From assembly GCF_023702675.1 (NCBI RefSeq), contig NZ_CP098478.1:3100001-3164000 (forward strand): a stretch of DNA of 64,000 nt, read 5' to 3'. Below the pieces are notes generated by a model. It was not told the DNA's origin. It ran no database searches and saw only the letters and a list, made by a program, of their open reading frames with translations. The DNA is from Acinetobacter sp. C26M (GTDB lineage Bacteria > Pseudomonadota > Gammaproteobacteria > Pseudomonadales > Moraxellaceae). Below are positions 1-64,000 of the stretch, piece by piece. A program made the translations under genes and the position numbers. Within the stretch, counting starts at the first letter, position 1, and each line of letters opens with the position of its first letter.

Positions 1-1880
1 TATTACTCACTCCAACATCTGCAATTCTACTGCAAAACTTTTTACTTAAGCTGATCAGCCAATACAAACAGCTTAGCTTATATGCCGATAGTGGCATTTT
101 ATCGCTTGATGGTTTCTGGAACCAATTAGGGCAACGTCTAGGCGCGCACTTCCTCCCTTTGGTCGAAGACGGTCAACAGCTTAAAACCCTCATTGGGAAA
201 GTCTTTCACCAAGAAAATGACAGTGAATGGCTCGATCTGATTGAGAATCAAGACTGGATTACACTATTCAACCTGTTAGGTGAAAGCCAAAGCAATACCA
301 GAGAAAAGCAAATTTCAAAGAATGAGCTAATTAAAGCGATTACGGTATTGTCCTATCGGATTAGTGGTATCGGTTTATATCCTGAATTTATTAATGCCCA
401 ACCCGAAATTACCGAATATGAATCGCCTTTTTTGGTACAAAACCGAGAAATCGTAGAATTCATCGAAAAATATAAAAAACAGATTGATGATCAAGATGCG
501 GTTGCAGTTTTACCACCACCTGATGCTTCACAAGCCTTTGTGATGCTTGATCAGTGCCGTGAGGTAGTACTAAAAATTCGCCGTGCCACCAAACGGATTG
601 GGGTCAGTATCAGTCTGACCTACTTATTGTCGCTATTAGAACAGGCGATTGACCGTATTGAACTACTGCTAACCTTGTTAGCCAGTAAAAATGATGCACG
701 TTATACCGCATTGGGTGAGCTGATCGTCGATTTGACCAAAGCACATTATAATGAAAAAAGTGTACGTCATTTGCTCACCTCGACCAGTGAGTTGATTGCC
801 TTACAGGTCACTGAGAATGCCAGTAAAACAGGCGAGCATTATGTAAGTACCGACAAAGCTGGCTTCTTTGGCATGTATAAAGCTGCAGCTGGCGCAGGTG
901 CGATCATTGCCACCATGGCGACACTGAAAATTTTAACGGCACGCTTGGTACTCGCACCGTTTGGACATGCTTTCTTATACAGCATGAACTATGCACTTGG
1001 TTTTATGCTGATTCATGTACTGCATTTTACTGTTGCAACCAAACAGCCAGCGATGACTGCTGCCGCACTTGCCTCGACTGTACAACAGCAAAAAGGCAGT
1101 AAAACTGCGCAGATCGCAGAACTGGCGGCATTGATTATTAATATTATTCGAACCCAGTTTATTGCGATTTTGGGGAATATCTCAATTGCAATCCCAACCG
1201 CGGCGCTGATTACTTATTTGTGGCAATACAATTTGGGTGAACCTCTACTCAATCATGCCAAGTCAGCCGCATTGCTACATAGTCTCAATCCATTTACCTC
1301 ATTGGCTGTTCCGCATGCAGCAATTGCTGGTGTTTGTTTGTTTTTCTCTGGTTTGATTGCTGGCTATTTTGATAACTTAGCGGTTTATCGCAAAGTCGGC
1401 CCACGTTTAAAACAGCATCGCCGCTTAAAACGCTGGATGGGACAGCAACGTTTAGACAAGTTTGCCAACTATATTGAGACCAACCTTGGTGCATTAGCAG
1501 GTAACTTCTTGTTCGGGATCATGCTTGGAAGTATGGGCACAATTGGATTTATCTTAGGTTTGCCTTTAGATATCCGTCATATTGCCTTTGCTTCTGCCAA
1601 CTTTATTCAAGGTTTAATGACCATTGGTGGTCCTGACATTGGTTTAATTTTGGTATCATTCTTAGGTGTTATGCTAATCGGCTTAACCAACTTATTTGTC
1701 AGTTTCACCTTAACGATTATTGTTGCTCTACGCGCACGTCGTGTTCGTTTTGCACAATGGAAGCCTTTAGCCAAGTTAGTAACAACGCATTTCTTAACGC
1801 GACCAAGTGATTTTTTCTGGCCACCTAAGCAGCCCGTAGAAGTTGAAGAGCAAACCAAGAACGCATCTTCGCATCACTAA
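1..1880 (+). CDS. Membrane protein of the 'site-specific recombinase' (SpecificRecomb/Gcr) family, 5' end outside window
   Basis: The reading frame is open from base 3 to the stop at 1880, giving about 625 residues, so the true start lies before the window. The TTG at 159 is only an internal codon. The N-terminal half is soluble and helical. The C-terminal half (from about nucleotide 880) has several long hydrophobic segments, ending in a basic stretch and a short charged tail. This layout matches the family historically named 'site-specific recombinase' (Gcr), although a membrane protein with this topology shows no recombinase catalytic motif that I can see. Its role is unknown. No intrinsic terminator follows directly; the next 500 bases hold inverted repeats and the adeIJK promoter. 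Confidence 0.8.
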   Translation, partial: LLTPTSAILLQNFLLKLISQYKQLSLYADSGILSLDGFWNQLGQRLGAHFLPLVEDGQQLKTLIGKVFHQENDSEWLDLIENQDWITLFNLLGESQSNTREKQISKNELIKAITVLSYRISGIGLYPEFINAQPEITEYESPFLVQNREIVEFIEKYKKQIDDQDAVAVLPPPDASQAFVMLDQCREVVLKIRRATKRIGVSISLTYLLSLLEQAIDRIELLLTLLASKNDARYTALGELIVDLTKAHYNEKSVRHLLTSTSELIALQVTENASKTGEHYVSTDKAGFFGMYKAAAGAGAIIATMATLKILTARLVLAPFGHAFLYSMNYALGFMLIHVLHFTVATKQPAMTAAALASTVQQQKGSKTAQIAELAALIINIIRTQFIAILGNISIAIPTAALITYLWQYNLGEPLLNHAKSAALLHSLNPFTSLAVPHAAIAGVCLFFSGLIAGYFDNLAVYRKVGPRLKQHRRLKRWMGQQRLDKFANYIETNLGALAGNFLFGIMLGSMGTIGFILGLPLDIRHIAFASANFIQGLMTIGGPDIGLILVSFLGVMLIGLTNLFVSFTLTIIVALRARRVRFAQWKPLAKLVTTHFLTRPSDFFWPPKQPVEVEEQTKNASSHH

Positions 1881-1916
1881 CTTTGTACAGAAAAAACGGT
1901 GAAGTACAAGTCTAAC

Positions 1917-1964
1917 ATTTGAACTATTTTTACGTATAATCAATCCACCAAAAATAGTTCAAAT
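1917..1964. repeat. Perfect 15-bp inverted repeat with a -10-like box in the loop
   Basis: The arms ATTTGAACTATTTTT (1917-1931) and its exact complement (1950-1964) are separated by 18 bases. The spacer contains TATAAT at 1935-1940, a perfect -10 hexamer, which would place a transcription start near 1947, just before the second arm. No good -35 box lies 17 bases upstream. The arms are too AT-rich, and lack a following T-run, to be a good terminator for the upstream gene. They could be an operator around a promoter or the base of a structured RNA. Confidence 0.5.
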
Positions 1965-2130
1965 GGGTTGGTATTCCCTGCGTCTATTGTTCAATAGATC
2001 ACTTCTCAGCCATGGTATCCCCTTTACCCTAAGGAGATACGATGACGTGAGTCCGTATCTCAATTTGAATGATAGAGATCGAAACAATGCTTCTTGATTA
2101 CTGACGTCCAAAGAATTTTATAATGTACTT
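1947..2130 (+). ncRNA. Candidate structured RNA or leader (unassigned)
   Basis: Downstream of the TATAAT at 1935-1940 there are two further perfect hairpins. One is TCTATTG/CAATAGA at 1983-1998, with a two-base loop. The other is GAGATACG/CGTATCTC at 2034-2061, with a 12-base loop. The second overlaps a perfect Shine-Dalgarno sequence, AAGGAG (2031-2036), placed five bases before a start codon that reads ATG ACG TGA, a two-codon open frame. No long open frame fits this stretch and I see no GC-rich terminator. It could be a small RNA or a translation-coupled leader. I compared it from memory with 6S RNA and the common riboswitches and could not match it. The 3' end given is arbitrary. Confidence 0.35.
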
Positions 2131-2335
2131 GAAATAAGTCGTTTATTTTTTGCTTTCGTTTAATCATGTTCTATAGCAGATATGTGGTGTATATGGTGAA
2201 ACGAATAAGTTAAAAAGAGCCTATTTCAATAAGTACATATATCAATCTAAAATGAGATATACATCAAATTTTGTTATGTTTTTTTACTAGCCCTTAAAAA
2301 AACACAAAAATGAAATTATCATAAAATTTCAAGAC

Positions 2336-2366
2336 TTGACCAAAAGTGTACTCGCGAGTACACTTT
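2336..2366 (+). promoter_or_regulatory. Promoter of the PAP2-adeIJK operon with a 24-bp palindromic operator
   Basis: TTGACC (2336-2341) and TACACT (2359-2364) are separated by exactly 17 bases and form a credible sigma-70 promoter 50 bases before the PAP2 gene. A perfect 24-bp palindrome, half-site AAAGTGTACTCG, spans 2343-2366. It fills the spacer and covers the -10 box, the classic position for a repressor. In Acinetobacter, adeIJK is repressed by AdeN, a TetR-family protein that typically would bind such a palindrome. Assigning this operator to AdeN is inference; adeN itself is not in the window. Confidence 0.7.
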
Positions 2367-2415
2367 CAAACACTCAACAACCCTGAATAATGGTTAAGCA
2401 AATAATGAGTAGCGC

Positions 2416-3066
2416 ATGCCGTACCTATTGCTTTGTATTGGTTGCTTTTTTTTAGGACTCGGTGTGATTGGATTAATGAATTCCAACGCATCAACTTTAG
2501 ACCTTTTTAGTGTTCAAGCTTTTTTTGAGCACCGTTCATTTACGCTTAACCATGTGACAGTTCTGCTCTCCCGACTAGGTGGAATGCCTTTTTTACTATT
2601 TTTAACAACATTTTTGTGTATTTACCAAACGTGGATTAAAAATTATAAGAATGTGACTTTTATCGCTTTAAGTGTGAGCGGCAGCATTGTGATTGGTTGG
2701 CTTCTGAAATGGAGCATTGATCGGCCAAGACCAATGGAGTTTTATCACTTGGTTCAAAGTTATGGCGCATCCTTCCCAAGTGCCCATAGCCTTTATGCTG
2801 CAACCCTTGCGAGTCTAGCCATGCTGTTGTGTCAACAGTATAAGTATCGCACCAGTGTCATTTTAGTATCTACTTTATGGTTTATATTCATGGGGATATC
2901 TAGAGTTTATGCAGGGGTTCACTTCCCAACTGACGTACTTGCTGGTTGGGGAATTGGGTTGATTTGGACTTCGTTGCTTTGGTTAGGGCTGTATCAAAGC
3001 ACTTTCAGCAACAATTTGTTTTTAGATAAAAAATCTAAATTGAGGTGGAATAATGATGTCGGCTAA
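2416..3066 (+). CDS. PAP2-family membrane phosphatase upstream of adeIJK
   Basis: This 216-residue integral membrane protein carries the three phosphatase motifs of the PAP2 superfamily: K-x6-RP within KWSIDRPRP, the PSAH motif with its catalytic-base histidine, and SRVYAGVHFPTD with the nucleophile histidine and the conserved aspartate. Such enzymes remove phosphate from membrane lipids such as undecaprenyl pyrophosphate, phosphatidic acid or lipid A. The substrate here is not evident. The 3' end overlaps the start of adeI by 14 bases, so the two are almost certainly cotranscribed from the promoter at 2336. A PAP2 gene at this position is known from other Acinetobacter genomes. The ATG at 2416 is the first in-frame start with a sensible hydrophobic N terminus. 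Confidence 0.85.
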   Translation: MPYLLLCIGCFFLGLGVIGLMNSNASTLDLFSVQAFFEHRSFTLNHVTVLLSRLGGMPFLLFLTTFLCIYQTWIKNYKNVTFIALSVSGSIVIGWLLKWSIDRPRPMEFYHLVQSYGASFPSAHSLYAATLASLAMLLCQQYKYRTSVILVSTLWFIFMGISRVYAGVHFPTDVLAGWGIGLIWTSLLWLGLYQSTFSNNLFLDKKSKLRWNNDVG

Positions 3067-4306
3067 GCTTTGGGCTCCTGCCCTAACTGCTTGCGCATTA
3101 GCAACAAGCATTGCGCTTGTTGGTTGTAGCAAAGATCCTAAAGATGCACAGCAAGCTGCTGCTGCTCAAAAAATGCCACCTCCAGAAGTTGGTGTCATTG
3201 TTGCGCAACCACAAAGCGTTGAACAAAACGTCGAACTGTCAGGACGAACCTCTGCATATCAAGTTTCGGAAGTACGCCCTCAAACAGGTGGCGTAATCTT
3301 AAAACGATTATTTGCTGAAGGAAGCTACGTTCAAGCAGGTCAAGCACTTTATCAAATTGATGCAAATACCAACCGCGCAACGGCAGACAGTGCTCGTGCA
3401 ACGTTATTGCGTCAACAAGCAAACTTAAATGCATTACGTGTGAAAGAAGGCCGTTATCGTCAGCTTGTCGGAACAAATGCTGTTTCTAAACAAGAATATG
3501 ATGATATCAATGCTCAAGTAAAATTGGCTGAAGCTGATGTAGCTGCGTCTGAAGCTGCATTGAAAAATGCTGAAATCACTTTGGGCTACTCAACTGTTCG
3601 CGCGCCAATTTCTGGTCAATCTAGCCGCTCTTCGGTAACGCCTGGTGCGTTGGTGACTGCAAACCAAGCTGATCCACTGGTCACGATTCAACAACTAGAT
3701 CCAATCTATGTTGATATCAATCAATCCAGTGCTGAATTATTGCGTTTACGCCAACAACTCAGTAAAGGCAGCTTGAATAACAGCAACAATACCCGTGTCA
3801 AAATCACGCTGGAAGATGGTTCTGAATACCCAGTTGAAGGTCAACTCGCTTTCTCTGATGCGAGCGTGAATCCAGATACAGGTACTGTGACTTTACGTGC
3901 AGTCTTCTCAAATCCAAACCATTTATTATTACCAGGTATGTATGCAACGGCTAAAATTTCGCAAGGAGTTTTACCAAACGCTTATCTGATCCCTCAAGCA
4001 GCTGTGTCTCGTTTACCAACAGGACAAGCAATTGCTTTAGTGGTAAATGCTAAAGGTGCGATCGAAACACGTCCAGTTAAAACTGTGGGTGTCAAAGGTC
4101 AAGACTGGATTGTAACCGAAGGCTTACAGGCTGGTGATAAAGTTGTTGTTGATGGTGTTGCCAAGGTAAAAGAAGGACAAGAAGTGTCTGCTAAACCTTA
4201 TCAACCAAAAGCAGCTGAAGGTCAAAATGCAGCACCAAAAGCTGCTGAACAACAAAAGCAAGCCAATTCACCAAAAGCTGAACAAAAAGCAACTTCAGAA
4301 GCTTAA
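3053..4306 (+). CDS. adeI: AdeI, periplasmic adaptor (membrane fusion) subunit of the AdeIJK efflux pump
   Basis: A 417-residue lipoprotein of the RND membrane-fusion family. The signal peptide ends in a lipobox (ALVGC, lipidated Cys25). It is followed by the barrel-sandwich (lipoyl) halves around residues 65-100 and 175-215, the alpha-helical hairpin between them rich in Ala/Gln/Arg, and a beta-barrel and membrane-proximal domain. The C-terminal tail is low-complexity, rich in Lys, Ala, Gln and Pro. AdeI bridges the inner-membrane pump AdeJ and the outer-membrane channel AdeK. A GAGGTGG Shine-Dalgarno sits just before ATG 3053; the adjacent ATG at 3056 is an alternative. It overlaps the PAP2 gene and is followed 12 bases later by adeJ. 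Confidence 0.95.
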   Translation: MMSAKLWAPALTACALATSIALVGCSKDPKDAQQAAAAQKMPPPEVGVIVAQPQSVEQNVELSGRTSAYQVSEVRPQTGGVILKRLFAEGSYVQAGQALYQIDANTNRATADSARATLLRQQANLNALRVKEGRYRQLVGTNAVSKQEYDDINAQVKLAEADVAASEAALKNAEITLGYSTVRAPISGQSSRSSVTPGALVTANQADPLVTIQQLDPIYVDINQSSAELLRLRQQLSKGSLNNSNNTRVKITLEDGSEYPVEGQLAFSDASVNPDTGTVTLRAVFSNPNHLLLPGMYATAKISQGVLPNAYLIPQAAVSRLPTGQAIALVVNAKGAIETRPVKTVGVKGQDWIVTEGLQAGDKVVVDGVAKVKEGQEVSAKPYQPKAAEGQNAAPKAAEQQKQANSPKAEQKATSEA

Positions 4307-4318
4307 GGGGTAGATTGC

Positions 4319-7300
4319 ATGGCTCAATTTTTTATCCATCGCCCAATTTTCGCTTGGGTGATTGCACTGGTCATTATGTTGGCGGGTATTATCACGCTTA
4401 CAAAAATGCCAGTTGCACAATATCCGACAATTGCCCCCCCCACGGTAACTATTTCTGCAACTTATCCTGGGGCTTCTGCTCAAACTGTTGAAAATACCGT
4501 AACCCAAATCATTGAACAACAAATGAATGGTTTGGATGGCTTACGTTACATTTCATCGAACAGTGCGGGTAATGGTCAAGCATCGATTAACTTGAACTTT
4601 GCACAAGGTATCGATCCAGATATCGCACAGGTTCAAGTTCAAAACAAACTGCAATCAGCAACAGCGCTTTTACCTGCTGACGTACAACGTCAAGGTGTAA
4701 AGGTAACTAAGTCTGGTGCAAGCTTCTTACAAGTTATTGCTTTTTACTCGCCAGATAACAGCCTTTCTGCATCTGACATTAAAGACTATGTGAACTCAAA
4801 TATTTCTGAGCCACTGAGTCGTGTGGCGGGTGTAGGTGAACTCCAAGTGTTTGGTGGTTCATATGCAATGCGTATCTGGTTAGATCCAGCAAAGCTGACG
4901 AGCTTTAACCTGACACCAAATGATGTTGCGACAGCCATTCGTGCACAAAACTCTCAAGTTGCAGTTGGTCAGCTCGGTGGTGCGCCATCGACTGCGGGTC
5001 AAGTACTCAACGCAACCGTGAATGCACAAACCATGTTGCAAACCCCTGAACAGTTTAAAAACATCTTCCTGAAAAATACTTCAGGTGGTGCTCAAGTTCG
5101 TTTAGGTGATGTTGCACGTGTAGAACTGGGTTCTGATAACTACCAATTCGACTCGAAATTTAATGGTAGCCCTGCAGGTGGTGTTGCAATCAAACTTGCA
5201 ACAGGTGCCAATGCACTGGATACAGCTGCTGCAGTTGAAAAGCGTTTATCTGAGTTACGTCATAATTATCCAAGCGGCTTAAAAGACAAGCTTGCGTATG
5301 ACACGACGCCATTTATTCGTCTATCAATTGAAAGTGTTGTCCATACGCTGATTGAAGCAGTAGTGCTGGTATTTATCGTAATGTTCTTGTTCTTACAGAA
5401 CTGGCGCGCAACGATTATTCCAACATTGGCTGTACCTGTGGTTGTACTCGGTACATTTGCCGTGATTAATATCTTCGGCTTCTCAATCAACACACTCACC
5501 ATGTTTGCAATGGTACTTGCCATTGGTCTATTGGTGGATGATGCCATCGTTGTGGTTGAGAACGTTGAACGGGTAATGCAAGAAGAACATCTCGAACCGA
5601 TTCCAGCGACTGAAAAGTCAATGAGTCAGATTTCGGGTGCCTTAGTCGGTATTACCAGTGTGTTAACAGCGGTATTCGTACCGATGGCATTCTTCAGTGG
5701 AACCACTGGTGTTATTTATCGTCAGTTCTCGATCACGCTGGTTACCGCGATGATTCTGTCATTACTGGTAGCATTAACCTTTACCCCTGCCCTGTGTGCG
5801 ACCTTGTTAAAACAACACGATCCAAACAAGCAGGAAAGCAACAATATTTTCGCGCGTTTCTTCCGCTGGTTTAACCGTAGCTTTGAAAAACTTTCAGAGA
5901 AATACCAAGGCGGTGTCAATCGTATGACCCACCACAAGTTATTCTCTGGTGTGCTTTATATTGTTGTCATCGCAGCTTTGGTTGGTATCTACAAAGTATT
6001 ACCATCTTCTTTCTTACCAGAAGAAGACCAAGGTGTGGTCATGACCTTAGTTCAGTTACCACCAAGTGCGAGCTTGGAACGTACTGATAAAGTCATTGAT
6101 ACCATGACGGGCTACTTCTTGAATAAGGAAAAAGAAAATGTAGAGTCGATCTTTACCGTTGCTGGTTTCTCATTCACAGGGGTAGGTCAAAACGCGGGTC
6201 TTGCCTTTATTAAATTAAAAGACTGGAGTGAGCGTACGACACCAGAATCACAGATTGGTGCCATTATTCAACGTGGTATGGCATTGAACATGATTGTGAA
6301 AGATGCGTCTTACATCATGCCATTGCAGTTACCGGCAATGCCTGAATTGGGTGTCGCTTCTGGTTTCGATATCCAGTTGAAAGATGCAAGCGGTCAAGGG
6401 CATGAGAAGCTGATTGCTGCACGTAATGCGATTTTAGGTATGGCATCTCAAGACAAACGTCTTGCGGGTGTACGTCCAAATGGTCAAGAAGATACACCAC
6501 AGTACCAGATCACCATTGATCAAGCACAAGCAGGTGCAATGGGTGTCAGTATCGCTGATATTAACAACACCATGAGCATGGCTTGGGGTGGTTCGTATAT
6601 CAATGACTTCGTTGACCGTGGTCGTGTGAAGAAAGTTTATGTCCAAGGTGAAGCGGATACTCGCATGATGCCTGAAGACTTGAACAAGTGGTATGTACGT
6701 AATAACAAAGGCGAAATGGTTCCTTTCTCTGGCTTTGCCAAAGGTGAATGGACTTATGGTTCACCTCGTCTAGAACGTTATAACGGTGTATCTTCTGTTA
6801 ACATTCAAGGTACTCCTGCACCGGGTGTCAGCTCTGGTGATGCAATGTTGGCGATGGAAGAAATCATTGGTAAGTTACCTTCTATGGGCTTAACTGGTTT
6901 CGACTATGAATGGACAGGTTTATCTTTAGAAGAACGTGATTCTGGTAGCCAAACAGCTCCACTCTTGGTTCTTTCATTATTAATCGTGTTCCTGTGTCTT
7001 GCTGCACTCTATGAAAGCTGGTCAGTCCCTGTTTCTGTATTACTGGTTGTACCTTTAGGTATCGTCGGCGCATTTACATTGACATGGTTAGGTATGCTGA
7101 TTAAAGGTGATCCAAACTTATCCTTTAACATTTACTTCCAGGTTGCGATTGTTGCCGTAATTGGTCTATCCGCGAAGAACGCGATCTTGATCGTCGAATT
7201 TGCGAAAGAATTACAGGAACAAGGTGAAGAGCTTTTTGAAGCAACTCTACATGCTGCAAAAATGCGTTTACGCCCAATTATCATGACCACACTTGCATTC

Positions 7301-7492
7301 GGTTTCGGTGTTTTACCGTTAGCTCTAGCAAGCGGTGCTGGTGCTGGTAGCCAACACTCGGTCGGTTATGGTGTACTTGGTGGTGTAATTTCATCAACGC
7401 TTTTAGGTATTTTCTTCATCCCTGTGTTCTTCGTGTGGATTCGTAGTATCTTTAAGTACAAACCTAAAACTTTAAATACTCAGGAGCATTGA
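4319..7492 (+). CDS. adeJ: AdeJ, RND multidrug efflux transporter
   Basis: A 1057-residue RND (HAE1) pump and proton-drug antiporter of the inner membrane. It has the usual duplicated plan: one N-terminal helix, a large periplasmic porter loop, a block of helices, then a second periplasmic loop and helix block. The proton-relay aspartates are present as D407-D408 in [17 protein letters not shown], and the relay lysine lies in [14 protein letters not shown] (about K953). The length is normal for the AcrB/AdeJ group. AdeIJK is the intrinsic broad-range pump of Acinetobacter, exporting beta-lactams, chloramphenicol, tetracyclines, fluoroquinolones and others. The stop codon overlaps the region just before adeK, so translation is probably coupled. 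Confidence 0.96.
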
Positions 7493-7497
7493 TCGTG

Positions 7498-8961
7498 ATG
7501 CAAACTGTATGGTCTATTTCCAGTCGTGGCATTGCAATCTCTGCACTCGCGCTTTCTTTGGCTGCCTGCCAAAGCATGCGCGGGCCAGAGCCTGTTGTGA
7601 GTTCAGATGTTCCTGAAAGCTTCGCGTCTTATGGTAATGCTTCTGGAAAATCAATCGCAGAACAAGGTTACAAAGATTTCTTTGCTGACCAACGTTTATT
7701 ACAAGTGATTGATCTGGCGCTTGCCAATAACCGTGATTTACGTACTGCCGCTTTAAACATTCAAAAAGCGCAACAGCAATACCAAATCTCGGAAAACAAT
7801 CAATTGCCGACTATTGGGGCAAGTGGTAGTGCCGTTCGTCAAGTCACCCCTAGCCGTGACCCTAATAACCCGTATTCAACTTATCAAGTTGGCTTAGGCT
7901 TAACTTCATATGAATTGGATTTCTGGGGTCGTGTACGTAGCTTGAAAGATGCAGCTTTAGATAGCTACCTCGCAACACAAAGCTCACGCGATGCAACGCA
8001 GATCAGTTTAATCAGCCAAGTCACTCAAGCATGGTTAAACTACTCATACGCGAATGCGCAATTGAAATTGGCGGATCAAACGCTAAAAGCTCAACAAGAC
8101 TCGTTTAACTTAAACAAGAAACGTTTTGATGTGGGTATTGATAGCGAAATCCCTGTGCGTCAAGCACAAATTTCAGTTGAAACTGCACGTAATGATGTCG
8201 CGAACTACAAGACTCAAGTTGCTCAAGCACAAAACTTGTTGAACTTGCTTGTTGGTCAGCCAGTTCCTCAGAACTTGCTCCCTCAACAACAAGTTGCACG
8301 TATTACGCAACAAAGTGTGTTTAGTGCTGGCCTACCAAGTGACTTACTCAACAACCGTCCAGATGTAAAAGCGTCTGAATACCAGTTAAGTGCTGCGGGT
8401 GCGAATATTGGTGCTGCTAAAGCCCAACTGTTCCCAACCATTAGCCTGACTGGTTCTGCTGGTTATGCATCAACTGATTTGAGTGACTTATTCAAATCTG
8501 GTAATGGAGTCTGGTCAATTGGTCCAAGCTTGAATATCCCAATTTTTGACTGGGGTACACGTAAGGCCAATATCAAAATCTCTGAAACCGATCAGAAAAT
8601 CGCACTTGCTAACTATGAAAAGTCAGTACAGTCCGCTTTCCGTGAAGTGAATGATGCTTTGGCAACGCGTGCTAACATTGGCGACCGTTTAACCGCGCAA
8701 CGTCGTTTGGTTGATGCAACCAATACCACTTATAAGCTTTCAAATGCCCGCTTCCGTGCTGGTATTGACAGCTATTTAACCGTATTGGATGCACAACGTT
8801 CTGCTTATTCAGCTGAACAAGGCTTATTGTTGCTTCAACAAGCAAACCTCAACAACCAAGTTGAACTGTACAAAACTTTAGGCGGTGGTCTCAAAGCATC
8901 TAGCAGTGAAACGGTAACGCACCAGCCATCTAGCTCAGAACAACACTACGCAAAAAAATAA
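7498..8961 (+). CDS. adeK: AdeK, outer-membrane channel of the AdeIJK efflux pump
   Basis: A 487-residue TolC/OprM-type outer membrane factor and lipoprotein. The signal peptide ends at a lipobox (LAACQS), followed by two repeated outer-membrane-efflux halves. Typical stretches include YELDFWGRVRSLKDAA and PIFDWGTR. It forms the trimeric exit duct for AdeI-AdeJ. In-frame TTG 7489 and GTG 7495 lie just upstream. I chose ATG 7498 because known AdeK begins at the equivalent MQ; the GGAG at 7483-7486 fits GTG 7495 or ATG 7498 and is too close to 7489. The gene ends the operon and is followed by a strong intrinsic terminator. Confidence 0.94.
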   Translation: MQTVWSISSRGIAISALALSLAACQSMRGPEPVVSSDVPESFASYGNASGKSIAEQGYKDFFADQRLLQVIDLALANNRDLRTAALNIQKAQQQYQISENNQLPTIGASGSAVRQVTPSRDPNNPYSTYQVGLGLTSYELDFWGRVRSLKDAALDSYLATQSSRDATQISLISQVTQAWLNYSYANAQLKLADQTLKAQQDSFNLNKKRFDVGIDSEIPVRQAQISVETARNDVANYKTQVAQAQNLLNLLVGQPVPQNLLPQQQVARITQQSVFSAGLPSDLLNNRPDVKASEYQLSAAGANIGAAKAQLFPTISLTGSAGYASTDLSDLFKSGNGVWSIGPSLNIPIFDWGTRKANIKISETDQKIALANYEKSVQSAFREVNDALATRANIGDRLTAQRRLVDATNTTYKLSNARFRAGIDSYLTVLDAQRSAYSAEQGLLLLQQANLNNQVELYKTLGGGLKASSSETVTHQPSSSEQHYAKK

Positions 8962-8978
8962 TTTCATCTTTTGCGAAT

Positions 8979-9006
8979 AAAAAAGCTCACTTCGGTGAGC
9001 TTTTTT
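8979..9006 (+). terminator. Intrinsic terminator of the adeIJK operon
   Basis: A perfect GCTCAC/GTGAGC stem closed by a stable TTCG tetraloop is flanked by an A-run upstream and six T downstream. It lies 17 bases after the adeK stop codon. Confidence 0.92.
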
Positions 9007-9069
9007 ATTGCAACCATGACCAATATTTCTTATCTTCAAACTGAATATATTGATGATTTAGAAAATACA

Positions 9070-9420
9070 ATGTTACTAAGCAGTTTAGAGTCTGTACCTG
9101 GTCATGAAATCTTACGCCAGCTAGATGTGGTGTATGGCAGCACCGTTCGTAGTAAACATGTGGGCCGTGATTTGATGGCAGGCTTAAAGAATATTGTGGG
9201 TGGTGAATTGACGGGCTATACCGAATTGCTGGAAGAATCACGTCAAGAAGCGACACAACGTATGATCGATAAGGCAAAAGCTCTAGGTGCCAATGCCATT
9301 GTCGGTATTCGTTTCTCGACTTCAAATATTGCCCAAGGCGCATCAGAGTTATTTGTCTATGGTACCGCAGTAGTGGTACAACCCGTTGCACCTAAACTTC
9401 CTGATCCATTTGGCGCATAG
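9070..9420 (+). CDS. YbjQ/UPF0145 (heavy-metal-binding-like) family protein
   Basis: A small soluble protein of 116 residues in the YbjQ/UPF0145 family, with the typical core GLKNIVGGELTGY, a helix rich in Arg and Glu (EESRQEATQRMIDKAKALGANAIVGI) and the closing YGTAVVV strand. The family forms oligomers; its function is not firmly known. The start is uncertain. ATG 9016 would add 18 residues, but it lies directly after the adeK terminator without a ribosome site. ATG 9070 aligns with the N terminus of E. coli YbjQ, so I prefer it. The next gene, 8 bases downstream, is a membrane-anchored relative, and the two probably form an operon. Confidence 0.82.
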   Translation: MLLSSLESVPGHEILRQLDVVYGSTVRSKHVGRDLMAGLKNIVGGELTGYTELLEESRQEATQRMIDKAKALGANAIVGIRFSTSNIAQGASELFVYGTAVVVQPVAPKLPDPFGA

Positions 9421-9428
9421 GCAAAATT

Positions 9429-9872
9429 ATGGATGGATTCATTTTTCAGATTGTCCTGTTTCTGATCCTATTTTCAGTCGGTTGGGGTTTTGGTCGTCAT
9501 ATCGAGCAAAAGCACTTACGTGAGCTGGATCAGAAAGAACAGCAATTTTCCCATATCCGTATCGATACCAATCGCTTTGTCGAAACCTCAGCCTATGGGC
9601 AAATGGTGAGCAGCAATGTGGTGATCTCCCATGATTATTTTAAGTATGTACTGGCAACCATTCGAAACTTCTTTGGTGGACGTCTAGTCAGCTATGAAAG
9701 TGTGGTGGAGCGTGCGCGTCGTGAAGCTGTAGTTCGCCTGAAGCAAGAGGCGCATGCCATGGGGGCGAATCATATTATGGGGGTTCGGCTCAGTACTACA
9801 GAATTGGGGATGCAAGGTGGTATGGTTGAAGTCTTTGCCTATGGTACGGCAATCGTAAACGCTCAACATTGA
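9429..9872 (+). CDS. Membrane-anchored YbjQ-family protein
   Basis: A 147-residue protein with one N-terminal transmembrane helix (about residues 5-22), a short charged linker, and a C-terminal YbjQ-like domain (residues about 55-144) that repeats the landmarks of the preceding gene: RNFFGGRLVSYE, RARREAVVRLKQEAHAMGANHIMGV and FAYGTAIV. It is therefore a paralogue of the upstream gene fused to a membrane anchor. The pair may form a hetero-oligomer with one membrane-bound partner; this is inference. A bidirectional terminator follows. Confidence 0.82.
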   Translation: MDGFIFQIVLFLILFSVGWGFGRHIEQKHLRELDQKEQQFSHIRIDTNRFVETSAYGQMVSSNVVISHDYFKYVLATIRNFFGGRLVSYESVVERARREAVVRLKQEAHAMGANHIMGVRLSTTELGMQGGMVEVFAYGTAIVNAQH

Positions 9873-9913
9873 TGACAGTAGCCTATTTGGGAATTACTGT
9901 ACTACCCATAAAA

Positions 9914-9947
9914 TAAAAAATGCCTCAAATCATGAGGCATTTTTTAT
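9914..9947. terminator. Bidirectional intrinsic terminator
   Basis: The stem ATGCCTCA/TGAGGCAT has an A-run on one side and a T-run on the other. It can stop the rightward YbjQ pair and the leftward OFA transporter gene, which converge here. Confidence 0.9.
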
Positions 9948-9963
9948 CGCTTAGATTTTAAAA

Positions 9964-11592
9964 TTAATGAAATAAAACAATCGCCTTTTGTAAGGTAAAC
10001 CAAATCCCTACCAATAAAGGGAGGCCTACCACCAACCAAGCAAGTACCACAGTAATGGTCTTAGATGGTGCATGTGCTACATTATTTTCTATGCTTAGAT
10101 CTTGTGATACTTTCTCATGCGCTAAAGCCTTTTCTGCGGCTAATTCCGCATCTGTCATATATTGATCTTCATCGACAGGTTTGATCAAGAGATTAAGCAC
10201 AAACCCAACTGCCAACATCCCCGCTAAAATATACATGGCAACATCATAAGATTGTGCCTGAGTTACACCGTGCGCCAGTTGATAATCACGAATATTGGTA
10301 ATCAGTAACGTTCCCAATATCCCTGCGACAGACCATGCGGTAAGCAAACGCCCATGAATGGCCCCGACCATTTGCGTACCAAAAATATCTGCCAAATAGG
10401 CTGGTACCGTCGCGAAACCACCGCCATACATCGACAAGATGACACAGAAAGCTAAAACGAATAATGGCAAATTTTCAGCATGTGCCAAGTGTGGAATTGA
10501 GACATATAACAAGAAGCCCAACGCGAGAAAAATAAAGTAGGTGTTTTTACGACCAATAAAGTCCGATGTCGATGCCCAGAAGAAACGCCCAGCAATATTA
10601 AATAAGGACAGTAAACCCGTAAAACCTGCTGCAAAAGTTGCAATCTGCATTTTTTGCTCTGCGTTTAATTCATTAATTCCCACATCTAAACCGATGAGGC
10701 GTCCGCCAAATACCTCCTGTAATAACGGCGAAGCCATCGCTAAAATGCCAATACCAGCAGATACATTTAGACAGAGCACGCCCCAAATTAACCAAAACTG
10801 CTTGGTTTTCCATGCCTTATTTAAATGAACATGACGATTGGTCACAAGACCCGTCGCCTGCGTTACGCTCGGTTGCCAGCCACTCGGTTTCCAATTTGAA
10901 GGCGGAATGCGGTAACCAAATGCACCACCGATCATAAAAATAAAATAAACGACAGCCAGTACCAAAAACGTTTGCCAGACACCAACAGAGGTATCCGTTG
11001 CAAAGAGCTTCATTAACTTATCTGCCAATGGCGCACCAATCATGGCGCCTCCACCAAAGCCCATAATGGCAAGACCTGTTGCTAAACCACGACGGTCTGG
11101 AAACCACTTAATCAGGGTAGATACAGGTGAAATATAGCCAAGCCCAAGCCCGATGCCCCCTATTCCACCTCCCAACCACAATAACCACAACTGATGTGTA
11201 TAAACACCCAGTGCAGATAAGATCAAACCACTCGCCCAACAAAATGCCGCAACCACGCCTGCCTTTCGCGGTCCTGCATGTTCAAGCCAACCACCAAACA
11301 AAAATGCGGATGAACCTAAAAATACAAAAAACAGCGTGTACATAATGCTTAATGTAGACACACTCCAGTCGCAGGATGTAGTGAACAACTGCTCAAGCAG
11401 ACCTATATTTTTACATTCGATCGGGGCATCAATTCCCAATGCTTTGGATAATGGCAACCAGAACACGGAAAAGCCATATGCCATACCAATACTGAGATGA
11501 ATCGCTAACGCGGCAGGAGGCAATAGCCAACGGTTATAACCAGAATGGGCAATCGTGCGTTCCTTGGCCAAAAGTGAAAGTCGTCTTTCCAT
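9964..11592 (-). CDS. OFA-family MFS transporter (oxalate/formate antiporter type)
   Basis: About 542 residues with 12 predicted membrane helices. The N terminus (RWLLPPAALAIHLSIGMAYGFSVFWLPLS) and the motif following helix 2 (GPRKAGV) are typical of the OFA branch of the major facilitator superfamily, which carries oxalate, formate, lactate or related small acids. The substrate cannot be told from sequence. A longer form from ATG 11640 is open, but the ATG at 11592 has a GGAG ribosome site seven bases upstream while 11640 has none, so I prefer 11592. The C-terminal part has a charged loop before a last helix. The gene stands alone, convergent with the YbjQ pair. Confidence 0.85.
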   Translation of the reverse strand: MERRLSLLAKERTIAHSGYNRWLLPPAALAIHLSIGMAYGFSVFWLPLSKALGIDAPIECKNIGLLEQLFTTSCDWSVSTLSIMYTLFFVFLGSSAFLFGGWLEHAGPRKAGVVAAFCWASGLILSALGVYTHQLWLLWLGGGIGGIGLGLGYISPVSTLIKWFPDRRGLATGLAIMGFGGGAMIGAPLADKLMKLFATDTSVGVWQTFLVLAVVYFIFMIGGAFGYRIPPSNWKPSGWQPSVTQATGLVTNRHVHLNKAWKTKQFWLIWGVLCLNVSAGIGILAMASPLLQEVFGGRLIGLDVGINELNAEQKMQIATFAAGFTGLLSLFNIAGRFFWASTSDFIGRKNTYFIFLALGFLLYVSIPHLAHAENLPLFVLAFCVILSMYGGGFATVPAYLADIFGTQMVGAIHGRLLTAWSVAGILGTLLITNIRDYQLAHGVTQAQSYDVAMYILAGMLAVGFVLNLLIKPVDEDQYMTDAELAAEKALAHEKVSQDLSIENNVAHAPSKTITVVLAWLVVGLPLLVGIWFTLQKAIVLFH

Positions 11593-11789
11593 GTACAATC
11601 TCCGTGCCTTCACTGCTAAAGAAAGGTTAGTATTATTCATTTGGATCTAGGCAGCCATTCGCGCTTATGCCAGAGCTTTGTATTATGCTTATTTTTCAGT
11701 GAAGACCAATCAAATGATTGTGCAAAAAATATCTTGTTCTTATCAAGTAGCTTTTTTTAATGAAAAGTAAATAACAGGTTTAATGATTT

Positions 11790-11823
11790 TTAAAAATATC
11801 CTGTGACATGCACAGGATATTTG
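11790..11823 (-). terminator. Intrinsic terminator of the PP-loop ATPase/SDR operon
   Basis: A perfect 12-bp stem (AAATATCCTGTG and its complement, 11794-11822) with a five-base loop lies three bases after the stop of the leftward gene. On the minus strand it runs into a T-rich stretch. Confidence 0.85.
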
Positions 11824-11825
11824 CC

Positions 11826-12533
11826 CTACTCTGCAAAAATTGCTTGCCAATAGTGATAGGTTTTCTCTTCCCCATCTTCTAACTTAAACTCATATGACAT
11901 CTGACGAATTTCAGCAATTTCAAATTCAACAGCATGTTTAAATAAACCACCTGCATAAGCAAAAGTATGGTATTCGCCATTTTCACCACAAACATCAACA
12001 TCACTAGGCATCCGCTCTAGCAAAGCTGCATCGATATCCTGTCCAATAAACGACTCATCCAATTTGCTGGCATCAGTCACAATGATTTTGGTTTTAATGC
12101 CTGAATCCAAGAAATCCTGCATCACTTCAAGCGAGTTGAGATTCCATATTGGCTCAACTACTTCGATGCCTAAAGGATGCAAACGATCTTCACGATATTT
12201 ACGCACATCACTGAGGTAGATATCACCAAAGATAAAGTGCTCAACGCCCTGTGCCTTAAAATGATTGGCTGCATCGAGCATACGTTGCTCATAGACAGGC
12301 AGATTTTTCGGCAGGAATACAGGATAGAGTGGAATACCAATACTTTCAGCCTGCTTTTCAAGCAATGTATGCGGAATGGCATGCATGGACGACAAGGCTG
12401 TTTCTTCATTGACCGTAGTTAATAAAGCAACCACCTCAAACTCATTTTGCTGTAAGACCTTATACAAGGCCAAAGAAGAGTCTTTACCACCGCTCCAATT
12501 AAAAACGGCTTTCTTACGCTTATTCACACTCAT
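11826..12533 (-). CDS. PP-loop ATPase of the diphthine-ammonia ligase-like (Dph6) family
   Basis: A 235-residue adenine-nucleotide alpha-hydrolase-type protein. The N-terminal PP-loop, VFNWSGGKDSSLAL, binds ATP and is characteristic of N-type ATP pyrophosphatases. The rest (HFIFGDIYLSDVRKYRED, GENGEYHTFAYAGGLF) matches the bacterial relatives of eukaryotic Dph6, which amidates diphthine. Bacteria lack diphthamide, so the substrate here is unknown. The ATG start overlaps the stop of the upstream SDR gene by four bases, so translation is likely coupled and the two products probably act together. Confidence 0.85.
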   Translation of the reverse strand: MSVNKRKKAVFNWSGGKDSSLALYKVLQQNEFEVVALLTTVNEETALSSMHAIPHTLLEKQAESIGIPLYPVFLPKNLPVYEQRMLDAANHFKAQGVEHFIFGDIYLSDVRKYREDRLHPLGIEVVEPIWNLNSLEVMQDFLDSGIKTKIIVTDASKLDESFIGQDIDAALLERMPSDVDVCGENGEYHTFAYAGGLFKHAVEFEIAEIRQMSYEFKLEDGEEKTYHYWQAIFAE

Positions 12534-13336
12534 TTCACTTTCATTTTGCGAATCATCTTATACAACAAGTTGGGTGACAATCGAGAGACCAGCACACCCA
12601 ATTGTTCTTTTTTCCCACCAACTACAATATATTGCTCGCCTGCCATCAAGGATTCCACCACACGCTCCGCAAATACATCGGCATCTAAACCATTTTCAAT
12701 GGCTTCATCCTGATGGCCTTGAGGCTTACCTTCACCATTTAAGGCATTAAAAGAGACATTGGTTTTGACAAAGCCTGGGAAGACCACCGAAACTTCAACA
12801 CCCTCTGGTGCAACTTCAGCACGTAAACTGTTGGCCCACATATGAATCGCCGCCTTAGCCGCAGAATACGTGGCACGATATTGGGTTCCCAATAAGCCAG
12901 CCACACTCGAAACAAACACCACCCGACCTGATTTTTGTTTTAACAATGTTGGCAATACTGTTTTGGTAAAAAAGACCTGTGAAAAATAATCGACTTCCAT
13001 GATGGCACGTTCAGTGTGCATGGTCGTATCTTGAATCAAGGCACGTTGACTCAAACCTGCATTATTGATCAGCCAGTCAATACGCCCTTTACTTGCCAAA
13101 ACTTGTTCATGGGCATGACGGACTTGGGCTTCATCGGTAATATCCGCAGCAATCGAAAGATGCTGTTCGGGCTTGAGTAATCCAACTCGTACTGCTTCTA
13201 ATTCATCATAACGACGTGACGTCAACACCACTTGTGCGCCTTGCAATGCACATTCACGAGCTAAAGCTTTACCTAAGCCAGATGATGCGCCCGTAATCCA
13301 GACCACTTTATTTTCAAGAGTTTTGAGTTTTGCCAT
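12530..13336 (-). CDS. Short-chain dehydrogenase/reductase (SDR)
   Basis: A 268-residue classical SDR. It shows the NAD(P)-binding TGASSGLG, the NNAG structural motif, the catalytic Ser in SSVAGLLG and the YSAAK active site. The Arg residues after beta-2 (LTSRR) suggest a preference for NADP, by family knowledge. The substrate is not evident; the C-terminal region resembles the DHRS7-like/YqjQ-type reductases. It is cotranscribed with the overlapping PP-loop ATPase gene. Confidence 0.85.
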   Translation of the reverse strand: MAKLKTLENKVVWITGASSGLGKALARECALQGAQVVLTSRRYDELEAVRVGLLKPEQHLSIAADITDEAQVRHAHEQVLASKGRIDWLINNAGLSQRALIQDTTMHTERAIMEVDYFSQVFFTKTVLPTLLKQKSGRVVFVSSVAGLLGTQYRATYSAAKAAIHMWANSLRAEVAPEGVEVSVVFPGFVKTNVSFNALNGEGKPQGHQDEAIENGLDADVFAERVVESLMAGEQYIVVGGKKEQLGVLVSRLSPNLLYKMIRKMKVK

Positions 13337-13349
13337 TTTTATGTTCTGC

Positions 13350-14012
13350 CTATGCTTGATGACGCATAAATTTCAGGAAGTAATCTACATATGTTGCCGC
13401 TACTTGCTGATCAATTTGCGTGCCTAATTTTTCCAAACGTTTATAACCCAAATGTGTGGTCATATTAATCACCCCATTAAGAGTTTTATCGACCACAAAA
13501 TTGAACTTGAGACATTTCTTTGGTTCACGAATCAAATGGGTGACACCAGCATCAATCACTTCGGTAAGAAGTTTAAGTGCATTTGAAACTTCTCGATGAT
13601 CTCCTCCTGCCAACTTTTGGCTAGAAGCGATGACCTTTTGAGCCAAATGCTGCTCAACAGGATAAGTCATATATACCTGTTCATCTTCAAGTTGCAGGGT
13701 TTTAGAGAGATATTCCACCAAAGGGATTAAGCGGTCATTGCCAAAAAATGAAATCGACCATGGCATATATTTGCGAATTGCTTCCAAAATTTGCTGAATC
13801 ACTTTTTCAGATTCACCCGTTTGTGAATACTGCTGATTTTCTTGTAACAGCACCATAAAAACTTGTTCAATCACTTCACAAGCCATTTCAGACAATACAC
13901 TGCCCAAAGCATTGGCCTGACTTTCTTTACTTCCTTGCAATAATTGCGTCCGAATATGTGCAAAACGTGCATAAGTATCCGCATGAATATTTAAAAAAAC
14001 GGCGGTGTTCAT
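13350..14012 (-). CDS. Conserved hypothetical protein, paralogue of the next gene
   Basis: About 220 residues, soluble, no signal peptide. I do not recognise the family. It aligns without gaps at the N terminus with the gene at 14126-14806; shared landmarks are SEMAC/SEIAC, EKVIQQI, KYMPWSI, SFFGN/ALFGN and LIREPKKCL followed by VDKTLNGVINMT and YKRLEK. The conserved basic IREPKKCL block and the C-terminal helix suggest an interaction surface, but I assign no function. A longer frame to 14171 is open, but ATG 14012 matches the paralogue's start and has AGGG eight bases upstream. A terminator separates the two genes, so each may have its own promoter. Confidence 0.75.
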   Translation of the reverse strand: MNTAVFLNIHADTYARFAHIRTQLLQGSKESQANALGSVLSEMACEVIEQVFMVLLQENQQYSQTGESEKVIQQILEAIRKYMPWSISFFGNDRLIPLVEYLSKTLQLEDEQVYMTYPVEQHLAQKVIASSQKLAGGDHREVSNALKLLTEVIDAGVTHLIREPKKCLKFNFVVDKTLNGVINMTTHLGYKRLEKLGTQIDQQVAATYVDYFLKFMRHQA

Positions 14013-14040
14013 TCTCATAACCCTAATTGTAAGATTCCAT

Positions 14041-14067
14041 AAAAAAAGAGCTTGTTTAACAAGCCCT
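14041..14067 (-). terminator. Intrinsic terminator between the two paralogues
   Basis: On the minus strand, GGGCTTGTT and AACAAGCTC form a hairpin followed by seven T. It lies between the leftward genes at 14126-14806 and 13350-14012. Confidence 0.85.
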
Positions 14068-14125
14068 TTAATCAGATCAATTTTTCTATGATTTTTGGCG
14101 TTGTACACGCCGAATTTAGCACACT

Positions 14126-14806
14126 CTATTCTGTATCGACATGCATAAATGCTAAAAAATGGTTGACGCAATCCGTTGCGGCATTGGCATCAACCTGATT
14201 GCCCATTTTCTCTAAACGCTTATAACTTAAATGTGCAGTCATATTGATCACCCCATTTAAGGTTTTATCGACCACGGTATTAAAGTTGAGACATTTTTTC
14301 GGTTCACGAATCAAGCTGGTCACGCCCAAATCCACAATCTGAATCAAGGTTTGAAATACATCAACCATGTCACTGATTTCATTATTCTTCAGTTGTGTGA
14401 TCAATGTATGTGCCTGCTGCACCAACTGACGATCAATCGGATAAGACACATAAACCTGTTCATCGTGATACTTAATCATATTGGAAAAATAATTTGCAAA
14501 AGGACAGAGACGCTCATTACCAAATAAGGCAATCGACCACGGCATATATTTACGTACCGCGCCAATAATCTGTTGAATTACTTTTTCTGATTCAGCCGTA
14601 TATTTCTGCGTTAACTGCGTCGGTTGGCGATTTTGAATCAAGAGTACTGAAAACACTTGCTCGACAATATCACAGGCAATTTCGGATAACACCTCACCCA
14701 AGATACGTGATTGACTCTCATGCGTACCAGCATTGAGCTGCTGGCGGATCGTTTCAAATTGTCCATGTGTGACGTCATTAATTTTCAATAGGATTGAATA
14801 ACTCAT
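14126..14806 (-). CDS. Conserved hypothetical protein, paralogue of the preceding gene
   Basis: About 226 residues, predicted soluble and mostly helical. It shares long identical blocks with the 13350-14012 product, including KYMPWSI, LIREPKKCLNFN, VDKTLNGVINMT and LSYKRLEKMG, so the pair arose by tandem duplication. The family is unknown to me. ATG 14806 is chosen because an AAGGGA ribosome site precedes it by eight bases; the frame is open to 14836. A CRP/Vfr-like site lies 70 bases upstream (14876-14891), a possible point of control. Confidence 0.75.
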   Translation of the reverse strand: MSYSILLKINDVTHGQFETIRQQLNAGTHESQSRILGEVLSEIACDIVEQVFSVLLIQNRQPTQLTQKYTAESEKVIQQIIGAVRKYMPWSIALFGNERLCPFANYFSNMIKYHDEQVYVSYPIDRQLVQQAHTLITQLKNNEISDMVDVFQTLIQIVDLGVTSLIREPKKCLNFNTVVDKTLNGVINMTAHLSYKRLEKMGNQVDANAATDCVNHFLAFMHVDTE

Positions 14807-14875
14807 GAGAAGCATCCCTTTTTTAGTTTTTCGCATTCTTATATTGTTGTTTTGAGCATCAATATTTTTAAGTTA

Positions 14876-14891
14876 TGTGATGCATTACACA
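14876..14891. promoter_or_regulatory. CRP/Vfr-like site
   Basis: TGTGA-N6-ACACA differs at one base from the CRP/Vfr consensus TGTGA-N6-TCACA and is centred on the palindrome ATGCAT. It lies between the leftward paralogue gene (start 14806) and valS. The rest of the 370-base gap holds the valS promoter and AT-rich sequence; I see no gene in it. Confidence 0.4.
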
Positions 14892-15112
14892 AATCTAACC
14901 CTATTTGTATAAAAATCCAACGCCTTTCATCGGCTTTTTCAGAAAAAAATGAAGTCTATAAAGCATTTATCTTGATTGAGCTGTCGATCATCAGTCATAA
15001 AAGCCACATTATGAAGATGTACTAAACATCTGCTCTATAAAAGCTCAAAAAACAGCAATTCAGACATTATTTAAGCAGCTTTTCGCATTAACACTTGGCA
15101 TGGCTGAAATGC

Positions 15113-15141
15113 CTACAGAAGCGAGGATTTTTTGCTACAAT
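15113..15141 (+). promoter_or_regulatory. Probable valS promoter (extended -10)
   Basis: TACAAT at 15136-15141 is preceded by TGC, giving an extended -10 element. The position 17 bases upstream (CTACAG, 15113-15118) is a poor -35. The predicted start near 15148 gives a 5' leader of about 30 bases before valS. Confidence 0.55.
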
Positions 15142-15178
15142 AGATCTAATTTTTTATTCAATTTTAATCTTCTGTACT

Positions 15179-18079
15179 ATGACTGACGCTCAATCTGCTC
15201 AAAATATTGCAACCACTTACGATCCAACCGAGATCGAAAAGAAATGGTATCAAATCTGGGAACAACAAGGTTATTTCAAACCATCAGGTCAAGGTGAATC
15301 GTTCTGTATCATGATTCCACCACCGAACGTCACTGGTAGCTTGCACATGGGGCATGGCTTTAACAATGCCATCATGGATGCACTGACCCGTTACAACCGT
15401 ATGATGGGTAAAAATACCTTATGGCAACCAGGAACTGACCATGCGGGGATTGCAACGCAGATGGTGGTCGAGCGTCAACTGGGTGCGCAAGGCGTTAGCC
15501 GTCATGACTTAGGTCGTGAAAAGTTCATCGAAAAAATCTGGGAATGGAAAGAGCAATCAGGCGATACCATCACCCGTCAGATCCGTCGTTTAGGTTCTTC
15601 AGTGGACTGGTCGCGCGAACGCTTCACTATGGATGAAGGTTTGTCCAATGCAGTAAAAGAAGTGTTCGTAAAACTGCATGAAGATGGCTTAATCTATCGC
15701 GGTAAACGTCTGGTTAACTGGGACCCGAAACTACAAACAGCACTTTCAGACTTAGAAGTTGAATCGGATAAGGAAGAAGCAGGCTCATTGTGGCACTTCA
15801 AATATTTCTTTGAAGATAAAAACCTACGTACCCATGATGGTAAAGACCACATCGTTGTCGCTACGACTCGTCCTGAAACCTTGTTAGGTGATACCGCGGT
15901 TGCTGTGGCACTTGATGATGAACGCTATACGCATCTTGTGGGTCAGAACATTATCCTGCCAATTACAGGTCGTGCTGTTCCAATTGTTAAAGATGAATAT
16001 GTAGATAAAGAATTCGGTACAGGCTGTGTGAAAATCACCCCTGCACATGACTTTAACGACTATGAAGTCGGTAAGCGTTGTGAATTACCAATCATCAATA
16101 TCTTCAATAAAAATGCAGAAATATTGGCTGAGTTTGAATACATCGCCAAAGCAGGCGAGCAAATTTCTAAAACTATCCCTGCGCCTTCGGACTATATTGG
16201 TTTAGAGCGTTTTGCAGCGCGTAAAAAACTGGTTGAACAAGCTGAAGCTGAAGGCTGGTTAGATCAAATTCAACCTTATACACTGAAACCACCACGCGGT
16301 GACCGTTCAGGCGTGATCGTTGAACCATTATTGACAGATCAATGGTATGTAAAAATTGCACCATTGGCGCAACCTGCAATTGAAGCGGTTCAAGACGGTC
16401 GTATCAAGTTTGTTCCTGAACAGTACAGCAACATGTACATGGCGTGGATGAACAACATCCAAGACTGGTGTATCTCTCGTCAACTTTGGTGGGGTCACCG
16501 TATCCCAGCTTGGTACGATGCTGAAGGCAATATCTATGTGGGTCGTGACGAAGCTGAAGTCCGTGCCAAAAACAACATCCCTGCTGATGTTGTGTTAAAC
16601 CAAGATGAAGACGTACTGGATACATGGTTCTCTTCTGCGCTGTGGACCTTCTCAACTTTAGGTTGGACTGGCGATACCAAGAAAGATGCGGAAAACTATT
16701 TCCTCAATACCTTCCACCCAACTGATGTATTGGTGACTGGTTTTGACATCATCTTCTTCTGGGTTGCTCGTATGATCATGTTTACGATGCACTTCATGAA
16801 GAATGAAGATGGTACGCCACAAGTACCGTTTAAAACGGTCTATGTTCACGGTCTGGTTCGTGATGGCGAAGGTCAAAAAATGTCGAAGTCTAAGGGCAAC
16901 GTGCTTGACCCATTAGATTTAATTGATGGCGTAGACCTTGAGACCTTAGTACAAAAACGTACGACGGGTCTGATGAACCCGAAACAAGCAGCAAAGATTG
17001 AAAAATCAACTCGTAAAGAATTCCCAGAAGGCATTCAAGCTTACGGTACTGATGCTGTTCGTTTTACGTTCTGTGCACTAGCGAATACCGGTCGTGACAT
17101 TAAGTTCGATATGAAACGTGTTGAAGGCTACCGTAATTTTGCCAACAAGATCTGGAACGCAACCCGTTTCGTATTGATGAATGTTGAAGGTCAAACCGTT
17201 GCTCAAGAAGCGCGTCCTGAGCTGTGGGAACTTCCAGAAAAATGGATCATGAGCCGTCTGCAAAAAGCAGAAGCTGCGGTACATCAAGCATTCGCTACGT
17301 ATCGTTTAGACCTTGCTGCGCAAGCGATCTATGACTTTATCTGGAATGAATACTGTGACTGGTATGTTGAGTTAACCAAACCAGTTCTGAACGATGCCAA
17401 TGTATCAGAAGAGCGTAAAGCGGAAGTTCGTCGCGTATTACTTGCAGTGATGGAAGCATCTTTACGTTTGGCGCATCCTTTGATGCCGTATTTGACTGAA
17501 GAAATCTGGCAAACCCTTGCACCAATGTTAGGCAAAGGTGGTGCTACGATTATGACTGCGCAATACCCTGTTCCTGATCAAGCGAAAGTGAATGATCAAG
17601 CTGAAGCAGACATGCAGTGGTTACAAGGTTTGATTGGTGCGGTACGTAACATCCGTGGTGAAATGGGCCTAGGTAATGCGCGTTTATTACCTGTATTACT
17701 CAAGAACATTTCTGATGCTGAGCGTGAGCAAATCATCCGTATCGAAGCTTTATTCAAAGCACTCGCTAAAGTTGAAAGCATCGAGTTCTTAAGCAATGAG
17801 CAAGAACCACCGTTGTCTTGCTCTAGCGTTGTTAGCCATGCATCGGTATTTGTACCAATGAAAGGTTTGATTGATCCTAAAGCTGAATTGGGTCGTTTGC
17901 AGAAGGACTTGGATAAAGTTCAAAAGCAACATGATCAAATTGCCAATAAACTTTCGAATGAAGGTTTTGTTGCTAAAGCACCTGCAGCAGTTGTTGAAGG
18001 TGAAAAAGTAAAATTGGCTGAGTTTGCTGATCAGTTAGTGAAAATTAAGCAAAGTATGGAGCAGATTGCTGCGCTTTAA
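15179..18079 (+). CDS. valS: Valine--tRNA ligase
   Basis: A 966-residue class I aminoacyl-tRNA synthetase that charges tRNA-Val in the cytosol. It carries the ATP-binding HIGH-type signature [14 protein letters not shown] (HMGH at residues 56-59) and the KMSKS loop (residues 567-571). Between them lies the editing CP1 domain. The C-terminal tail from about residue 890 is a Lys/Gln-rich coiled coil that binds tRNA. The frame is open to 15095, but ATG 15179 (MTDAQSAQN) gives the normal N terminus and follows the extended -10 promoter. There is little Shine-Dalgarno complementarity, so the start is chosen mainly by homology. Confidence 0.97.
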
Positions 18080-18098
18080 GGTAGTCTGATAGACAATA

Positions 18099-18132
18099 GC
18101 GCGTTACTTTGAATAGAGTAACGTGTTTTTTG
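18099..18132 (+). terminator. Intrinsic terminator of valS
   Basis: CGTTACT/AGTAACG stem (18102-18123) with an eight-base loop, extended by a G-T pair and a C-G pair, followed by a run of T. It lies about 20 bases after the valS stop. Confidence 0.88.
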
Positions 18133-18225
18133 TTTAAAAAATCCCTGCTACTAATATCAATAAGCCCCTTGATTTTTTAGCACGATCAGCACAAGTATAT
18201 TTAGCAATTTGTAGAGAAGGCAAAT

Positions 18226-18360
18226 AATGCATACTTTTTCTTGCGGTCAAATTATCAATACGTATGCACTGGTTCTGTTACATTCCAAGGCCCTGTAAAT
18301 AAAGTTATCCAAGATAATGTCACTGATTTAATTAAAATTATCAATACACCAATCTTGTAA
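18226..18360 (+). pseudogene. Possible gene remnant between valS and the HEPN gene
   Basis: From ATG 18226 a short frame reads MHTFSCGQIINTYAL and then stops after 23 codons. In another frame, near 18266-18360, an uninterrupted stretch reads TGSVTFQGPVNKVIQDN and continues to a TAA at 18358. The two halves look like one coding sequence with a frameshift, but I cannot name the parent protein and chance is possible. The rest of the roughly 300-base gap holds only the valS terminator and a hairpin at 18378. Confidence 0.2.
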
Positions 18361-18377
18361 AATGAATATAAAGTTAA

Positions 18378-18405
18378 CGTAGGCTTGGGCTCGCCTAAGC
18401 CTACG
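18378..18405. repeat. REP-like hairpin with GTAG ends
   Basis: The arms CGTAGGCTT and AAGCCTACG are perfect complements. The inner GGGC/GCC bases extend the stem nearly to a two-base loop. GTAG at the foot of an imperfect palindrome is the hallmark of REP sequences that are mobilised by REP-associated tyrosine transposases (RAYTs). A broken RAYT lies 1.3 kb away at 19.6-19.9 kb. It could also serve as a transcription-end hairpin for the leftward HEPN gene, though no T-run follows. Confidence 0.5.
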
Positions 18406-18431
18406 TCCCTGTGAGCCATTTTAAAATACTT

Positions 18432-19544
18432 TTAGAATCCAGCATGTACCTTTAACACCCCATTAAAGAGTTTGTCGTCTGCATTTACTGGCCAGCCAAG
18501 CAATTCTTTTATATTAGTATCTACCCTGCTTTTAGCCCACTCACGCCCCTCTAAAGCATCAATTATATACAAAAAATTTCTAACACAATCAATGTACTTT
18601 CCTAGACTATCCACATCTGAGAACTCCCCACGATGTGCCAACTTGTTCCTTTGAACTATCATTTCATCAAATATCTTGAATAGGCTCCTTAACTTTTCCC
18701 AGCTTGGAACTACAGTGCTGTCAGGATGCAGTTCTGGAAAATATTTATTTAGAATTTTAATAATAGGGGGGCTTGGTAACTCAGTTATAAGCCAAGTCGA
18801 TTTTGGAACCATATAACCGACATGTTGTTTAACTGCAATTTCTAAAGCAGAACATAGTATTAGCAATGCACTCCTAGGACTAGAATCTAACACTGAAACT
18901 GCCTCTCTAAGTAACTCATGGGCTAGAGGCTCCTCAATATCCTTAGATTTCCAAATTTTCTCTAATTCTACAACTTCGCTATCACTCCATTTAATACCTT
19001 TCCTCACCTTCAAACTAATTACAGGATGTCGCGGAGAAGGTACTGCATGATAAAATCCTTCCCCTGTTGTTCTCCAATAAAAACTTGGTGAGTTCTTTAA
19101 GGGCCTATGGCTGTTTTCAATATTTTGATGCCATCGCAATAAAGACAAAAACCTCATAAGAGTGCTATTTAGAAATAGTTCTTTTTCTTTACAAATCAAT
19201 TGGACGTCATCTGGCAATAAATCTAATGGGCAAGGAAATCCTTCCTTTATATTACCTTCAGCATCTATTTGCTCTTCATCTCGAACAATATATGGAAGAT
19301 TTATTTTAGGATTTATTCCAATTAAATACCTTCTCTTGATAAAACCATCTACAAATTTATAAATTTCTGAATCCACTTCCGCATCACTAAGACAGCGTAT
19401 CTCTATTTTCTTGCCATAATCTTTATCTGGAACCATCCTAATTGAAAAATTTTCTTCCCTATTTTTAAAAAACGCCGCATCATCTTTGAGCACACTGAAA
19501 TAAAAATCAGACATTTCAGCCTCTAATAGAAATTCTATTTTCAT
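18432..19544 (-). CDS. HEPN-domain protein, function unknown
   Basis: A 370-residue soluble protein. I recognise no domain in residues 1-200. The C-terminal part (about 205-335) looks like an all-helical HEPN domain: a long helix SALLILCSALEIAVKQHV, then EMIVQRNKLAHRGEF. The latter contains R299-N-K-L-A-H304, the R-x4-H motif of HEPN ribonucleases. HEPN proteins serve as toxins, abortive-infection effectors or RNA-processing enzymes, but some are inactive or structural. The gene stands alone with no nucleotidyltransferase (MNT) partner beside it. It sits between REP-like hairpins and a broken transposase, which suggests a variable site. An in-frame ATG at 19514 is an alternative start. Confidence 0.7.
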   Translation of the reverse strand: MKIEFLLEAEMSDFYFSVLKDDAAFFKNREENFSIRMVPDKDYGKKIEIRCLSDAEVDSEIYKFVDGFIKRRYLIGINPKINLPYIVRDEEQIDAEGNIKEGFPCPLDLLPDDVQLICKEKELFLNSTLMRFLSLLRWHQNIENSHRPLKNSPSFYWRTTGEGFYHAVPSPRHPVISLKVRKGIKWSDSEVVELEKIWKSKDIEEPLAHELLREAVSVLDSSPRSALLILCSALEIAVKQHVGYMVPKSTWLITELPSPPIIKILNKYFPELHPDSTVVPSWEKLRSLFKIFDEMIVQRNKLAHRGEFSDVDSLGKYIDCVRNFLYIIDALEGREWAKSRVDTNIKELLGWPVNADDKLFNGVLKVHAGF

Positions 19545-19611
19545 ACTTTTTCTCTAACCCTTCGTAGGTCAATAACCAAAGAATATTATTCCGACTTTCA
19601 ATTCAAACATG

Positions 19612-19894
19612 ACCCACTCATCAAATCAATCAAACAGCAAGCGTTGGCCGCCAACACAAAGGCGCAAGCGGAATCTGACAACGACGTTATTGGGATGAGT
19701 CATATACGACTCAAGTAATCCGTGATGAATTGGATTATCAGCGACATATGGACTATATCCATTACAACCCTGTAAAACATGGACATGTGAGCGCAGTTAA
19801 GGATTTGAACTATTCAAAATTTCATCAATGTGTACGAGGTGGGATTTATACGGAGGATTGGGCAACGGAAGATGATTATGGAATGATTGGTTAA
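19612..19894 (+). pseudogene. Broken REP-associated tyrosine transposase (RAYT), C-terminal part
   Basis: The frame ending at TAA 19892-19894 reads WDESYTTQVIRDELDY, then MDYIHYNPVKHGHV and ends near EDWATEDDYG. This is the highly characteristic C-terminal half of RAYT (Y1 transposase) proteins. A TGA at 19676-19678 interrupts it where the family has the Trp of the GIWQRRYW motif, so a TGG-to-TGA change is the likely cause. Upstream sequence in this frame is only weakly similar, and the N-terminal catalytic HUH part is missing. The element is dead, but it probably gave rise to the REP-like hairpins nearby. Confidence 0.75.
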
Positions 19895-19902
19895 AATTAA
19901 TG

Positions 19903-19928
19903 CGCTGGGGCAAGCAGCTGCCTACGTT
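19903..19928. repeat. REP-like hairpin beside the RAYT remnant
   Basis: On the minus strand it reads GTAG followed by the imperfect palindrome GGCAGCTGCTTGCC. The GTAG foot and the GC-rich palindrome resemble the hairpin at 18378-18405. It lies just after the RAYT stop, the usual place for the transposase's own REP. Confidence 0.4.
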
Positions 19929-20027
19929 GAGTTGATAAACGTGGTCAAAAGAAATTCTGAAGTTTCGACACTTAATCCATATGTGATTGTGGTATTAAAT
20001 AAACTGCTCTGTAATTTGTAGTAGCTC

Positions 20028-20126
20028 ATCCCAGCCCTCTCCCTAAGGAAGAGGGAGCATCCTTTGTGAATTAATTTATAATTTGATACGCGACATTCCC
20101 TCACCTTTCAGGAGAGGGAATTTTCA
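20028..20126. repeat. Intergenic inverted-repeat element (CCCTCTCC type)
   Basis: Two short hairpins face each other: CCCTCT/AGAGGG at 20035-20055 and TTCCCTC/GAGGGAA at 20096-20120. In addition, CCCTCTCC (20035-20042) is the exact complement of GGAGAGGG (20111-20118), so the whole unit can fold on itself. Units of this look are scattered in Acinetobacter intergenic regions, by recollection. The remaining sequence between 19895 and 20189 shows no gene. Confidence 0.5.
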
Positions 20127-20189
20127 TTATAAATTTTATGTAGATATATAATTATATGCCGCTCTTATCCCACCGTAGAATGTAAAAGC

Positions 20190-21209
20190 TTACAAAGCCC
20201 CATGCCCCAATAACATCTCCACCCCACTCACTTTTTTCATGTGTTTTAAACGCTCTTTTTCCCACTTCAACTGCTGCTTTAACTCAGCACAATCCGCATC
20301 TATGGCTTTATACACATCACTGATATGCAGATGCTCCGCTTTGACTTTTTTCGCCAACTGAAAAGAATCTAAAATCTCCTCAATTTGACTTTCAAGCTGC
20401 TGACTCTGTGCATCCAAAGCGAGTTTATAAAACTTCACTTGCTCTGCCGATAACTCTTTAGCTCCAACACCTTTGTTCTGTTCCAACTGTAACTGTAGCT
20501 TTAATAAATAAAACAAATCCTGCTGTTCATAGGCCTGACTCGCCTGCTGAAACAACTCGGTTTTTTCTTCTTTTTTGGACTCGTCTTGCTCACGGTCAGG
20601 ATGAATCATGGCAGCAATTTTTAAATAAACCGTTTTCAACGATTGCGCTGCCATCTGCTCAGCTTGTTCTCTTTTCTGCTGTTGTCGAAGTTGCTTGGCC
20701 TCTTCCCGTGCCTGTTGCTGCTCGGCAGCATATTGCTCAAAATCATCCTCTTCTGATTCTTCACTTTGCTCAGAACTTTCATTAACTTCAAACTTAGCTG
20801 ACTGTACTTTTTTATTCTTTTTAACCAATTGCTGAGCATGTTGCTGATAAAAAGTGTCAATCTGCTTGACCAACTTTAACTGTTCATCCTTCAACATTTT
20901 GGAACGCTTTAACATTTGGGCAAGCTGAGCAATTTTTTCATCCAATTGCTGCATATTAGTTTTGGAAAACTCATGCTGCTGTAACAGCGTCCAAAGCTGA
21001 TCTAGCTGCTGAAACAACACTTCATGCAATTCGGTATACACAGGCATCAGCTTTTGCCGTGTGTGTTGTTGAATCTCGGCTTGCGCATTTTGCCATTTGG
21101 CAAGGCTGATTTTTTGCTGTTCTATTTGATCAATCAGGCGATTCAGCTTTTTCTGCTGTGAGGAAGGTTCAGCCCTTTGCTTTAAACTGACTTTGAGATC
21201 AAAGGACAT
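20190..21209 (-). CDS. Coiled-coil protein with a J-like (HPD) segment
   Basis: About 339 residues, very rich in Gln, Glu, Lys and Leu. Long coiled-coil stretches cover residues about 15-135 and 160-190, with an acidic, Ser-rich linker at 142-158. Residues about 192-245 read YLKIAAMIHPDREQDE and then TELFQQASQAYEQQD. This has the HPD tripeptide (203-205) and following helix of a J domain, so it may recruit an Hsp70. The classical J-domain first helix is weak. ATG 21209 has AGGTGG eight bases upstream; the frame is open to 21266. No hsp70 gene lies nearby. Confidence 0.7.
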   Translation of the reverse strand: MSFDLKVSLKQRAEPSSQQKKLNRLIDQIEQQKISLAKWQNAQAEIQQHTRQKLMPVYTELHEVLFQQLDQLWTLLQQHEFSKTNMQQLDEKIAQLAQMLKRSKMLKDEQLKLVKQIDTFYQQHAQQLVKKNKKVQSAKFEVNESSEQSEESEEDDFEQYAAEQQQAREEAKQLRQQQKREQAEQMAAQSLKTVYLKIAAMIHPDREQDESKKEEKTELFQQASQAYEQQDLFYLLKLQLQLEQNKGVGAKELSAEQVKFYKLALDAQSQQLESQIEEILDSFQLAKKVKAEHLHISDVYKAIDADCAELKQQLKWEKERLKHMKKVSGVEMLLGHGAL

Positions 21210-21312
21210 AACACATCCACCTGAAAATAAAAAAGTGTAGCAATAATCAGCCGATAAAGGCAGCAAATGCTTTCAATATCGTGTTTGGACAACCGAGTCG
21301 TTTAACTAAGCT

Positions 21313-21900
21313 TTACTCATCGCCAAATAAGGCATTGGCTGAAACCACTTTGGTGATTTTAACTTTATCTTGTTTCAGCAAAGGATAGATTTTTTGTCTA
21401 AGTACATCACTGGTCATAGTACCATTCAAATTCAGTAATACAGGTTCTTCACTCAGTGATCCTTTGCCCAAGTACTCTTGATTCAAATCATTGGTGGTTG
21501 CTTGATTCACTACAACAAAATATCCCGTAATACCCTTAGCCTGACCACAGGCCAAACTTTGTGGTGACCAATCTCCTTGGCGAATCACTTTTTGCAACTT
21601 ATAGCCTTTGCTTTTTAATTGCTGCGTTTGTGCTGCGGTTGCAATTGGAAAATCAATCCGCTTTTGTTGTCCTTTCCAATTCACCAGCAAATGGCTTGAT
21701 TGACAAGATTCACGCATGACACCCCCACTTCCACTCAATGCGCCTTCATCGGGATCAAAACAGGATGAAATCACTTGAAAAGTCGCTTCGCCGCAATGCA
21801 ACGGCTCGGATTGATAAGTTTTGAATGGCGTTGCTTGGGCTTGGCTCAACTGAATTAAACACACTGATAAAAGGCAAAAACTAATGAATTTATTGTTCAT
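21313..21900 (-). CDS. Secreted hypothetical protein
   Basis: About 195 residues with a clean signal peptide (MNNKFISFCLLSVCLIQLSQ then AQA, cleavage around residue 22-24), so the product is periplasmic or exported. The mature part has four cysteines that could form disulfides (near LHCGEATF, ISSCFDPDEG, RESCQSSH, LACGQAKG). I do not recognise the family. ATG 21900 is preferred because it directly starts the signal peptide; ATG 21933 would add 11 residues. It stands between the J-like gene (same strand, about 100 bases away) and a divergent lipoprotein gene. Confidence 0.65.
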   Translation of the reverse strand: MNNKFISFCLLSVCLIQLSQAQATPFKTYQSEPLHCGEATFQVISSCFDPDEGALSGSGGVMRESCQSSHLLVNWKGQQKRIDFPIATAAQTQQLKSKGYKLQKVIRQGDWSPQSLACGQAKGITGYFVVVNQATTNDLNQEYLGKGSLSEEPVLLNLNGTMTSDVLRQKIYPLLKQDKVKITKVVSANALFGDE

Positions 21901-22062
21901 ATGAGGTCGTATTAGAATTAAAGGCTGATTCATTCTAACTCAAAAAATAGCGGCTAAAGAAAGTTCTCATACTCCTCAATTTGAATTAAACATTAAAAAT
22001 GACAAACCCAACTTTTAAGCTAAAATCCGTTATATACATCATCATTTAAATACTCGAATTGT

Positions 22063-22671
22063 ATGAAGAATAAAATCCTATTGCTCACCTCATTTATTTT
22101 GCTCGCTGGATGTAATGAAAAACCAAAAACATCATCAGAAAGCGATCAACCCACACAGAAGGCAGCTCAACAGACTCAAGCCGTATCAGAATCGGTGCTT
22201 AATCCCGCTACCCCCGAATCCGATTATCTCGCCAATAATTCAACTCCACTACCAAAAGGCTATTTAGTCGATACAACCCATCTCAAAAAGCCTTTGTTTA
22301 TTGATTTTAATGGCGATGGAGATCTGGATACTTTTCGAGTGCTGAAAAACCCAAATAAAAAAGGAATGAAATATCTCTTTGAATTCCGTATCTCAAATAG
22401 CAACAAAGTTTATTACTACGAAAATACAGATAAAGATTATGACCTCGATATTTTCGGAACTTTTGAAGTTGCACCTAAAACAGATATTTACGTAGATGAA
22501 GATTATCGCTTTGATGAAGATGGAAATATCTTAGCTGATGAGCAAATTGACCCAAAACATTATCTAAAGTTCAAGGGTGATGGTATTTCTGTCAATGTTT
22601 TAGAAGAAACCTGTGCAACTTCTGTATTTTTCTTAACAGATGAAAAAATTAAACGAATTGCGCTGTGCTAG
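22063..22671 (+). CDS. Putative lipoprotein with an Asp-rich calcium-type loop
   Basis: A 202-residue protein with a lipoprotein signal (ILLAGC, lipidated Cys17), a Ser/Gln/Thr-rich linker to about residue 60, and a small folded domain. The sequence DFNGDGDLDTF has the spacing of a calcium-binding DxDxDG-type loop as seen in FG-GAP/VCBS-like repeats, and a second acidic stretch (NTDKDYDLDIF) follows. The partner and role are unknown. It is divergent from the secreted protein gene upstream. Confidence 0.7.
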   Translation: MKNKILLLTSFILLAGCNEKPKTSSESDQPTQKAAQQTQAVSESVLNPATPESDYLANNSTPLPKGYLVDTTHLKKPLFIDFNGDGDLDTFRVLKNPNKKGMKYLFEFRISNSNKVYYYENTDKDYDLDIFGTFEVAPKTDIYVDEDYRFDEDGNILADEQIDPKHYLKFKGDGISVNVLEETCATSVFFLTDEKIKRIALC

Positions 22672-22689
22672 CTCATCACTTGCATTTCA

Positions 22690-22713
22690 TAAAAAAACCG
22701 CCCAATTGGGCGG
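22690..22713 (-). terminator. Intrinsic terminator of the 3-hydroxybutyrate operon
   Basis: A perfect 16-bp palindrome, CCGCCCAA/TTGGGCGG, is followed on the minus strand by seven T. It lies 22 bases after the stop of the leftward dehydrogenase gene, and could also act rightward for the lipoprotein gene. Confidence 0.88.
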
Positions 22714-22735
22714 CATATTCAATCACATAAATGGA

Positions 22736-23521
22736 TTATTGCGCAGTATATCCACCATCCATAACCACCGCCTGCCCTGTAATCCCTGCGCCTTTGCTGC
22801 TGGCTAAGAAAATCGCATAGTCGGCAATTTCTTCAACACTGAGTAAACGCTTCTGCGGTACCATCGCTAAAATCACATCTTCCAGAGCACTTTCCAGACT
22901 CACGTTACGGGTTTTGGCCAAATCGGCAATTTGCCCACGCACCAATGGCGTATCCACATAACCTGGACATAGCGCATTCACGGTGATTCCGTCACGGGCA
23001 CATTCCAAAGCTGCCACTTTAGTCAAGCCAATCACCCCGTGCTTGGCACTGTTATACCCTGCCTTCCCTGCAAAACCAATTAAGCCATTGATCGAAGACA
23101 TATTGATAATACGGCCATATTGCTGTGCTTTCATAATCGGAAACACATGCTTAATCCCGATAAATGAACCTGTCAGCATCACCTGTACCAGTTTCTGATA
23201 AATATCGGTTGAGAAATCTTCAATTGCTGCGACATGCTGAAAACCCGCATTATTGATCAGGATATCCAGACGTCCGAAAGTTTGCTTGGTCAAATCAATT
23301 GCAGCTTTATAAGCCTGTTCATCGGTCACATCACATGGCGCAGATAAGGCCTCAAAACCTTGTTGTTTTAACTGCTCCACTGCTTGCTGGCATTTCTCTG
23401 CATTGACATCAGAAATCACCACTTTCGCGCCTTCCTGAGCAAATTTTTTCGCAATTTCTAATCCAATACCACTGGCAGAACCCGTAATAAAGGCCACTTT
23501 GGCTTCGAGTTGTTGAGTCAC
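22736..23521 (-). CDS. 3-hydroxybutyrate dehydrogenase (SDR family)
   Basis: A 261-residue SDR that oxidises (R)-3-hydroxybutyrate to acetoacetate with NAD. It shows the cofactor motif TGSASGIG, the Asp after beta-2 (ISDVNAEK) that favours NAD, NNAG, and the active site Ser (MSSINGL) with YNSAK. The bacterial 3-hydroxybutyrate dehydrogenase signature is clear in NNAGFQHVAAIEDF and in CPGYVDTPLV with the following region. Context supports it strongly: the upstream cotranscribed gene is a GntP permease, and a CoA transferase and a short-chain fatty-acid transporter follow beyond a divergent LysR regulator. Confidence 0.88.
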   Translation of the reverse strand: MTQQLEAKVAFITGSASGIGLEIAKKFAQEGAKVVISDVNAEKCQQAVEQLKQQGFEALSAPCDVTDEQAYKAAIDLTKQTFGRLDILINNAGFQHVAAIEDFSTDIYQKLVQVMLTGSFIGIKHVFPIMKAQQYGRIINMSSINGLIGFAGKAGYNSAKHGVIGLTKVAALECARDGITVNALCPGYVDTPLVRGQIADLAKTRNVSLESALEDVILAMVPQKRLLSVEEIADYAIFLASSKGAGITGQAVVMDGGYTAQ

Positions 23522-23591
23522 TGTTCTACTCCTGTTCTTGATGATCTTGATTGCTCACCAGTCATTACTGACAAGCTCAAATAAATTCGAC

Positions 23592-25016
23592 TTAGACAAT
23601 ACCGAACCATGTAAATGCAGCAATCACCACAAATACTGCCAAGGTTTTAATAATGGTGACCGCAAAAATATCTTTATAAGATTGCTTATGAGTTAAGCCT
23701 GTGACCGCAAGCAAGGTAATCACTGCACCATTATGTGGAAGTGTATCCATACCACCCGATGCCATCGCTACCACACGATGCATCACTTCTGGTGGAATGC
23801 CCGCAGCTAAAATAGCTGCGTTATAGGTTTCCGCCATCGCACTCAAGGCAATACTCATCCCCCCCGACGCCGAACCTGTAATCCCTGCCAGTACTGTCGT
23901 AGTTACCGCACCATTGACCAAAGGATTGGTAAAAGTCGTACCCAGTGCATGACTAATCAGAGCAAAGCCTGGCAATGCCGCAATAATCGCACCAAAACCA
24001 TATTCAGAAGCGGTGTTCATCACCGCCAATAATGAACCACTGATACTGGCATTAACGCCTTCTTTAAAGTTGGTCACCACGCGCTGATAATCAAATAAAA
24101 TCGCAGCAATAATCCCGACAATCAAGGCCAAACCGACTGCCCAAATCGCCCCAGTTTTTGCTACATCAACAGTGTAGTTGGCTAGACCAATTGCATTAAA
24201 ATCAAAGCCATTTGGGTACCATTCTTTGATGGCCGTAGACAGATAACGGTTCATCACTGCAACTAGAATCAACGGAACAAAGGCCATGCATTGACGTAGT
24301 ACTGAACCATTGTTTTGGGTTGATGACTCAATATCGACTGCCGTTTGCGAGACTGCATCTTCAGCAGCAAAACCTGCATAGCCTTCACCTGCACGAGCCG
24401 CAGCTTTACGACGTGATTCCAAATATAGTAGACCCATGCTCAAGACGAAAATCGCCCCAATCACACCCAAAAACGGCGCTGCATAAATATTGGTGCCAAA
24501 GAATGTGGTTGGAATCACATTCTGAATTTGTGGTGTCCCTGGTAAGGCGTCCATGGTGAATGTAAATGCGCCTAAGGCAATGGTGCCAGGAATCAAACGT
24601 TTTGGAATATTGGCTTGTTGGAACAACTGATTGGCAAATGGATAAATCGCAAATACTGCCACAAACAGACTGACACCGCTATAAGTCAGAATGGCACCGA
24701 GTAAAACCACGGTTAAAATGGCTTTTTTTGCGCCAATCAAATTGACAATAGTGCGGGCAATCGACTCGGCAATACCCGACATTTCGACCACTTTGCCAAA
24801 GATCGCGCCAAGCAAGAACACCAAGAAATAGTCTTTAATAAAATTGACCATTTTCGGCATGAAAACGCCCGAATAAAACGGCAGCACATTGGCAGGGTTA
24901 ATCAGAAAAACTGCCAATAATGCACACAACGGTGCCATGAGAATCACGGAAAAACCGCGATAGGCTGTGTACATCAGCAAGCCTAAAGACAGCAGAATGA
25001 CAAATAAGTCCCACAT
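23592..25016 (-). CDS. GntP-family permease, probably for 3-hydroxybutyrate
   Basis: A 474-residue integral membrane protein with about 12 or more helices and the GntP/ion-transporter hallmarks, including the glycine-rich TTTVLAGITGSASGGMSIAL and the C-terminal SGGMDTLPHNGAVITLL. GntP permeases carry gluconate and other hydroxy acids with protons. Because the next gene in the same operon (70 bases downstream) is 3-hydroxybutyrate dehydrogenase, the natural substrate is probably 3-hydroxybutyrate; that is inferred. The divergent LysR gene is the likely regulator. Confidence 0.86.
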   Translation of the reverse strand: MWDLFVILLSLGLLMYTAYRGFSVILMAPLCALLAVFLINPANVLPFYSGVFMPKMVNFIKDYFLVFLLGAIFGKVVEMSGIAESIARTIVNLIGAKKAILTVVLLGAILTYSGVSLFVAVFAIYPFANQLFQQANIPKRLIPGTIALGAFTFTMDALPGTPQIQNVIPTTFFGTNIYAAPFLGVIGAIFVLSMGLLYLESRRKAAARAGEGYAGFAAEDAVSQTAVDIESSTQNNGSVLRQCMAFVPLILVAVMNRYLSTAIKEWYPNGFDFNAIGLANYTVDVAKTGAIWAVGLALIVGIIAAILFDYQRVVTNFKEGVNASISGSLLAVMNTASEYGFGAIIAALPGFALISHALGTTFTNPLVNGAVTTTVLAGITGSASGGMSIALSAMAETYNAAILAAGIPPEVMHRVVAMASGGMDTLPHNGAVITLLAVTGLTHKQSYKDIFAVTIIKTLAVFVVIAAFTWFGIV

Positions 25017-25520
25017 ATTCTTTTACTCCATTCCAAAGAATATATGTCAGGGTCAACCAAATTATTTTTTTTATACTGTGTGGTGGTTATCCTAACCATA
25101 AATAAAATCAAAATACTGCTAATTACAGTACAGAATCTAAAACAATGACGCATGTTAAAACGTATTTTAAAATAGCATTAAAATCACAAAAAACAAGACC
25201 ATTAAAACAAAATAAATAATTTTAATTATTATTAAAAATCAATATATTGAATAAATAAGTATCAAATAATTTAATTGATTAATAAAATAAATCAACTATT
25301 CAAAAATACTCATTAATCCCATTAAATTATATTTAGCTTATTCTTTTTAAAATCCATTTTCCGATATTGAGATAAAATAAATGAATAATCACATGTGGGA
25401 TTTTAAAAATAAACGGCTTGCCTCTCGTCACCGAATTAACAAAAATGCCAGTCACAATGTGCTGTTTTTTTTATAAATTACAGCATATAAATCAAAAACT
25501 TTCCGCATAGGTCGTCCACC
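25017..25520. promoter_or_regulatory. AT-rich divergent control region with a TGGTTA/TAACCA repeat
   Basis: This 504-base gap separates the leftward permease and the rightward LysR gene. It is strikingly AT-rich, and I see no open frame or RNA gene. A perfect inverted repeat, TGGTTA-TCC-TAACCA (25084-25098), lies about 70 bases before the permease start and is a candidate binding site for the LysR regulator or another factor. Confidence 0.4.
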
Positions 25521-26405
25521 ATGACTTTAAAGCAACTCAAAGCATTTCTGGCTTTGACTCGTACCCTGAATTATGCAAATGCCTCTGCTGAATTGCATCT
25601 CAGTCAGTCTGCTTTAAGTCTGAGTATTAAATCACTGGAAGAAGAGCTGGGCGGCAAGCTGTTTAAACGCAATACCCGTCGGGTTGAGCTGACACAAGAA
25701 GGAAATTCATTGATTCCCTATGCCAAGAAGCTACTCGCCAATTGGGAAGATATGGAAAAAGACGTCAAGCAACGTTTTAAACTCAATCGCGGCACTCTGA
25801 ACATTGCCTCGATGCCTTTTGTCACGCATGCGATTTTGCCGCAAGTCATTCATAGCTTTCTAGCCAAGCATCCCAATATCAGTTTTTCTATTCATGACAT
25901 TCCCAATGAAAAAGTACTGGAGAATGTGCAGGATGGCATTTTTGAAATTGGCATTTGCTTTGAGCCACCACGCAATGATCAACTGGAATTTAAACCATTA
26001 TTTGAGGAAGATTTCCTTGCGCTCTTACCAAAAACTCATCCTTTGGCAAGTGCGGATTCGATCAGTTGGAAACAGCTCTGCGCCAACCCCTTTGTGACCT
26101 TGCAACATCCCTCGATTGTTCGTCATCTAATTGAAGAAAACTGTCTTAAAAATCATCTGACTTTAGATTTAAAAGTTGAATGTCATCAGATCAGTTCCCT
26201 CTCCAGCTTTGTCGCATTGGATATGGGAGTCAGTGCCATACCCCGCCATTTTCAAAATTTTATCGACAAGGAACATAATGTCTTAATTGAAATTGAGGAT
26301 GGCAAACTACCGCAAGCGATTGGCATTGTCTATAAAAAAGACTTTGAGCTTTCCAATATCTCAGCCGAGTTTATCGAGATCTTGCTACAACATGATTTTG
26401 ACTAA
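25521..26405 (+). CDS. LysR-family transcriptional regulator
   Basis: A 294-residue LTTR. The winged helix-turn-helix is in residues 1-60 (MTLKQLKAFLALTRTLNYAN, then SAELHLSQSALSLSIKSLEEELGGKLFKR), and the co-inducer domain in residues about 90-290. It stands between, and is divergent from, the permease/3-hydroxybutyrate dehydrogenase operon and lies ahead of the CoA-transferase and AtoE genes. It is the obvious candidate activator of both sets; the ligand is probably 3-hydroxybutyrate or acetoacetate by inference. Confidence 0.88.
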   Translation: MTLKQLKAFLALTRTLNYANASAELHLSQSALSLSIKSLEEELGGKLFKRNTRRVELTQEGNSLIPYAKKLLANWEDMEKDVKQRFKLNRGTLNIASMPFVTHAILPQVIHSFLAKHPNISFSIHDIPNEKVLENVQDGIFEIGICFEPPRNDQLEFKPLFEEDFLALLPKTHPLASADSISWKQLCANPFVTLQHPSIVRHLIEENCLKNHLTLDLKVECHQISSLSSFVALDMGVSAIPRHFQNFIDKEHNVLIEIEDGKLPQAIGIVYKKDFELSNISAEFIEILLQHDFD

Positions 26406-26584
26406 TCCATTTCGGTCGCTACTCCAACACGGACCCGCCCCGCCACAGCGTCCTTTTGAGTGAAATAGATGAAATTTATTGTATTAATGAGTTTCCCTCA
26501 TTAATCCTTTAAAAATTTAAACTTCTGTAAATAATCCCTGAGTGCTAAAACTATTAGAAACCAAGGAATTTACAGGTGAAAAAA

Positions 26585-27289
26585 ATGAATAAAGTCTATT
26601 CAACCGCAGCACTGGCACTGCAAGATGTAGTGCAAGATCAACAAACATTTGCGGTTGGCGGTTTTGGCCTATGTGGTATTCCTGAAGCCTTGATCCAAGC
26701 ACTGAAAGAAACAGGCGTAACAGGCCTAACTTGCATTTCCAATAATGCAGGCATTGATGATTTTGGCTTAGGTGTCTTGCTCAAGACCCGACAAATTAAA
26801 AAAATGATCTCGTCTTATGTGGGTGAAAATAAAGAATTTGAACGCCAGTATCTAAATGGTGAACTTGAAGTTGAACTCACCCCTCAAGGCACATTGGCAG
26901 AAAAATTACGCGCTGGTGGTGCAGGCATTCCTGCCTTTTATACCGCAACAGGTGCAGGCACCTTGGTGGCTGAAGGTAAAGAGCAACGCGAATTTAATGG
27001 TCGTACTTACATCCTTGAACCTTCACTGACCGCAGATGTGGCACTGGTCAAAGCCTATAAAGCGGATAAAGCTGGCAATCTGGTGTTCCGTAAAACCGCG
27101 CAAAACTTCAACCCTGAATGTGCAATGGCTGGAAAGGTCACCATAGCCGAAGTGGAACAGATTGTTGAAATTGGCGAACTTGATCCAGATGAAATTCATT
27201 TAGCGGGCATTTATGTCAATCGTGTGGTGCTGAATGCCACCCCAGAAAAACGTATCGAACAAAAAACCTTAAAAGCACAGGACGCATAA
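26585..27289 (+). CDS. scoA: 3-oxoacid CoA-transferase subunit A
   Basis: A 234-residue family I CoA-transferase alpha subunit. The N-terminal motif [17 protein letters not shown] is the CoA-transferase signature, and [16 protein letters not shown] is typical of the SCOT/ScoA group. With subunit B it moves CoA from succinyl-CoA to acetoacetate, feeding ketone bodies into central metabolism. The GTG at 26576 is in frame, but ATG 26585 has CAGG eight bases before it, so I use it. Subunit B follows after two bases. Confidence 0.92.
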
Positions 27290-27291
27290 TC

Positions 27292-27933
27292 ATGGCATGG
27301 ACACGTGAACAGATGGCACAACGTGCCGCGCAAGAATTACAAGATGGTTTCTACGTCAATCTCGGTATTGGCCTGCCAACACTGGTTGCCAACTACATCC
27401 CAGAAGACATGGATGTGTGGTTGCAATCGGAGAATGGTCTACTCGGTATTGGTGAATTTCCAACAGAACAACAACTCGACCCTGATTTAATCAATGCAGG
27501 CAAACAAACGGTTACCGCTCGTGCAGGTGCAGCATTTTTCTCAAGCAGTGAATCATTTGCCATGATTCGTGGCGGCCACGTCAATATTGCCATTCTGGGT
27601 GCTATGGAAGTCTCTGAACAAGGTGACCTTGCCAACTGGATGATTCCAGGCAAAAAAGTCAAAGGCATGGGTGGCGCGATGGACTTGGTTGCAGGCGTTC
27701 AACGTGTGGTGGTGCTGATGGAACACAATGCCAAAGATGGTACCGCTAAAATCGTCAAACAGTGTAGCTTACCACTGACAGGCCAAAAAGTCGTACATCG
27801 TATCATTACCGACTTGGGCGTTTTAGATGTTGTCGCAGAAGGCATCAAACTGGTGGAGTTAGCACCGGATGTCACTGAACAACAAATTCAAGATGCCACA
27901 GGTGTTGAGCTTTTGATTGAAGCCAAAGCTTAA
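27292..27933 (+). CDS. scoB: 3-oxoacid CoA-transferase subunit B
   Basis: A 213-residue beta subunit. It carries the catalytic glutamate that forms the enzyme-CoA thioester in the motif SENGLLGIG, the second signature of family I CoA-transferases. Downstream sequence includes FFSSSESFAMIRGGHVNI and MIPGKKVKGMGGAMDLVAG. It pairs with ScoA to activate acetoacetate with CoA. The two genes are two bases apart and surely cotranscribed. Confidence 0.93.
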   Translation: MAWTREQMAQRAAQELQDGFYVNLGIGLPTLVANYIPEDMDVWLQSENGLLGIGEFPTEQQLDPDLINAGKQTVTARAGAAFFSSSESFAMIRGGHVNIAILGAMEVSEQGDLANWMIPGKKVKGMGGAMDLVAGVQRVVVLMEHNAKDGTAKIVKQCSLPLTGQKVVHRIITDLGVLDVVAEGIKLVELAPDVTEQQIQDATGVELLIEAKA

Positions 27934-27961
27934 CGTACACACCCTTTTATTTTTCTCGTTG

Positions 27962-27990
27962 AAGTGATGCTGTAATGGCATCACTTTTCG
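27962..27990 (+). terminator. Hairpin after scoB, possible terminator
   Basis: A perfect 9-bp stem AAGTGATGC/GCATCACTT with a seven-base loop, followed by only four T interrupted by CG. It may partly terminate or stabilise the scoAB message before atoE. Confidence 0.55.
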
Positions 27991-28064
27991 CTGTTTTCTC
28001 AACAGCAAAAACTCATTTAGGACAAATGAGTAAGGTGCAATAAAATTAAAAATGGATGCGAAAG

Positions 28065-29474
28065 ATGAATAAACAACCTGCCCTGTTAGAACGCTTTGCC
28101 CTGCGTATTAGTAACTGGTCGGAAAAATGGTTTCCAGACTCTTATATCTTTGCCTTACTTGGCGTGATTATCGTTTCCTTTGCTGCCATTGGCATTGGTG
28201 CATCGGTACAAGATGTAGCCAGCTCCTTTGGTAATGGTTTTTGGAGCTTAATTCCCTTCACCTTACAAATGACCATGCTGATTATTGTTGGTTATGTGGT
28301 TTCTGTTTCTGCGCCTGTGAAAAAGCTGATTCAAAAGATGGCACGTATTCCCCATTCGGGACGTAGTGCCATTGTCTTGGTTGCCACCGTTAGCTTATTG
28401 ATCTCATTGGTGAATTGGGCGGTTAGTACCATTTTGACCGCGTTATTGGTGATTGCGCTAGCCAAGCGTAAAGAGCTACAGATGGACTATCGTGCAGCAG
28501 CCGCTGCCGCAATTATTGGTATGGGGGCCACTTGGGCACTCGGTATCAGCTCTTCTGCGGCACAATTACAGGCCAATAAAGCCAGCTTACCTGAATCGAT
28601 CTATAACCTAACAGGTGTGATTCCATTTACCGAAACCATTTTCCTGTGGCAATCGATGCTGATGACTTTGATCTTGGTGATTGTTTCGATTGCGATTGCT
28701 TATTGGTCAGCGCCAAAGGGCGACAATGTCAAAACCATGCAGGATTTTGAGCTTAATTTTGAAGAAGAGGAAAAGACCGAAGTCAAATCGACCCGACCTG
28801 GAGATTGGTTAGAGAACTCACCGCTTTTAACCATTATTGTGGTGGCATTAGGTTTGATCTGGATGTTTATCGAATTTTCAAAAACCAATCCAATCATCGC
28901 CATTTCCAGTCTCAATACCTATAACTTTGTGTTTTTGATGTTGGGTCTGGCACTACATCGTACTCCACGTAATTTTCTCAATGCTGTCAGTCAGGCGGTG
29001 CCTGCTGTGTCGGGTATTCTGATCCAGTTCCCACTCTACGGTAGTATTGCCTTTATTATGACCCAAGCGCTGAATAGTCAGGATTTATCCCTGTCACACT
29101 ATATCGCTGAATTCTTTGTCTCGATTGCCTCCAAAGAGACCTTTGCGATTGTGATGGGCATCTACTCTGCGGTACTCGGTTTCTTTGTTCCCTCTGGTGG
29201 TGGTAAATGGATTATTGAAGCGCCTTATGTGATGCAGGCTGCCAATGATTTGCAAGTGCATTTAGGTTGGTCGGTACAGATTTATAATGCGGCAGAAGCA
29301 TTGCCCAATCTGATCAATCCCTTCTTTATGCTGCCGATGCTGGGTATTTTAAAACTCAAAGCCAAAGACGTGATTGGTTTTACCGTCACTCAATTGGTGT
29401 TCCATCTGCCTTTAGTACTGTTCTTATTGTGGATTTTAGGGCGTACCCTCAGCTATAGCCCACCAGTCATGTAA
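28065..29474 (+). CDS. atoE: Short-chain fatty-acid transporter AtoE
   Basis: A 469-residue membrane protein of the AtoE/short-chain fatty-acid uptake family. The N-terminal RFALRISNWSEKWFPDSYIF is typical, as is VPSGGGKWIIEAPYVMQAA near the C terminus. It probably imports acetoacetate or butyrate for the CoA transferase encoded just upstream. ATG 28065 is preferred over 28056 because GGA lies eight bases before it. The gap to scoB (131 bases) includes a hairpin, so the gene may also have its own promoter. Confidence 0.9.
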   Translation: MNKQPALLERFALRISNWSEKWFPDSYIFALLGVIIVSFAAIGIGASVQDVASSFGNGFWSLIPFTLQMTMLIIVGYVVSVSAPVKKLIQKMARIPHSGRSAIVLVATVSLLISLVNWAVSTILTALLVIALAKRKELQMDYRAAAAAAIIGMGATWALGISSSAAQLQANKASLPESIYNLTGVIPFTETIFLWQSMLMTLILVIVSIAIAYWSAPKGDNVKTMQDFELNFEEEEKTEVKSTRPGDWLENSPLLTIIVVALGLIWMFIEFSKTNPIIAISSLNTYNFVFLMLGLALHRTPRNFLNAVSQAVPAVSGILIQFPLYGSIAFIMTQALNSQDLSLSHYIAEFFVSIASKETFAIVMGIYSAVLGFFVPSGGGKWIIEAPYVMQAANDLQVHLGWSVQIYNAAEALPNLINPFFMLPMLGILKLKAKDVIGFTVTQLVFHLPLVLFLLWILGRTLSYSPPVM

Positions 29475-29493
29475 GACCAGTAACAATTCACAG

Positions 29494-29534
29494 CGCTACT
29501 TTTCATATTGACAACATGGATATGAAAAGTGGCG
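29494..29534 (+). terminator. Long hairpin after atoE
   Basis: A 15-bp stem, CGCTACTTTTCATAT with its complement (one G-U pair), encloses an 11-base loop. It starts 20 bases after the atoE stop. There is no T-run, so it may be a mRNA 3'-end stabiliser rather than a classical terminator. Confidence 0.5.
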
Positions 29535-29676
29535 CGAGCTATTCTTTAGCACAATAAAAACCATCTACCCATTTGCATTCAAATCCCCCACAGCCTTTCA
29601 TTCAGAAGTGCCCAGAACTGTGCTATTTTTAGGCGAATTGCACCACTTTTCATCAAAATTACAATTTAATTTCTAA

Positions 29677-29694
29677 ATTGGTGCGTTTTTTGCT
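29677..29694 (+). promoter_or_regulatory. Candidate sigma-54 promoter of amt, with NtrC-like half-sites
   Basis: TTGGTGCG-N4-TTGC has GG (29680-29681) and GC (29692-29693) ten bases apart, the invariant spacing of RpoN promoters, with two mismatches in the -24 box. NtrC-like half-sites flank it: TGCACCA at 29639-29645 and TGGTGCA at 29761-29767, each one arm of the consensus TGCACCA-N3-TGGTGCA. The predicted start near 29705 gives a leader of about 120 bases. Nitrogen control of an ammonium transporter fits. Nothing else is seen in the 350-base gap apart from the hairpin after atoE. Confidence 0.5.
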
Positions 29695-29825
29695 TTATAA
29701 ATTTCATCAAATTGAGTTGTTTCAATACAGCTTGAGTTTTTAGATTTACTAAATCTATTTTGGTGCAAAAAATGAATCAAATATTTGCATCAAAATAAAA
29801 TTTAGCACTTTTTTTGAGCACCACT

Positions 29826-31013
29826 ATGCAAAACGTAGATCTATTTTTCTTACTGCTCGGTGCAGTACTGGTATTAGCAATGCACGCTGGCTTTGCTTTC
29901 TTGGAATTGGGCACGGTACGCCATAAAAACCAAGTCAATGCATTAAGTAAAATCCTCACCGATTTTGCTATTTCAGCGATTGCCTATTTCTTTGTAGGCT
30001 ATTGGATTGCATATGGTCAAAACTTTTTCCATGCAGGCAGTACCTTAGCAGCCGATCATGGCTATAACCTGATGCGCTGTTTCTTCTTACTCACCTTTGC
30101 CGCTGCAATTCCCGCGATTATTTCAGGCGGTATCGCAGAACGTGCCAAAATGCGTGCTCAAGCGATTGCAACATTGATCTTGGTGGCGCTGATCTATCCT
30201 TTCTTTGAAGGTATGATCTGGAATGGTAACTATGGTCTGCAAAAGTGGTTAGAGAACTCTTTTGGTGCAAGTTTCCATGACTTTGCAGGTTCGGTTGTGG
30301 TTCATGCAATGGGGGGTTGGATTGCACTTGCTGCGGTGATTTTACTTGGTGCTCGCCATGGTCGTTATAAAAATGATGGTCGTGTCAGTGCTCATCCGCC
30401 TTCATCTATTCCATTCCTTGCTTTAGGTTCATGGATTCTCATCGTGGGTTGGTTTGGCTTTAACGTGATGAGTGCCCAACGAGTCGAAGCTATCTCGGGA
30501 CTTGTTGCCATTAACTCACTGATGGCAATGGTGGGTGGAACTTTAGCGGCAAACTTCATGGGTAAAGATGACCCTGGTTTCTTACACAACGGTCCATTGG
30601 CTGGATTGGTCGCAATCTGTGCAGGCTCCGATATTGTGCACCCAATTGGTGCGTTAGTGATTGGTGCTACTGCGGGTGCACTATTTGTTTACCTATTTAC
30701 TTACACTCAAAACAAACTCAAAGTTGATGATGTACTTGGGGTATGGCCATTACACGGTGTATGTGGTGCATTAGGTGGTATTGCGGCAGGAATCTTTGGG
30801 CAACAAGCCCTCGGTGGTCTAGGTGGTGTTTCCATCATTTCACAAATTATTGGCACCAGTTTAGGTATTGTCATTGCACTTGCAGGTGGTTTCTTAGTGT
30901 ATGGTCTACTCAAAGTAACCATGGGAATTCGCCTTTCTCAAGAAGATGAATACCGTGGTGCAGACCTTTCCATTCACAAAATTTCAGCGAATTCTGAAGA
31001 ATCGATGTTCTAA
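29826..31013 (+). CDS. amt: Ammonium transporter
   Basis: A 395-residue Amt/AmtB-type channel with 11 helices, conducting ammonium/ammonia across the inner membrane. Family landmarks include GFAFLELGTVRHKN (near the N terminus), DFAGSVVVHAMGGW (the periplasmic Asp and the pore His) and HPIGALVIGATAG with the second pore His further on (WPLHGVCGALGG). A TTG at 29814 is in frame, but ATG 29826 gives the normal start. There is no adjacent glnK (PII) gene, unlike in enteric bacteria. A candidate sigma-54 promoter lies upstream. Confidence 0.92.
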   Translation: MQNVDLFFLLLGAVLVLAMHAGFAFLELGTVRHKNQVNALSKILTDFAISAIAYFFVGYWIAYGQNFFHAGSTLAADHGYNLMRCFFLLTFAAAIPAIISGGIAERAKMRAQAIATLILVALIYPFFEGMIWNGNYGLQKWLENSFGASFHDFAGSVVVHAMGGWIALAAVILLGARHGRYKNDGRVSAHPPSSIPFLALGSWILIVGWFGFNVMSAQRVEAISGLVAINSLMAMVGGTLAANFMGKDDPGFLHNGPLAGLVAICAGSDIVHPIGALVIGATAGALFVYLFTYTQNKLKVDDVLGVWPLHGVCGALGGIAAGIFGQQALGGLGGVSIISQIIGTSLGIVIALAGGFLVYGLLKVTMGIRLSQEDEYRGADLSIHKISANSEESMF

Positions 31014-31030
31014 TTTTTAAAATCTTTTTA

Positions 31031-31055
31031 AGCGACGGAAACGTCGCTTTTTTTT
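31031..31055 (+). terminator. Intrinsic terminator of amt
   Basis: AGCGACG/CGTCGCT perfect stem, GAAA loop, then eight or more T, 18 bases after the amt stop. Confidence 0.93.
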
Positions 31056-31122
31056 ATCTAATATTAAAAGGTATAGACTCAAATTTACGGGTTCATTGCA
31101 AGATAAGGAACTTATTGATTGG

Positions 31123-31203
31123 TCATCGCCCGCGTTTGAAATACACAGTCCAATAGCGCTTTTTATCGTTGTATTGCAAAGCTAAATCGCCATCATGGCA
31201 CAT
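31123..31203 (-). pseudogene. Small frame or gene remnant between amt and gltI
   Basis: From ATG 31203 on the minus strand a 26-codon frame begins MCHDGDLALQYNDKKRYWTV and ends with YFKRGR. Its composition looks protein-like and the last part resembles the end of a larger enzyme or transposase, but I cannot name it and no ribosome site is obvious. It may be the relic of an inserted element. The other sequence in the 436 bases between amt and gltI shows only the amt terminator and the gltI ribosome site. Confidence 0.2.
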
Positions 31204-31449
31204 ATTATGCTTTACGTTTCTTGCAATTTTTACTGTAATTCATTCATTAAAAAATTGCTTAATTCATCGACAGTTACTATTAACAAAACGGTAAAGAATA
31301 TAGCTTGAGCAATCGTATTGAAGTCTATTAAGATGAAAAATAATGTATTTTTATGCATAAAAAAAGAACACATTATTTTTCATAACAATGAACGGTTAAA
31401 CCGCAACAATTACGAATGCGATCATAACGATACAAAAGGAGTTTTGTAT

Positions 31450-32394
31450 ATGACACCTAAACGCACCATGACCTCCCTACTTTGTGCAGGCACTCTGATG
31501 CTTGGATTAAGTGCCTGTAGTGACAATAAAGCGCCCGCTGCAGGTGAAAAAGCTGCTGAAGGTAGTGCTTCCGCCTCTGGTACGTTAAACAAAATCAAAA
31601 GCTCTGGCACGATTGTGCTAGGTTATCGTGATTCATCTATTCCGTTTTCTTATATTGCCTCTACCCCAAATCAGCCAGTAGGTTATGCACACGATTTACA
31701 ACTTAAAGTTGTTGAAGCCCTAAAGCAGAAACTCAACATGCCAGATCTGAAAATCCGCTATAACCTCGTCACCAGTCAGAACCGGATTCCATTGGTTTCG
31801 AATGGTACGGTAGATCTGGAATGTGGCTCGACCACCAACAATAAAGAACGACAGCAGCAAGTCGATTTCTCTGTTGGTTTCTTTGAGGTTGGCTCTCGAC
31901 TGCTGACTGCTAAAAACTCTGGAATTAAAGATTTTTCAGATTTAAAAGGCAAAAAATTGGTGACAACAGCAGGAACCACATCTGAACGTTATATTCGTCA
32001 ACATCAACAAGAACTAGGGATTGGAGAAATTATTTCTGCCAAGGACCATGCTGAATCTTTCTTGATGCTGCAAAATGGCCGTGCTGTGGCATTTATGATG
32101 GATGATATTCTGCTTGCGGGTGAAAAATCCAAAGCCAAAGATCCAACTCAATGGGATATCGTCGGTACCGCGCCAATCCATGAAATCTATGGTTGTATGC
32201 TGCGTAAGGGCGATACTGGTTTTAAACAGGTCGTGGATGATGCCATCAAGGCAACCTATGCTTCTGGTGAAATCAACAAGATGTATGAAAAATGGTTCCA
32301 ACAACCGATTCCACCAAAGAACATTAATCTAAACTTTGCAATGTCCGATCAACTTAAAGCATTAATCAGCAGTCCGCATGATCGGGATCAATAA
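31450..32394 (+). CDS. gltI: Glutamate/aspartate ABC transporter, substrate-binding lipoprotein
   Basis: About 314 residues. A lipoprotein signal (LGLSAC, lipidated Cys23) is followed by a family 3 solute-binding domain (SGTIVLGYRDSSIPFSYI; KDFSDLKGKKLVTTAGTTSE; GRAVAFMMDDILL). It is closest in layout to GltI, the periplasmic binding protein of the glutamate/aspartate importer. The open frame extends to 31318, but the AAAGGAG at 31434-31440 sits nine bases before ATG 31450 and the signal peptide starts there. Together with the next three genes it forms the gltIJKL operon. Confidence 0.9.
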   Translation: MTPKRTMTSLLCAGTLMLGLSACSDNKAPAAGEKAAEGSASASGTLNKIKSSGTIVLGYRDSSIPFSYIASTPNQPVGYAHDLQLKVVEALKQKLNMPDLKIRYNLVTSQNRIPLVSNGTVDLECGSTTNNKERQQQVDFSVGFFEVGSRLLTAKNSGIKDFSDLKGKKLVTTAGTTSERYIRQHQQELGIGEIISAKDHAESFLMLQNGRAVAFMMDDILLAGEKSKAKDPTQWDIVGTAPIHEIYGCMLRKGDTGFKQVVDDAIKATYASGEINKMYEKWFQQPIPPKNINLNFAMSDQLKALISSPHDRDQ

Positions 32395-32470
32395 TTTGTC
32401 CTTATAACCAAAATCTTATTATGGAATCGGGGAACAGTGGATGTTCTCCCGCTTCTTCTCAGGAGTTATT

Positions 32471-33214
32471 ATGACGTATAGCTGGAACTGGGGAGTTTTG
32501 TGGCAATCTACAGGTATCGGGGATACAACCTACCTGAGCTGGATAATAACGGGTCTGGGATGGCTTGTGGTGATTGCTATTGTTGCATGGAGTATTGCCA
32601 TGCTTCTCGGCAGTATCCTTGGAATTATGCGAACGCTCCCAAATAAAACAGCCAGAGCCATTGGTACAGCCTATGTCACCCTGTTCAGGAATGTGCCCTT
32701 ACTTGTTCAGTTATTTATCTGGTTTTATGTGGTTCCCAACTTTCTCCCTGCACCAATCAAAAACTGGTGGATGAATGATCTAGGTGCTAATACCACAGCC
32801 CTGATTTCTGCCAGTGTTGGGCTCGGGCTATTTACTGCTGCTCGTGTTTGTGAACAGGTTCGAACAGGTATCGAAGCCTTACCCAAGGGACAAATTAATG
32901 CAGGCTATGCTATGGGTTTTTCCACGGCACAACTGTATCGCTATATCATTCTGCCACAGTCTTTTCGTACCATTTTACCGCCACTGAGTTCAGAGCTAAC
33001 CAACTGCGTGAAAAACACCTCGGTTGCCTCTCTGGTTGGGGTAGCGGAAATTATTTCACAGATGAAAACCATCAGTGAATATACCCAGAACACCATCGAA
33101 ATTTACACCTATGTCACAATCATATTCATTGTGATCAATGTTTGTCTTATTTTTACCATGAACCTGCTGGAAAAACGTCTACGTATTCCTGGTTTAATAT
33201 CAGGAGGAAAGTAG
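32471..33214 (+). CDS. gltJ: Glutamate/aspartate ABC transporter, permease GltJ
   Basis: About 247 residues of the HisM/GltJ permease type, with five or so helices and the EAA loop (GIEALPKGQINAGYAMGFS) that contacts the ATPase. It is the first of two membrane subunits of the importer. ATG 32471 has AGGAG six bases upstream and is preferred to 32441, which lies within the intergenic gap. GltK follows after one base. Confidence 0.9.
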   Translation: MTYSWNWGVLWQSTGIGDTTYLSWIITGLGWLVVIAIVAWSIAMLLGSILGIMRTLPNKTARAIGTAYVTLFRNVPLLVQLFIWFYVVPNFLPAPIKNWWMNDLGANTTALISASVGLGLFTAARVCEQVRTGIEALPKGQINAGYAMGFSTAQLYRYIILPQSFRTILPPLSSELTNCVKNTSVASLVGVAEIISQMKTISEYTQNTIEIYTYVTIIFIVINVCLIFTMNLLEKRLRIPGLISGGK

Positions 33215-33215
33215 T

Positions 33216-33899
33216 ATGGAATGGTTAACTTCTTTTCTAAATGATTTACAGCAGTCTGGACCTGCACTCTGGTACGGTTTCAGCATTACTTTAAAAGTGG
33301 TTGTTCTAGCAACGATCGGTGGTATTGCCATTGGTACGATATTGGCCCTGATGCGTCTATCTTCGATCAAGATTCTAAATTGGATTGCACAAGCTTATGT
33401 GGATCTGTTCCGCTCTATTCCCCTGCTGTTGGTGTTGATGTGGTTCTATTTTGCAGTTCCGTTTCTTTATACTGCGATCACGGGTCAATACCTGACCATT
33501 GATACTGCTCTGGTTTCAAGTATTGTGGCCTTTATGCTGTTTGAAGCTGCTTACTTTTCTGAAATTGTACGTGCTGGTATTCAGTCGATCCCCAAAGGTC
33601 AAGTTGCTGCGGCATATGCGCTGGGTATGAATTACAACCAGTCGATGCGATTGGTTATTTTGCCGCAGGCATTCAGAAAAATGACACCGTTACTGCTTCA
33701 GCAGACAATTATCCTGTTTCAGGATTCAACTATGGTCTATGCCATTGGATTATTAGATTTTTTCAGAACCAATTATGTTCGTGGCGATCTAATGTCCTTA
33801 CTCACCCAATATATTCTATTTGCAGGGCTGGTGTATTTCACCATTAGTGCTTTAGCAACGTTCACAGTGAAGCGTTTACAAAGGAGGTTACGTGTATGA
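33216..33899 (+). CDS. gltK: Glutamate/aspartate ABC transporter, permease GltK
   Basis: A 227-residue permease homologous to GltJ, with the EAA loop AGIQSIPKGQVAAAYALGMN. A strong AGGAGG ribosome site overlaps the end of gltJ. It forms the heterodimeric channel with GltJ. The stop overlaps the start of gltL by four bases. Confidence 0.9.
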   Translation: MEWLTSFLNDLQQSGPALWYGFSITLKVVVLATIGGIAIGTILALMRLSSIKILNWIAQAYVDLFRSIPLLLVLMWFYFAVPFLYTAITGQYLTIDTALVSSIVAFMLFEAAYFSEIVRAGIQSIPKGQVAAAYALGMNYNQSMRLVILPQAFRKMTPLLLQQTIILFQDSTMVYAIGLLDFFRTNYVRGDLMSLLTQYILFAGLVYFTISALATFTVKRLQRRLRV

Positions 33900-34639
33900 G
33901 TGACAAGAAAGTAATGATAGACCTCCAAAATGTCAGTAAATGGTATGAACAATTTCAGGTACTCACTGAATGTAGTACTCAAATCTGTCAAGGTGAAGTT
34001 GTCGTGGTCTGTGGCCCATCTGGTTCGGGAAAATCAACCCTGATTAAAACCGTAAACGGGCTAGAACCATTTCAACAAGGTAAAATCTTTGTCGATGGCG
34101 TGCCAGTTCATGAACCCAAAACAGATATGACTAAGCTACGCAGTCGTGTCGGTATGGTGTTCCAGCACTTTGAACTATTTCCACACTTGAGTATTACCGA
34201 AAATCTCACTATTGCACAAATCAAAGTGCTTGGTCGTTCAGAAGCGGAAGCAAATAAAAAGGGACTGGCTTATCTAGATCGTGTCGGTCTGAGCGCCCAT
34301 GCAAATAAATACCCTGCTCAGCTTTCAGGTGGACAGCAACAGCGCGTTGCGATTGCGCGTGCCCTTAGTATGGATCCGATTGCCATGCTATTTGATGAGC
34401 CAACTTCTGCGCTTGACCCCGAAATGATCAATGAAGTACTGGACGTGATGGTCGGACTGGCCAAAGAAGGCATGACCATGATGTGTGTCACCCATGAAAT
34501 GGGCTTTGCCCGGCAGGTAGCCAATCGCATTATTTTCATGGATCAAGGAAAAATTGTAGAAGACTGTTCCAAAGATGAATTTTTTGGTTCACCACGTGGA
34601 GAACGTGCCCAGCAATTTTTGGATAAAATTCTGCATTAA
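33896..34639 (+). CDS. gltL: Glutamate/aspartate ABC transporter, ATPase GltL
   Basis: A 247-residue amino-acid-type ABC ATPase. Walker A is GPSGSGKST, the Q-loop region is MVFQHFELFPHLS, the signature is LSGGQQQRVAIARAL, Walker B is AMLFDEPTSALDP, and the switch His follows in CVTHEMGFA. It drives uptake through GltJ-GltK. Overlap with gltK by four bases indicates coupled translation. A hairpin follows the stop. Confidence 0.93.
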   Translation: MSDKKVMIDLQNVSKWYEQFQVLTECSTQICQGEVVVVCGPSGSGKSTLIKTVNGLEPFQQGKIFVDGVPVHEPKTDMTKLRSRVGMVFQHFELFPHLSITENLTIAQIKVLGRSEAEANKKGLAYLDRVGLSAHANKYPAQLSGGQQQRVAIARALSMDPIAMLFDEPTSALDPEMINEVLDVMVGLAKEGMTMMCVTHEMGFARQVANRIIFMDQGKIVEDCSKDEFFGSPRGERAQQFLDKILH

Positions 34640-34655
34640 TTTTTTCATGTTACAC

Positions 34656-34689
34656 CAGCATAAAGCAGCCTTTTGGCTGCTGTATGCTG
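34656..34689 (+). terminator. Hairpin terminator after gltL
   Basis: The outer arms CAGCATA/TATGCTG and the inner GCAGCC/GGCTGC form a long stem with a TTTT loop. It lies 16 bases after the gltL stop. There is no T-run, so termination may be partial. Confidence 0.65.
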
Positions 34690-34744
34690 AAAATCCTACA
34701 AAATAAATCACCTATCTTATTTTCCAATAATTACCTTTCGCTCT

Positions 34745-34772
34745 TTTAAGACTCATTTAAGAGCCAATTAAG
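34745..34772 (+). promoter_or_regulatory. Three tandem PmrA-box-like hexamers upstream of the PAP2 gene
   Basis: TTTAAG (34745-34750), TTTAAG (34756-34761) and ATTAAG (34767-34772) repeat with an exact 11-base period, each separated by five bases. The PmrA box of enteric and Acinetobacter response regulators is a direct repeat HTTAAD-N5-HTTAAD, so this array contains two overlapping boxes. It ends 51 bases before the PAP2 start codon, the same distance as the box in front of pmrC. A -10-like TAATCT follows at 34788. Regulation by PmrA is inferred. Confidence 0.7.
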
Positions 34773-34823
34773 CTTCTCCGCATTAAATAATCTAACCATC
34801 ATCTAGCCCTAACAGCCAGTTCC

Positions 34824-35540
34824 ATGATTCAGAAAACACCCTTTTTTTTATGGCTGAGTTTTTTACTTTTTATCAGTTTTTTCATTTTGTTATGGGTGTT
34901 TCCTGTAGGTGGAACAATTGACTTAAACCTGATTCAACCGTGGGTTAGTCAACATGGTAGCTTCCCTTATAAAAATGATTGGTTTCTCGATAAGCTGAAT
35001 CATACTTACGTCAAACAACTTTTAACGCTTGTTTATGTGGCTTTTTTCTTTTTGTGGTGTGCTTCTTTTAAAATTGAAAAACTGAAATCGAATCGTTGGC
35101 AATATGGCTATATGTTTTGGGTCAGTATGCTCTGCACCTGTATTGTCGGATTACTCAAAGCACATTCTACCCAAGCCTGCCCATGGTATATGACTCATGC
35201 AACGACTACAGGTTTTGTTTGGGATTTCTCTGCAACCGAAGGACATTGTTTCCCTGGCGGACATGCCAGTACAGGCTTTGCGCTGATTACAGGATTCTTT
35301 GCCTATCGCTTACATCAAACACAACGTGCTTGGTTTTATCTGATTGCAGGTATAACCCTAGGCTTTGCCATGGGTTGGGCCCAAATGATGCGTGGTGCTC
35401 ATTTCCTAAGTCATAATCTTTGGACCGCTTGGGTTTGTTTTGTGATTAATTTACTCTGTTATGCATTGACTTATCAGCATCATCAAGCAGTTGCAAATCG
35501 TAATTCTGTACCTTTCCCGACGCCTGATGTGGTAAAGTGA
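34824..35540 (+). CDS. PAP2-family phosphatase of the polymyxin locus
   Basis: A 238-residue inner-membrane protein with about six helices. Motifs: K-x6-PW (KAHSTQACPW) in place of the usual K-x6-RP, CFPGGHAS with the base His, and RGAHFLSHNLW with the nucleophile His. This variant form is seen in lipid-linked and lipid A phosphatases. The substrate is unproven; lipid A or undecaprenyl-type phosphates are reasonable guesses because it lies beside pmrCAB. PmrA-box-like repeats upstream suggest induction together with pmrCAB. The kinase-like gene follows 61 bases downstream on the same strand. Confidence 0.85.
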   Translation: MIQKTPFFLWLSFLLFISFFILLWVFPVGGTIDLNLIQPWVSQHGSFPYKNDWFLDKLNHTYVKQLLTLVYVAFFFLWCASFKIEKLKSNRWQYGYMFWVSMLCTCIVGLLKAHSTQACPWYMTHATTTGFVWDFSATEGHCFPGGHASTGFALITGFFAYRLHQTQRAWFYLIAGITLGFAMGWAQMMRGAHFLSHNLWTAWVCFVINLLCYALTYQHHQAVANRNSVPFPTPDVVK

Positions 35541-35601
35541 ACGCCCGTGCTCATAGAACGAGTACGTTTGACACTCACATTAGGATTATTTTTGCTGCCG
35601 T

Positions 35602-36411
35602 ATGTCTGACTATCAAACGTTTTTAGAATCCACTTTAACGACCCAATCTGACTCTATTCAATCTTATGAATTAGATTCACGAAAAGTATGGCTTAAAAAA
35701 GCATCTGAACGTCATGGTTTATGGTTATATACTCCATTGAAATGGTTAGCTAAAATATTTAACTTAGGTTCAATCACGCCTGTTCCAAATCAAGGTGGAT
35801 CAACCGCAATCCAATGTGAGTTTAAGCGCATCCAACAGCTTAAAGCTCTAGGCATTTCTACACCAAATGTATTAGCTATCTCTAAAAAAGGCATTTTATT
35901 GGAGGATGTTGGTTCACAGCGCCAGAGCCCTGTCAGTCAACTTGATCAAAAGTTAGGAAGCTTGAAAGATCATCCTGAACAACAGTTTCAATTATTTCAT
36001 CAAGCAATTCAATCGATTAGTCAATTACATCAACAACAAGGATATTTGAGCGAAGCCTTTGCTCGGAATATTTTGGTTGATCAAGAAAATCATTTTACTT
36101 TTATTGATTTTGAAACCGATCCTCGTGATGTTCTGAGCCTACATGATTGCTTTGTGCGCGATTGGTTACTGTTTATCTTTTCAACTGCTTATCATTTTGA
36201 ATTCGAACAACTTGAGCAAGCCAGCCACCAACTCTATCAAGCTTTATTAGATGAAATACAAGTCTATAAAGATATTTGCAAAGTCGGTAAGCGCCTGAAT
36301 TGGGTATTACGCTTTAATGTCAGTAAAGTGGGCAATGATGGCAAACGTATTCAAAAATGTGTGCTGTTTCTGCGTTATCTCAAAGAACAAGCAGAACGTA
36401 GCAATGGTTAA
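35602..36411 (+). CDS. Kinase-like protein (LPS/BUD32-type fold) with an altered catalytic loop
   Basis: A 269-residue soluble protein with the outline of the bacterial sugar/LPS kinase group. The N-lobe contains SRKVWLKKASE (a lysine where ATP-binding is expected) and GILLEDVG. The C-lobe has SEAFARNILVDQ and FIDFETDP, which correspond to the HGDxxxxN and DFG-like motifs of aminoglycoside/LPS kinases. The catalytic Asp appears replaced by Glu and the preceding His-Gly by Leu-Ser, so activity is uncertain. It is probably cotranscribed with the PAP2 gene and converges with pmrB. A role in lipid A or LOS modification is inferred from location. Confidence 0.75.
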   Translation: MSDYQTFLESTLTTQSDSIQSYELDSRKVWLKKASERHGLWLYTPLKWLAKIFNLGSITPVPNQGGSTAIQCEFKRIQQLKALGISTPNVLAISKKGILLEDVGSQRQSPVSQLDQKLGSLKDHPEQQFQLFHQAIQSISQLHQQQGYLSEAFARNILVDQENHFTFIDFETDPRDVLSLHDCFVRDWLLFIFSTAYHFEFEQLEQASHQLYQALLDEIQVYKDICKVGKRLNWVLRFNVSKVGNDGKRIQKCVLFLRYLKEQAERSNG

Positions 36412-36430
36412 TGGTACTTTTGCTCATTAT

Positions 36431-37777
36431 TTAATGTAGCTCATGATGGGCAAGTTTTTTTGGCAATTTGACCAACACACTTAAACCACCTAATTCAATA
36501 CTTCGAGATAAAGTTAAAATCCCACCCAAACGCTGAGTGGCTTTGTCTACAATCGAAAGTCCAAGTCCACTCCCCACTTCTAAGTGATGATGTACGCGAT
36601 AAAAACGTTTGAGCACTTTGTCATATTGTTCAGGATCAATCCCCGTACCACTGTCTTCAATTTGGACATAGGCAAAATTATCGGTATCGCTATACACTGA
36701 AATATTGATAACACCTTGGCTTGGGGTGTACTTAATTGCATTATCAATTAAGTTAAAGATAATCGAATGCACGGTTGATTCGAGGCTCTGCATTTCAATC
36801 GGCTCATTGCGTTCGAAACCTAAGTCAATTTCCTTTTGCATGGCCAAATTCACCAATTGCTCAACACAATTGAGTGCAACATCATTTAATCTGAAGTTTG
36901 TATTGGGTTCAATCAGACTCAGAGCAACATCCTGTTTAGCCAATGCCAAAAGCTGAGTGACTAAATGTTGAATACGGGCTAAACCTTTACTCAGATTTTG
37001 CAAAGCCTCATGTTCTGGAAACTGACTCATCAGAATTCTGGTCTGTAAATTCAGCGCAGTCACAGGTGTTCTAAGTTCATGTGCGGCATCGGCAATAAAT
37101 TGCTTTTGTTCAGTCTGAGCATGCTGAATGCGTTCAAATAGACGATTCATTTCTTCAATGGTTGGCAACAGTTCTTGCGGATAATCTTTAACATTGATAG
37201 GCGACAAGCCATCCGAATCACGCTGCGTAAGTTCCTCTTTAAAATCATCTAAAGGCTTTAAACTCAAACTGATAATAAAGGCCAGAACTAAAATCGCAAT
37301 CGGTAATAGGAGTAGATAAGGAACAAACATACTCCCAGCCAATTCCCAAGCAAAGGCATGGCGAACCTCTTCTTGCTGGCTGACCTGAATCTGATAATCT
37401 TTTAATGGGATCACATAAACACGCCATTTTCCTTGCGGTGTGTTCTGGGTATAAAAACCTGCTTGCTTCACAGGAGGGACTAAAAGATGTGTCTGATGCC
37501 ATAAATGGCTTTGATCTTTATAAGCCCAGATATCAATCAGCAAATCTTCTTCGTGATAAGCTCGATGTAACTCCACGCGACTCGCCATAGGAGTTACAGG
37601 ATGAGAGCTTGAACGTTCCGCCATATACTGCATTTGGGTATCTAAAATTTCATCGACCTCATGCAATGAAATTTTATATGCGGCTAAAATCAAAAAACAG
37701 CCCAGTACAATACTGAAAATGGAAGTGCCCCAAATCAGTCTTTTCTTGAGCGAATAATGCTGAGCTGTTTTCATCAA
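36431..37777 (-). CDS. pmrB: PmrB, sensor histidine kinase of the polymyxin response
   Basis: A 448-residue membrane kinase. It has an N-terminal helix (about residues 14-35), a periplasmic loop rich in His, Asp and Glu (to about 145), a second helix (about 150-172), a HAMP-like linker, the H-box AAHELRTP (His233 phospho-acceptor) and the ATPase domain (FNLIDNAIKYTP; DSGTGIDPEQ; GSGLGLSIV). Family knowledge: in A. baumannii PmrB phosphorylates PmrA, and mutations here raise polymyxin resistance. It starts one base after the PmrA stop. Its N terminus carries a few extra residues (MMKTAQ) before HYSLKKRL, so a later start is possible. Confidence 0.93.
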   Translation of the reverse strand: MMKTAQHYSLKKRLIWGTSIFSIVLGCFLILAAYKISLHEVDEILDTQMQYMAERSSSHPVTPMASRVELHRAYHEEDLLIDIWAYKDQSHLWHQTHLLVPPVKQAGFYTQNTPQGKWRVYVIPLKDYQIQVSQQEEVRHAFAWELAGSMFVPYLLLLPIAILVLAFIISLSLKPLDDFKEELTQRDSDGLSPINVKDYPQELLPTIEEMNRLFERIQHAQTEQKQFIADAAHELRTPVTALNLQTRILMSQFPEHEALQNLSKGLARIQHLVTQLLALAKQDVALSLIEPNTNFRLNDVALNCVEQLVNLAMQKEIDLGFERNEPIEMQSLESTVHSIIFNLIDNAIKYTPSQGVINISVYSDTDNFAYVQIEDSGTGIDPEQYDKVLKRFYRVHHHLEVGSGLGLSIVDKATQRLGGILTLSRSIELGGLSVLVKLPKKLAHHELH

Positions 37778-37778
37778 T

Positions 37779-38456
37779 TTAAGCTTGCCCCAAACGATAA
37801 CCTAAACCACGAATCGTACGAATAAAGTCTTTCCCAAGTTTGGCACGCAAGTGGTGTACATAGACTTCAATGGTATTACTGGTCACTTCACTATCAAAAT
37901 CATACAACTTATCTTCAAGATTGGCTTTCGAGAAAATTTTGTTTGGATGAGAAACCATTGGAATCAGAATCGCCCACTCTCGATTAGAAAGTTCGATCTG
38001 TTGTCCTTTAAAAGTCGCCAAGTGTTGTTCAACATCTAATGTCAACTCGCCACTTTTTAACAATTGCGACTGACTTTTCAATTGTGCTGTTTCTACACTA
38101 CCGCGGCGCAACAAGGCATTGATTCGTGCAAGTAGTTCATCAAACTCATAAGGCTTGATCAGATAATCATCCGCACCTTGATTTAAACCATCAACACGGT
38201 TTTGTAACTGGTCACGCGCAGAGATAATCAATACAGGCACAGTACTACGTTGACGAATTTGCTTGAGAATTTGCATTCCATCCATTAAAGGAAGACCCAA
38301 ATCCAACAGAACCAAATCAAAAGCCTGCTTGGTCAGCAAAGCTAATCCATCTACCCCATTGTTGACCCATTCCACTTCAAACTGATGATATCGCAATAAA
38401 GTCAATGTAGACTCTGCAATCATAAAATCATCTTCTATCATCAAGATCTTGGTCAT
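37779..38456 (-). CDS. pmrA: PmrA, response regulator of the polymyxin response
   Basis: A 225-residue OmpR-type regulator. The receiver domain (residues 1-120) has the acidic pocket IEDD, the phospho-acceptor Asp52 in LVLLDLGLP and the KPY lysine in IKPYEFDEL. The C-terminal winged helix (residues 130-222) ends in TSNTIEVYVHHLRAKLGKDFIRTIRGLGYRLG. It activates pmrC and its own operon. The site at 40164-40180 matches its known direct-repeat target. An AAGGTGAAG ribosome site supports ATG 38456. Confidence 0.95.
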   Translation of the reverse strand: MTKILMIEDDFMIAESTLTLLRYHQFEVEWVNNGVDGLALLTKQAFDLVLLDLGLPLMDGMQILKQIRQRSTVPVLIISARDQLQNRVDGLNQGADDYLIKPYEFDELLARINALLRRGSVETAQLKSQSQLLKSGELTLDVEQHLATFKGQQIELSNREWAILIPMVSHPNKIFSKANLEDKLYDFDSEVTSNTIEVYVHHLRAKLGKDFIRTIRGLGYRLGQA

Positions 38457-38470
38457 GATTTCACTTCACC

Positions 38471-40114
38471 TTATGGCTTAGGACATGTTTGCAACATGTC
38501 ATCTTTAGGATTAATTACTTTAGTTTTAATATCAAGCAAACTGAGCATGGTTGGGAATAAATTATCCTGACTGAGTTTATTTTTACTTTGTTGTGCTAAG
38601 CATTTGATTTGCTTGCTTGCCTGTTGCTGCCATACACTAGAAAACCACATCAACATCGGAACATGTGTCTGTTGGCTCGGTGCAATCGCATAAGGCGCGC
38701 CATGCAAATACATACCACTTTCACCCGTTGATTCACCATGATCAGATAAATACCACAAACCTGTTTGATATTGCGTAGTATTTTTTAATGTATTGATCAA
38801 TGAATCTAGAACATAATCAGTATAAAGCAAGGTATTGTCATAAGTATTGATTAAAGCTTCTTGAGTGCATCCCTGAATCGCATTGGTATCACACGTTGGC
38901 TTAAACACACGAAACTCCTCAGGTGCACGTTTATAGTAAGCTGGGCCATGACTCCCCATTTGGTGCAAGACCACCAATTGCGGACGTTTATCATCTTTTG
39001 GAATCGTTTCGAGATAAGCTTTCAGGCTATCAATCAAAATGTCGTCCAGACATTCACCATCCTTACACCATTTCTGCTTGATTGATTCTGGAATTTTATA
39101 TTCTCCAATCCGATCACATGTCCCCTTACAACTTGAATTGTTATCAATCCAAGTGACTTGGTAACCCACACGTTTTGCAATATCCAGTAGCCCTTCTCTA
39201 TGGCTAGCCAACCGCTCATCATAATCCACCCTTTGCATACCTGAGAACATACACGGTACGGACACTGCCGTTGCTGTACCACATGAGCTAACCTGAGAGA
39301 AATTCAAAATATCTTGTTTAGCTAACTTAGGATTGGTCTCTTTTGCATAACCATTCAAAGAAAAATTTTCTGCACGTGCTGTTTCACCTACCACCAAAAC
39401 CATCAGTTTAGGTACACCTTTTGGAGTTTGAGAAACTTGTGCATCTTCACCGTAATGCACCAGAGGTAAATTCTCTTTAGGTGCTTTCTTTTTATAATAA
39501 GATACCGATGCAGCAATCATATTTTGCGGGGAAATCATCCCTTTCAAATCACGATTTTCACGAAAGATTGCAGCAAAATCGACATAGAAAATAAATAGTA
39601 AACCACCTACCATTGCCAAAGAAACCAGTGAAGCCACCACTTTTTTCCATATTTGTCGAATAATCGGTTCAGGTTTTAATTTAATTAGCAAAATCACAAT
39701 AATTGGTACAATCACCATACCAATGATCCAAACCAGCAAATGCCAAGACCATGTATCCTTTGCTTCAGCTATATCCGTTTGCATCAGATTTTGAATTTGG
39801 TCAGCAGTAATCCAAACGCCTAGAGTGTTCACCGCATAGGCTGCAAAACCACCAATAAATATCAAAGCAATTGCAATTGGCTTTGCCGTCCATTTCCAAT
39901 TTAAAATCTGTAACGCAAATAAATACAAGGCTGTCACGACACCCACTGAAGCAACCACAAATAGCCCAGCCTTAAGTCCTGTATAAGGCGTTAATGCTTG
40001 CATCTTTTGATAAAATGCAATATTCAGAAATACACCCAACCAAATTGCAAGTAGCACATTGAAGGTCAGAAGTGAAATCGATCTAGGCATGGCTTTTTGT
40101 AGCAACATAGGCAT
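38471..40114 (-). CDS. pmrC: PmrC (EptA-like), lipid A phosphoethanolamine transferase
   Basis: About 547 residues. Five N-terminal membrane helices (residues about 15-180) are followed by a periplasmic sulfatase-fold catalytic domain. The metal-binding nucleophile Thr lies in VVGETARAENFSLNGY, and the other zinc ligands in WLSDHGESTGESGMYLHG. It adds phosphoethanolamine to lipid A, lowering polymyxin binding. It is the first gene of the operon pmrC-pmrA-pmrB with only 14 bases to pmrA. ATG 40114 is chosen; a GTG lies one codon upstream. The predicted PmrA box ends 50 bases before the start. Confidence 0.95.
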   Translation of the reverse strand: MPMLLQKAMPRSISLLTFNVLLAIWLGVFLNIAFYQKMQALTPYTGLKAGLFVVASVGVVTALYLFALQILNWKWTAKPIAIALIFIGGFAAYAVNTLGVWITADQIQNLMQTDIAEAKDTWSWHLLVWIIGMVIVPIIVILLIKLKPEPIIRQIWKKVVASLVSLAMVGGLLFIFYVDFAAIFRENRDLKGMISPQNMIAASVSYYKKKAPKENLPLVHYGEDAQVSQTPKGVPKLMVLVVGETARAENFSLNGYAKETNPKLAKQDILNFSQVSSCGTATAVSVPCMFSGMQRVDYDERLASHREGLLDIAKRVGYQVTWIDNNSSCKGTCDRIGEYKIPESIKQKWCKDGECLDDILIDSLKAYLETIPKDDKRPQLVVLHQMGSHGPAYYKRAPEEFRVFKPTCDTNAIQGCTQEALINTYDNTLLYTDYVLDSLINTLKNTTQYQTGLWYLSDHGESTGESGMYLHGAPYAIAPSQQTHVPMLMWFSSVWQQQASKQIKCLAQQSKNKLSQDNLFPTMLSLLDIKTKVINPKDDMLQTCPKP

Positions 40115-40163
40115 CACAGTCTAAAAATAATTTTCTTTGCTTTTTTTAAAATAAGAATAAAAA

Positions 40164-40180
40164 CTTAAAAATCACTTAAA
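40164..40180 (-). promoter_or_regulatory. PmrA-box-like direct repeat upstream of pmrC
   Basis: On the minus strand TTTAAG-TGATT-TTTAAG is a perfect direct repeat with five-base spacing, fitting HTTAAD-N5-HTTAAD. It lies 50 bases before pmrC, so the operon is probably under its own PmrA product (autoregulation). Confidence 0.75.
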
Positions 40181-40328
40181 CCTTGTAATAAGTGTGCAGA
40201 TTTGCTGAATTGCTTTGTTCAAAAATAGGATGAACCATACAATCTAAAAGCACTGATTATATTTTTATAGTTGATGAAATAAATTTTATGATGATTATGT
40301 TTTTCTCTTATTACGCCCCAATATAAGC

Positions 40329-40364
40329 AAAAAAGCCCTTTAAGCAAGCTTAAAGGGCTTTTTT
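40329..40364. terminator. Bidirectional intrinsic terminator
   Basis: Arms AAAAAAGCCCTTTAAGC and GCTTAAAGGGCTTTTTT form a long stem. On the minus strand it ends in T and lies 13 bases after the porin stop codon. Confidence 0.92.
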
Positions 40365-40377
40365 GAATGACAGCAGC

Positions 40378-41502
40378 TTAGAATTTGAATTCTAAACCTA
40401 AGCCTGCAACAGGTTGTTTATCCTTTTTGCTTGCTTGTTCAAGCGTTAGATAACCTGCATAACCATAAGTTTTAACTTGTTTGTTAAAAGCATAGTCAGC
40501 ACCTGCAATAATTTGTTTTGCTTTAAAGTCGGCTGTATTGTTTTTAAAGCTCGTATCATTTTGGCTATATTGCCCCTTCACCGTCCAGTTTTTTGCTTGT
40601 GGGATATTATATTCCGCACCCACTAACCAACCTTGTGCATCGTCAATATTATCTGTAAGCACACCATTACCATTGCCAGCTGCTTTTTCAACTTCAGAAG
40701 TTTGATATAGAGCTTTTAATGCCAAACCATCAATCGGCGTTACTTTACCAATTGCACGTACGGTATTTGCCGCTGCAAAAGTATCTGCCGCTGCTGGCGC
40801 TGATCCAAGTTTCGGCTCAGCTGCATTTAAGAAACCGCGACCCAAGAAGTTACTTGGAATGGCTTTATCATAACCGATACCAGCAACCACCAATGGGTTT
40901 TCATAGGTAACAGATGCTGACCATGCATCGCCTAAACCGCGACCTGCAGTTTTAACAACGCCCTTATCTGATTTAATACCACTCGACTCACCAGTAGCCA
41001 ATAAAGCATTAAACTTAAATGCACCATCTAATAACTTAAGCGCTGGAGACTCATACACAACAACGTTCGAAACACGGTTTTCACCTGTAAAAATACCTGT
41101 GATATCGGCTTTGTTAGCAACATAGTTATTAAACGTATCAACCACACTCGATAATTGCTTTAATGGCGTATCATGCGCACCAATTTTCAAGGTACCCAAT
41201 TGCGCATCTTTTAAACCGACAAAACGGTTACGCTTGCTCCAGTCATCGCCATCACCATCGGCATTAAATGCCCACTCAATCGCATAAACTGCGCTTAAGC
41301 GTTCAGTCAGTTTTTCATCGCCTTTAAGTCCAAGGAATGAACTGTTTGAGCTAATTTCCCAAACATCTTTATTTGATTTTTTTGCATTTTTTTCTGGTAA
41401 ATAATCAACACTGGCATCGATCTCGCCATAAAATGTTGGTGCTGCAAAAGTGGTTGTTGCAAGTAAACTAAGCACTGCTGCTGTTACAATTTTGATTTTC
41501 AT
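40378..41502 (-). CDS. Gram-negative outer-membrane porin
   Basis: A 374-residue beta-barrel protein. The signal peptide is MKIKIVTAAVLSLLATTTFA, the mature part starts APTFYGEIDASVDYLPEKN, and the chain ends in Phe (GLEFKF), as needed for BAM-dependent insertion. Repeated short amphipathic strands and the conserved ADITGIFTGENRVSN loop are typical of the trimeric general-porin family (gram-negative porin fold). It is a clear paralogue of the gene at 58285-59424, with matching N and C termini and loops. The pore specificity is not predictable. Confidence 0.85.
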   Translation of the reverse strand: MKIKIVTAAVLSLLATTTFAAPTFYGEIDASVDYLPEKNAKKSNKDVWEISSNSSFLGLKGDEKLTERLSAVYAIEWAFNADGDGDDWSKRNRFVGLKDAQLGTLKIGAHDTPLKQLSSVVDTFNNYVANKADITGIFTGENRVSNVVVYESPALKLLDGAFKFNALLATGESSGIKSDKGVVKTAGRGLGDAWSASVTYENPLVVAGIGYDKAIPSNFLGRGFLNAAEPKLGSAPAAADTFAAANTVRAIGKVTPIDGLALKALYQTSEVEKAAGNGNGVLTDNIDDAQGWLVGAEYNIPQAKNWTVKGQYSQNDTSFKNNTADFKAKQIIAGADYAFNKQVKTYGYAGYLTLEQASKKDKQPVAGLGLEFKF

Positions 41503-41849
41503 TGTTTACATCCTGGTTAAATTTGTAACAAATCCTACACATTAACTTTATATGACAAAACGATTAAAATCTTATTAATTTATTCCTATTTCGACTAAAG
41601 TTTAATTTTTGTACACACACTTATTGTTTTTATTGAATCATTCCACACTTTTATTTATGAGTAATTTAATTTAAATATCAATCAATTAAACCAATATTTT
41701 CTTGATTATTATTCACCCACCTCTCTATATTCAAAAAATTTAAAAATCCGACAAAAAACATATAATCTATAGATAAGTCCTACTTTAAGCACGCTTAGTT
41801 GTTTCAGATCAGGTCTGTTTAACACAAAAATTGTAATAAAAAGTGATCT

Positions 41850-43097
41850 TCATCTTGCTTTATTTTTCCAATAATAAATTGGGCATAAACATAGGATAGA
41901 AACGATACAAATCACGATCAAATAACGATAATAGCCCAGCCAATCTCCAATCACGCCACTGAATAAATAGAGTAAGCCACTTATCGTTGCCATGATGGAT
42001 ACTTGGAAAGTAAAGTCAGTACCTGCAAATTGTTTACGGCTGTACTGCATAACTAGTGTCAGCATCACCACCAGCAACATCGCTGAACAGGCATCTTCAA
42101 ATGCATTCACAACATAAAGCCAAATTGGTGTAATGTGATTTTGAGCTTCATAATGATAAGCAAGAACTGTATATCCACCTAAGCTCATGATTTTAAAAAA
42201 GGAAAATATAAGTAGGCAATGTACTCGGGAATAATGCTTCAATAATAGTCCAGCAATGCCAGCACCCAATAAGGCAGCCACAGCACCAAACATGGTAATA
42301 AACACACCAATCTGAGTGAAATTTAATCCCATATCGACCATCAATGGTTTTAATAGAGGTCCTGCCATACCGTCAGCCACTTTAAAACTGATCAACACCA
42401 GCAGCCATGCTTTTAATTCAGAAGAAGACTGAAAATAATTTAAGTAAGCTTTAATTGCCTGAGTAAAAGATTGAGAGTTTGCTTTATTTAGGGCGGCTTT
42501 ACTTTCATGCCGCGGCTCAGGATAAAACAAAACAGGTAATGTGTTGATAAAAACCAATACAGCCAAAGCTAGAAAGGTTTTTTGCCAATGCAGCCAATCC
42601 AAGCACCAAAGTACAGCTCCCCCACCGACAATAAAACCTAAGCGCGATCCAACCACCTGAAAGGTATTACCCCAATGTTGCTGATCACTTTTAAGTAAGT
42701 TGACAGCTAGACCATCTGTAGCAATATCCTGAGTTGCACCAGTTAAATTTATCAAAAGCAGCAGCGCAAAGAAAATCAGCAGATAACTCGGCTGATCCAA
42801 AGCATGAATAGGGAAAAAAGATAAAATAATCAGAATAACAACGCTGCACAGTTGCGTTGGAATGATCCAGCTACGGTAATGCCCTAATTTCGATAAAGCA
42901 AAACGATCTACATAGGCCGCCCAAAAAATCTTAATTGACCAAGGCAACATGAGTAAGCCAAAGCCACCAATATGTGCCAACGATACGCCCTGTGTTCTTA
43001 AAATTACGGGCAATGCATGCGTCATAAAACCAACAGGCAAACCCTGCGCCCAATACAAAGAAAACAATAAAATGTAAATCTGTCTAAGATTAGGCAT
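41850..43097 (-). CDS. MFS transporter, RhtX/FptX- or AmpG-like
   Basis: A 415-residue, 12-helix major facilitator. The N-terminal YWAQGLPVGFMTHALPVILR and LPWSIKIFWAAYVDRF, with ATQDIATDGLAVNLL further on, are shared by the AmpG muropeptide permease and the RhtX/FptX siderophore-import group; the GLAVNLL form is closer to the siderophore type, by recollection. The ligand therefore remains open. It stands alone; I see no Fur box in the 145 bases upstream. The 347 bases downstream (41503-41849, towards the porin start) are AT-rich with no gene. Confidence 0.75.
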   Translation of the reverse strand: MPNLRQIYILLFSLYWAQGLPVGFMTHALPVILRTQGVSLAHIGGFGLLMLPWSIKIFWAAYVDRFALSKLGHYRSWIIPTQLCSVVILIILSFFPIHALDQPSYLLIFFALLLLINLTGATQDIATDGLAVNLLKSDQQHWGNTFQVVGSRLGFIVGGGAVLWCLDWLHWQKTFLALAVLVFINTLPVLFYPEPRHESKAALNKANSQSFTQAIKAYLNYFQSSSELKAWLLVLISFKVADGMAGPLLKPLMVDMGLNFTQIGVFITMFGAVAALLGAGIAGLLLKHYSRVHCLLIFSFFKIMSLGGYTVLAYHYEAQNHITPIWLYVVNAFEDACSAMLLVVMLTLVMQYSRKQFAGTDFTFQVSIMATISGLLYLFSGVIGDWLGYYRYLIVICIVSILCLCPIYYWKNKAR

Positions 43098-43241
43098 TTT
43101 GAGTTTTCCATAGCTATATGATGAAGTTGCTCAAGTATCTAATCCTTTCATCTACATGGCAATAAAATCTTATTTTTTGCCAATGCAGTACATGTAATGA
43201 GCGTTTAACATAATTGTAGTTGTCATTACATATCGTGATTT

Positions 43242-43868
43242 ATGCCACAACATTTCCCTGATTTACCTCCGCTAGTTCCACAACGTGGCACTGCTTATAG
43301 CCGTGCCTTGTGTAAAAAACTTTTTCTTGGACAAGGCTGGACAGTCGTTGGTGAAATACCAAACTTACCAAAAGCTGTCGCGATTATCTCCCCACATACC
43401 TCTAATATTGACGGTTGGTATGGCTTTTTAGCCATTGGCGGTTTAGGTTTAAAAATTACAGTCTTGGGCAAAGATAGTCTGTTCAAACCACCATTTCAGC
43501 CGTTATTAAATTGGGCTGGGCTGATTCCTGTCCGTCGCGACAGCGCACACGGACTGACAGAACAGGTTGTTGCCACGATTCATGCGCACGATAAAATCTG
43601 GATCGGAATGGCACCTGAAGGCACCCGTAAAAAAGCTGAGAAAATGAAAAGTGGTTTTTATCATATTGCGCATGCTGCAGGGATTCCCATCGTAATGTTT
43701 GCCTTCGATTACGATCATAAAACCATTTATTGCTTAGGTGCTTTTACCCCGACAGGTCACTATCAACAAGATCTAGAGCAAATCATGCAACGCTATGTGG
43801 GACATTTCTCACCAAAGAATCCAGATTGGCTGGCTGAACCCTTACAAAAACTTGTGAAAAAAAACTAG
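43242..43868 (+). CDS. PlsC-type acyltransferase
   Basis: A 208-residue lysophospholipid or glycerolipid acyltransferase-like protein with an HX4D active site (HTSNID), VLGKDSLFKPPF, the EGTR motif in MAPEGTRKKAEKMKSGFYHI and a final AGIPIVM strand. These are the standard PlsC motifs in order. The short length and absence of a membrane anchor fit the small single-domain subgroup. Exact acyl acceptor unknown. The next gene, a patatin lipoprotein, is 62 bases downstream and may be cotranscribed, pairing synthesis and breakdown of lipids. Confidence 0.85.
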   Translation: MPQHFPDLPPLVPQRGTAYSRALCKKLFLGQGWTVVGEIPNLPKAVAIISPHTSNIDGWYGFLAIGGLGLKITVLGKDSLFKPPFQPLLNWAGLIPVRRDSAHGLTEQVVATIHAHDKIWIGMAPEGTRKKAEKMKSGFYHIAHAAGIPIVMFAFDYDHKTIYCLGAFTPTGHYQQDLEQIMQRYVGHFSPKNPDWLAEPLQKLVKKN

Positions 43869-43930
43869 AAAAATAAGGGCAAATCTGCTCTGATGTGCCC
43901 ATCTTTTTGTTCATTTTATCTGCACCTGAT

Positions 43931-44848
43931 ATGAAAATTGCTCGACTGTCTTGCATGGCCGTCCTTAGTCTCGCTTTATTTGGTTGTGATCAAACAGCGA
44001 AAAAAACTCCCTCTACAACGGCAATTAAAGCGCGTGAACCCGTCATCGCACTCGCCTTAGGTGGTGGCGGTGCCAAGGGCTTTGCTCATATTGGTGTGAT
44101 CAAAGTTTTAGAGTCTCATGGTATTAAAGCCAAAATCGTGACAGGTACCAGTGCGGGCAGTTTTGTGGGTAGTATTTATGCTAGCGGGCAAACACCTTAT
44201 CAAATGCAAAACCTTGCATTGAAACTGCAAGAGTCTGATTTGCGTGATTTAACACTAAATAGTCAAGGCATTATTCTCGGTCAAAAACTACAGAACTATG
44301 TAAATACACAAGTTGGCAATAAACCGATTGAGCAGTTTCCAATCCGTTTTGCCGCCGTTGCAACACGTTTAGATAGTGGTAAAAAAGCTGAGTTTATTAA
44401 AGGCAATGCAGGTCAAGCCGTACGTGCTTCTTGTAGTATTCCAAACGTATTTGTGCCTGCGGTGATTGGTAATACCAAATACGTCGATGGTGGTCTAGTC
44501 AGCCCAATCCCTGTGAAAACAGCCAAAGACATGGGGGCTGATATTGTGATTGCAGTGGATATCTCTGCACGACCAGTCGGTGGTAAACCACTCAGTATGT
44601 GGGGCTTATTAGATCAAACCATTAATATTATGGGACAACAAAGTATTAATGAAGAACTCAATCAAGCCACGGTTGTGATTCAACCAAAAGTTGGGCATCT
44701 TGGTGCACTTGATCTTAAATCAAGTAATGAAGCAATTTTAGAAGGTGAAAAAGCGGCTCAAGCCAAGATCACTGCGATTCGAAATGCGATTACCACATTT
44801 AAAAACTCTCCTGCAGCTCTTAAGCCTGCGCCAAAGTCTAAATTCTAA
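43931..44848 (+). CDS. Patatin-like phospholipase, lipoprotein
   Basis: About 305 residues. The signal ends in a lipobox (LALFGC, lipidated Cys19), so the enzyme is membrane-attached on the periplasmic side. The patatin fold shows the oxyanion GGGGAKGFAH, the nucleophile Ser in GTSAGS (GxSxG) and the catalytic Asp in VDGGLVSP. It resembles the RssA/NTE-type patatins. The frame is open to 43895, but ATG 43931 starts the lipoprotein signal. It probably hydrolyses phospholipids or lysophospholipids. Confidence 0.87.
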   Translation: MKIARLSCMAVLSLALFGCDQTAKKTPSTTAIKAREPVIALALGGGGAKGFAHIGVIKVLESHGIKAKIVTGTSAGSFVGSIYASGQTPYQMQNLALKLQESDLRDLTLNSQGIILGQKLQNYVNTQVGNKPIEQFPIRFAAVATRLDSGKKAEFIKGNAGQAVRASCSIPNVFVPAVIGNTKYVDGGLVSPIPVKTAKDMGADIVIAVDISARPVGGKPLSMWGLLDQTINIMGQQSINEELNQATVVIQPKVGHLGALDLKSSNEAILEGEKAAQAKITAIRNAITTFKNSPAALKPAPKSKF

Positions 44849-45030
44849 AAACCCACCACAAGGGCTGTTGTTCTCTATAAATACTTGCGATACAAGTAAG
44901 ATTTTTAGCAGGTATCAGCCCTAAATTCTAAAAAAACAATCTTTGTATATTCATAAAGATAATGATCTGCTAGAGTGCTAAAGGTGAATATTTTTTCACC
45001 TCCACTCCGTTTAATGATGCGAGCAAATCT

Positions 45031-45492
45031 ATGGAATTTGTAGTTGAACCTTGGCACTGGTTTGTATTAGGGATTTTACTGATTCTTTCAGAGTTAATTT
45101 TGCCTGCTTTTGCTGCATTATGGTTTGGCATTGCAGCAGTCATGGTCTGTATTTTACTGTGGCTTTTCCCGATGATGGGCTTTACCACCCAAGTGATTAC
45201 TTGGGGAATTTTATCTATTTTATGCACGATTCTTTGGTTCAAATTTATCAAACCTCTCTCCATTGATAAAACTAAAGCAGGACTTCCTCGTGAAGCAACC
45301 ATTGGTCAAGTAGGTATGGTTATCCAAACTGGACTTGAGCATGGACAAATTGTTGTACGCTTTCCGATGCCTGTTTTAGGTAATGATGAATGGAATTGCC
45401 GTTGTACCGTACCTGTACAAGTCGGTGATCGCGTTCGAGTAGTTGATATTTTGGGTAATGATTTAGTCGTTCAACCGCATAGCACGTCATAA
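45031..45492 (+). CDS. NfeD-family membrane protein
   Basis: A 153-residue protein with two or three hydrophobic helices near the N terminus (residues about 8-75) and a small C-terminal OB-fold domain (VGQVGMVIQTGLEHGQIVVRF to RVVDILGNDLVVQPHS). This is the usual short NfeD layout. It stands 19 bases ahead of an SPFH-domain gene, the standard pairing in bacteria, and the two presumably form a complex in the membrane that maintains lipid or protein organisation. Confidence 0.87.
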   Translation: MEFVVEPWHWFVLGILLILSELILPAFAALWFGIAAVMVCILLWLFPMMGFTTQVITWGILSILCTILWFKFIKPLSIDKTKAGLPREATIGQVGMVIQTGLEHGQIVVRFPMPVLGNDEWNCRCTVPVQVGDRVRVVDILGNDLVVQPHSTS

Positions 45493-45511
45493 ACACAAAA
45501 GAGGGTTTTCA

Positions 45512-46363
45512 ATGTCTGTCGGTACTATTGTTGTTTTAGCTTTTTTAGCTTTTATTGCTATAACTATCTTTAAAGGGGTTCGTATTGTTCCCCAAGGTTA
45601 TAAATGGATTGTTCAACGTTTAGGTAAATATCATACCACGTTGAATCCTGGTCTCAATTTCGTTATCCCCTATGTAGACGAAGTTGCTTATAAAATTACC
45701 ACTAAAGATATTGTTTTAGATATTCCTTCACAAGAAGTAATTACCCGAGACAATGCCGTACTGGTGATGAATGCCGTAGCTTATATCAACCTGACAACAC
45801 CAGAAAAAGCGGTGTACGGGATTGAAAACTATACTTGGGCAATTCAAAACCTTGTTCAAACTTCACTCCGTTCAATCGTTGGTGAAATGGACTTGGATGA
45901 TGCACTTTCTTCACGTGATCATATCAAAGCGAAGTTAAAAGCAGCCATTTCTGATGATATTTCAGATTGGGGGATTACCCTTAAAACGGTTGAAATCCAA
46001 GATATTCAGCCATCTCATACCATGCAAGCTGCGATGGAAGCTCAAGCTGCTGCTGAACGTCAACGTCGTGCGACTGTGACTAAAGCAGATGGTGAAAAAC
46101 AAGCTGCAATTTTAGAAGCAGATGGTCGTTTGGAAGCTTCGCGTCGTGATGCAGAAGCGCAGGTTGTTCTTGCAGAATCGTCACAACGTGCGATTGAAAT
46201 GGTCACCACAGCTGTAGGTGATAAAGAAATCCCTGTTGCTTACTTACTCGGTGAGCAATATGTGAAAGCGATGCAAGATCTTTCTAAATCAAGCAATGCA
46301 AAAACTGTGGTACTTCCAGCCGATGTACTCAATGCCATTCGTGGAATTATGGGCAAACACTAA
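45512..46363 (+). CDS. SPFH-domain (stomatin/QmcA-like) membrane protein
   Basis: A 283-residue protein with one N-terminal transmembrane helix, the SPFH domain (residues about 20-190: VPQGYKWIVQRLGKYHTTLNPGLN, DIVLDIPSQEVITRDNAVL) and a C-terminal coiled coil rich in Glu, Ala and Arg. It is cotranscribed with the NfeD gene. Family knowledge: such proteins assemble into large oligomeric cages at the membrane and modulate proteases and lipid microdomains. Confidence 0.9.
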   Translation: MSVGTIVVLAFLAFIAITIFKGVRIVPQGYKWIVQRLGKYHTTLNPGLNFVIPYVDEVAYKITTKDIVLDIPSQEVITRDNAVLVMNAVAYINLTTPEKAVYGIENYTWAIQNLVQTSLRSIVGEMDLDDALSSRDHIKAKLKAAISDDISDWGITLKTVEIQDIQPSHTMQAAMEAQAAAERQRRATVTKADGEKQAAILEADGRLEASRRDAEAQVVLAESSQRAIEMVTTAVGDKEIPVAYLLGEQYVKAMQDLSKSSNAKTVVLPADVLNAIRGIMGKH

Positions 46364-46380
46364 GTCCTGTTTCCAATAAA

Positions 46381-46412
46381 AATAAAGCAGCGTTATCGCT
46401 GCTTTATTTTTT
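46381..46412. terminator. Bidirectional intrinsic terminator
   Basis: Perfect 12-bp stem, AATAAAGCAGCG/CGCTGCTTTATT, with a four-base loop and T-runs on both strands. It separates the SPFH gene from the convergent YjbR gene and overlaps the latter's stop codon. Confidence 0.92.
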
Positions 46413-46779
46413 ATACACTCTGAATCCTTTTTCGATCTTTAAGTGGAAGTTTTCCCACCACCAAATCATAAGAATCCTTAATCAGGTCTTGCAGTAAATC
46501 AGCTGTAATTTCATGACCACTAGCAATTGATATCCAATGTTTCTTATTCATATGGTAGCCTGCCGAAATTGAAGGATACAGCTCCTGATATTCCAAACTT
46601 TTCTCAGGCTTGCATTTAATCGTCACCAGCAGCTTACCAGAATAAGCACCAATCAACATAAATACCTTATCAAAGACCTTAAAGACCTCACAATCTGGAC
46701 CAAAAGGTTGTGACTGGATGGAAAAAGCCAGCTGTTGTCCATATTCAAGCGCACATTGTTCTAATTTATCGTCGTTCAT
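46411..46779 (-). CDS. MmcQ/YjbR-family protein
   Basis: A 122-residue small protein of the YjbR/MmcQ (CyaY-like fold) family: GPDCEVFKVFDKVFMLIG, VTIKCKPE, HMNKKHWISIASG and the closing SYDLVVGKL. The family is sometimes called DNA-binding; its role is unsettled. The stop codon lies inside the bidirectional terminator. Starts at ATG 46779. Confidence 0.87.
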   Translation of the reverse strand: MNDDKLEQCALEYGQQLAFSIQSQPFGPDCEVFKVFDKVFMLIGAYSGKLLVTIKCKPEKSLEYQELYPSISAGYHMNKKHWISIASGHEITADLLQDLIKDSYDLVVGKLPLKDRKRIQSV

Positions 46780-46834
46780 TAAAATATATCCTATTGTTAT
46801 TAAAAATGAATTTAATATTTCACGCTGTCTTTTT

Positions 46835-47143
46835 TCATTTTAGTTGATCATAAAATACTTCGAACTCTACTTCACCACCCTTTGCGGATATTCCCCAAGG
46901 TTGTTCTGTCGTTATAATGCAACGTTCCCGCTCATCTTGTTCACCCCATAAACGAATCATCTCACACGCAATCTTTCCATGTTGTGGATAGCTACTCGTT
47001 TCATGCAAATTTTGATCGGTAAAAATAGGGATTTTATCTATAAAAAACCATTTTCGATTCGACGTATCAATTAATAGACATTCAACCCACCCTGGAAAAT
47101 ATGAATCTACGAACCGAACGATTTGGACATTTACCATGTACAT
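46835..47143 (-). CDS. Small hypothetical protein
   Basis: About 102 residues, acidic to neutral, soluble, with an aromatic-rich N-terminal half (FVDSYFPGWVECLLID) and IITTEQPWGI near the C terminus. I do not recognise it. The frame is open to a GTG at 47155; the ATG at 47143 has AGGTG nine bases upstream and is preferred. It stands alone, possibly with the YjbR gene 55 bases downstream. I would not rule out a small immunity-type protein, but nothing shows it. Confidence 0.55.
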   Translation of the reverse strand: MYMVNVQIVRFVDSYFPGWVECLLIDTSNRKWFFIDKIPIFTDQNLHETSSYPQHGKIACEMIRLWGEQDERERCIITTEQPWGISAKGGEVEFEVFYDQLK

Positions 47144-47234
47144 AACATATGTCACCTAGATTAAATTTCGATAATTAAGCCTATCTCATTGCTCTAAATG
47201 ATTAATCAAGAATACATATTTTAAGAAATGAATA

Positions 47235-48152
47235 TCAACTTTTCCGTGCCAGTAAAAACTGTGAAATCTCGACCAGCTCTTTGGCATCATCACCAAAATA
47301 AGCCAAGGCTTCAAAGGCTTGATCATGTAAAGTTTGTGCATAGGCCTGTGCTTGCGCTAAACCCATCAACGATGGATAAGTTGATTTCTGAACTTGCTCA
47401 TCTTTACCCGCAGTCTTGCCTAAAGTCTCAGTGCTTGCCGTCACATCTAAAATGTCATCTTGTACTTGGAATGCCAAACCAATCGTTTGTCCAAATTGGC
47501 GTAATTTTGGAATTGCTTGATCAGTCCCATTAAAAATGGTCACCGCGCCCATCATAATTGCCGCTTGAATCAAAGCACCTGTTTTATTGCGGTGAATGTT
47601 TTCCAATTCAGCTTGATCAACTTGCTTCCCTTCCCCTTCAGCCTGTAGATCCAATACCTGACCACAAACCATTCTTGAACTTGCTGTTGCTAAAATTTGT
47701 ACTTGTTTTAAGACAATGGCTGCTTCAGTACCTTGACCCTGCTCATCAAACAAACGGCTGCCCAATATTTCAAAAGCCATCGACTGCAAAATATCACCAG
47801 CCAATAACGCAGTATCTTCACCAAATGCGACATGGCAAGTTGGTTGTCCACGACGTAGTAAATCGTTGTCCATGCATGGTAAATCATCATGTGCCAACGA
47901 ATAACAGTGAATCAATTCAACTGCAACTGCGGCACGGCGAGCTGCTGCAAAATTGTGATTTGGCTGTAATGACGCTGCTGCATAACAGAGTGCAGGACGA
48001 ACCCGTTTACCACCTAACATCACGGTATGATGAACGGCTGCTTTTAAAGGTTCTGGAATTGAAAATGCAGCCAATGCTGTCAATAAATCTTGTTGAATAC
48101 GTTGTTGAGCTTGTTTTAGAACATCCGCATTAACTTGAGAGATAGATGACAC
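47235..48152 (-). CDS. ispA: Farnesyl diphosphate synthase / polyprenyl synthase
   Basis: A 305-residue class I prenyltransferase. The first Asp-rich motif is DDLPCMDND (FARM) and the second DDILD (SARM), each followed by the usual Arg/Lys residues. The signature GGKRVRPALCYAA is near the N terminus. It condenses isopentenyl and dimethylallyl diphosphates to farnesyl diphosphate, feeding quinone and undecaprenyl synthesis. It begins with GTG 48152, which has GAGG eight bases upstream. Confidence 0.92.
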   Translation of the reverse strand: MSSISQVNADVLKQAQQRIQQDLLTALAAFSIPEPLKAAVHHTVMLGGKRVRPALCYAAASLQPNHNFAAARRAAVAVELIHCYSLAHDDLPCMDNDLLRRGQPTCHVAFGEDTALLAGDILQSMAFEILGSRLFDEQGQGTEAAIVLKQVQILATASSRMVCGQVLDLQAEGEGKQVDQAELENIHRNKTGALIQAAIMMGAVTIFNGTDQAIPKLRQFGQTIGLAFQVQDDILDVTASTETLGKTAGKDEQVQKSTYPSLMGLAQAQAYAQTLHDQAFEALAYFGDDAKELVEISQFLLARKS

Positions 48153-48319
48153 AGTTGTTGCCTCAGGAAATCTGAATGGAAGAGTAAAATGACAAGACTT
48201 GTCAGAATGGCAACATCATAACATTATTTATCTCATGAAATTGTGTTTGTATTTTTAATAGATTTAAAATAATAAAGCCTTCAAATGAAGGCCTTACCAA
48301 TAAAATTCAAACCGATAAA

Positions 48320-49507
48320 TTAGAAGCTATCTCCTGGCACACGAACCCAGCCTTCCATCAGCACACGTGCGCTACGACTCATAATGGCCTTTTTCACAGA
48401 CCATTTACCATCAATCAATTCTGCTTGAGCACCCACACGTAAAGTCCCAGATGGATGACCGAAACGAACGGCTTCACGCTCACCTCCACCAGCTGCCAAA
48501 TTCACCAAGGTACCCGGAATAGCTGCGGCTGTACCAATTGCCACTGCTGCTGTTCCCATCATGGCATGGTGTAATTTACCCATCGACAAAGCGCGAACCA
48601 ATAAATCCACATCACTCGTCTCAACGGGTTTACCACTTGATGAGGTATAGTTTTTTGGTTGTGATACAAAAGCAATTTTAGGTGTATGCTGACGTGCAGC
48701 AGCTTCTGAAATATCTTTAATCAAGCCCATGTGTACCGCACCATAAGCACGAATCTTTTCAAAACGTGCTAAAGCTGCTGCATCAGCATTAATTTGATCT
48801 TGTAATTCTGTACCTTGGTAACCAATATCTTCTGCATTGAGGAAAATGGTCGGAATACCTGCATTGATAAATGTCGCTTGGAATGTGCCAATTTCAGGAA
48901 CGGTCAATTGATCGACTACATTTCCTGTAGGGAACATATCCCCCCCTTCTTCACCATCATCAGCCGGGTCTAAAAATTCAATTTGAACTTCAGCGGCTGG
49001 AAAGGTCACACCGTCCAGTTCAAAATCACCTGTTTCCTGAACTTGACCATTGGTCACAGGGACATGGGCAATAATGGTTTTTTGAATATTCTTCTGCCAG
49101 ATCCGTACCGTACAAATGCCATTTTCAGGAATACGCACTGTATCAACCAAACCATTTGAAATTGCAAATGAACCCACCGCTGCAGTTAGGTTGCCACAAT
49201 TCCCACTCCAGTCGACAAATGGCTGATCAATTGATACTTGACCAAATAGATAATCAACATCATGTTCTGGCTCTGAACTTTTTGCCAAAATAACGGTTTT
49301 ACTGGTACTTGACGTTGCCCCACCCATGCCATCAATCTGTTTGCCATAAGGGTCTGGACTACCAATCACACGTAGAAGAAGTTGATCACGCGCTTTGCCC
49401 GCTACTTGTGCCGCTTCAGGTAAATCATCCAGTTTGAAAAATACACCTTTACTTGTGCCTCCACGCATATAGGTTGCTGGGACTTTTATTTGCGGTACTG
49501 AGCTCAT
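48320..49507 (-). CDS. prpF: PrpF-like 2-methylaconitate isomerase
   Basis: A 395-residue PrpF-family protein. The start RGGTSKGVFF and VIGSPDPYGKQIDGMGGATSSTSK are characteristic, as is DWSGNCGNLTAAVG with its conserved Cys. PrpF isomerises 2-methyl-trans-aconitate made by AcnD in the methylcitrate cycle for propionate use. Normally the gene sits in a prp cluster with prpC and acnD; none is visible on either side here, so it is solitary. Two matching inverted repeats lie upstream (49591-49637) and may be its operator. Confidence 0.88.
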   Translation of the reverse strand: MSSVPQIKVPATYMRGGTSKGVFFKLDDLPEAAQVAGKARDQLLLRVIGSPDPYGKQIDGMGGATSSTSKTVILAKSSEPEHDVDYLFGQVSIDQPFVDWSGNCGNLTAAVGSFAISNGLVDTVRIPENGICTVRIWQKNIQKTIIAHVPVTNGQVQETGDFELDGVTFPAAEVQIEFLDPADDGEEGGDMFPTGNVVDQLTVPEIGTFQATFINAGIPTIFLNAEDIGYQGTELQDQINADAAALARFEKIRAYGAVHMGLIKDISEAAARQHTPKIAFVSQPKNYTSSSGKPVETSDVDLLVRALSMGKLHHAMMGTAAVAIGTAAAIPGTLVNLAAGGGEREAVRFGHPSGTLRVGAQAELIDGKWSVKKAIMSRSARVLMEGWVRVPGDSF

Positions 49508-49590
49508 GTCAATGTCTTCCTTTTATCATATTCTTGGTGCAGATAAATTTTGAATCTAAAGGTACTGCACTGCTATTAAAAATACCACAC

Positions 49591-49637
49591 GACCAATGGT
49601 TTTGGGATTGGTCATAATGCGTAAAATCTGCGCATTA
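49591..49637. repeat. Two adjacent inverted repeats of equal geometry upstream of prpF
   Basis: GACCAAT-N9-ATTGGTC (49591-49613) and TAATGCG-N9-CGCATTA (49615-49637) are each perfect, with seven-base arms and nine-base spacers, and lie one base apart. They occupy the 370-base region between divergent prpF and the amino-acid permease, about 85-130 bases upstream of prpF. Repeats of this size suit a dimeric regulator; I do not know which. I see no gene in the rest of the gap. Confidence 0.6.
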
Positions 49638-49879
49638 TAGTGAGTAGATTTCAAGGCTTTCACAATGGCAGAAATAGCAATCCATCCGTCGGGAAAAACT
49701 TGGGGATTTTTTAACTGTATAAAATTACAGCATATTTCATTTTAATATTCATATAAATATAAGATTTTAAATAACTTTTAAAAACAACTTTCCAGTCATA
49801 GCATCGCTGTACTTTTACTAGGCGAAAATCTTTCAATCTATTAGAATAATCCAGTTAATTCCTCGTCGAGCTCAGTCCT

Positions 49880-51238
49880 TTGAACAACGATTCTTCTCAA
49901 CTTCAGCGTGGACTAAAAAACCGCCATATCCAACTCATTGCGATGGGTGGAGCGATTGGTACGGGCTTATTTTTAGGTTCTGCGCAAATTATCCAGTCTG
50001 CTGGGCCATCTATTATTTTGGGGTATGCGATTGGCGGCTTGATTGTTTTTCTAATCATGCGTCATTTAGGTGAAATGATTGTTGAAGAGCCTGTTGCAGG
50101 TTCATTTAGCCATTTTGCTTATAAGTATTGGGGTAAATTTCCAGGCTTTATAACGGGTTGGAACTATTGGGTGCTCTACATCCTTGTTGCAATGACTGAG
50201 CTAACGGCAGTAGGTAAATACATTAATTACTGGTGGCCGCAAATTCCTGCATGGCAATCTGTATTATTTTTCTTTGTCGTGATTACGGCAGTGAACCTGA
50301 CCAATGTTAAGTTCTATGGTGAATCTGAGTTCTGGTTAGCAATCATCAAGGTGACTGCCGTAGTTGCTATGATCTTGTTTGGCTTGTTCTTACTCTTCAC
50401 TGCGGATGCAAACTCAACAGCCTCATTTAGCAACCTTTGGTCACAGGGCGGCTTTTTTCCGCATGGCTTTGATGGCCTGTTTTACATGCTGGCTTTCTTG
50501 ATGTTTGCCTTTGGGGGAATTGAACTGATTGGTATGGCCGCAGCAGAAGCCAAAGACCCAAAGACAACAATTCCGAAAGCGATTAACCAAGTCGTTATTC
50601 GTATTTTAGTATTCTATGTGGGTTCTCTTGCTATTCTCTTGTCACTTGTGCCTTGGAATCAATTGGATCTCGGTGGCTTAGATAAAAGTCCATTCGTGAT
50701 GATTTTCAGCCAAATGGGGATTGGTTGGGCAGCCCACCTACTTAACTTTATTATCCTGACAGCAGCATTGTCGGTGTATAACAGCGGCATGTATGCCAAT
50801 AGTCGAATGGTATTTGGTCTAGCTCAACAAGGTAATGCACCAAAAGTATTTACCAGAACCAATAAACAAGGGGTTCCTGTTCCAGCAGTACTGCTCTCAG
50901 CTTTCCTAATCTTTGGTTGTGTATTACTCAACTACTTTGTGCCTGAAGATGCCCTCGGACATTTGATGTATGTGGTTGTTGGTGCTTTAGTTTTAAACTG
51001 GGCAATGATCAGTTTGACCCATTTGAAATATAGAAGTTATATAAAAAAAGCTCAAATTAAAACCTCTTATCCAGCGTTATGGTCTCCGTTCAGTAACTAT
51101 TTAGTATTAGGTTTTATTGCTGTTGTGCTTTACATCATGTGGCAACAAGGCTTCAAAGAATCTGTACTGATGATTCCGATCTGGATCGTAGGTATGTTTA
51201 TTTTCTATAAGTTTTTAAATCGTAAAACTGAAAATTAA
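49880..51238 (+). CDS. Amino-acid permease (aromatic/AroP-like)
   Basis: A 452-residue APC-superfamily permease with 12 helices. Diagnostic stretches are RHIQLIAMGGAIGTGLFLGS, RHLGEMIVEEPVAGSFSHFA and GIELIGMAAAEAKDPKTTIP, typical of the AroP/PheP/GabP group. The specificity is unclear. The start is TTG 49880, because the next ATG would remove the conserved N terminus; the ribosome site is weak. The gene is divergent from prpF and ends 69 bases before tRNA-Arg. Confidence 0.88.
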   Translation: MNNDSSQLQRGLKNRHIQLIAMGGAIGTGLFLGSAQIIQSAGPSIILGYAIGGLIVFLIMRHLGEMIVEEPVAGSFSHFAYKYWGKFPGFITGWNYWVLYILVAMTELTAVGKYINYWWPQIPAWQSVLFFFVVITAVNLTNVKFYGESEFWLAIIKVTAVVAMILFGLFLLFTADANSTASFSNLWSQGGFFPHGFDGLFYMLAFLMFAFGGIELIGMAAAEAKDPKTTIPKAINQVVIRILVFYVGSLAILLSLVPWNQLDLGGLDKSPFVMIFSQMGIGWAAHLLNFIILTAALSVYNSGMYANSRMVFGLAQQGNAPKVFTRTNKQGVPVPAVLLSAFLIFGCVLLNYFVPEDALGHLMYVVVGALVLNWAMISLTHLKYRSYIKKAQIKTSYPALWSPFSNYLVLGFIAVVLYIMWQQGFKESVLMIPIWIVGMFIFYKFLNRKTEN

Positions 51239-51307
51239 CATTTGATCGGTTTCATTAAAAAGTGATTGCTTCTGCAATCACTTTTTTGTTTATAATCATA
51301 AAATTAT

Positions 51308-51380
51308 GCGCTTATAGCTTAACTGGATAGAGCAGTTGCCTCCTAAGCGACCGACGTGGGTTCGAGTCCCGCTGAGCGCA
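51308..51380 (+). tRNA. tRNA-Arg (CCU anticodon)
   Basis: A 73-nt cloverleaf. Acceptor GCGCTTA pairs with TGAGCGC (one wobble), the D-arm is GCTT/GAGC, the anticodon stem GTTGC/GCGAC holds the loop CTCCTAA with anticodon CCT, and the T-arm is GTGGG/CCCGC around TTCGAGT. The 3' CCA is not encoded; TAA follows the discriminator A. A tRNA-Arg is a common integration site, but no integrase is near. Confidence 0.95.
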
Positions 51381-51419
51381 TAACCCATCTTCATTTTCCT
51401 TATGCAGCGATGGAAGACT

Positions 51420-52832
51420 TTAAATATCCCAGCTCTTTTCAATAGCTGTAATTTGGCTATATACACTTTGATACTCTGCCTGCTTTACGGTGCACCAAAG
51501 ATCAACAAAGGCTTTGCCTAGATATTCAGTTAAACAGGTATTGGCTTTCAATAATTTTAGTGCTTGCATTTGCTCGGTTGGCAATAACACATGCTCACTT
51601 TTAAGTTTTAATTGATGTGCTTGCTTAGGAATATCTAATTGATGCGTTAAACCATGTAAAGTCCCAATCAAAATTGTTGCCAAAGCCAGATAAGGATTAC
51701 AATCGGCTCCCGCAACACGATATTCTAAACGCTGATTTTCTTGATCTGAACATGGGATTCGAATTGCTACATTCCGATTATTCAGTCCCCAATTGGCTTC
51801 CAAAGGAACATGATTACCCAACTTGAAGCGACGGAAAGAATTTAAGTTGGGTGCCAAAATTGCCATTGAATCTGGCATCAAAAACAACAATCCACTCACT
51901 GCTTTTAATAATGCATCAGCTATATTGTCCTGTGATGAGCTAAAAAGATTCCGTTGGTTCTGATCCAAAAGACTCATATGGAAATGCATACCACTACCCG
52001 CTTTATGCATTTCAGGCTTAGCAAGGAAGTTTGCACGCAGATCATGCTTATTCGCAATCTGTTTGATGGTTCTTTTTAGCAACATAATCTGATCACATAA
52101 GGTCAAAAGATCCGTTGTATGTTGCAGATTAATCTCATACTGGCCTGAAGATGATTCGGAAACAATTCCTGTAATTTGAATGCTCTGCTGTTTTGCAACC
52201 GCTTCAATCTCATTCAGAATATTTTGATAATGATCAGAGGTATTTATATCAAAGCATTGTGACATCGTTTGTTCAGTATCATTAGCCTCACGTAAAGGAT
52301 GTAAATAGAACTCAACTTCTGCAGCAATACAGGGGTAGTAGTTTTGCAGCTGTAATTGAGAGAGCATTTTCTTTAAGATATTTCTGGGCTCTAATAGACA
52401 GTCCTGCTGATGATCATCTTTCATACTGAGCAGTAATTGGGCCGTTATTTCAGGTTCAAGCGCATGTGGCTTTAATGTTCCTAAAACAGGCTCACATAAA
52501 CGATCAGGTTCACCAATATATTTACCAAGCCCTGTTTCCTCAATCACTTTACCATCCAGACTCATGGCATAAATCGACAATGGGAAATAACAGCCTTTAC
52601 TCAAATTTTTTAGGCAACCGACATCTATCCGTTTACCGCGTAAATGCCCATTTAAATCACATAAATAAATATCGACGTGTTGGGTCTGTGGGTAATGTTT
52701 TAAATAGGTTTCAACTTCTTCTATAAATCCTTTTTTTTGCGAAACACCGTCAACATCATTTTTCGAGGCTGCGGTATGAATATACTTTTTAAGCGCAGAT
52801 GGATGATTGATCTCAACAAGTACAGCACTCAT
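51420..52832 (-). CDS. Glutamine synthetase-like enzyme (PuuA/gamma-glutamylpolyamine synthetase type)
   Basis: A 470-residue class of glutamine-synthetase fold enzymes. Visible landmarks: the N-terminal beta-grasp (VDIYLCDLNGHLRGKRID), the metal-binding AAEVEFYL, GSGMHFHMSL (ATP and metal sites) and NVAIRIPC near the C terminus with the ADCNPYLALA active-site loop. The lack of the GlnA regulatory tyrosine loop and the extended N terminus fit gamma-glutamylputrescine or related polyamine synthetases. It stands alone beside tRNA-Arg, not in a puu cluster, so the substrate is unknown. Confidence 0.8.
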   Translation of the reverse strand: MSAVLVEINHPSALKKYIHTAASKNDVDGVSQKKGFIEEVETYLKHYPQTQHVDIYLCDLNGHLRGKRIDVGCLKNLSKGCYFPLSIYAMSLDGKVIEETGLGKYIGEPDRLCEPVLGTLKPHALEPEITAQLLLSMKDDHQQDCLLEPRNILKKMLSQLQLQNYYPCIAAEVEFYLHPLREANDTEQTMSQCFDINTSDHYQNILNEIEAVAKQQSIQITGIVSESSSGQYEINLQHTTDLLTLCDQIMLLKRTIKQIANKHDLRANFLAKPEMHKAGSGMHFHMSLLDQNQRNLFSSSQDNIADALLKAVSGLLFLMPDSMAILAPNLNSFRRFKLGNHVPLEANWGLNNRNVAIRIPCSDQENQRLEYRVAGADCNPYLALATILIGTLHGLTHQLDIPKQAHQLKLKSEHVLLPTEQMQALKLLKANTCLTEYLGKAFVDLWCTVKQAEYQSVYSQITAIEKSWDI

Positions 52833-52993
52833 AGCTGAAAGCTCAAGTTATATAGATAGATTCAGCTTAGTTGAGGCTTAGGCAGAAGTAACGTAAACAG
52901 TGCGTAAATTGACTATGCTATTGAATAAATTTTTTATAAAAAGCAGAAAAATAAAAGCCCACAGTGCATGAGCTTTTATTATTTAAAAATAAA

Positions 52994-53980
52994 TTACTGA
53001 ATTTTGCCTTCAATCAACTGTTGATTCAGTAAAGTTTTAGCTTGCGATTGCAACTGTTCAACTTTCACTGTTTTCCCTGCAACCGACTCAGCTTGGTCAT
53101 TAAAATAGCTAAAATGAGACTTTTCATTTTTCTCTGCAAATTTTAAAGCCACAATTTGATTTTGGTTAAACGCATTACTCCAAGCACCTCTGACTGCGCT
53201 CCAATAAGCCGCATTAGTTTTCCAATAATCATAAGCAGGCTTAAAGTCATAACCTTCGATTTTGTTGTATTGATTAACCCCAAGTTCGCGTGCAAGTGCG
53301 GTATTGGTTTTACTATCAAACTTAATATTGTCTTGCTCATGTACCCAACCCGTTGCCGTGAGTGCATGTCGATTAATACCAATAATCACGTCATAGTCAT
53401 TACGTGTGGTATGTTCACGACGAGGCAATGGACGATAAGTTTCATTGGATACCCATTCAACAGCACCATTATCTTTAGTCCATTTACCTAAACCAGCATA
53501 ACGGGGTGAATCATCCACTTGCCAAACAGTTTGTAGCCACTTGCCTTGGGTCTCTGCTTTTTTTAGCTCAATGCTTTTCCAACGATAGTCGCCAATATAG
53601 CTCCACATTTTAGTTGGTTCATATTCCCAGTCTTGTCGCCAGTGTTTTACCACATGCCCACCAGCCACCAAGATATGCTGTAGCGATACTTTATTGGGTG
53701 TGTTCTCTAAAACGATGACCGTTTCATGCCCACTCGATAAATCATCATCTTTGAGTTCATAACCTTGTTTAAGTGAATAAAGCTCTTCAAAACGAAAGTC
53801 GACTTTGTATTCCCCTGCCATTTTTAAAATGGCTTGGCGAGCTTGTTCTTGAGTCAGATCTTCATGTAAAGATTGCTGTTGTAATGCCTCAGCTAATTTT
53901 ATTGGCTGTTGTGCAGCATTTACACTTGTTGTCCCCAGAACAAATGCCATAACCAAAACATAAGACAGCTTAAGTTTCAT
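52994..53980 (-). CDS. Exported DUF6607-like protein of the iron/haem unit
   Basis: A 328-residue exported protein with a signal peptide (MKLKLSYVLVMAFVLGTTSV then NAAQQ). The mature part is rich in aromatic residues and repeats like HVVKHWRQDWEYEPTKMWSY and VQHQ-like strands, suggesting a lipocalin-like beta fold, though that is only an impression. I associate it with the DUF6607 family from memory of the sequence pattern. It is divergent from a TonB-dependent receptor that precedes an HmuY-like lipoprotein, and a Fur-box-like site lies in the 172-base gap. A role in handling the imported ligand in the periplasm is inferred. Confidence 0.7.
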   Translation of the reverse strand: MKLKLSYVLVMAFVLGTTSVNAAQQPIKLAEALQQQSLHEDLTQEQARQAILKMAGEYKVDFRFEELYSLKQGYELKDDDLSSGHETVIVLENTPNKVSLQHILVAGGHVVKHWRQDWEYEPTKMWSYIGDYRWKSIELKKAETQGKWLQTVWQVDDSPRYAGLGKWTKDNGAVEWVSNETYRPLPRREHTTRNDYDVIIGINRHALTATGWVHEQDNIKFDSKTNTALARELGVNQYNKIEGYDFKPAYDYWKTNAAYWSAVRGAWSNAFNQNQIVALKFAEKNEKSHFSYFNDQAESVAGKTVKVEQLQSQAKTLLNQQLIEGKIQ

Positions 53981-54094
53981 AAAAAAATCTCAATTCAACA
54001 CTAAAATACTGATTCAAATAAATAAAACAACTTTTCAAACTCTAGTTGCATGTATCTTTTTGAAATAAACCTGTAAAGCATTGTAAATTATTGT

Positions 54095-54113
54095 GAGAAT
54101 GATTACCATTTAT
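54095..54113. promoter_or_regulatory. Fur-box-like site in the divergent control region
   Basis: GAGAATGATTACCATTTAT matches the 19-bp Fur consensus GATAATGATAATCATTATC at 13 positions. It lies 40 bases before the receptor start and between two divergent genes, so iron repression of both is likely. A direct test is Fur binding or expression under iron limitation. Confidence 0.65.
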
Positions 54114-54152
54114 ATTATGGAATAATTTTCATTGCGACCAAATATTGTGAAT

Positions 54153-56180
54153 ATGCTGTCTCCTCAATTTTCGTTTAAGCCTAATTTTTTATTTGCTTCC
54201 CTTTTAGCAGCAGGCTTAATTTCTCCATCAGCTTATGCAATCGAGCAAACAACTGATACAACTGCAAAAGCACCACTTCATGTTCTTGACACGATTGTCG
54301 TGACAGGAACACGTTCAGAAAAAAAATTAATTGATAGCCCAATCCGAACTGAAATTATCAGTGAAGATGAACTGAAACGGACCAATGCCATAACCTTAAA
54401 AGATGCTTTGGAAAATATTCCAGGGATTCTGTTAAGAGAAATTCATGGCAAATCAGGCTATGAAATTTCATTGCAAGGCTTGAGTAGTGATCAAGTCCTG
54501 ATTTTGATTGATGGCTTACCGCTTGCTGCCAGTACCAGTTCTACCGTTGATTTGGATCAATATTTAATTGGTGGTATTGAACATATTGAAGTGGTTAAAG
54601 GCGCTGCATCCGCACAATATGGCTCATCTGCGATGGGTGGTGTGATTAATATTATTACCAAGAAAGTTCAGGACGGTGTCTCGATTTCAGGACAGATCGA
54701 TATTGGCTCTTATGGCAAACAAAATGCGGATGGAAAAAACACGTCCATCAACAATCACCATCAGAAAATCAGTATTGAAGCCGCAAATGCAAATTTGAAA
54801 GGCCGAATTATTGCAGATCAATTCACTAATGATGGATTTGCGGTAGAACCTGATGCTTACCCACGACAAGGAGATGAACAAAAGCGTCAACAATATGCTA
54901 TTTATGGTGCATGGCAGGCCTCAGATCAAGTTATGCTTTGGGCAGATTTCAATGAATATAAAGAAAAAGATCATCAACGCAGCTTAAATTTTGTTCCACC
55001 CTTTTATTTAAAACAACACAAGATTGAAGATATTGAACGTCAACGCTTTAGCGCAGGATCTCAATTCGACCTTATGAATACTGCCAAAGTTGATTTAAAA
55101 GCAGTCCATGAAACTTATGACTCTACTTCTACTCAAACTTTAGATGGTTATCTATCTGCATTGAGAAACTCAAAACAAGAAAATAATCATTTCAGCTCTC
55201 AGCTCACATTCCCTAAATGGCATAAGCAAAATTGGCAGTTGGGCTATGACTGGCATGAAGAAAAGCTAGAACAGAGCAACAATGGAAAATTTGAGATGCA
55301 AGGTGGCAGTGTTAAGCGTGATCGCCATGAACTCTATGTTCAAAATGATTTCAATTTAGTCACCAATCTTGATGCGGTTATTGGTTGGCGTTTCCAAAAT
55401 GATGATGATTTTGGTGACCACAATGCCTTTAAACTCAGTACTAAATATCGCTTTTATGAGCAAAATGATTTATTGGCAGATCTACGCTTAAGCTATGGTC
55501 AAGGCTACCGTGTTCCCAATTTAAAAGAACGCTTCTATTCTTTTGATCATAGTCACTTAGGCTATATCGTGATTGGTAATCCAAACCTAAAACCAGAGTC
55601 ATCGGATAGCTATCAACTGGGATTAAGCCTGGTTCAAAATGAGCGTTGGAATGCTGATTTCAACCTATTCTGGAACGATGTTAAAGATCTCATTCAAACA
55701 GACTATGACAATGCCACAACGCTAAATGGTATAACCCAATATAGCTATAGCAACGTTGCCAAAGCTGAAACTAAAGGCTTTGAAAGCTCAGTTAAATGGA
55801 ATCTGACACCGTATTTTTCACTCAATGGCGCATATACCTATACAGAAGCCAAAGATAAAACGACAAATACACTTTTAACACGACGCCCAAAACATATCGC
55901 GCGTTTAGGGGCTGATTATGCCTTGAATGATCAAGTTGATTTGACCTTCCGTACTCGTTATCAAAGTGATGAATATGGTGATAGTGCCAATCAACATAGC
56001 TCCCCGAGCTGGATCACTTTTGACTCACAAGTTGATTACCGCATCAACAAATATATCAGTGCCTTCGCAGGTATCGACAACATTTTCAACGAACAACGTG
56101 ATTTCTCTGCAGCTTTCGATTATCGGCCTATTTCTGGTCGTTATACCTATATGGGTCTGCGCTTTAACTGGATGAAATAA
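54153..56180 (+). CDS. TonB-dependent outer-membrane receptor
   Basis: A 675-residue TonB-dependent receptor. The signal peptide ends at SPSAYA (residue about 29), the TonB box DTIVVTGTR follows, the plug domain spans about residues 50-165 (ALENIPGILLREIHGKSGYE, EHIEVVKGAASAQYGSSAMGGVINIITKK), and a 22-strand barrel ends in MGLRFNWMK. Aromatic-rich loops and the neighbouring HmuY-like lipoprotein point to haem or a metal complex as ligand, not shown directly. ATG 54153 starts the signal peptide; a TTG at 54132 is in frame. The lipoprotein follows after 21 bases. Confidence 0.9.
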   Translation: MLSPQFSFKPNFLFASLLAAGLISPSAYAIEQTTDTTAKAPLHVLDTIVVTGTRSEKKLIDSPIRTEIISEDELKRTNAITLKDALENIPGILLREIHGKSGYEISLQGLSSDQVLILIDGLPLAASTSSTVDLDQYLIGGIEHIEVVKGAASAQYGSSAMGGVINIITKKVQDGVSISGQIDIGSYGKQNADGKNTSINNHHQKISIEAANANLKGRIIADQFTNDGFAVEPDAYPRQGDEQKRQQYAIYGAWQASDQVMLWADFNEYKEKDHQRSLNFVPPFYLKQHKIEDIERQRFSAGSQFDLMNTAKVDLKAVHETYDSTSTQTLDGYLSALRNSKQENNHFSSQLTFPKWHKQNWQLGYDWHEEKLEQSNNGKFEMQGGSVKRDRHELYVQNDFNLVTNLDAVIGWRFQNDDDFGDHNAFKLSTKYRFYEQNDLLADLRLSYGQGYRVPNLKERFYSFDHSHLGYIVIGNPNLKPESSDSYQLGLSLVQNERWNADFNLFWNDVKDLIQTDYDNATTLNGITQYSYSNVAKAETKGFESSVKWNLTPYFSLNGAYTYTEAKDKTTNTLLTRRPKHIARLGADYALNDQVDLTFRTRYQSDEYGDSANQHSSPSWITFDSQVDYRINKYISAFAGIDNIFNEQRDFSAAFDYRPISGRYTYMGLRFNWMK

Positions 56181-56201
56181 TCTTTAAAGGATAACTGGAC
56201 A

Positions 56202-57446
56202 ATGTCTCATTTAAATTTAGCTAAATTATTTGCCCTCAGTACTTTAAGTACTCTGCTCATCGCTTGTGGTGGTGGAAGTGATGGCTCACCTTCAAATAAT
56301 GGCGGCTCAACCAATCCCCCTACAACACAGACAGATCTCTTTACAGTCAAAGCTAAAGAATGGTCTTTTCAAGGAAATACTACTGAAGCCCAATGCTATG
56401 ATATTGATCTTCAACAAGCAGTTAACTGCTCTGGTATGGATTGGGATATCAAAGCAGTAATGAATCGTGGCACACCAACTTTTTCGAGTAATGGTGGTGC
56501 AAGTGGGAATGGTAAAGCAGCTGTTCTTTATTCACCATTTGATGCAACATGGAATAACTTATCCAAGCTAATTGATGCAAATAAACAAGGAAATGATGCG
56601 ATTCCTGCATCGGCATGGTCTCAAGATGCATATAGCAATGGATTTACCGCAACAACAGGTTATAGCTTTTTAGAATATAATTTGTTTGGCGATCATCGTA
56701 TGTCACCAAATTTTAAAATCTATTTTGTCACCACAGATACAAAAAATCTCAATACGGTTGGGACAGAAGACAAACCTGTGTATGCAGTACAAATTTATAA
56801 TTATTATAATCAATCAGGTACTTCAGGTTATATCAGCATCCGCTATATTGATACACGATACCCTGATGTTGTTAAAACAATTGAGAACGTCGATGCAACA
56901 AATGGCTGGGCTTATTTAGATCTAAAATCTGGTGTTGCAACAAACTCCGCAACACAACCATGGCAGTTAGCTTTTAATCGTTACAATGTTCAAACCAATA
57001 CAGGTATCGGTAGTACCATTGGTTTACAGCCTACTGGTTTTTATGATGCTGATAGTAAACCGATTATCAATAAATTTAAATCAGCCACGGTTTTTGTAGA
57101 TACTTTAGCTGAACTTAAAGCAGTAGCAACAACAGTAAAACAAGTAAATAGTTGGACGAATAATGGTGTGAAGTCATTACTCAATCCAGCCTATAAAGGC
57201 GCATACGGTAGAGAACCACTTAACTATGGCTGGTTCACTTACTATTCAAGTGATAGCTTAGCTGCACCAGTTGGTTTAAAAGCGCATATGCTTAAAGCAA
57301 ATCCTGAAGCCGCATCTCTTATTCGTGGTAATACAGGCAATAGCTATGCCCGTCTACACCTTAAAGATGTCAAATATGCAGATCCAAGCAATGCTTCAAG
57401 TGCAACCACATGGACCTTTGAGCTAGATATCCAACCTGCCAAATAA
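56202..57446 (+). CDS. HmuY-like lipoprotein
   Basis: A 414-residue outer-membrane lipoprotein. The lipobox is LLIAC (lipidated Cys22) followed by a Gly/Ser/Asn/Pro-rich linker to about residue 45. The domain that follows contains NGWAYLDLKSGV and PWQLAFNRYNVQTN, which match the HmuY family, known in Porphyromonas for capturing haem and passing it to the TonB receptor HmuR. It is cotranscribed with the receptor. The C-terminal half (from about residue 290) includes the SARLHLKDV-like strand. Haem binding is inferred. Confidence 0.8.
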   Translation: MSHLNLAKLFALSTLSTLLIACGGGSDGSPSNNGGSTNPPTTQTDLFTVKAKEWSFQGNTTEAQCYDIDLQQAVNCSGMDWDIKAVMNRGTPTFSSNGGASGNGKAAVLYSPFDATWNNLSKLIDANKQGNDAIPASAWSQDAYSNGFTATTGYSFLEYNLFGDHRMSPNFKIYFVTTDTKNLNTVGTEDKPVYAVQIYNYYNQSGTSGYISIRYIDTRYPDVVKTIENVDATNGWAYLDLKSGVATNSATQPWQLAFNRYNVQTNTGIGSTIGLQPTGFYDADSKPIINKFKSATVFVDTLAELKAVATTVKQVNSWTNNGVKSLLNPAYKGAYGREPLNYGWFTYYSSDSLAAPVGLKAHMLKANPEAASLIRGNTGNSYARLHLKDVKYADPSNASSATTWTFELDIQPAK

Positions 57447-57451
57447 GCCAT

Positions 57452-57480
57452 AAAAAACGGAGCCATGCTCCGTTTTTTTT
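57452..57480 (+). terminator. Intrinsic terminator after the HmuY-like gene
   Basis: ACGGAGC/GCTCCGT stem with a three-base loop, an A-run before and eight T after. It marks the end of the receptor-HmuY operon. Confidence 0.93.
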
Positions 57481-57510
57481 ACAAATTCATTCAGGTCTGA
57501 TATGTATCAA

Positions 57511-58071
57511 TCAATCAATCAATTGAACTGGCTTTATACGTCTAACTCTAATTGCCAACTCTTTCAGTGCGTGATTGACCAATACAACCAACATAAAGCC
57601 AATCACAAAAGAACCTATCACATCAAATGGGAAGTGAACACCTACAAAAACTCTCGATAGTCCGACAACAACACTACACAACAATCCAATCAGACCAATC
57701 TTTTTAAAACCCGCCATCCAATAAGAAAACCCAATAATCACAACTGTGATTGTATGTTGACTTGGGAACGATGAAGTTGAGCCATGACCAATTAACTTAT
57801 GACCTAAGTCGATTTGAAATGGACGAGGATGATGATAAAAGAATTCAATAATGTCGCTTAAAAGTAAAGAAAACAACACAATCACTAAAGTTTTAGCAAA
57901 TAAAAGACTATATGTTTTCCATTGGATTACCAATAAAAATACAAGAAAACTGATCAATACTGTATTTAAATCTTCTGCTAAAAAAATTGCGATTTTGTCT
58001 AAAGCAGGATGCTCTTTTGCAAAAGAATTTATGCTATTAAACAATGAGATATTTAAATCTTTAAAAATCAT
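57511..58071 (-). CDS. BcrC/YbjG-like undecaprenyl-diphosphatase (PAP2)
   Basis: About 186 residues with six helices. The N terminus MIFKDLNISLFNSINSF parallels E. coli YbjG/BcrC, which recycles undecaprenyl pyrophosphate to the monophosphate carrier for cell-wall synthesis. PAP2 motifs are RPFQIDLG (degenerate first), SFPSQHT and SRVFVGVHFPFD. ATG 58071 aligns with YbjG; a GTG at 58089 adds six residues. It is the third PAP2 protein in this window and stands alone. Confidence 0.85.
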   Translation of the reverse strand: MIFKDLNISLFNSINSFAKEHPALDKIAIFLAEDLNTVLISFLVFLLVIQWKTYSLLFAKTLVIVLFSLLLSDIIEFFYHHPRPFQIDLGHKLIGHGSTSSFPSQHTITVVIIGFSYWMAGFKKIGLIGLLCSVVVGLSRVFVGVHFPFDVIGSFVIGFMLVVLVNHALKELAIRVRRIKPVQLID

Positions 58072-58284
58072 TTCCTTTTCTATCCACACTATCCATGAAG
58101 ATCAATGCGCTCAATATACAGGATAATAATGAAGAAATTATTAATAATTTTTATATTTTATTATTCACATATTCCAAAAGGATTTAAGTCAAGTATTGCT
58201 TAATCGGCAAGTAAAATAGGTCAAGTAAAATCATCGATAAATAGGACAAAATTATCCTATTTATCAATGTTAATTGACTGAAAC

Positions 58285-59424
58285 TTAGAACTTAAATTCT
58301 AAACCAGTACCCGCAATCGGTTGCTTATCTTTAGCACTTGCTTGCTCGAATGTTGAATATCCAGCATAACCATAGACTTTCACTTGTTTGTTAAATGAAT
58401 AATCTGTTCCTAACAAAAGTTGTTTGGCATCGAAGTCCTCATTACCATTGTTAAAACTGGTGCTGTTTTGGCTATATTGCCCTTTCACGGTCCACTTAGA
58501 TTGATTCGGTAGCTTATATTCCGCACCAATCAACCAACCTTGTGAATTATCAATACTACGGATGAATCCTTCTGGGTCTAAAGTTGTTGGATCTACAACT
58601 TTATTGCCTGGCTTATCTACAACCTTTGATGTCTGATAAAGCGCTTTTATGGCAAGTCCTTCAAGTGGCGTCAAACGACCAATGACACGTACAGTATTCG
58701 CTGCCGCAAACACCTCATCCACTTGCGTTTCTGTTTCTGCTGCATTCAATAAGCCATGCCCTAAGAAATCACTTGGAATCGCTTTGTCATAACCGACACC
58801 AACTAAGAATACTGGATGGCTATAGCTTAAGGATGCCGACCAAGCATCGCCTAAGCCACGCCCCGCGGTATTCACTCCACCGCGTTTATCATCTTCAATC
58901 CCGCGGCTTTCTCCTGTTGCAAGTAGAACACTTGCTTCCAAGTTACCACCGTTCAACGCAATTTCAGGGGAGTCATAAACCACTGCATTATTCACGCGAT
59001 TTTCACCTGTCATAATGCCTGTGATATCTGCTTTATTACTAATATAATTATTAAAACTATCAACAGGGCTCGATAAATCTTTTAACGGTGTATTATGTTT
59101 ACCGATTTTGACTGTACCAAAACGATCATCTTTCAACCCGACAAAACGGTTACGTTGCGACCAATCAGTTTTATCACCATCTGCATAAAATGCCCATTCC
59201 GCCAAATAAACCGCACTTAAATTTTCGGTTAATTTTTCCTCGCCTTTAATTCCGACAAACGAACTATTGCTATTTACTTTCCAAACATCATGATCTGCCG
59301 AATTTGCATTTTTTTCTGGTAGATAATCAATACTTGCATCAATTTCTCCATAAAATTTTGGCGCTGCAAATGCAGAGCTTGTCGCAATACTTATCATCGT
59401 CGCGAGTACAATTTTCATCTTCAT
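58285..59424 (-). CDS. Gram-negative outer-membrane porin (second copy)
   Basis: A 379-residue porin paralogous to the one at 40378-41502: same signal region, mature APKFYGEIDASIDYLPEKN, same ADITGIMTGENRVNN loop and GLEFKF end. The two differ mainly in surface loops, including an insertion near the middle (TTLDPEGFIRS). ATG 59424 has AGGA nine bases upstream; the frame is open to 59442. It lies next to a CitMHS transporter, so it may admit the same acid; that is speculation. Confidence 0.85.
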   Translation of the reverse strand: MKMKIVLATMISIATSSAFAAPKFYGEIDASIDYLPEKNANSADHDVWKVNSNSSFVGIKGEEKLTENLSAVYLAEWAFYADGDKTDWSQRNRFVGLKDDRFGTVKIGKHNTPLKDLSSPVDSFNNYISNKADITGIMTGENRVNNAVVYDSPEIALNGGNLEASVLLATGESRGIEDDKRGGVNTAGRGLGDAWSASLSYSHPVFLVGVGYDKAIPSDFLGHGLLNAAETETQVDEVFAAANTVRVIGRLTPLEGLAIKALYQTSKVVDKPGNKVVDPTTLDPEGFIRSIDNSQGWLIGAEYKLPNQSKWTVKGQYSQNSTSFNNGNEDFDAKQLLLGTDYSFNKQVKVYGYAGYSTFEQASAKDKQPIAGTGLEFKF

Positions 59425-59565
59425 TGTTATGTTCCTAACCATCTAAAAAAGTGTAAAAAATCCCTATTTCGCTATATTTCAAGCAAAATTTTAAATTAAG
59501 TGGGAATGCGTAAATAAGTATGCTTTTATATTCTCATGAATATAAAAGCATTATAACAAATTGAT

Positions 59566-60903
59566 TTACATATTATAAAATGGAAATACACCGAATATTA
59601 AGGCACTACCCATCAACACGCAGCAGGTAATAAATGCCCATTTCAAAGTGAATTTCTGATGATCACCCATTTCTACAGCAGCCAAACCACATAACAAATA
59701 TGTTGAAGGAACTAAAGGTGATAACAAGTGAATCGGTTGTCCAATAATCGACGCACGTGCAATTTCAACTGGTGCAATGCCATAATGCGATGCAGCTTCT
59801 GCAAGAATCGGTAAAACACCGAAATAAAAGGCATCATTAGACATAAAGAAGGTTAAAGGCATACTCAAAACACCCGTAATCGGTGCCAAATAAGGTCCCA
59901 TGCTTGGTGGAATCACAGCAACAAACCCTTTAGACATCGCTTCAACCATGCCTGTACCCGATAAAATTCCTGTAAAGACACCTGCAGCAAAGATCACACC
60001 AACAACTGCTAGTACACTATCCGCATGCATGGCAATCCGTTTTTTCTGCATGTTGACGCATGGATAATTCACGACTAAAGCAATACAGAAACCGAGCATG
60101 AACAGGATAGACATTGGTAAAATCCCTTTCACCAAAGAAGCCATTAAAACTAAGGTCAAAATACCGTTAAACCAACGTAAATGAGGACGTTGTGCTTCAG
60201 GATCTTTTGAGATCGAAATATCATCCGCATGGCTAATATCGACCAGCTCAATCACACCTAAGCGTTTGCGCTCGTACATGCCATACAGATAGGCCAAGAA
60301 GAATAACCAAGCAGCCGCCACAATCATCGATGGAATCATTGGAATAAACACTTCACTGGCATCAACTTGTAATGCACTGGCAGCACGGGCTGTTGGTCCA
60401 CCCCATGGCGTCAAATTCATCACACCACTACAAAGCAACATCAAACAGGTCATAATCAGTGGATTCATGCCTACACGTTTATACAAGGGCATCATTGCAG
60501 CCACACAGATCATATACGTGGTTGAACCATCACCATCTAAAGAGACCAATAATGTTAGAAAAACTGTACCTAAAGTGATTTTTAATGGATCGCCTTTTAC
60601 TTTCTTTAAAATCCATCTTACCGAAGGGTCAAATAACCCCGAATCAATCATTAATGCAAAATATAAAATAGCGAAAAGAAGCATGACGCCTGTTGGTGCG
60701 AGCTTTTTAATACCCTCTAACATGGTATTGCCAAGTTCGGCCAATTGAATATGACTTAAGCTGTCAAAATAAAAACCTAAGCCCCAAGCGATAATAGCAA
60801 ATATGAATGGGATTAAAATTAATGCAACTAATGCACTGAGACGTTTTGACATGATCAAATACATAAAGCACATGATCATGCTGATACCTAAAAAAGTCAG
60901 CAT
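59566..60903 (-). CDS. CitMHS-family citrate transporter
   Basis: A 445-residue, about 11-helix transporter with ALVALILIPFIFAIIA, SLDGDGSTTYMICVAAMMPLYKR and LTPWGGPTARAASAL, typical of the CitM/CitH (citrate-metal or citrate-proton) symporter family. The ATG 60903 with AAGGAT nine bases upstream is preferred to TTG 60912. It is followed by the porin gene on the same strand after 141 bases. The 480-base gap upstream (60904-61385) is very AT-rich and contains no gene that I can see. Confidence 0.88.
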   Translation of the reverse strand: MLTFLGISMIMCFMYLIMSKRLSALVALILIPFIFAIIAWGLGFYFDSLSHIQLAELGNTMLEGIKKLAPTGVMLLFAILYFALMIDSGLFDPSVRWILKKVKGDPLKITLGTVFLTLLVSLDGDGSTTYMICVAAMMPLYKRVGMNPLIMTCLMLLCSGVMNLTPWGGPTARAASALQVDASEVFIPMIPSMIVAAAWLFFLAYLYGMYERKRLGVIELVDISHADDISISKDPEAQRPHLRWFNGILTLVLMASLVKGILPMSILFMLGFCIALVVNYPCVNMQKKRIAMHADSVLAVVGVIFAAGVFTGILSGTGMVEAMSKGFVAVIPPSMGPYLAPITGVLSMPLTFFMSNDAFYFGVLPILAEAASHYGIAPVEIARASIIGQPIHLLSPLVPSTYLLCGLAAVEMGDHQKFTLKWAFITCCVLMGSALIFGVFPFYNM

Positions 60904-61385
60904 TGAATGCAATCCTTAGCATAATAAGTTTTTTTAATGGGTAGACCCTACCCTAATCCAGCACAGATTCTATGCGATTTAACTTTAGGTAATTCATTTA
61001 ATTTAATTATATAACCAACACACCCATTCACATGAAAAATACCTTAAAAGTATGCAAATATACTTTTAATTGTAAGACTTTAATTATTAATATATTTTTA
61101 ATAAAAAATTTAGATCAATCGATCAAAACACCTGAACAATAACCAATCAAAATGCTATATATTTAAAATATCAATGCAATATTATGGTGCATTTTTTGAT
61201 TAAAAAATAACATTTTCAATTAAATGATAATTAAAATAAATATCATTCATTTATAAAACTTCTATTCAAGTTAAAATAAACATCTGTCTATTATCACTTC
61301 AACAATTATAACAATCATTATTATCCTGCGATATTAAAGTTAAATTAAAAAATTCATATTTTGAGAATAAAACCTATTTTTTAAA

Positions 61386-62456
61386 CTAAATTATCTTATT
61401 TTTATCCGCTCGATATTCATTTGGTGAAATCCCAACCCAATTACGATAGGCTTTCCTAAAATTTGATGTATCAGAAAATCCTAAGCGTTCTGCAATTTCA
61501 TCAATGCTCAAACTTGTTGCCAAATATTCATCTGCAAGTCGCCTTCTGGTACTGTCTAAAATCTCTTGATAACTGACTTCCGCATCTGCTAAACGGCGGT
61601 ATAAAGTTCGCTTGGATAAATGCAATTGATCTGCAATCTCTTGTGCAGTTGGAAAGCTGCCTACCGCATCTAATAAGATCAGACGAATCGTACGAACTAA
61701 ATCGGGTTCTTGTTGATCATCATCGCTACCCAGCATCCTTTCACAAAAAGACTGACACATATCAGCAGTAATCGGATTGGCATTGGGGCAAGGCTTCTCT
61801 AGCCAATCAAGATCAAAATGCCATTGCATTACGTCAGTATCAAACTCAACTGGACAACGAAAAACCTTTTCATATTCACCTGCATAGTCAGGTGCAGGAT
61901 AAGGAAGTAACAATTTTTTCGCTTGAAATGGTGCTTCTAATACACACTCAATTAGGGTCTGCATTGAACTAAACCAAAACTCACATACCAAAGGCAATAA
62001 TTTACCGAGCGCGATAATTTCATGACCTTCAAAAATGGCAACTTGCTTTTGGATCGAAAAGGTTTTCTTGAGAACTGGCGCCGCAAGTTTGATATGGCGA
62101 ATCCCAAACTCTACCGCCTGCTGGAAATTACGAGAGGAATACAGTGCATAACCATAGACCCCAAAGTCCGAAAGGCGCTGTTTTTGCCCAGCTCGTATAC
62201 CAATAAGCGGATCTTTTGATAAACGCTGAATCGTTTGAAAAAGTTGTAATTTTTGATAGGGGGAGATATGAGAAGCCGCACTATTTAGTGCATCTTGAGA
62301 AATTCCTGTACCCGTTAAAATCTCCTCCAAGCGATAGCCTTGCTGTTGCATAGCCTCCAGTAGACTAGTTAGACCTAAAATCGGTGTGCCTTGACCCAAC
62401 TCTTTTTGATCATAACGCGCTTCGACTCGTACTGGAATAAGATCCTGTTTACGCAT
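61386..62456 (-). CDS. AraC-family transcriptional regulator
   Basis: A 356-residue regulator with an N-terminal ligand-binding domain of the arabinose-operon-type/OruR-like group (residues about 20-200; ISPYQKLQLFQTIQRLSKDPLIGI) and a C-terminal double helix-turn-helix (FPTAQEIADQLHLSKRTLYRRL; SIDEIAERLGFSDTSNFRKAYRNWVGISPNEYR). ATG 62456 has GAGGTG about six bases upstream. It is divergent from the aldehyde dehydrogenase gene and probably regulates it. Confidence 0.92.
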   Translation of the reverse strand: MRKQDLIPVRVEARYDQKELGQGTPILGLTSLLEAMQQQGYRLEEILTGTGISQDALNSAASHISPYQKLQLFQTIQRLSKDPLIGIRAGQKQRLSDFGVYGYALYSSRNFQQAVEFGIRHIKLAAPVLKKTFSIQKQVAIFEGHEIIALGKLLPLVCEFWFSSMQTLIECVLEAPFQAKKLLLPYPAPDYAGEYEKVFRCPVEFDTDVMQWHFDLDWLEKPCPNANPITADMCQSFCERMLGSDDDQQEPDLVRTIRLILLDAVGSFPTAQEIADQLHLSKRTLYRRLADAEVSYQEILDSTRRRLADEYLATSLSIDEIAERLGFSDTSNFRKAYRNWVGISPNEYRADKNKII

Positions 62457-62587
62457 TTTTTCACCTCATCCCTTGAGTGATGATGCATAATGGCACTAAA
62501 TTACTCTTTGTTGTCTCAATTTAACATCGACTACAAATCTCATCAATCATAAAGTCTATTCTACTAATAAGCATGAAAGGAGCAACA

Positions 62588-64000
62588 ATGACACTTTCAA
62601 CTTCACAACCATTCAGTGATCCTGCAACCGAACATATGTATTCTGTGTTTAATCAACAGCGTGCTGCTTTTGATGCTCAGCCCTACCCAGATCTTGATAA
62701 TCGACGTACAAAATTATTGCAAATAAAAAAACAAATTATCCGTTATCAAGATGTGATTGCGACTGCAATTAATAGTGACTTTAGTTCACGCTCGGTAGAT
62801 GAATCTAAACTGCTTGATTTGCTCGGCTCCGTACTCGAAGCAGATCATGCGATTCGCCATTTACGCCGTTGGATGCGGCCAAGTAAACGTCATACTGAAT
62901 TGCTATTTTTATCGAATCGCCTACGTGTGCAATACCAGCCTAAAGGTGTAGTAGGTGTTATTGTTCCTTGGAACTTCCCTGTTTATTTAGCCTTGGGGCC
63001 ATTAATTGCTGCAATTGCAGCGGGCAATCGGGTGATGATCAAACTACCTGAAGTGACTCCAGCAACCAATGCTGTGGTTAAACGAATGCTAGCTGAAATT
63101 TTTAGTGAAGATGAGGTTGCTGTTTTTGGTGAAGAGATCCTTGATCCAGCACAATTTACCTCGCTGCCATTCAACCATATTGTATTTACAGGTTCACCAG
63201 CGATTGGTCGAGTGGTGATGCGTGCAGCCGCAGATAATTTAACCCCAGTCACCTTAGAACTTGGCGGTAAGTCCCCTGCTTTAGTCAGCCGCAACTATCC
63301 GCTTGCTGATGCAGCAAAACGCGTTCTACATGGTAAAGCGACCAACTGTGGTCAAATCTGTGTTGCGCCCGACTATGCACTGGTGCCAAAAGAAAAAATC
63401 GATCAATTCGTTGCAGAATGCCAAGCGAATTTCACTGCGATGTATGGCAATAATATTAGCCAAAACACAAACTACACGTCGATTGTGAATGATCGTCATC
63501 TAAAACGGTTGCTTGATATCTTGGATGATGCCAAAGCCAAAGGTGCTCAAATCATTGCATGTGGTGAATATGATCGAGATAAAGATGCACGTCGTATGCC
63601 TATACATATCGTACTGAATTGCACAGCAGATATGCGGATTCTAAAAGAAGAACTATTTGGTCCAGTTTTACCTGTGGTTGCTTACGGTACAGTGGATGAT
63701 GCAATTCAATATATTCAAGCGGGCGAACGACCATTGGCCTTATACCTCTTTACCCACGATGCCAATGAACGTGATTATGTCTTAAAACAAACCCATTCAG
63801 GTGGTGTGACTTTAAACGATTGGGGTTGGCATGTGGTCAACCATGATGCACCATTTGGTGGTATTGGTAACTCTGGCATGGGGACATATCATGGAGAAGA
63901 AGGTTTCCGTGAGCTCTCCCATGCAAAAACTGTTTTTGCACGTCATCGCTTCTTCCCAACTCAATTGTTCTATCCTCCATACGGTACTTGGGTACAAAAA
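62588..64000 (+). CDS. Coniferyl-type aldehyde dehydrogenase, 3' end outside window
   Basis: The frame runs from ATG 62588 to the last base of the window, 471 codons with no stop, so the gene is cut at the 3' end near its natural length. AAAGGAG lies directly before the start. The protein is an NAD(P)-dependent aldehyde dehydrogenase: PWNFPVYLALGP, catalytic Glu224 in ELGGKSP and nucleophile Cys258 in GQICVAPDY. The GQICVAPDYALVP form is that of the coniferyl-aldehyde dehydrogenase branch, which also oxidises fatty aldehydes. It is divergent from the AraC gene, its likely regulator. Confidence 0.9.
   Translation, partial: MTLSTSQPFSDPATEHMYSVFNQQRAAFDAQPYPDLDNRRTKLLQIKKQIIRYQDVIATAINSDFSSRSVDESKLLDLLGSVLEADHAIRHLRRWMRPSKRHTELLFLSNRLRVQYQPKGVVGVIVPWNFPVYLALGPLIAAIAAGNRVMIKLPEVTPATNAVVKRMLAEIFSEDEVAVFGEEILDPAQFTSLPFNHIVFTGSPAIGRVVMRAAADNLTPVTLELGGKSPALVSRNYPLADAAKRVLHGKATNCGQICVAPDYALVPKEKIDQFVAECQANFTAMYGNNISQNTNYTSIVNDRHLKRLLDILDDAKAKGAQIIACGEYDRDKDARRMPIHIVLNCTADMRILKEELFGPVLPVVAYGTVDDAIQYIQAGERPLALYLFTHDANERDYVLKQTHSGGVTLNDWGWHVVNHDAPFGGIGNSGMGTYHGEEGFRELSHAKTVFARHRFFPTQLFYPPYGTWVQK

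What the first reader, a model, noticed from the sequence alone, without database searches (positions are those of the whole stretch)
34745..34772. Triple PmrA-box array predicts that a PAP2 phosphatase/kinase-like pair belongs to the PmrAB regulon
Three TTAAG-type hexamers with an exact 11-base period stand 51 bases before the PAP2 gene. The same arrangement, two hexamers, lies 50 bases before pmrC. The direct repeats and spacing are seen in the sequence; the match to the PmrA box is family knowledge. If right, polymyxin response would induce a lipid phosphatase and a degenerate kinase along with phosphoethanolamine transfer, a possible unreported step in lipid A or LOS remodelling.
Basis: partly seen in the sequence, partly recalled or inferred. 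Interest (0 to 1): 0.75.

Follow-up and report, generated by a model that had tools for sequence, protein, structure and literature searches.

The report
PmrA switch for a lipid phosphatase
In Acinetobacter bacteria, the DNA switch that turns on a known polymyxin-response gene also stands in front of a neighbouring gene for a membrane lipid phosphatase, and it has been kept there in most species examined, so that enzyme is very probably part of the same response.

Summary
The hexamers are real: TTTAAG, TTTAAG, ATTAAG at 34745-34772, 11-base period, 51 bases before the PAP2 start. The PmrA-box reading is strongly supported by comparison; no binding or expression data were seen. Of 141 Acinetobacter genomes with a PAP2 match, 94 have a strict PmrA box before it, 18 before dgkA in a dgkA-PAP2 operon, and 8 more miss by one letter; other ORFs of these loci show 21 of 225, the proven target pmrC 92 of 109. 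The box is kept in three genomes where PAP2 lies away from pmrAB, occurs in two A. baumannii records and in three genomes of another genus, and is absent from the 14 loci whose regulator has an EVH-type recognition helix. The conserved unit is two hexamers plus a -10 element. A third phased hexamer recurs at PAP2 (17 of 112), rarely at pmrC (2 of 92). The kinase half of the claim is weak: it is mostly a pmrB neighbour, and has no strong box where PAP2 is not beside it. PAP2 shares the altered catalytic motif of mcr-1-linked hPAP2. Verdict: new member of a known kind of regulon; substrate unknown.

The parts
34656..34689 (+). Strong hairpin after the ABC-transporter operon, ahead of the PAP2 promoter
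   Evidence: -24.6 kcal/mol, z -6.66 for 46 nt; no T run follows and one search did not list it as terminator-like, so terminator function is inferred
34745..34750 (+). Distal third hexamer TTTAAG, in 11-base phase
   Evidence: offset -11 carries a hexamer in 17 of 112 boxed loci against 0-4 at 34 other offsets
34756..34772 (+). Core PmrA box TTTAAG-N5-ATTAAG
   Evidence: TTAA cores invariant over the strict sites (by the search pattern), final G at 0.93 and 0.99, spacer variable
34783..34788 (+). -10 element TTAAAT, 10 bases after hexamer 2
   Evidence: columns 28, 31, 32, 33 at 0.95, 0.83, 0.85, 0.99 over 107 distinct sites; for the sequence
34824..35540 (+). PAP2-family membrane phosphatase (238 aa)
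   Evidence: PF01569, 50.2 bits (cut-off 27.2); motif; model, pLDDT 90.7
35602..36411 (+). Kinase-like protein of the Bud32/WaaP/RIO group, 61 bases after PAP2; probable read-through passenger
   Evidence: PF06293, 25.6 bits (cut-off 21.3)
36431..37777 (-). pmrB sensor kinase, convergent
   Evidence: best-fitting names QseC and PmrB, below their cut-offs; place beside pmrA and pmrC
37779..38456 (-). pmrA response regulator
   Evidence: (best model PmrA, 200 bits, cut-off 330)
38471..40117 (-). pmrC (eptA) phosphoethanolamine-lipid A transferase
   Evidence: NF028537, 691 bits (cut-off 500)
40164..40180 (-). pmrC PmrA box TTTAAG-N5-TTTAAG (reference site)

Best explanation
34745-34788 is a PmrA-activated promoter of the PAP2 gene. 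Phosphorylated PmrA binds the two proximal hexamers as a tandem dimer and recruits RNA polymerase at the -10 element ten bases downstream; the third hexamer extends the array and may hold a further PmrA subunit. PAP2 is thus switched on together with pmrC. In this species the kinase-like gene 61 bases downstream is probably carried along by read-through but is not a conserved target. Shown here: the sequence pattern, its conservation, and that it goes with PAP2 or its operon. Inferred from A. baumannii PmrA work: binding and activation. Inferred with low confidence (about 0.35): PAP2 acts on the periplasmic side on a lipid phosphate that arises with, or competes with, phosphoethanolamine transfer (for example lipid A with an extra phosphate, or a lipid by-product of PmrC).
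For: Strict box at PAP2 in 94 and at dgkA-PAP2 in 18 of 141 genomes; 8 of the other 29 miss by one letter; against 21 of 225 other mechanical ORFs and 92 of 109 pmrC promoters (windows 120 bases before the start, plus 20 after for PAP2 and dgkA and 60 after for pmrC). Spacer 0.14-0.46 bits a column, while the final G of the hexamers and the -10 are conserved. Box kept where no pmr gene lies in the fetched stretch: L155, L183, L227. Box and PAP2 missing together in L258-L263. Box in A. baumannii X4-300 and 2021CK-01407. Box in L298-L300 of another genus. Same recognition helix as A. baumannii PmrA; the 14 loci with an EVH-type helix lack the box. No consensus sigma-70 promoter on the plus strand in 34560-36500.
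Against: No binding or expression data were seen. The 21-gene Pmr regulon of PMC5340874 is not listed in the text I could search; PAP2 could be absent from it. A1S_2749, annotated PAP2 in A. baumannii, was 3.0-fold lower with mucin and is listed with phosphate-metabolism genes (PMC5757984, passages), while A1S_2750, 2751 and 2752 do not occur in that text, so another input may exist. The helix link is not perfect: L222 has another changed helix (EVYIHKLRQKL) and a box, L215 (EVYIHRIRSKL) has none, and the 14 EVH loci also have distant PAP2 (34-40%), so ancestry could explain both. dgkA in this genome has no strict box.
Confidence: 0.83

Rival explanations
1. The site is a PmrA box inherited with the pmr neighbourhood and has no present role at PAP2.
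For: PAP2 is beside pmrB in most loci, so linkage could carry the promoter along.
Against: Spacers and flanks have diverged while the boxes have not; the box persists in L155, L183 and L227, where PAP2 lies away from pmrAB, and stands before dgkA where dgkA leads the PAP2 operon.
Confidence: 0.05
2. The array is bound by a different OmpR/PhoB-family regulator (for example a phosphate or envelope-stress regulator) with a similar direct-repeat site.
For: 11-base direct repeats are typical of that family (recalled); A1S_2749 fell with phosphate genes under mucin.
Against: The hexamer is the A. baumannii PmrA site shown at pmrC and naxD, exact in the A. baumannii records, and its presence goes with the PmrA recognition-helix type in most loci.
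Confidence: 0.08
3. PAP2 and kinase are one functional pair, both selected as PmrA targets.
For: 61-base gap; in L183 the pair stays together, with a box, away from pmrA.
Against: Kinase beside PAP2 in 31 of 141; 20 of the 26 other kinase loci are beside pmrB with no PAP2 in the fetched stretch, and none of the 26 has a strong box before the kinase.
Confidence: 0.2
4. The hexamers are chance in AT-rich DNA.
For: 21 of 225 other mechanical ORFs also have a strict pair in 120 bases; one-mismatch pairs are not enriched genome-wide.
Against: 112 of 141 at PAP2 or dgkA-PAP2; at PAP2 42-73 bases before the start and followed by a conserved -10.
Confidence: 0.01

Closest known systems
A. baumannii PmrA box at pmrC and naxD (PMC10927774, abstract and passages; PMC12654582, passages)
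   Same: Hexamer, 5-base gap, direct-repeat orientation, regulator recognition helix
   Different: Downstream gene is PAP2; extra phased hexamer; binding not tested here
mcr-1-hpap2 cassette (PMC7559476, part 1 of 5 and passages; PMC10285318, passages)
   Same: PAP2 paired with a phosphoethanolamine-lipid A transferase; KX6CP and GxHFLSH motifs. [quoted passage not shown]
   Different: About 28% identity; own PmrA-type promoter instead of a place behind the transferase; far below the NCBIfam cut-offs
E. coli PmrAB control of ybjG, and dgkA co-regulated with eptA (as stated in PMC7559476)
   Same: A PAP2-family gene under PmrA
   Different: YbjG is described there as an undecaprenyl-pyrophosphate phosphatase with the canonical triad; this PAP2 has His in place of the third-motif Asp
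Pseudomonas putida ColRS regulon (PMC2689224, passages)
   Same: Two-component system that activates a PAP2 gene (PP0900) and dgkA (PP1636) and regulates the PP0903 operon, which holds the InaA kinase PP0904
   Different: Different regulator and binding consensus; homology of its PAP2 and kinase to these was not tested here
P. aeruginosa PhoP-regulated papP (PMC7916210, passages)
   Same: PAP2-domain gene in a polymyxin-tolerance regulon; its deletion increased outer-membrane damage
   Different: PhoPQ instead of PmrAB; homology not tested here

Membership tests
PmrA-box promoter of Acinetobacter | HTTAAD-N5-HTTAAD direct repeat upstream of the gene | tested here: met
PmrA-box promoter of Acinetobacter | Conserved at that place across species, like pmrC | tested here: met
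   112 of 141 against 92 of 109 for pmrC
PmrA-box promoter of Acinetobacter | Regulator with the same recognition helix present | tested here: met
   NTIEVYVHHLRAKL in window and A. baumannii
PmrA-box promoter of Acinetobacter | PmrA binds the site; PmrA-dependent expression | not testable with these tools
   needs gel shift and transcript measurement
mcr-1-linked hPAP2 | NCBIfam NF028536 / NF028538 curated cut-off | tested here: not met
   43.6 of 475 and 42.7 of 275 bits
mcr-1-linked hPAP2 | Altered motif: Cys before the first-motif Pro, third-motif Asp missing | tested here: met
   C119 and H197 invariant in 36; mcr-1 hPAP2 reads KAYTHVVCP and GDHFLSH; this genome's other four PAP2 genes (L243-L246) keep the third-motif Asp
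LpxE/LpxF lipid A phosphatase | Removes a phosphate from lipid A | not testable with these tools
Kdo/WaaP (InaA) kinase | Pfam PF06293 gathering score | tested here: met
   25.6 bits against 21.3
Kdo/WaaP (InaA) kinase | Catalytic HxD aspartate (motif recalled, placed by eye) | tested here: not met
   LSE151 invariant in 64 sequences; N156 and D169 kept
3-deoxy-D-manno-octulosonic acid kinase | NCBIfam NF002475 cut-off | tested here: not met
   26.2 of 142 bits

The most novel reading that the evidence does not exclude
PAP2 promoters of Acinetobacter use extended PmrA arrays of three or four phased half-sites, a form rare at pmrC, that set a different activation threshold within one regulon; and the enzyme they control, with its altered catalytic motif, carries out a so far undescribed lipid A or lipid-recycling step coupled to phosphoethanolamine transfer across the genus, A. 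baumannii included.
Probability: 0.22. Interest if true: 0.7.

Novelty: new member of a known kind. Interest (0 to 1): 0.45.

Why it matters
It puts a specific, widely conserved gene (in A. baumannii very probably A1S_2749) beside pmrC on the list of PmrA targets to be tested, and joins chromosomal pmrCAB to the mcr-1-hpap2 pairing: in both, a phosphoethanolamine transferase goes with a PAP2 of the same odd motif. What such a PAP2 does for phosphoethanolamine transfer could then be asked with gene deletions in ordinary Acinetobacter strains.

Tried and rejected
Chance (rejected: conservation). Kinase as an independent PmrA target (rejected). Triple as the functional minimum (rejected: 77 of 94 PAP2-side and 18 of 18 dgkA-side strict sites have no third hexamer). 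dgkA of this genome as a further target (no strict site in its promoter; one match elsewhere in the stretch). naxD of this genome (no YdjC match; the E. coli control matched). Sequence search of PAP2 against solved structures (0 matches); of the kinase (only weak matches to distant kinases). In the VIA list no named Kdo kinase other than WaaP appears; absence there proves nothing.

Literature: the listings (titles and starts of abstracts) show no paper on PAP2 as a PmrA target in Acinetobacter. The main texts of nine Acinetobacter PmrAB or colistin papers have no occurrence of 'PAP2'. The library lacks most subscription papers; Chin 2015 and Yamada 2024 are not held, and the regulon list of PMC5340874 was not readable, so a prior description cannot be excluded.

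Rows left out: the census used one locus for each of the 141 genomes with a match, some of them fragments or contig ends (for example L152, L217); second copies in G079 and G081 (L209, L196) were fetched and left out, the second in G023 was not fetched, and the second match in G099 (29% identity) was not used. Alignment A2 took 36 PAP2 sequences out of those at hand, with several 3' ends cut short; A1 took 35 of 64 kinase sequences; some of the 64 come from the same species. The tree used 137 of 141 PAP2 stretches (170 residues or longer) and gives fewest changes without a shuffle control. The control ORFs are mechanical, some not genes. Of the 12 loci only L298, L299, L300 and L303 were scanned: 3 of 4 have a box. 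A third A. baumannii record (H1) was not opened.

Full report
Observation. The window lies in a 3.93-Mb one-contig genome of Acinetobacter (from its relatives: nearest named PAP2 locus L064, Acinetobacter sp. NIPH 2100, 90% identity). It carries TTTAAG-N5-TTTAAG-N5-ATTAAG at 34745-34772, 51 bases before the PAP2 ATG at 34824. The pmrC site is TTTAAGTGATTTTTAAG, 49 bases before an ATG. Strict pairs number 11 in the window against 1.75 expected. The strict triple is at three places in the genome against one for the reversed control. With one mismatch allowed, pairs are no commoner than the reversed control, so I did not rely on the motif alone.

Setting. Order: ABC-transporter operon, a strong hairpin at 34656-34689, the array, PAP2 (34824-35540), a kinase-like gene (35602-36411), then convergent pmrB, pmrA and pmrC. 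No consensus sigma-70 promoter was found on the plus strand between 34560 and 36500, which would suit an activator-dependent promoter.

Census. PAP2 has a match in 141 of 175 Acinetobacter genomes. I took one locus for each of the 141 and looked for strict HTTAAD-N5-HTTAAD pairs. 94 have one before PAP2, 18 before dgkA in a dgkA-PAP2 operon, 1 has dgkA-PAP2 without a box, 28 have none. Eight of the 28 are one-letter near misses with GTTAAG for one hexamer (L133, L139, L141, L148, L152, L164, L178, L182), which leaves 21 with neither. Near the start (120 bases before, plus 20 after for PAP2 and dgkA, 60 after for pmrC) the counts are 112 of 141 for PAP2 or dgkA-PAP2 (104 with HTTAAG in both hexamers), 92 of 109 for pmrC, and, in 120 bases before, 21 of 225 (8 of 225) for other mechanical ORFs in the same loci. 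All 23 loci with PAP2 identity of 68% or more have a strict pair, 22 at 50-52 bases and L055 at 73.

Anatomy. Over 112 sites (107 distinct) the TTAA cores are invariant by the search pattern, but the free positions tell: final G at 0.93 and 0.99, spacer columns 0.14-0.46 bits, and ten bases after hexamer 2 a TATAAT-like element with T, A, A, T at 0.95, 0.83, 0.85, 0.99. In the window it is TTAAAT at 34783-34788.

The box goes with PAP2. In named loci of A. lwoffii, A. schindleri, A. indicus, A. variabilis and A. terrestris dgkA stands before PAP2 and a strict box before dgkA; 18 of the 19 such loci in the census have it. The order dgkA, PAP2, sensor kinase, response regulator, transferase is annotated on an A. 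variabilis plasmid. In G029 PAP2 lies about 51 kb from pmrA with a triple box; in G149 a PAP2-kinase pair lies far from pmrA on the same contig with a box; in G130 PAP2 (38% identity) is on another contig than the best pmrA match, with a box. In six genomes (L258-L263) the kinase remains between the ABC gene and pmrB while PAP2 and box are missing. In another genus of the family, three genomes (L298-L300) have PAP2 at 44-47% identity, convergent with a PmrB-like gene, and a box about 64-85 bases before it. Two chromosome-sized A. baumannii records carry TTTAAGAGCAATTTAAG about 50 bases before PAP2; the A. baumannii gene is very probably A1S_2749, by its PAP2 annotation (PMC5757984, passages) and its tag number beside A1S_2750.

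The regulator. The recognition helix NTIEVYVHHLRAKL is identical in the window's PmrA and A. baumannii PmrA; the 14 differences from residue 125 on lie outside it. The A. baumannii receiver domain from L284 matches solved PmrA structures letter for letter over the stretch shown. EMSA and calorimetry showed that PmrA binds TTTAAG-N5-TTTAAG at pmrC and naxD (PMC10927774, abstract and passages). The 14 loci whose regulator has an EVH-type helix and about 50% identity lack the box; in ten of them (L223-L226, L228-L233) PAP2, pmrC and pmrB are on one strand, PAP2 first. Against a simple rule: L222, with another changed helix, has a box, and L215 has none; the 14 also have distant PAP2, so ancestry could explain both.

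The third hexamer. Measured from the proximal box, a further HTTAAD stands at offset -11 in 17 of 112 loci and at each of 34 other offsets in 0-4; one locus has four hexamers (L175); pmrC has a third in 2 of 92. On a PAP2 tree the trait needs at least 10 changes. So the triple is a recurrent elaboration, not the conserved minimum. Whether it matters is untested.

The kinase. It is found in 57 of 175 genomes, beside PAP2 in 31 of 141. Of 26 other kinase loci, 20 are beside pmrB; none has a strong box in the 500 bases before the kinase, and two have weak AT-rich pairs (L268, L269); L270 has only about 70 bases there. It is best seen as a pmrB neighbour that PAP2 transcription may reach in this species.

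What is known. E. coli PmrAB controls ybjG, a PAP2-family gene, and dgkA is co-regulated with eptA (as stated in PMC7559476). P. putida ColR activates a PAP2 gene and dgkA (PMC2689224, passages). P. aeruginosa PhoP controls papP (PMC7916210, passages). mcr-1 travels with hpap2 and mcr-3 with dgkA (PMC7559476, PMC10285318). So the kind is known; the Acinetobacter member, its genus-wide box and the dgkA variant were not found in the searches listed under Tried and rejected. A diacylglycerol kinase transcript is listed among those characterising colistin-resistant A. baumannii in one study (PMC6330354, passages).

Against. No binding or expression result was available. A1S_2749 changed in a mucin experiment whose text does not mention A1S_2750-2752. 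Shared ancestry inflates simple counts; on the tree, box place needs 12 changes with strict sites and 6 when near misses count as boxes.

Noticed in passing
L286 7497-12330 (A. variabilis plasmid pTB2-2B-1): dgkA, PAP2, sensor kinase, response regulator and phosphoethanolamine-lipid A transferase lie together on a plasmid with transposase genes on both sides: a copy of the whole locus on a mobile replicon.
   Followed up: partly
L223-L226, L228-L233: Distant relatives with PAP2, pmrC and pmrB on one strand, PAP2 first, no strict TTTAAG box and a changed PmrA recognition helix.
   Followed up: partly
genome positions 1187995, 1705311, 509741, 2839003 (loci L005, L006, L004, L008): Four of the five other places with an exact TTTAAG-N5-HTTAAG site lie before ORFs that look by eye like a TonB-type receptor and an iron-permease-like membrane protein, between a receptor-like ORF and trigger factor, and before a lipoprotein with a repeated domain; conservation not tested.
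   Followed up: no
35602-36411 and 63 relatives: Kinase with Glu where the usual catalytic Asp is expected, invariant in 64 sequences; public records give it several different automatic names.
   Followed up: partly
whole genome G000: No YdjC-family (naxD-type) gene was found by profile, so the galactosamine branch known from A. baumannii seems absent here.
   Followed up: no
G030 and G142 (L289, L290, L293, L294): Two full pmrC-type genes each: one with a TTTAAG box and no pmr gene in the fetched stretch, and one in a PAP2-pmrC-pmrA-pmrB order without a strict box.
   Followed up: partly
L155 (G029): PAP2 moved about 51 kb from pmrA, between a hydrolase-like gene and a phosphate-transporter-like gene, with a triple box.
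   Followed up: partly
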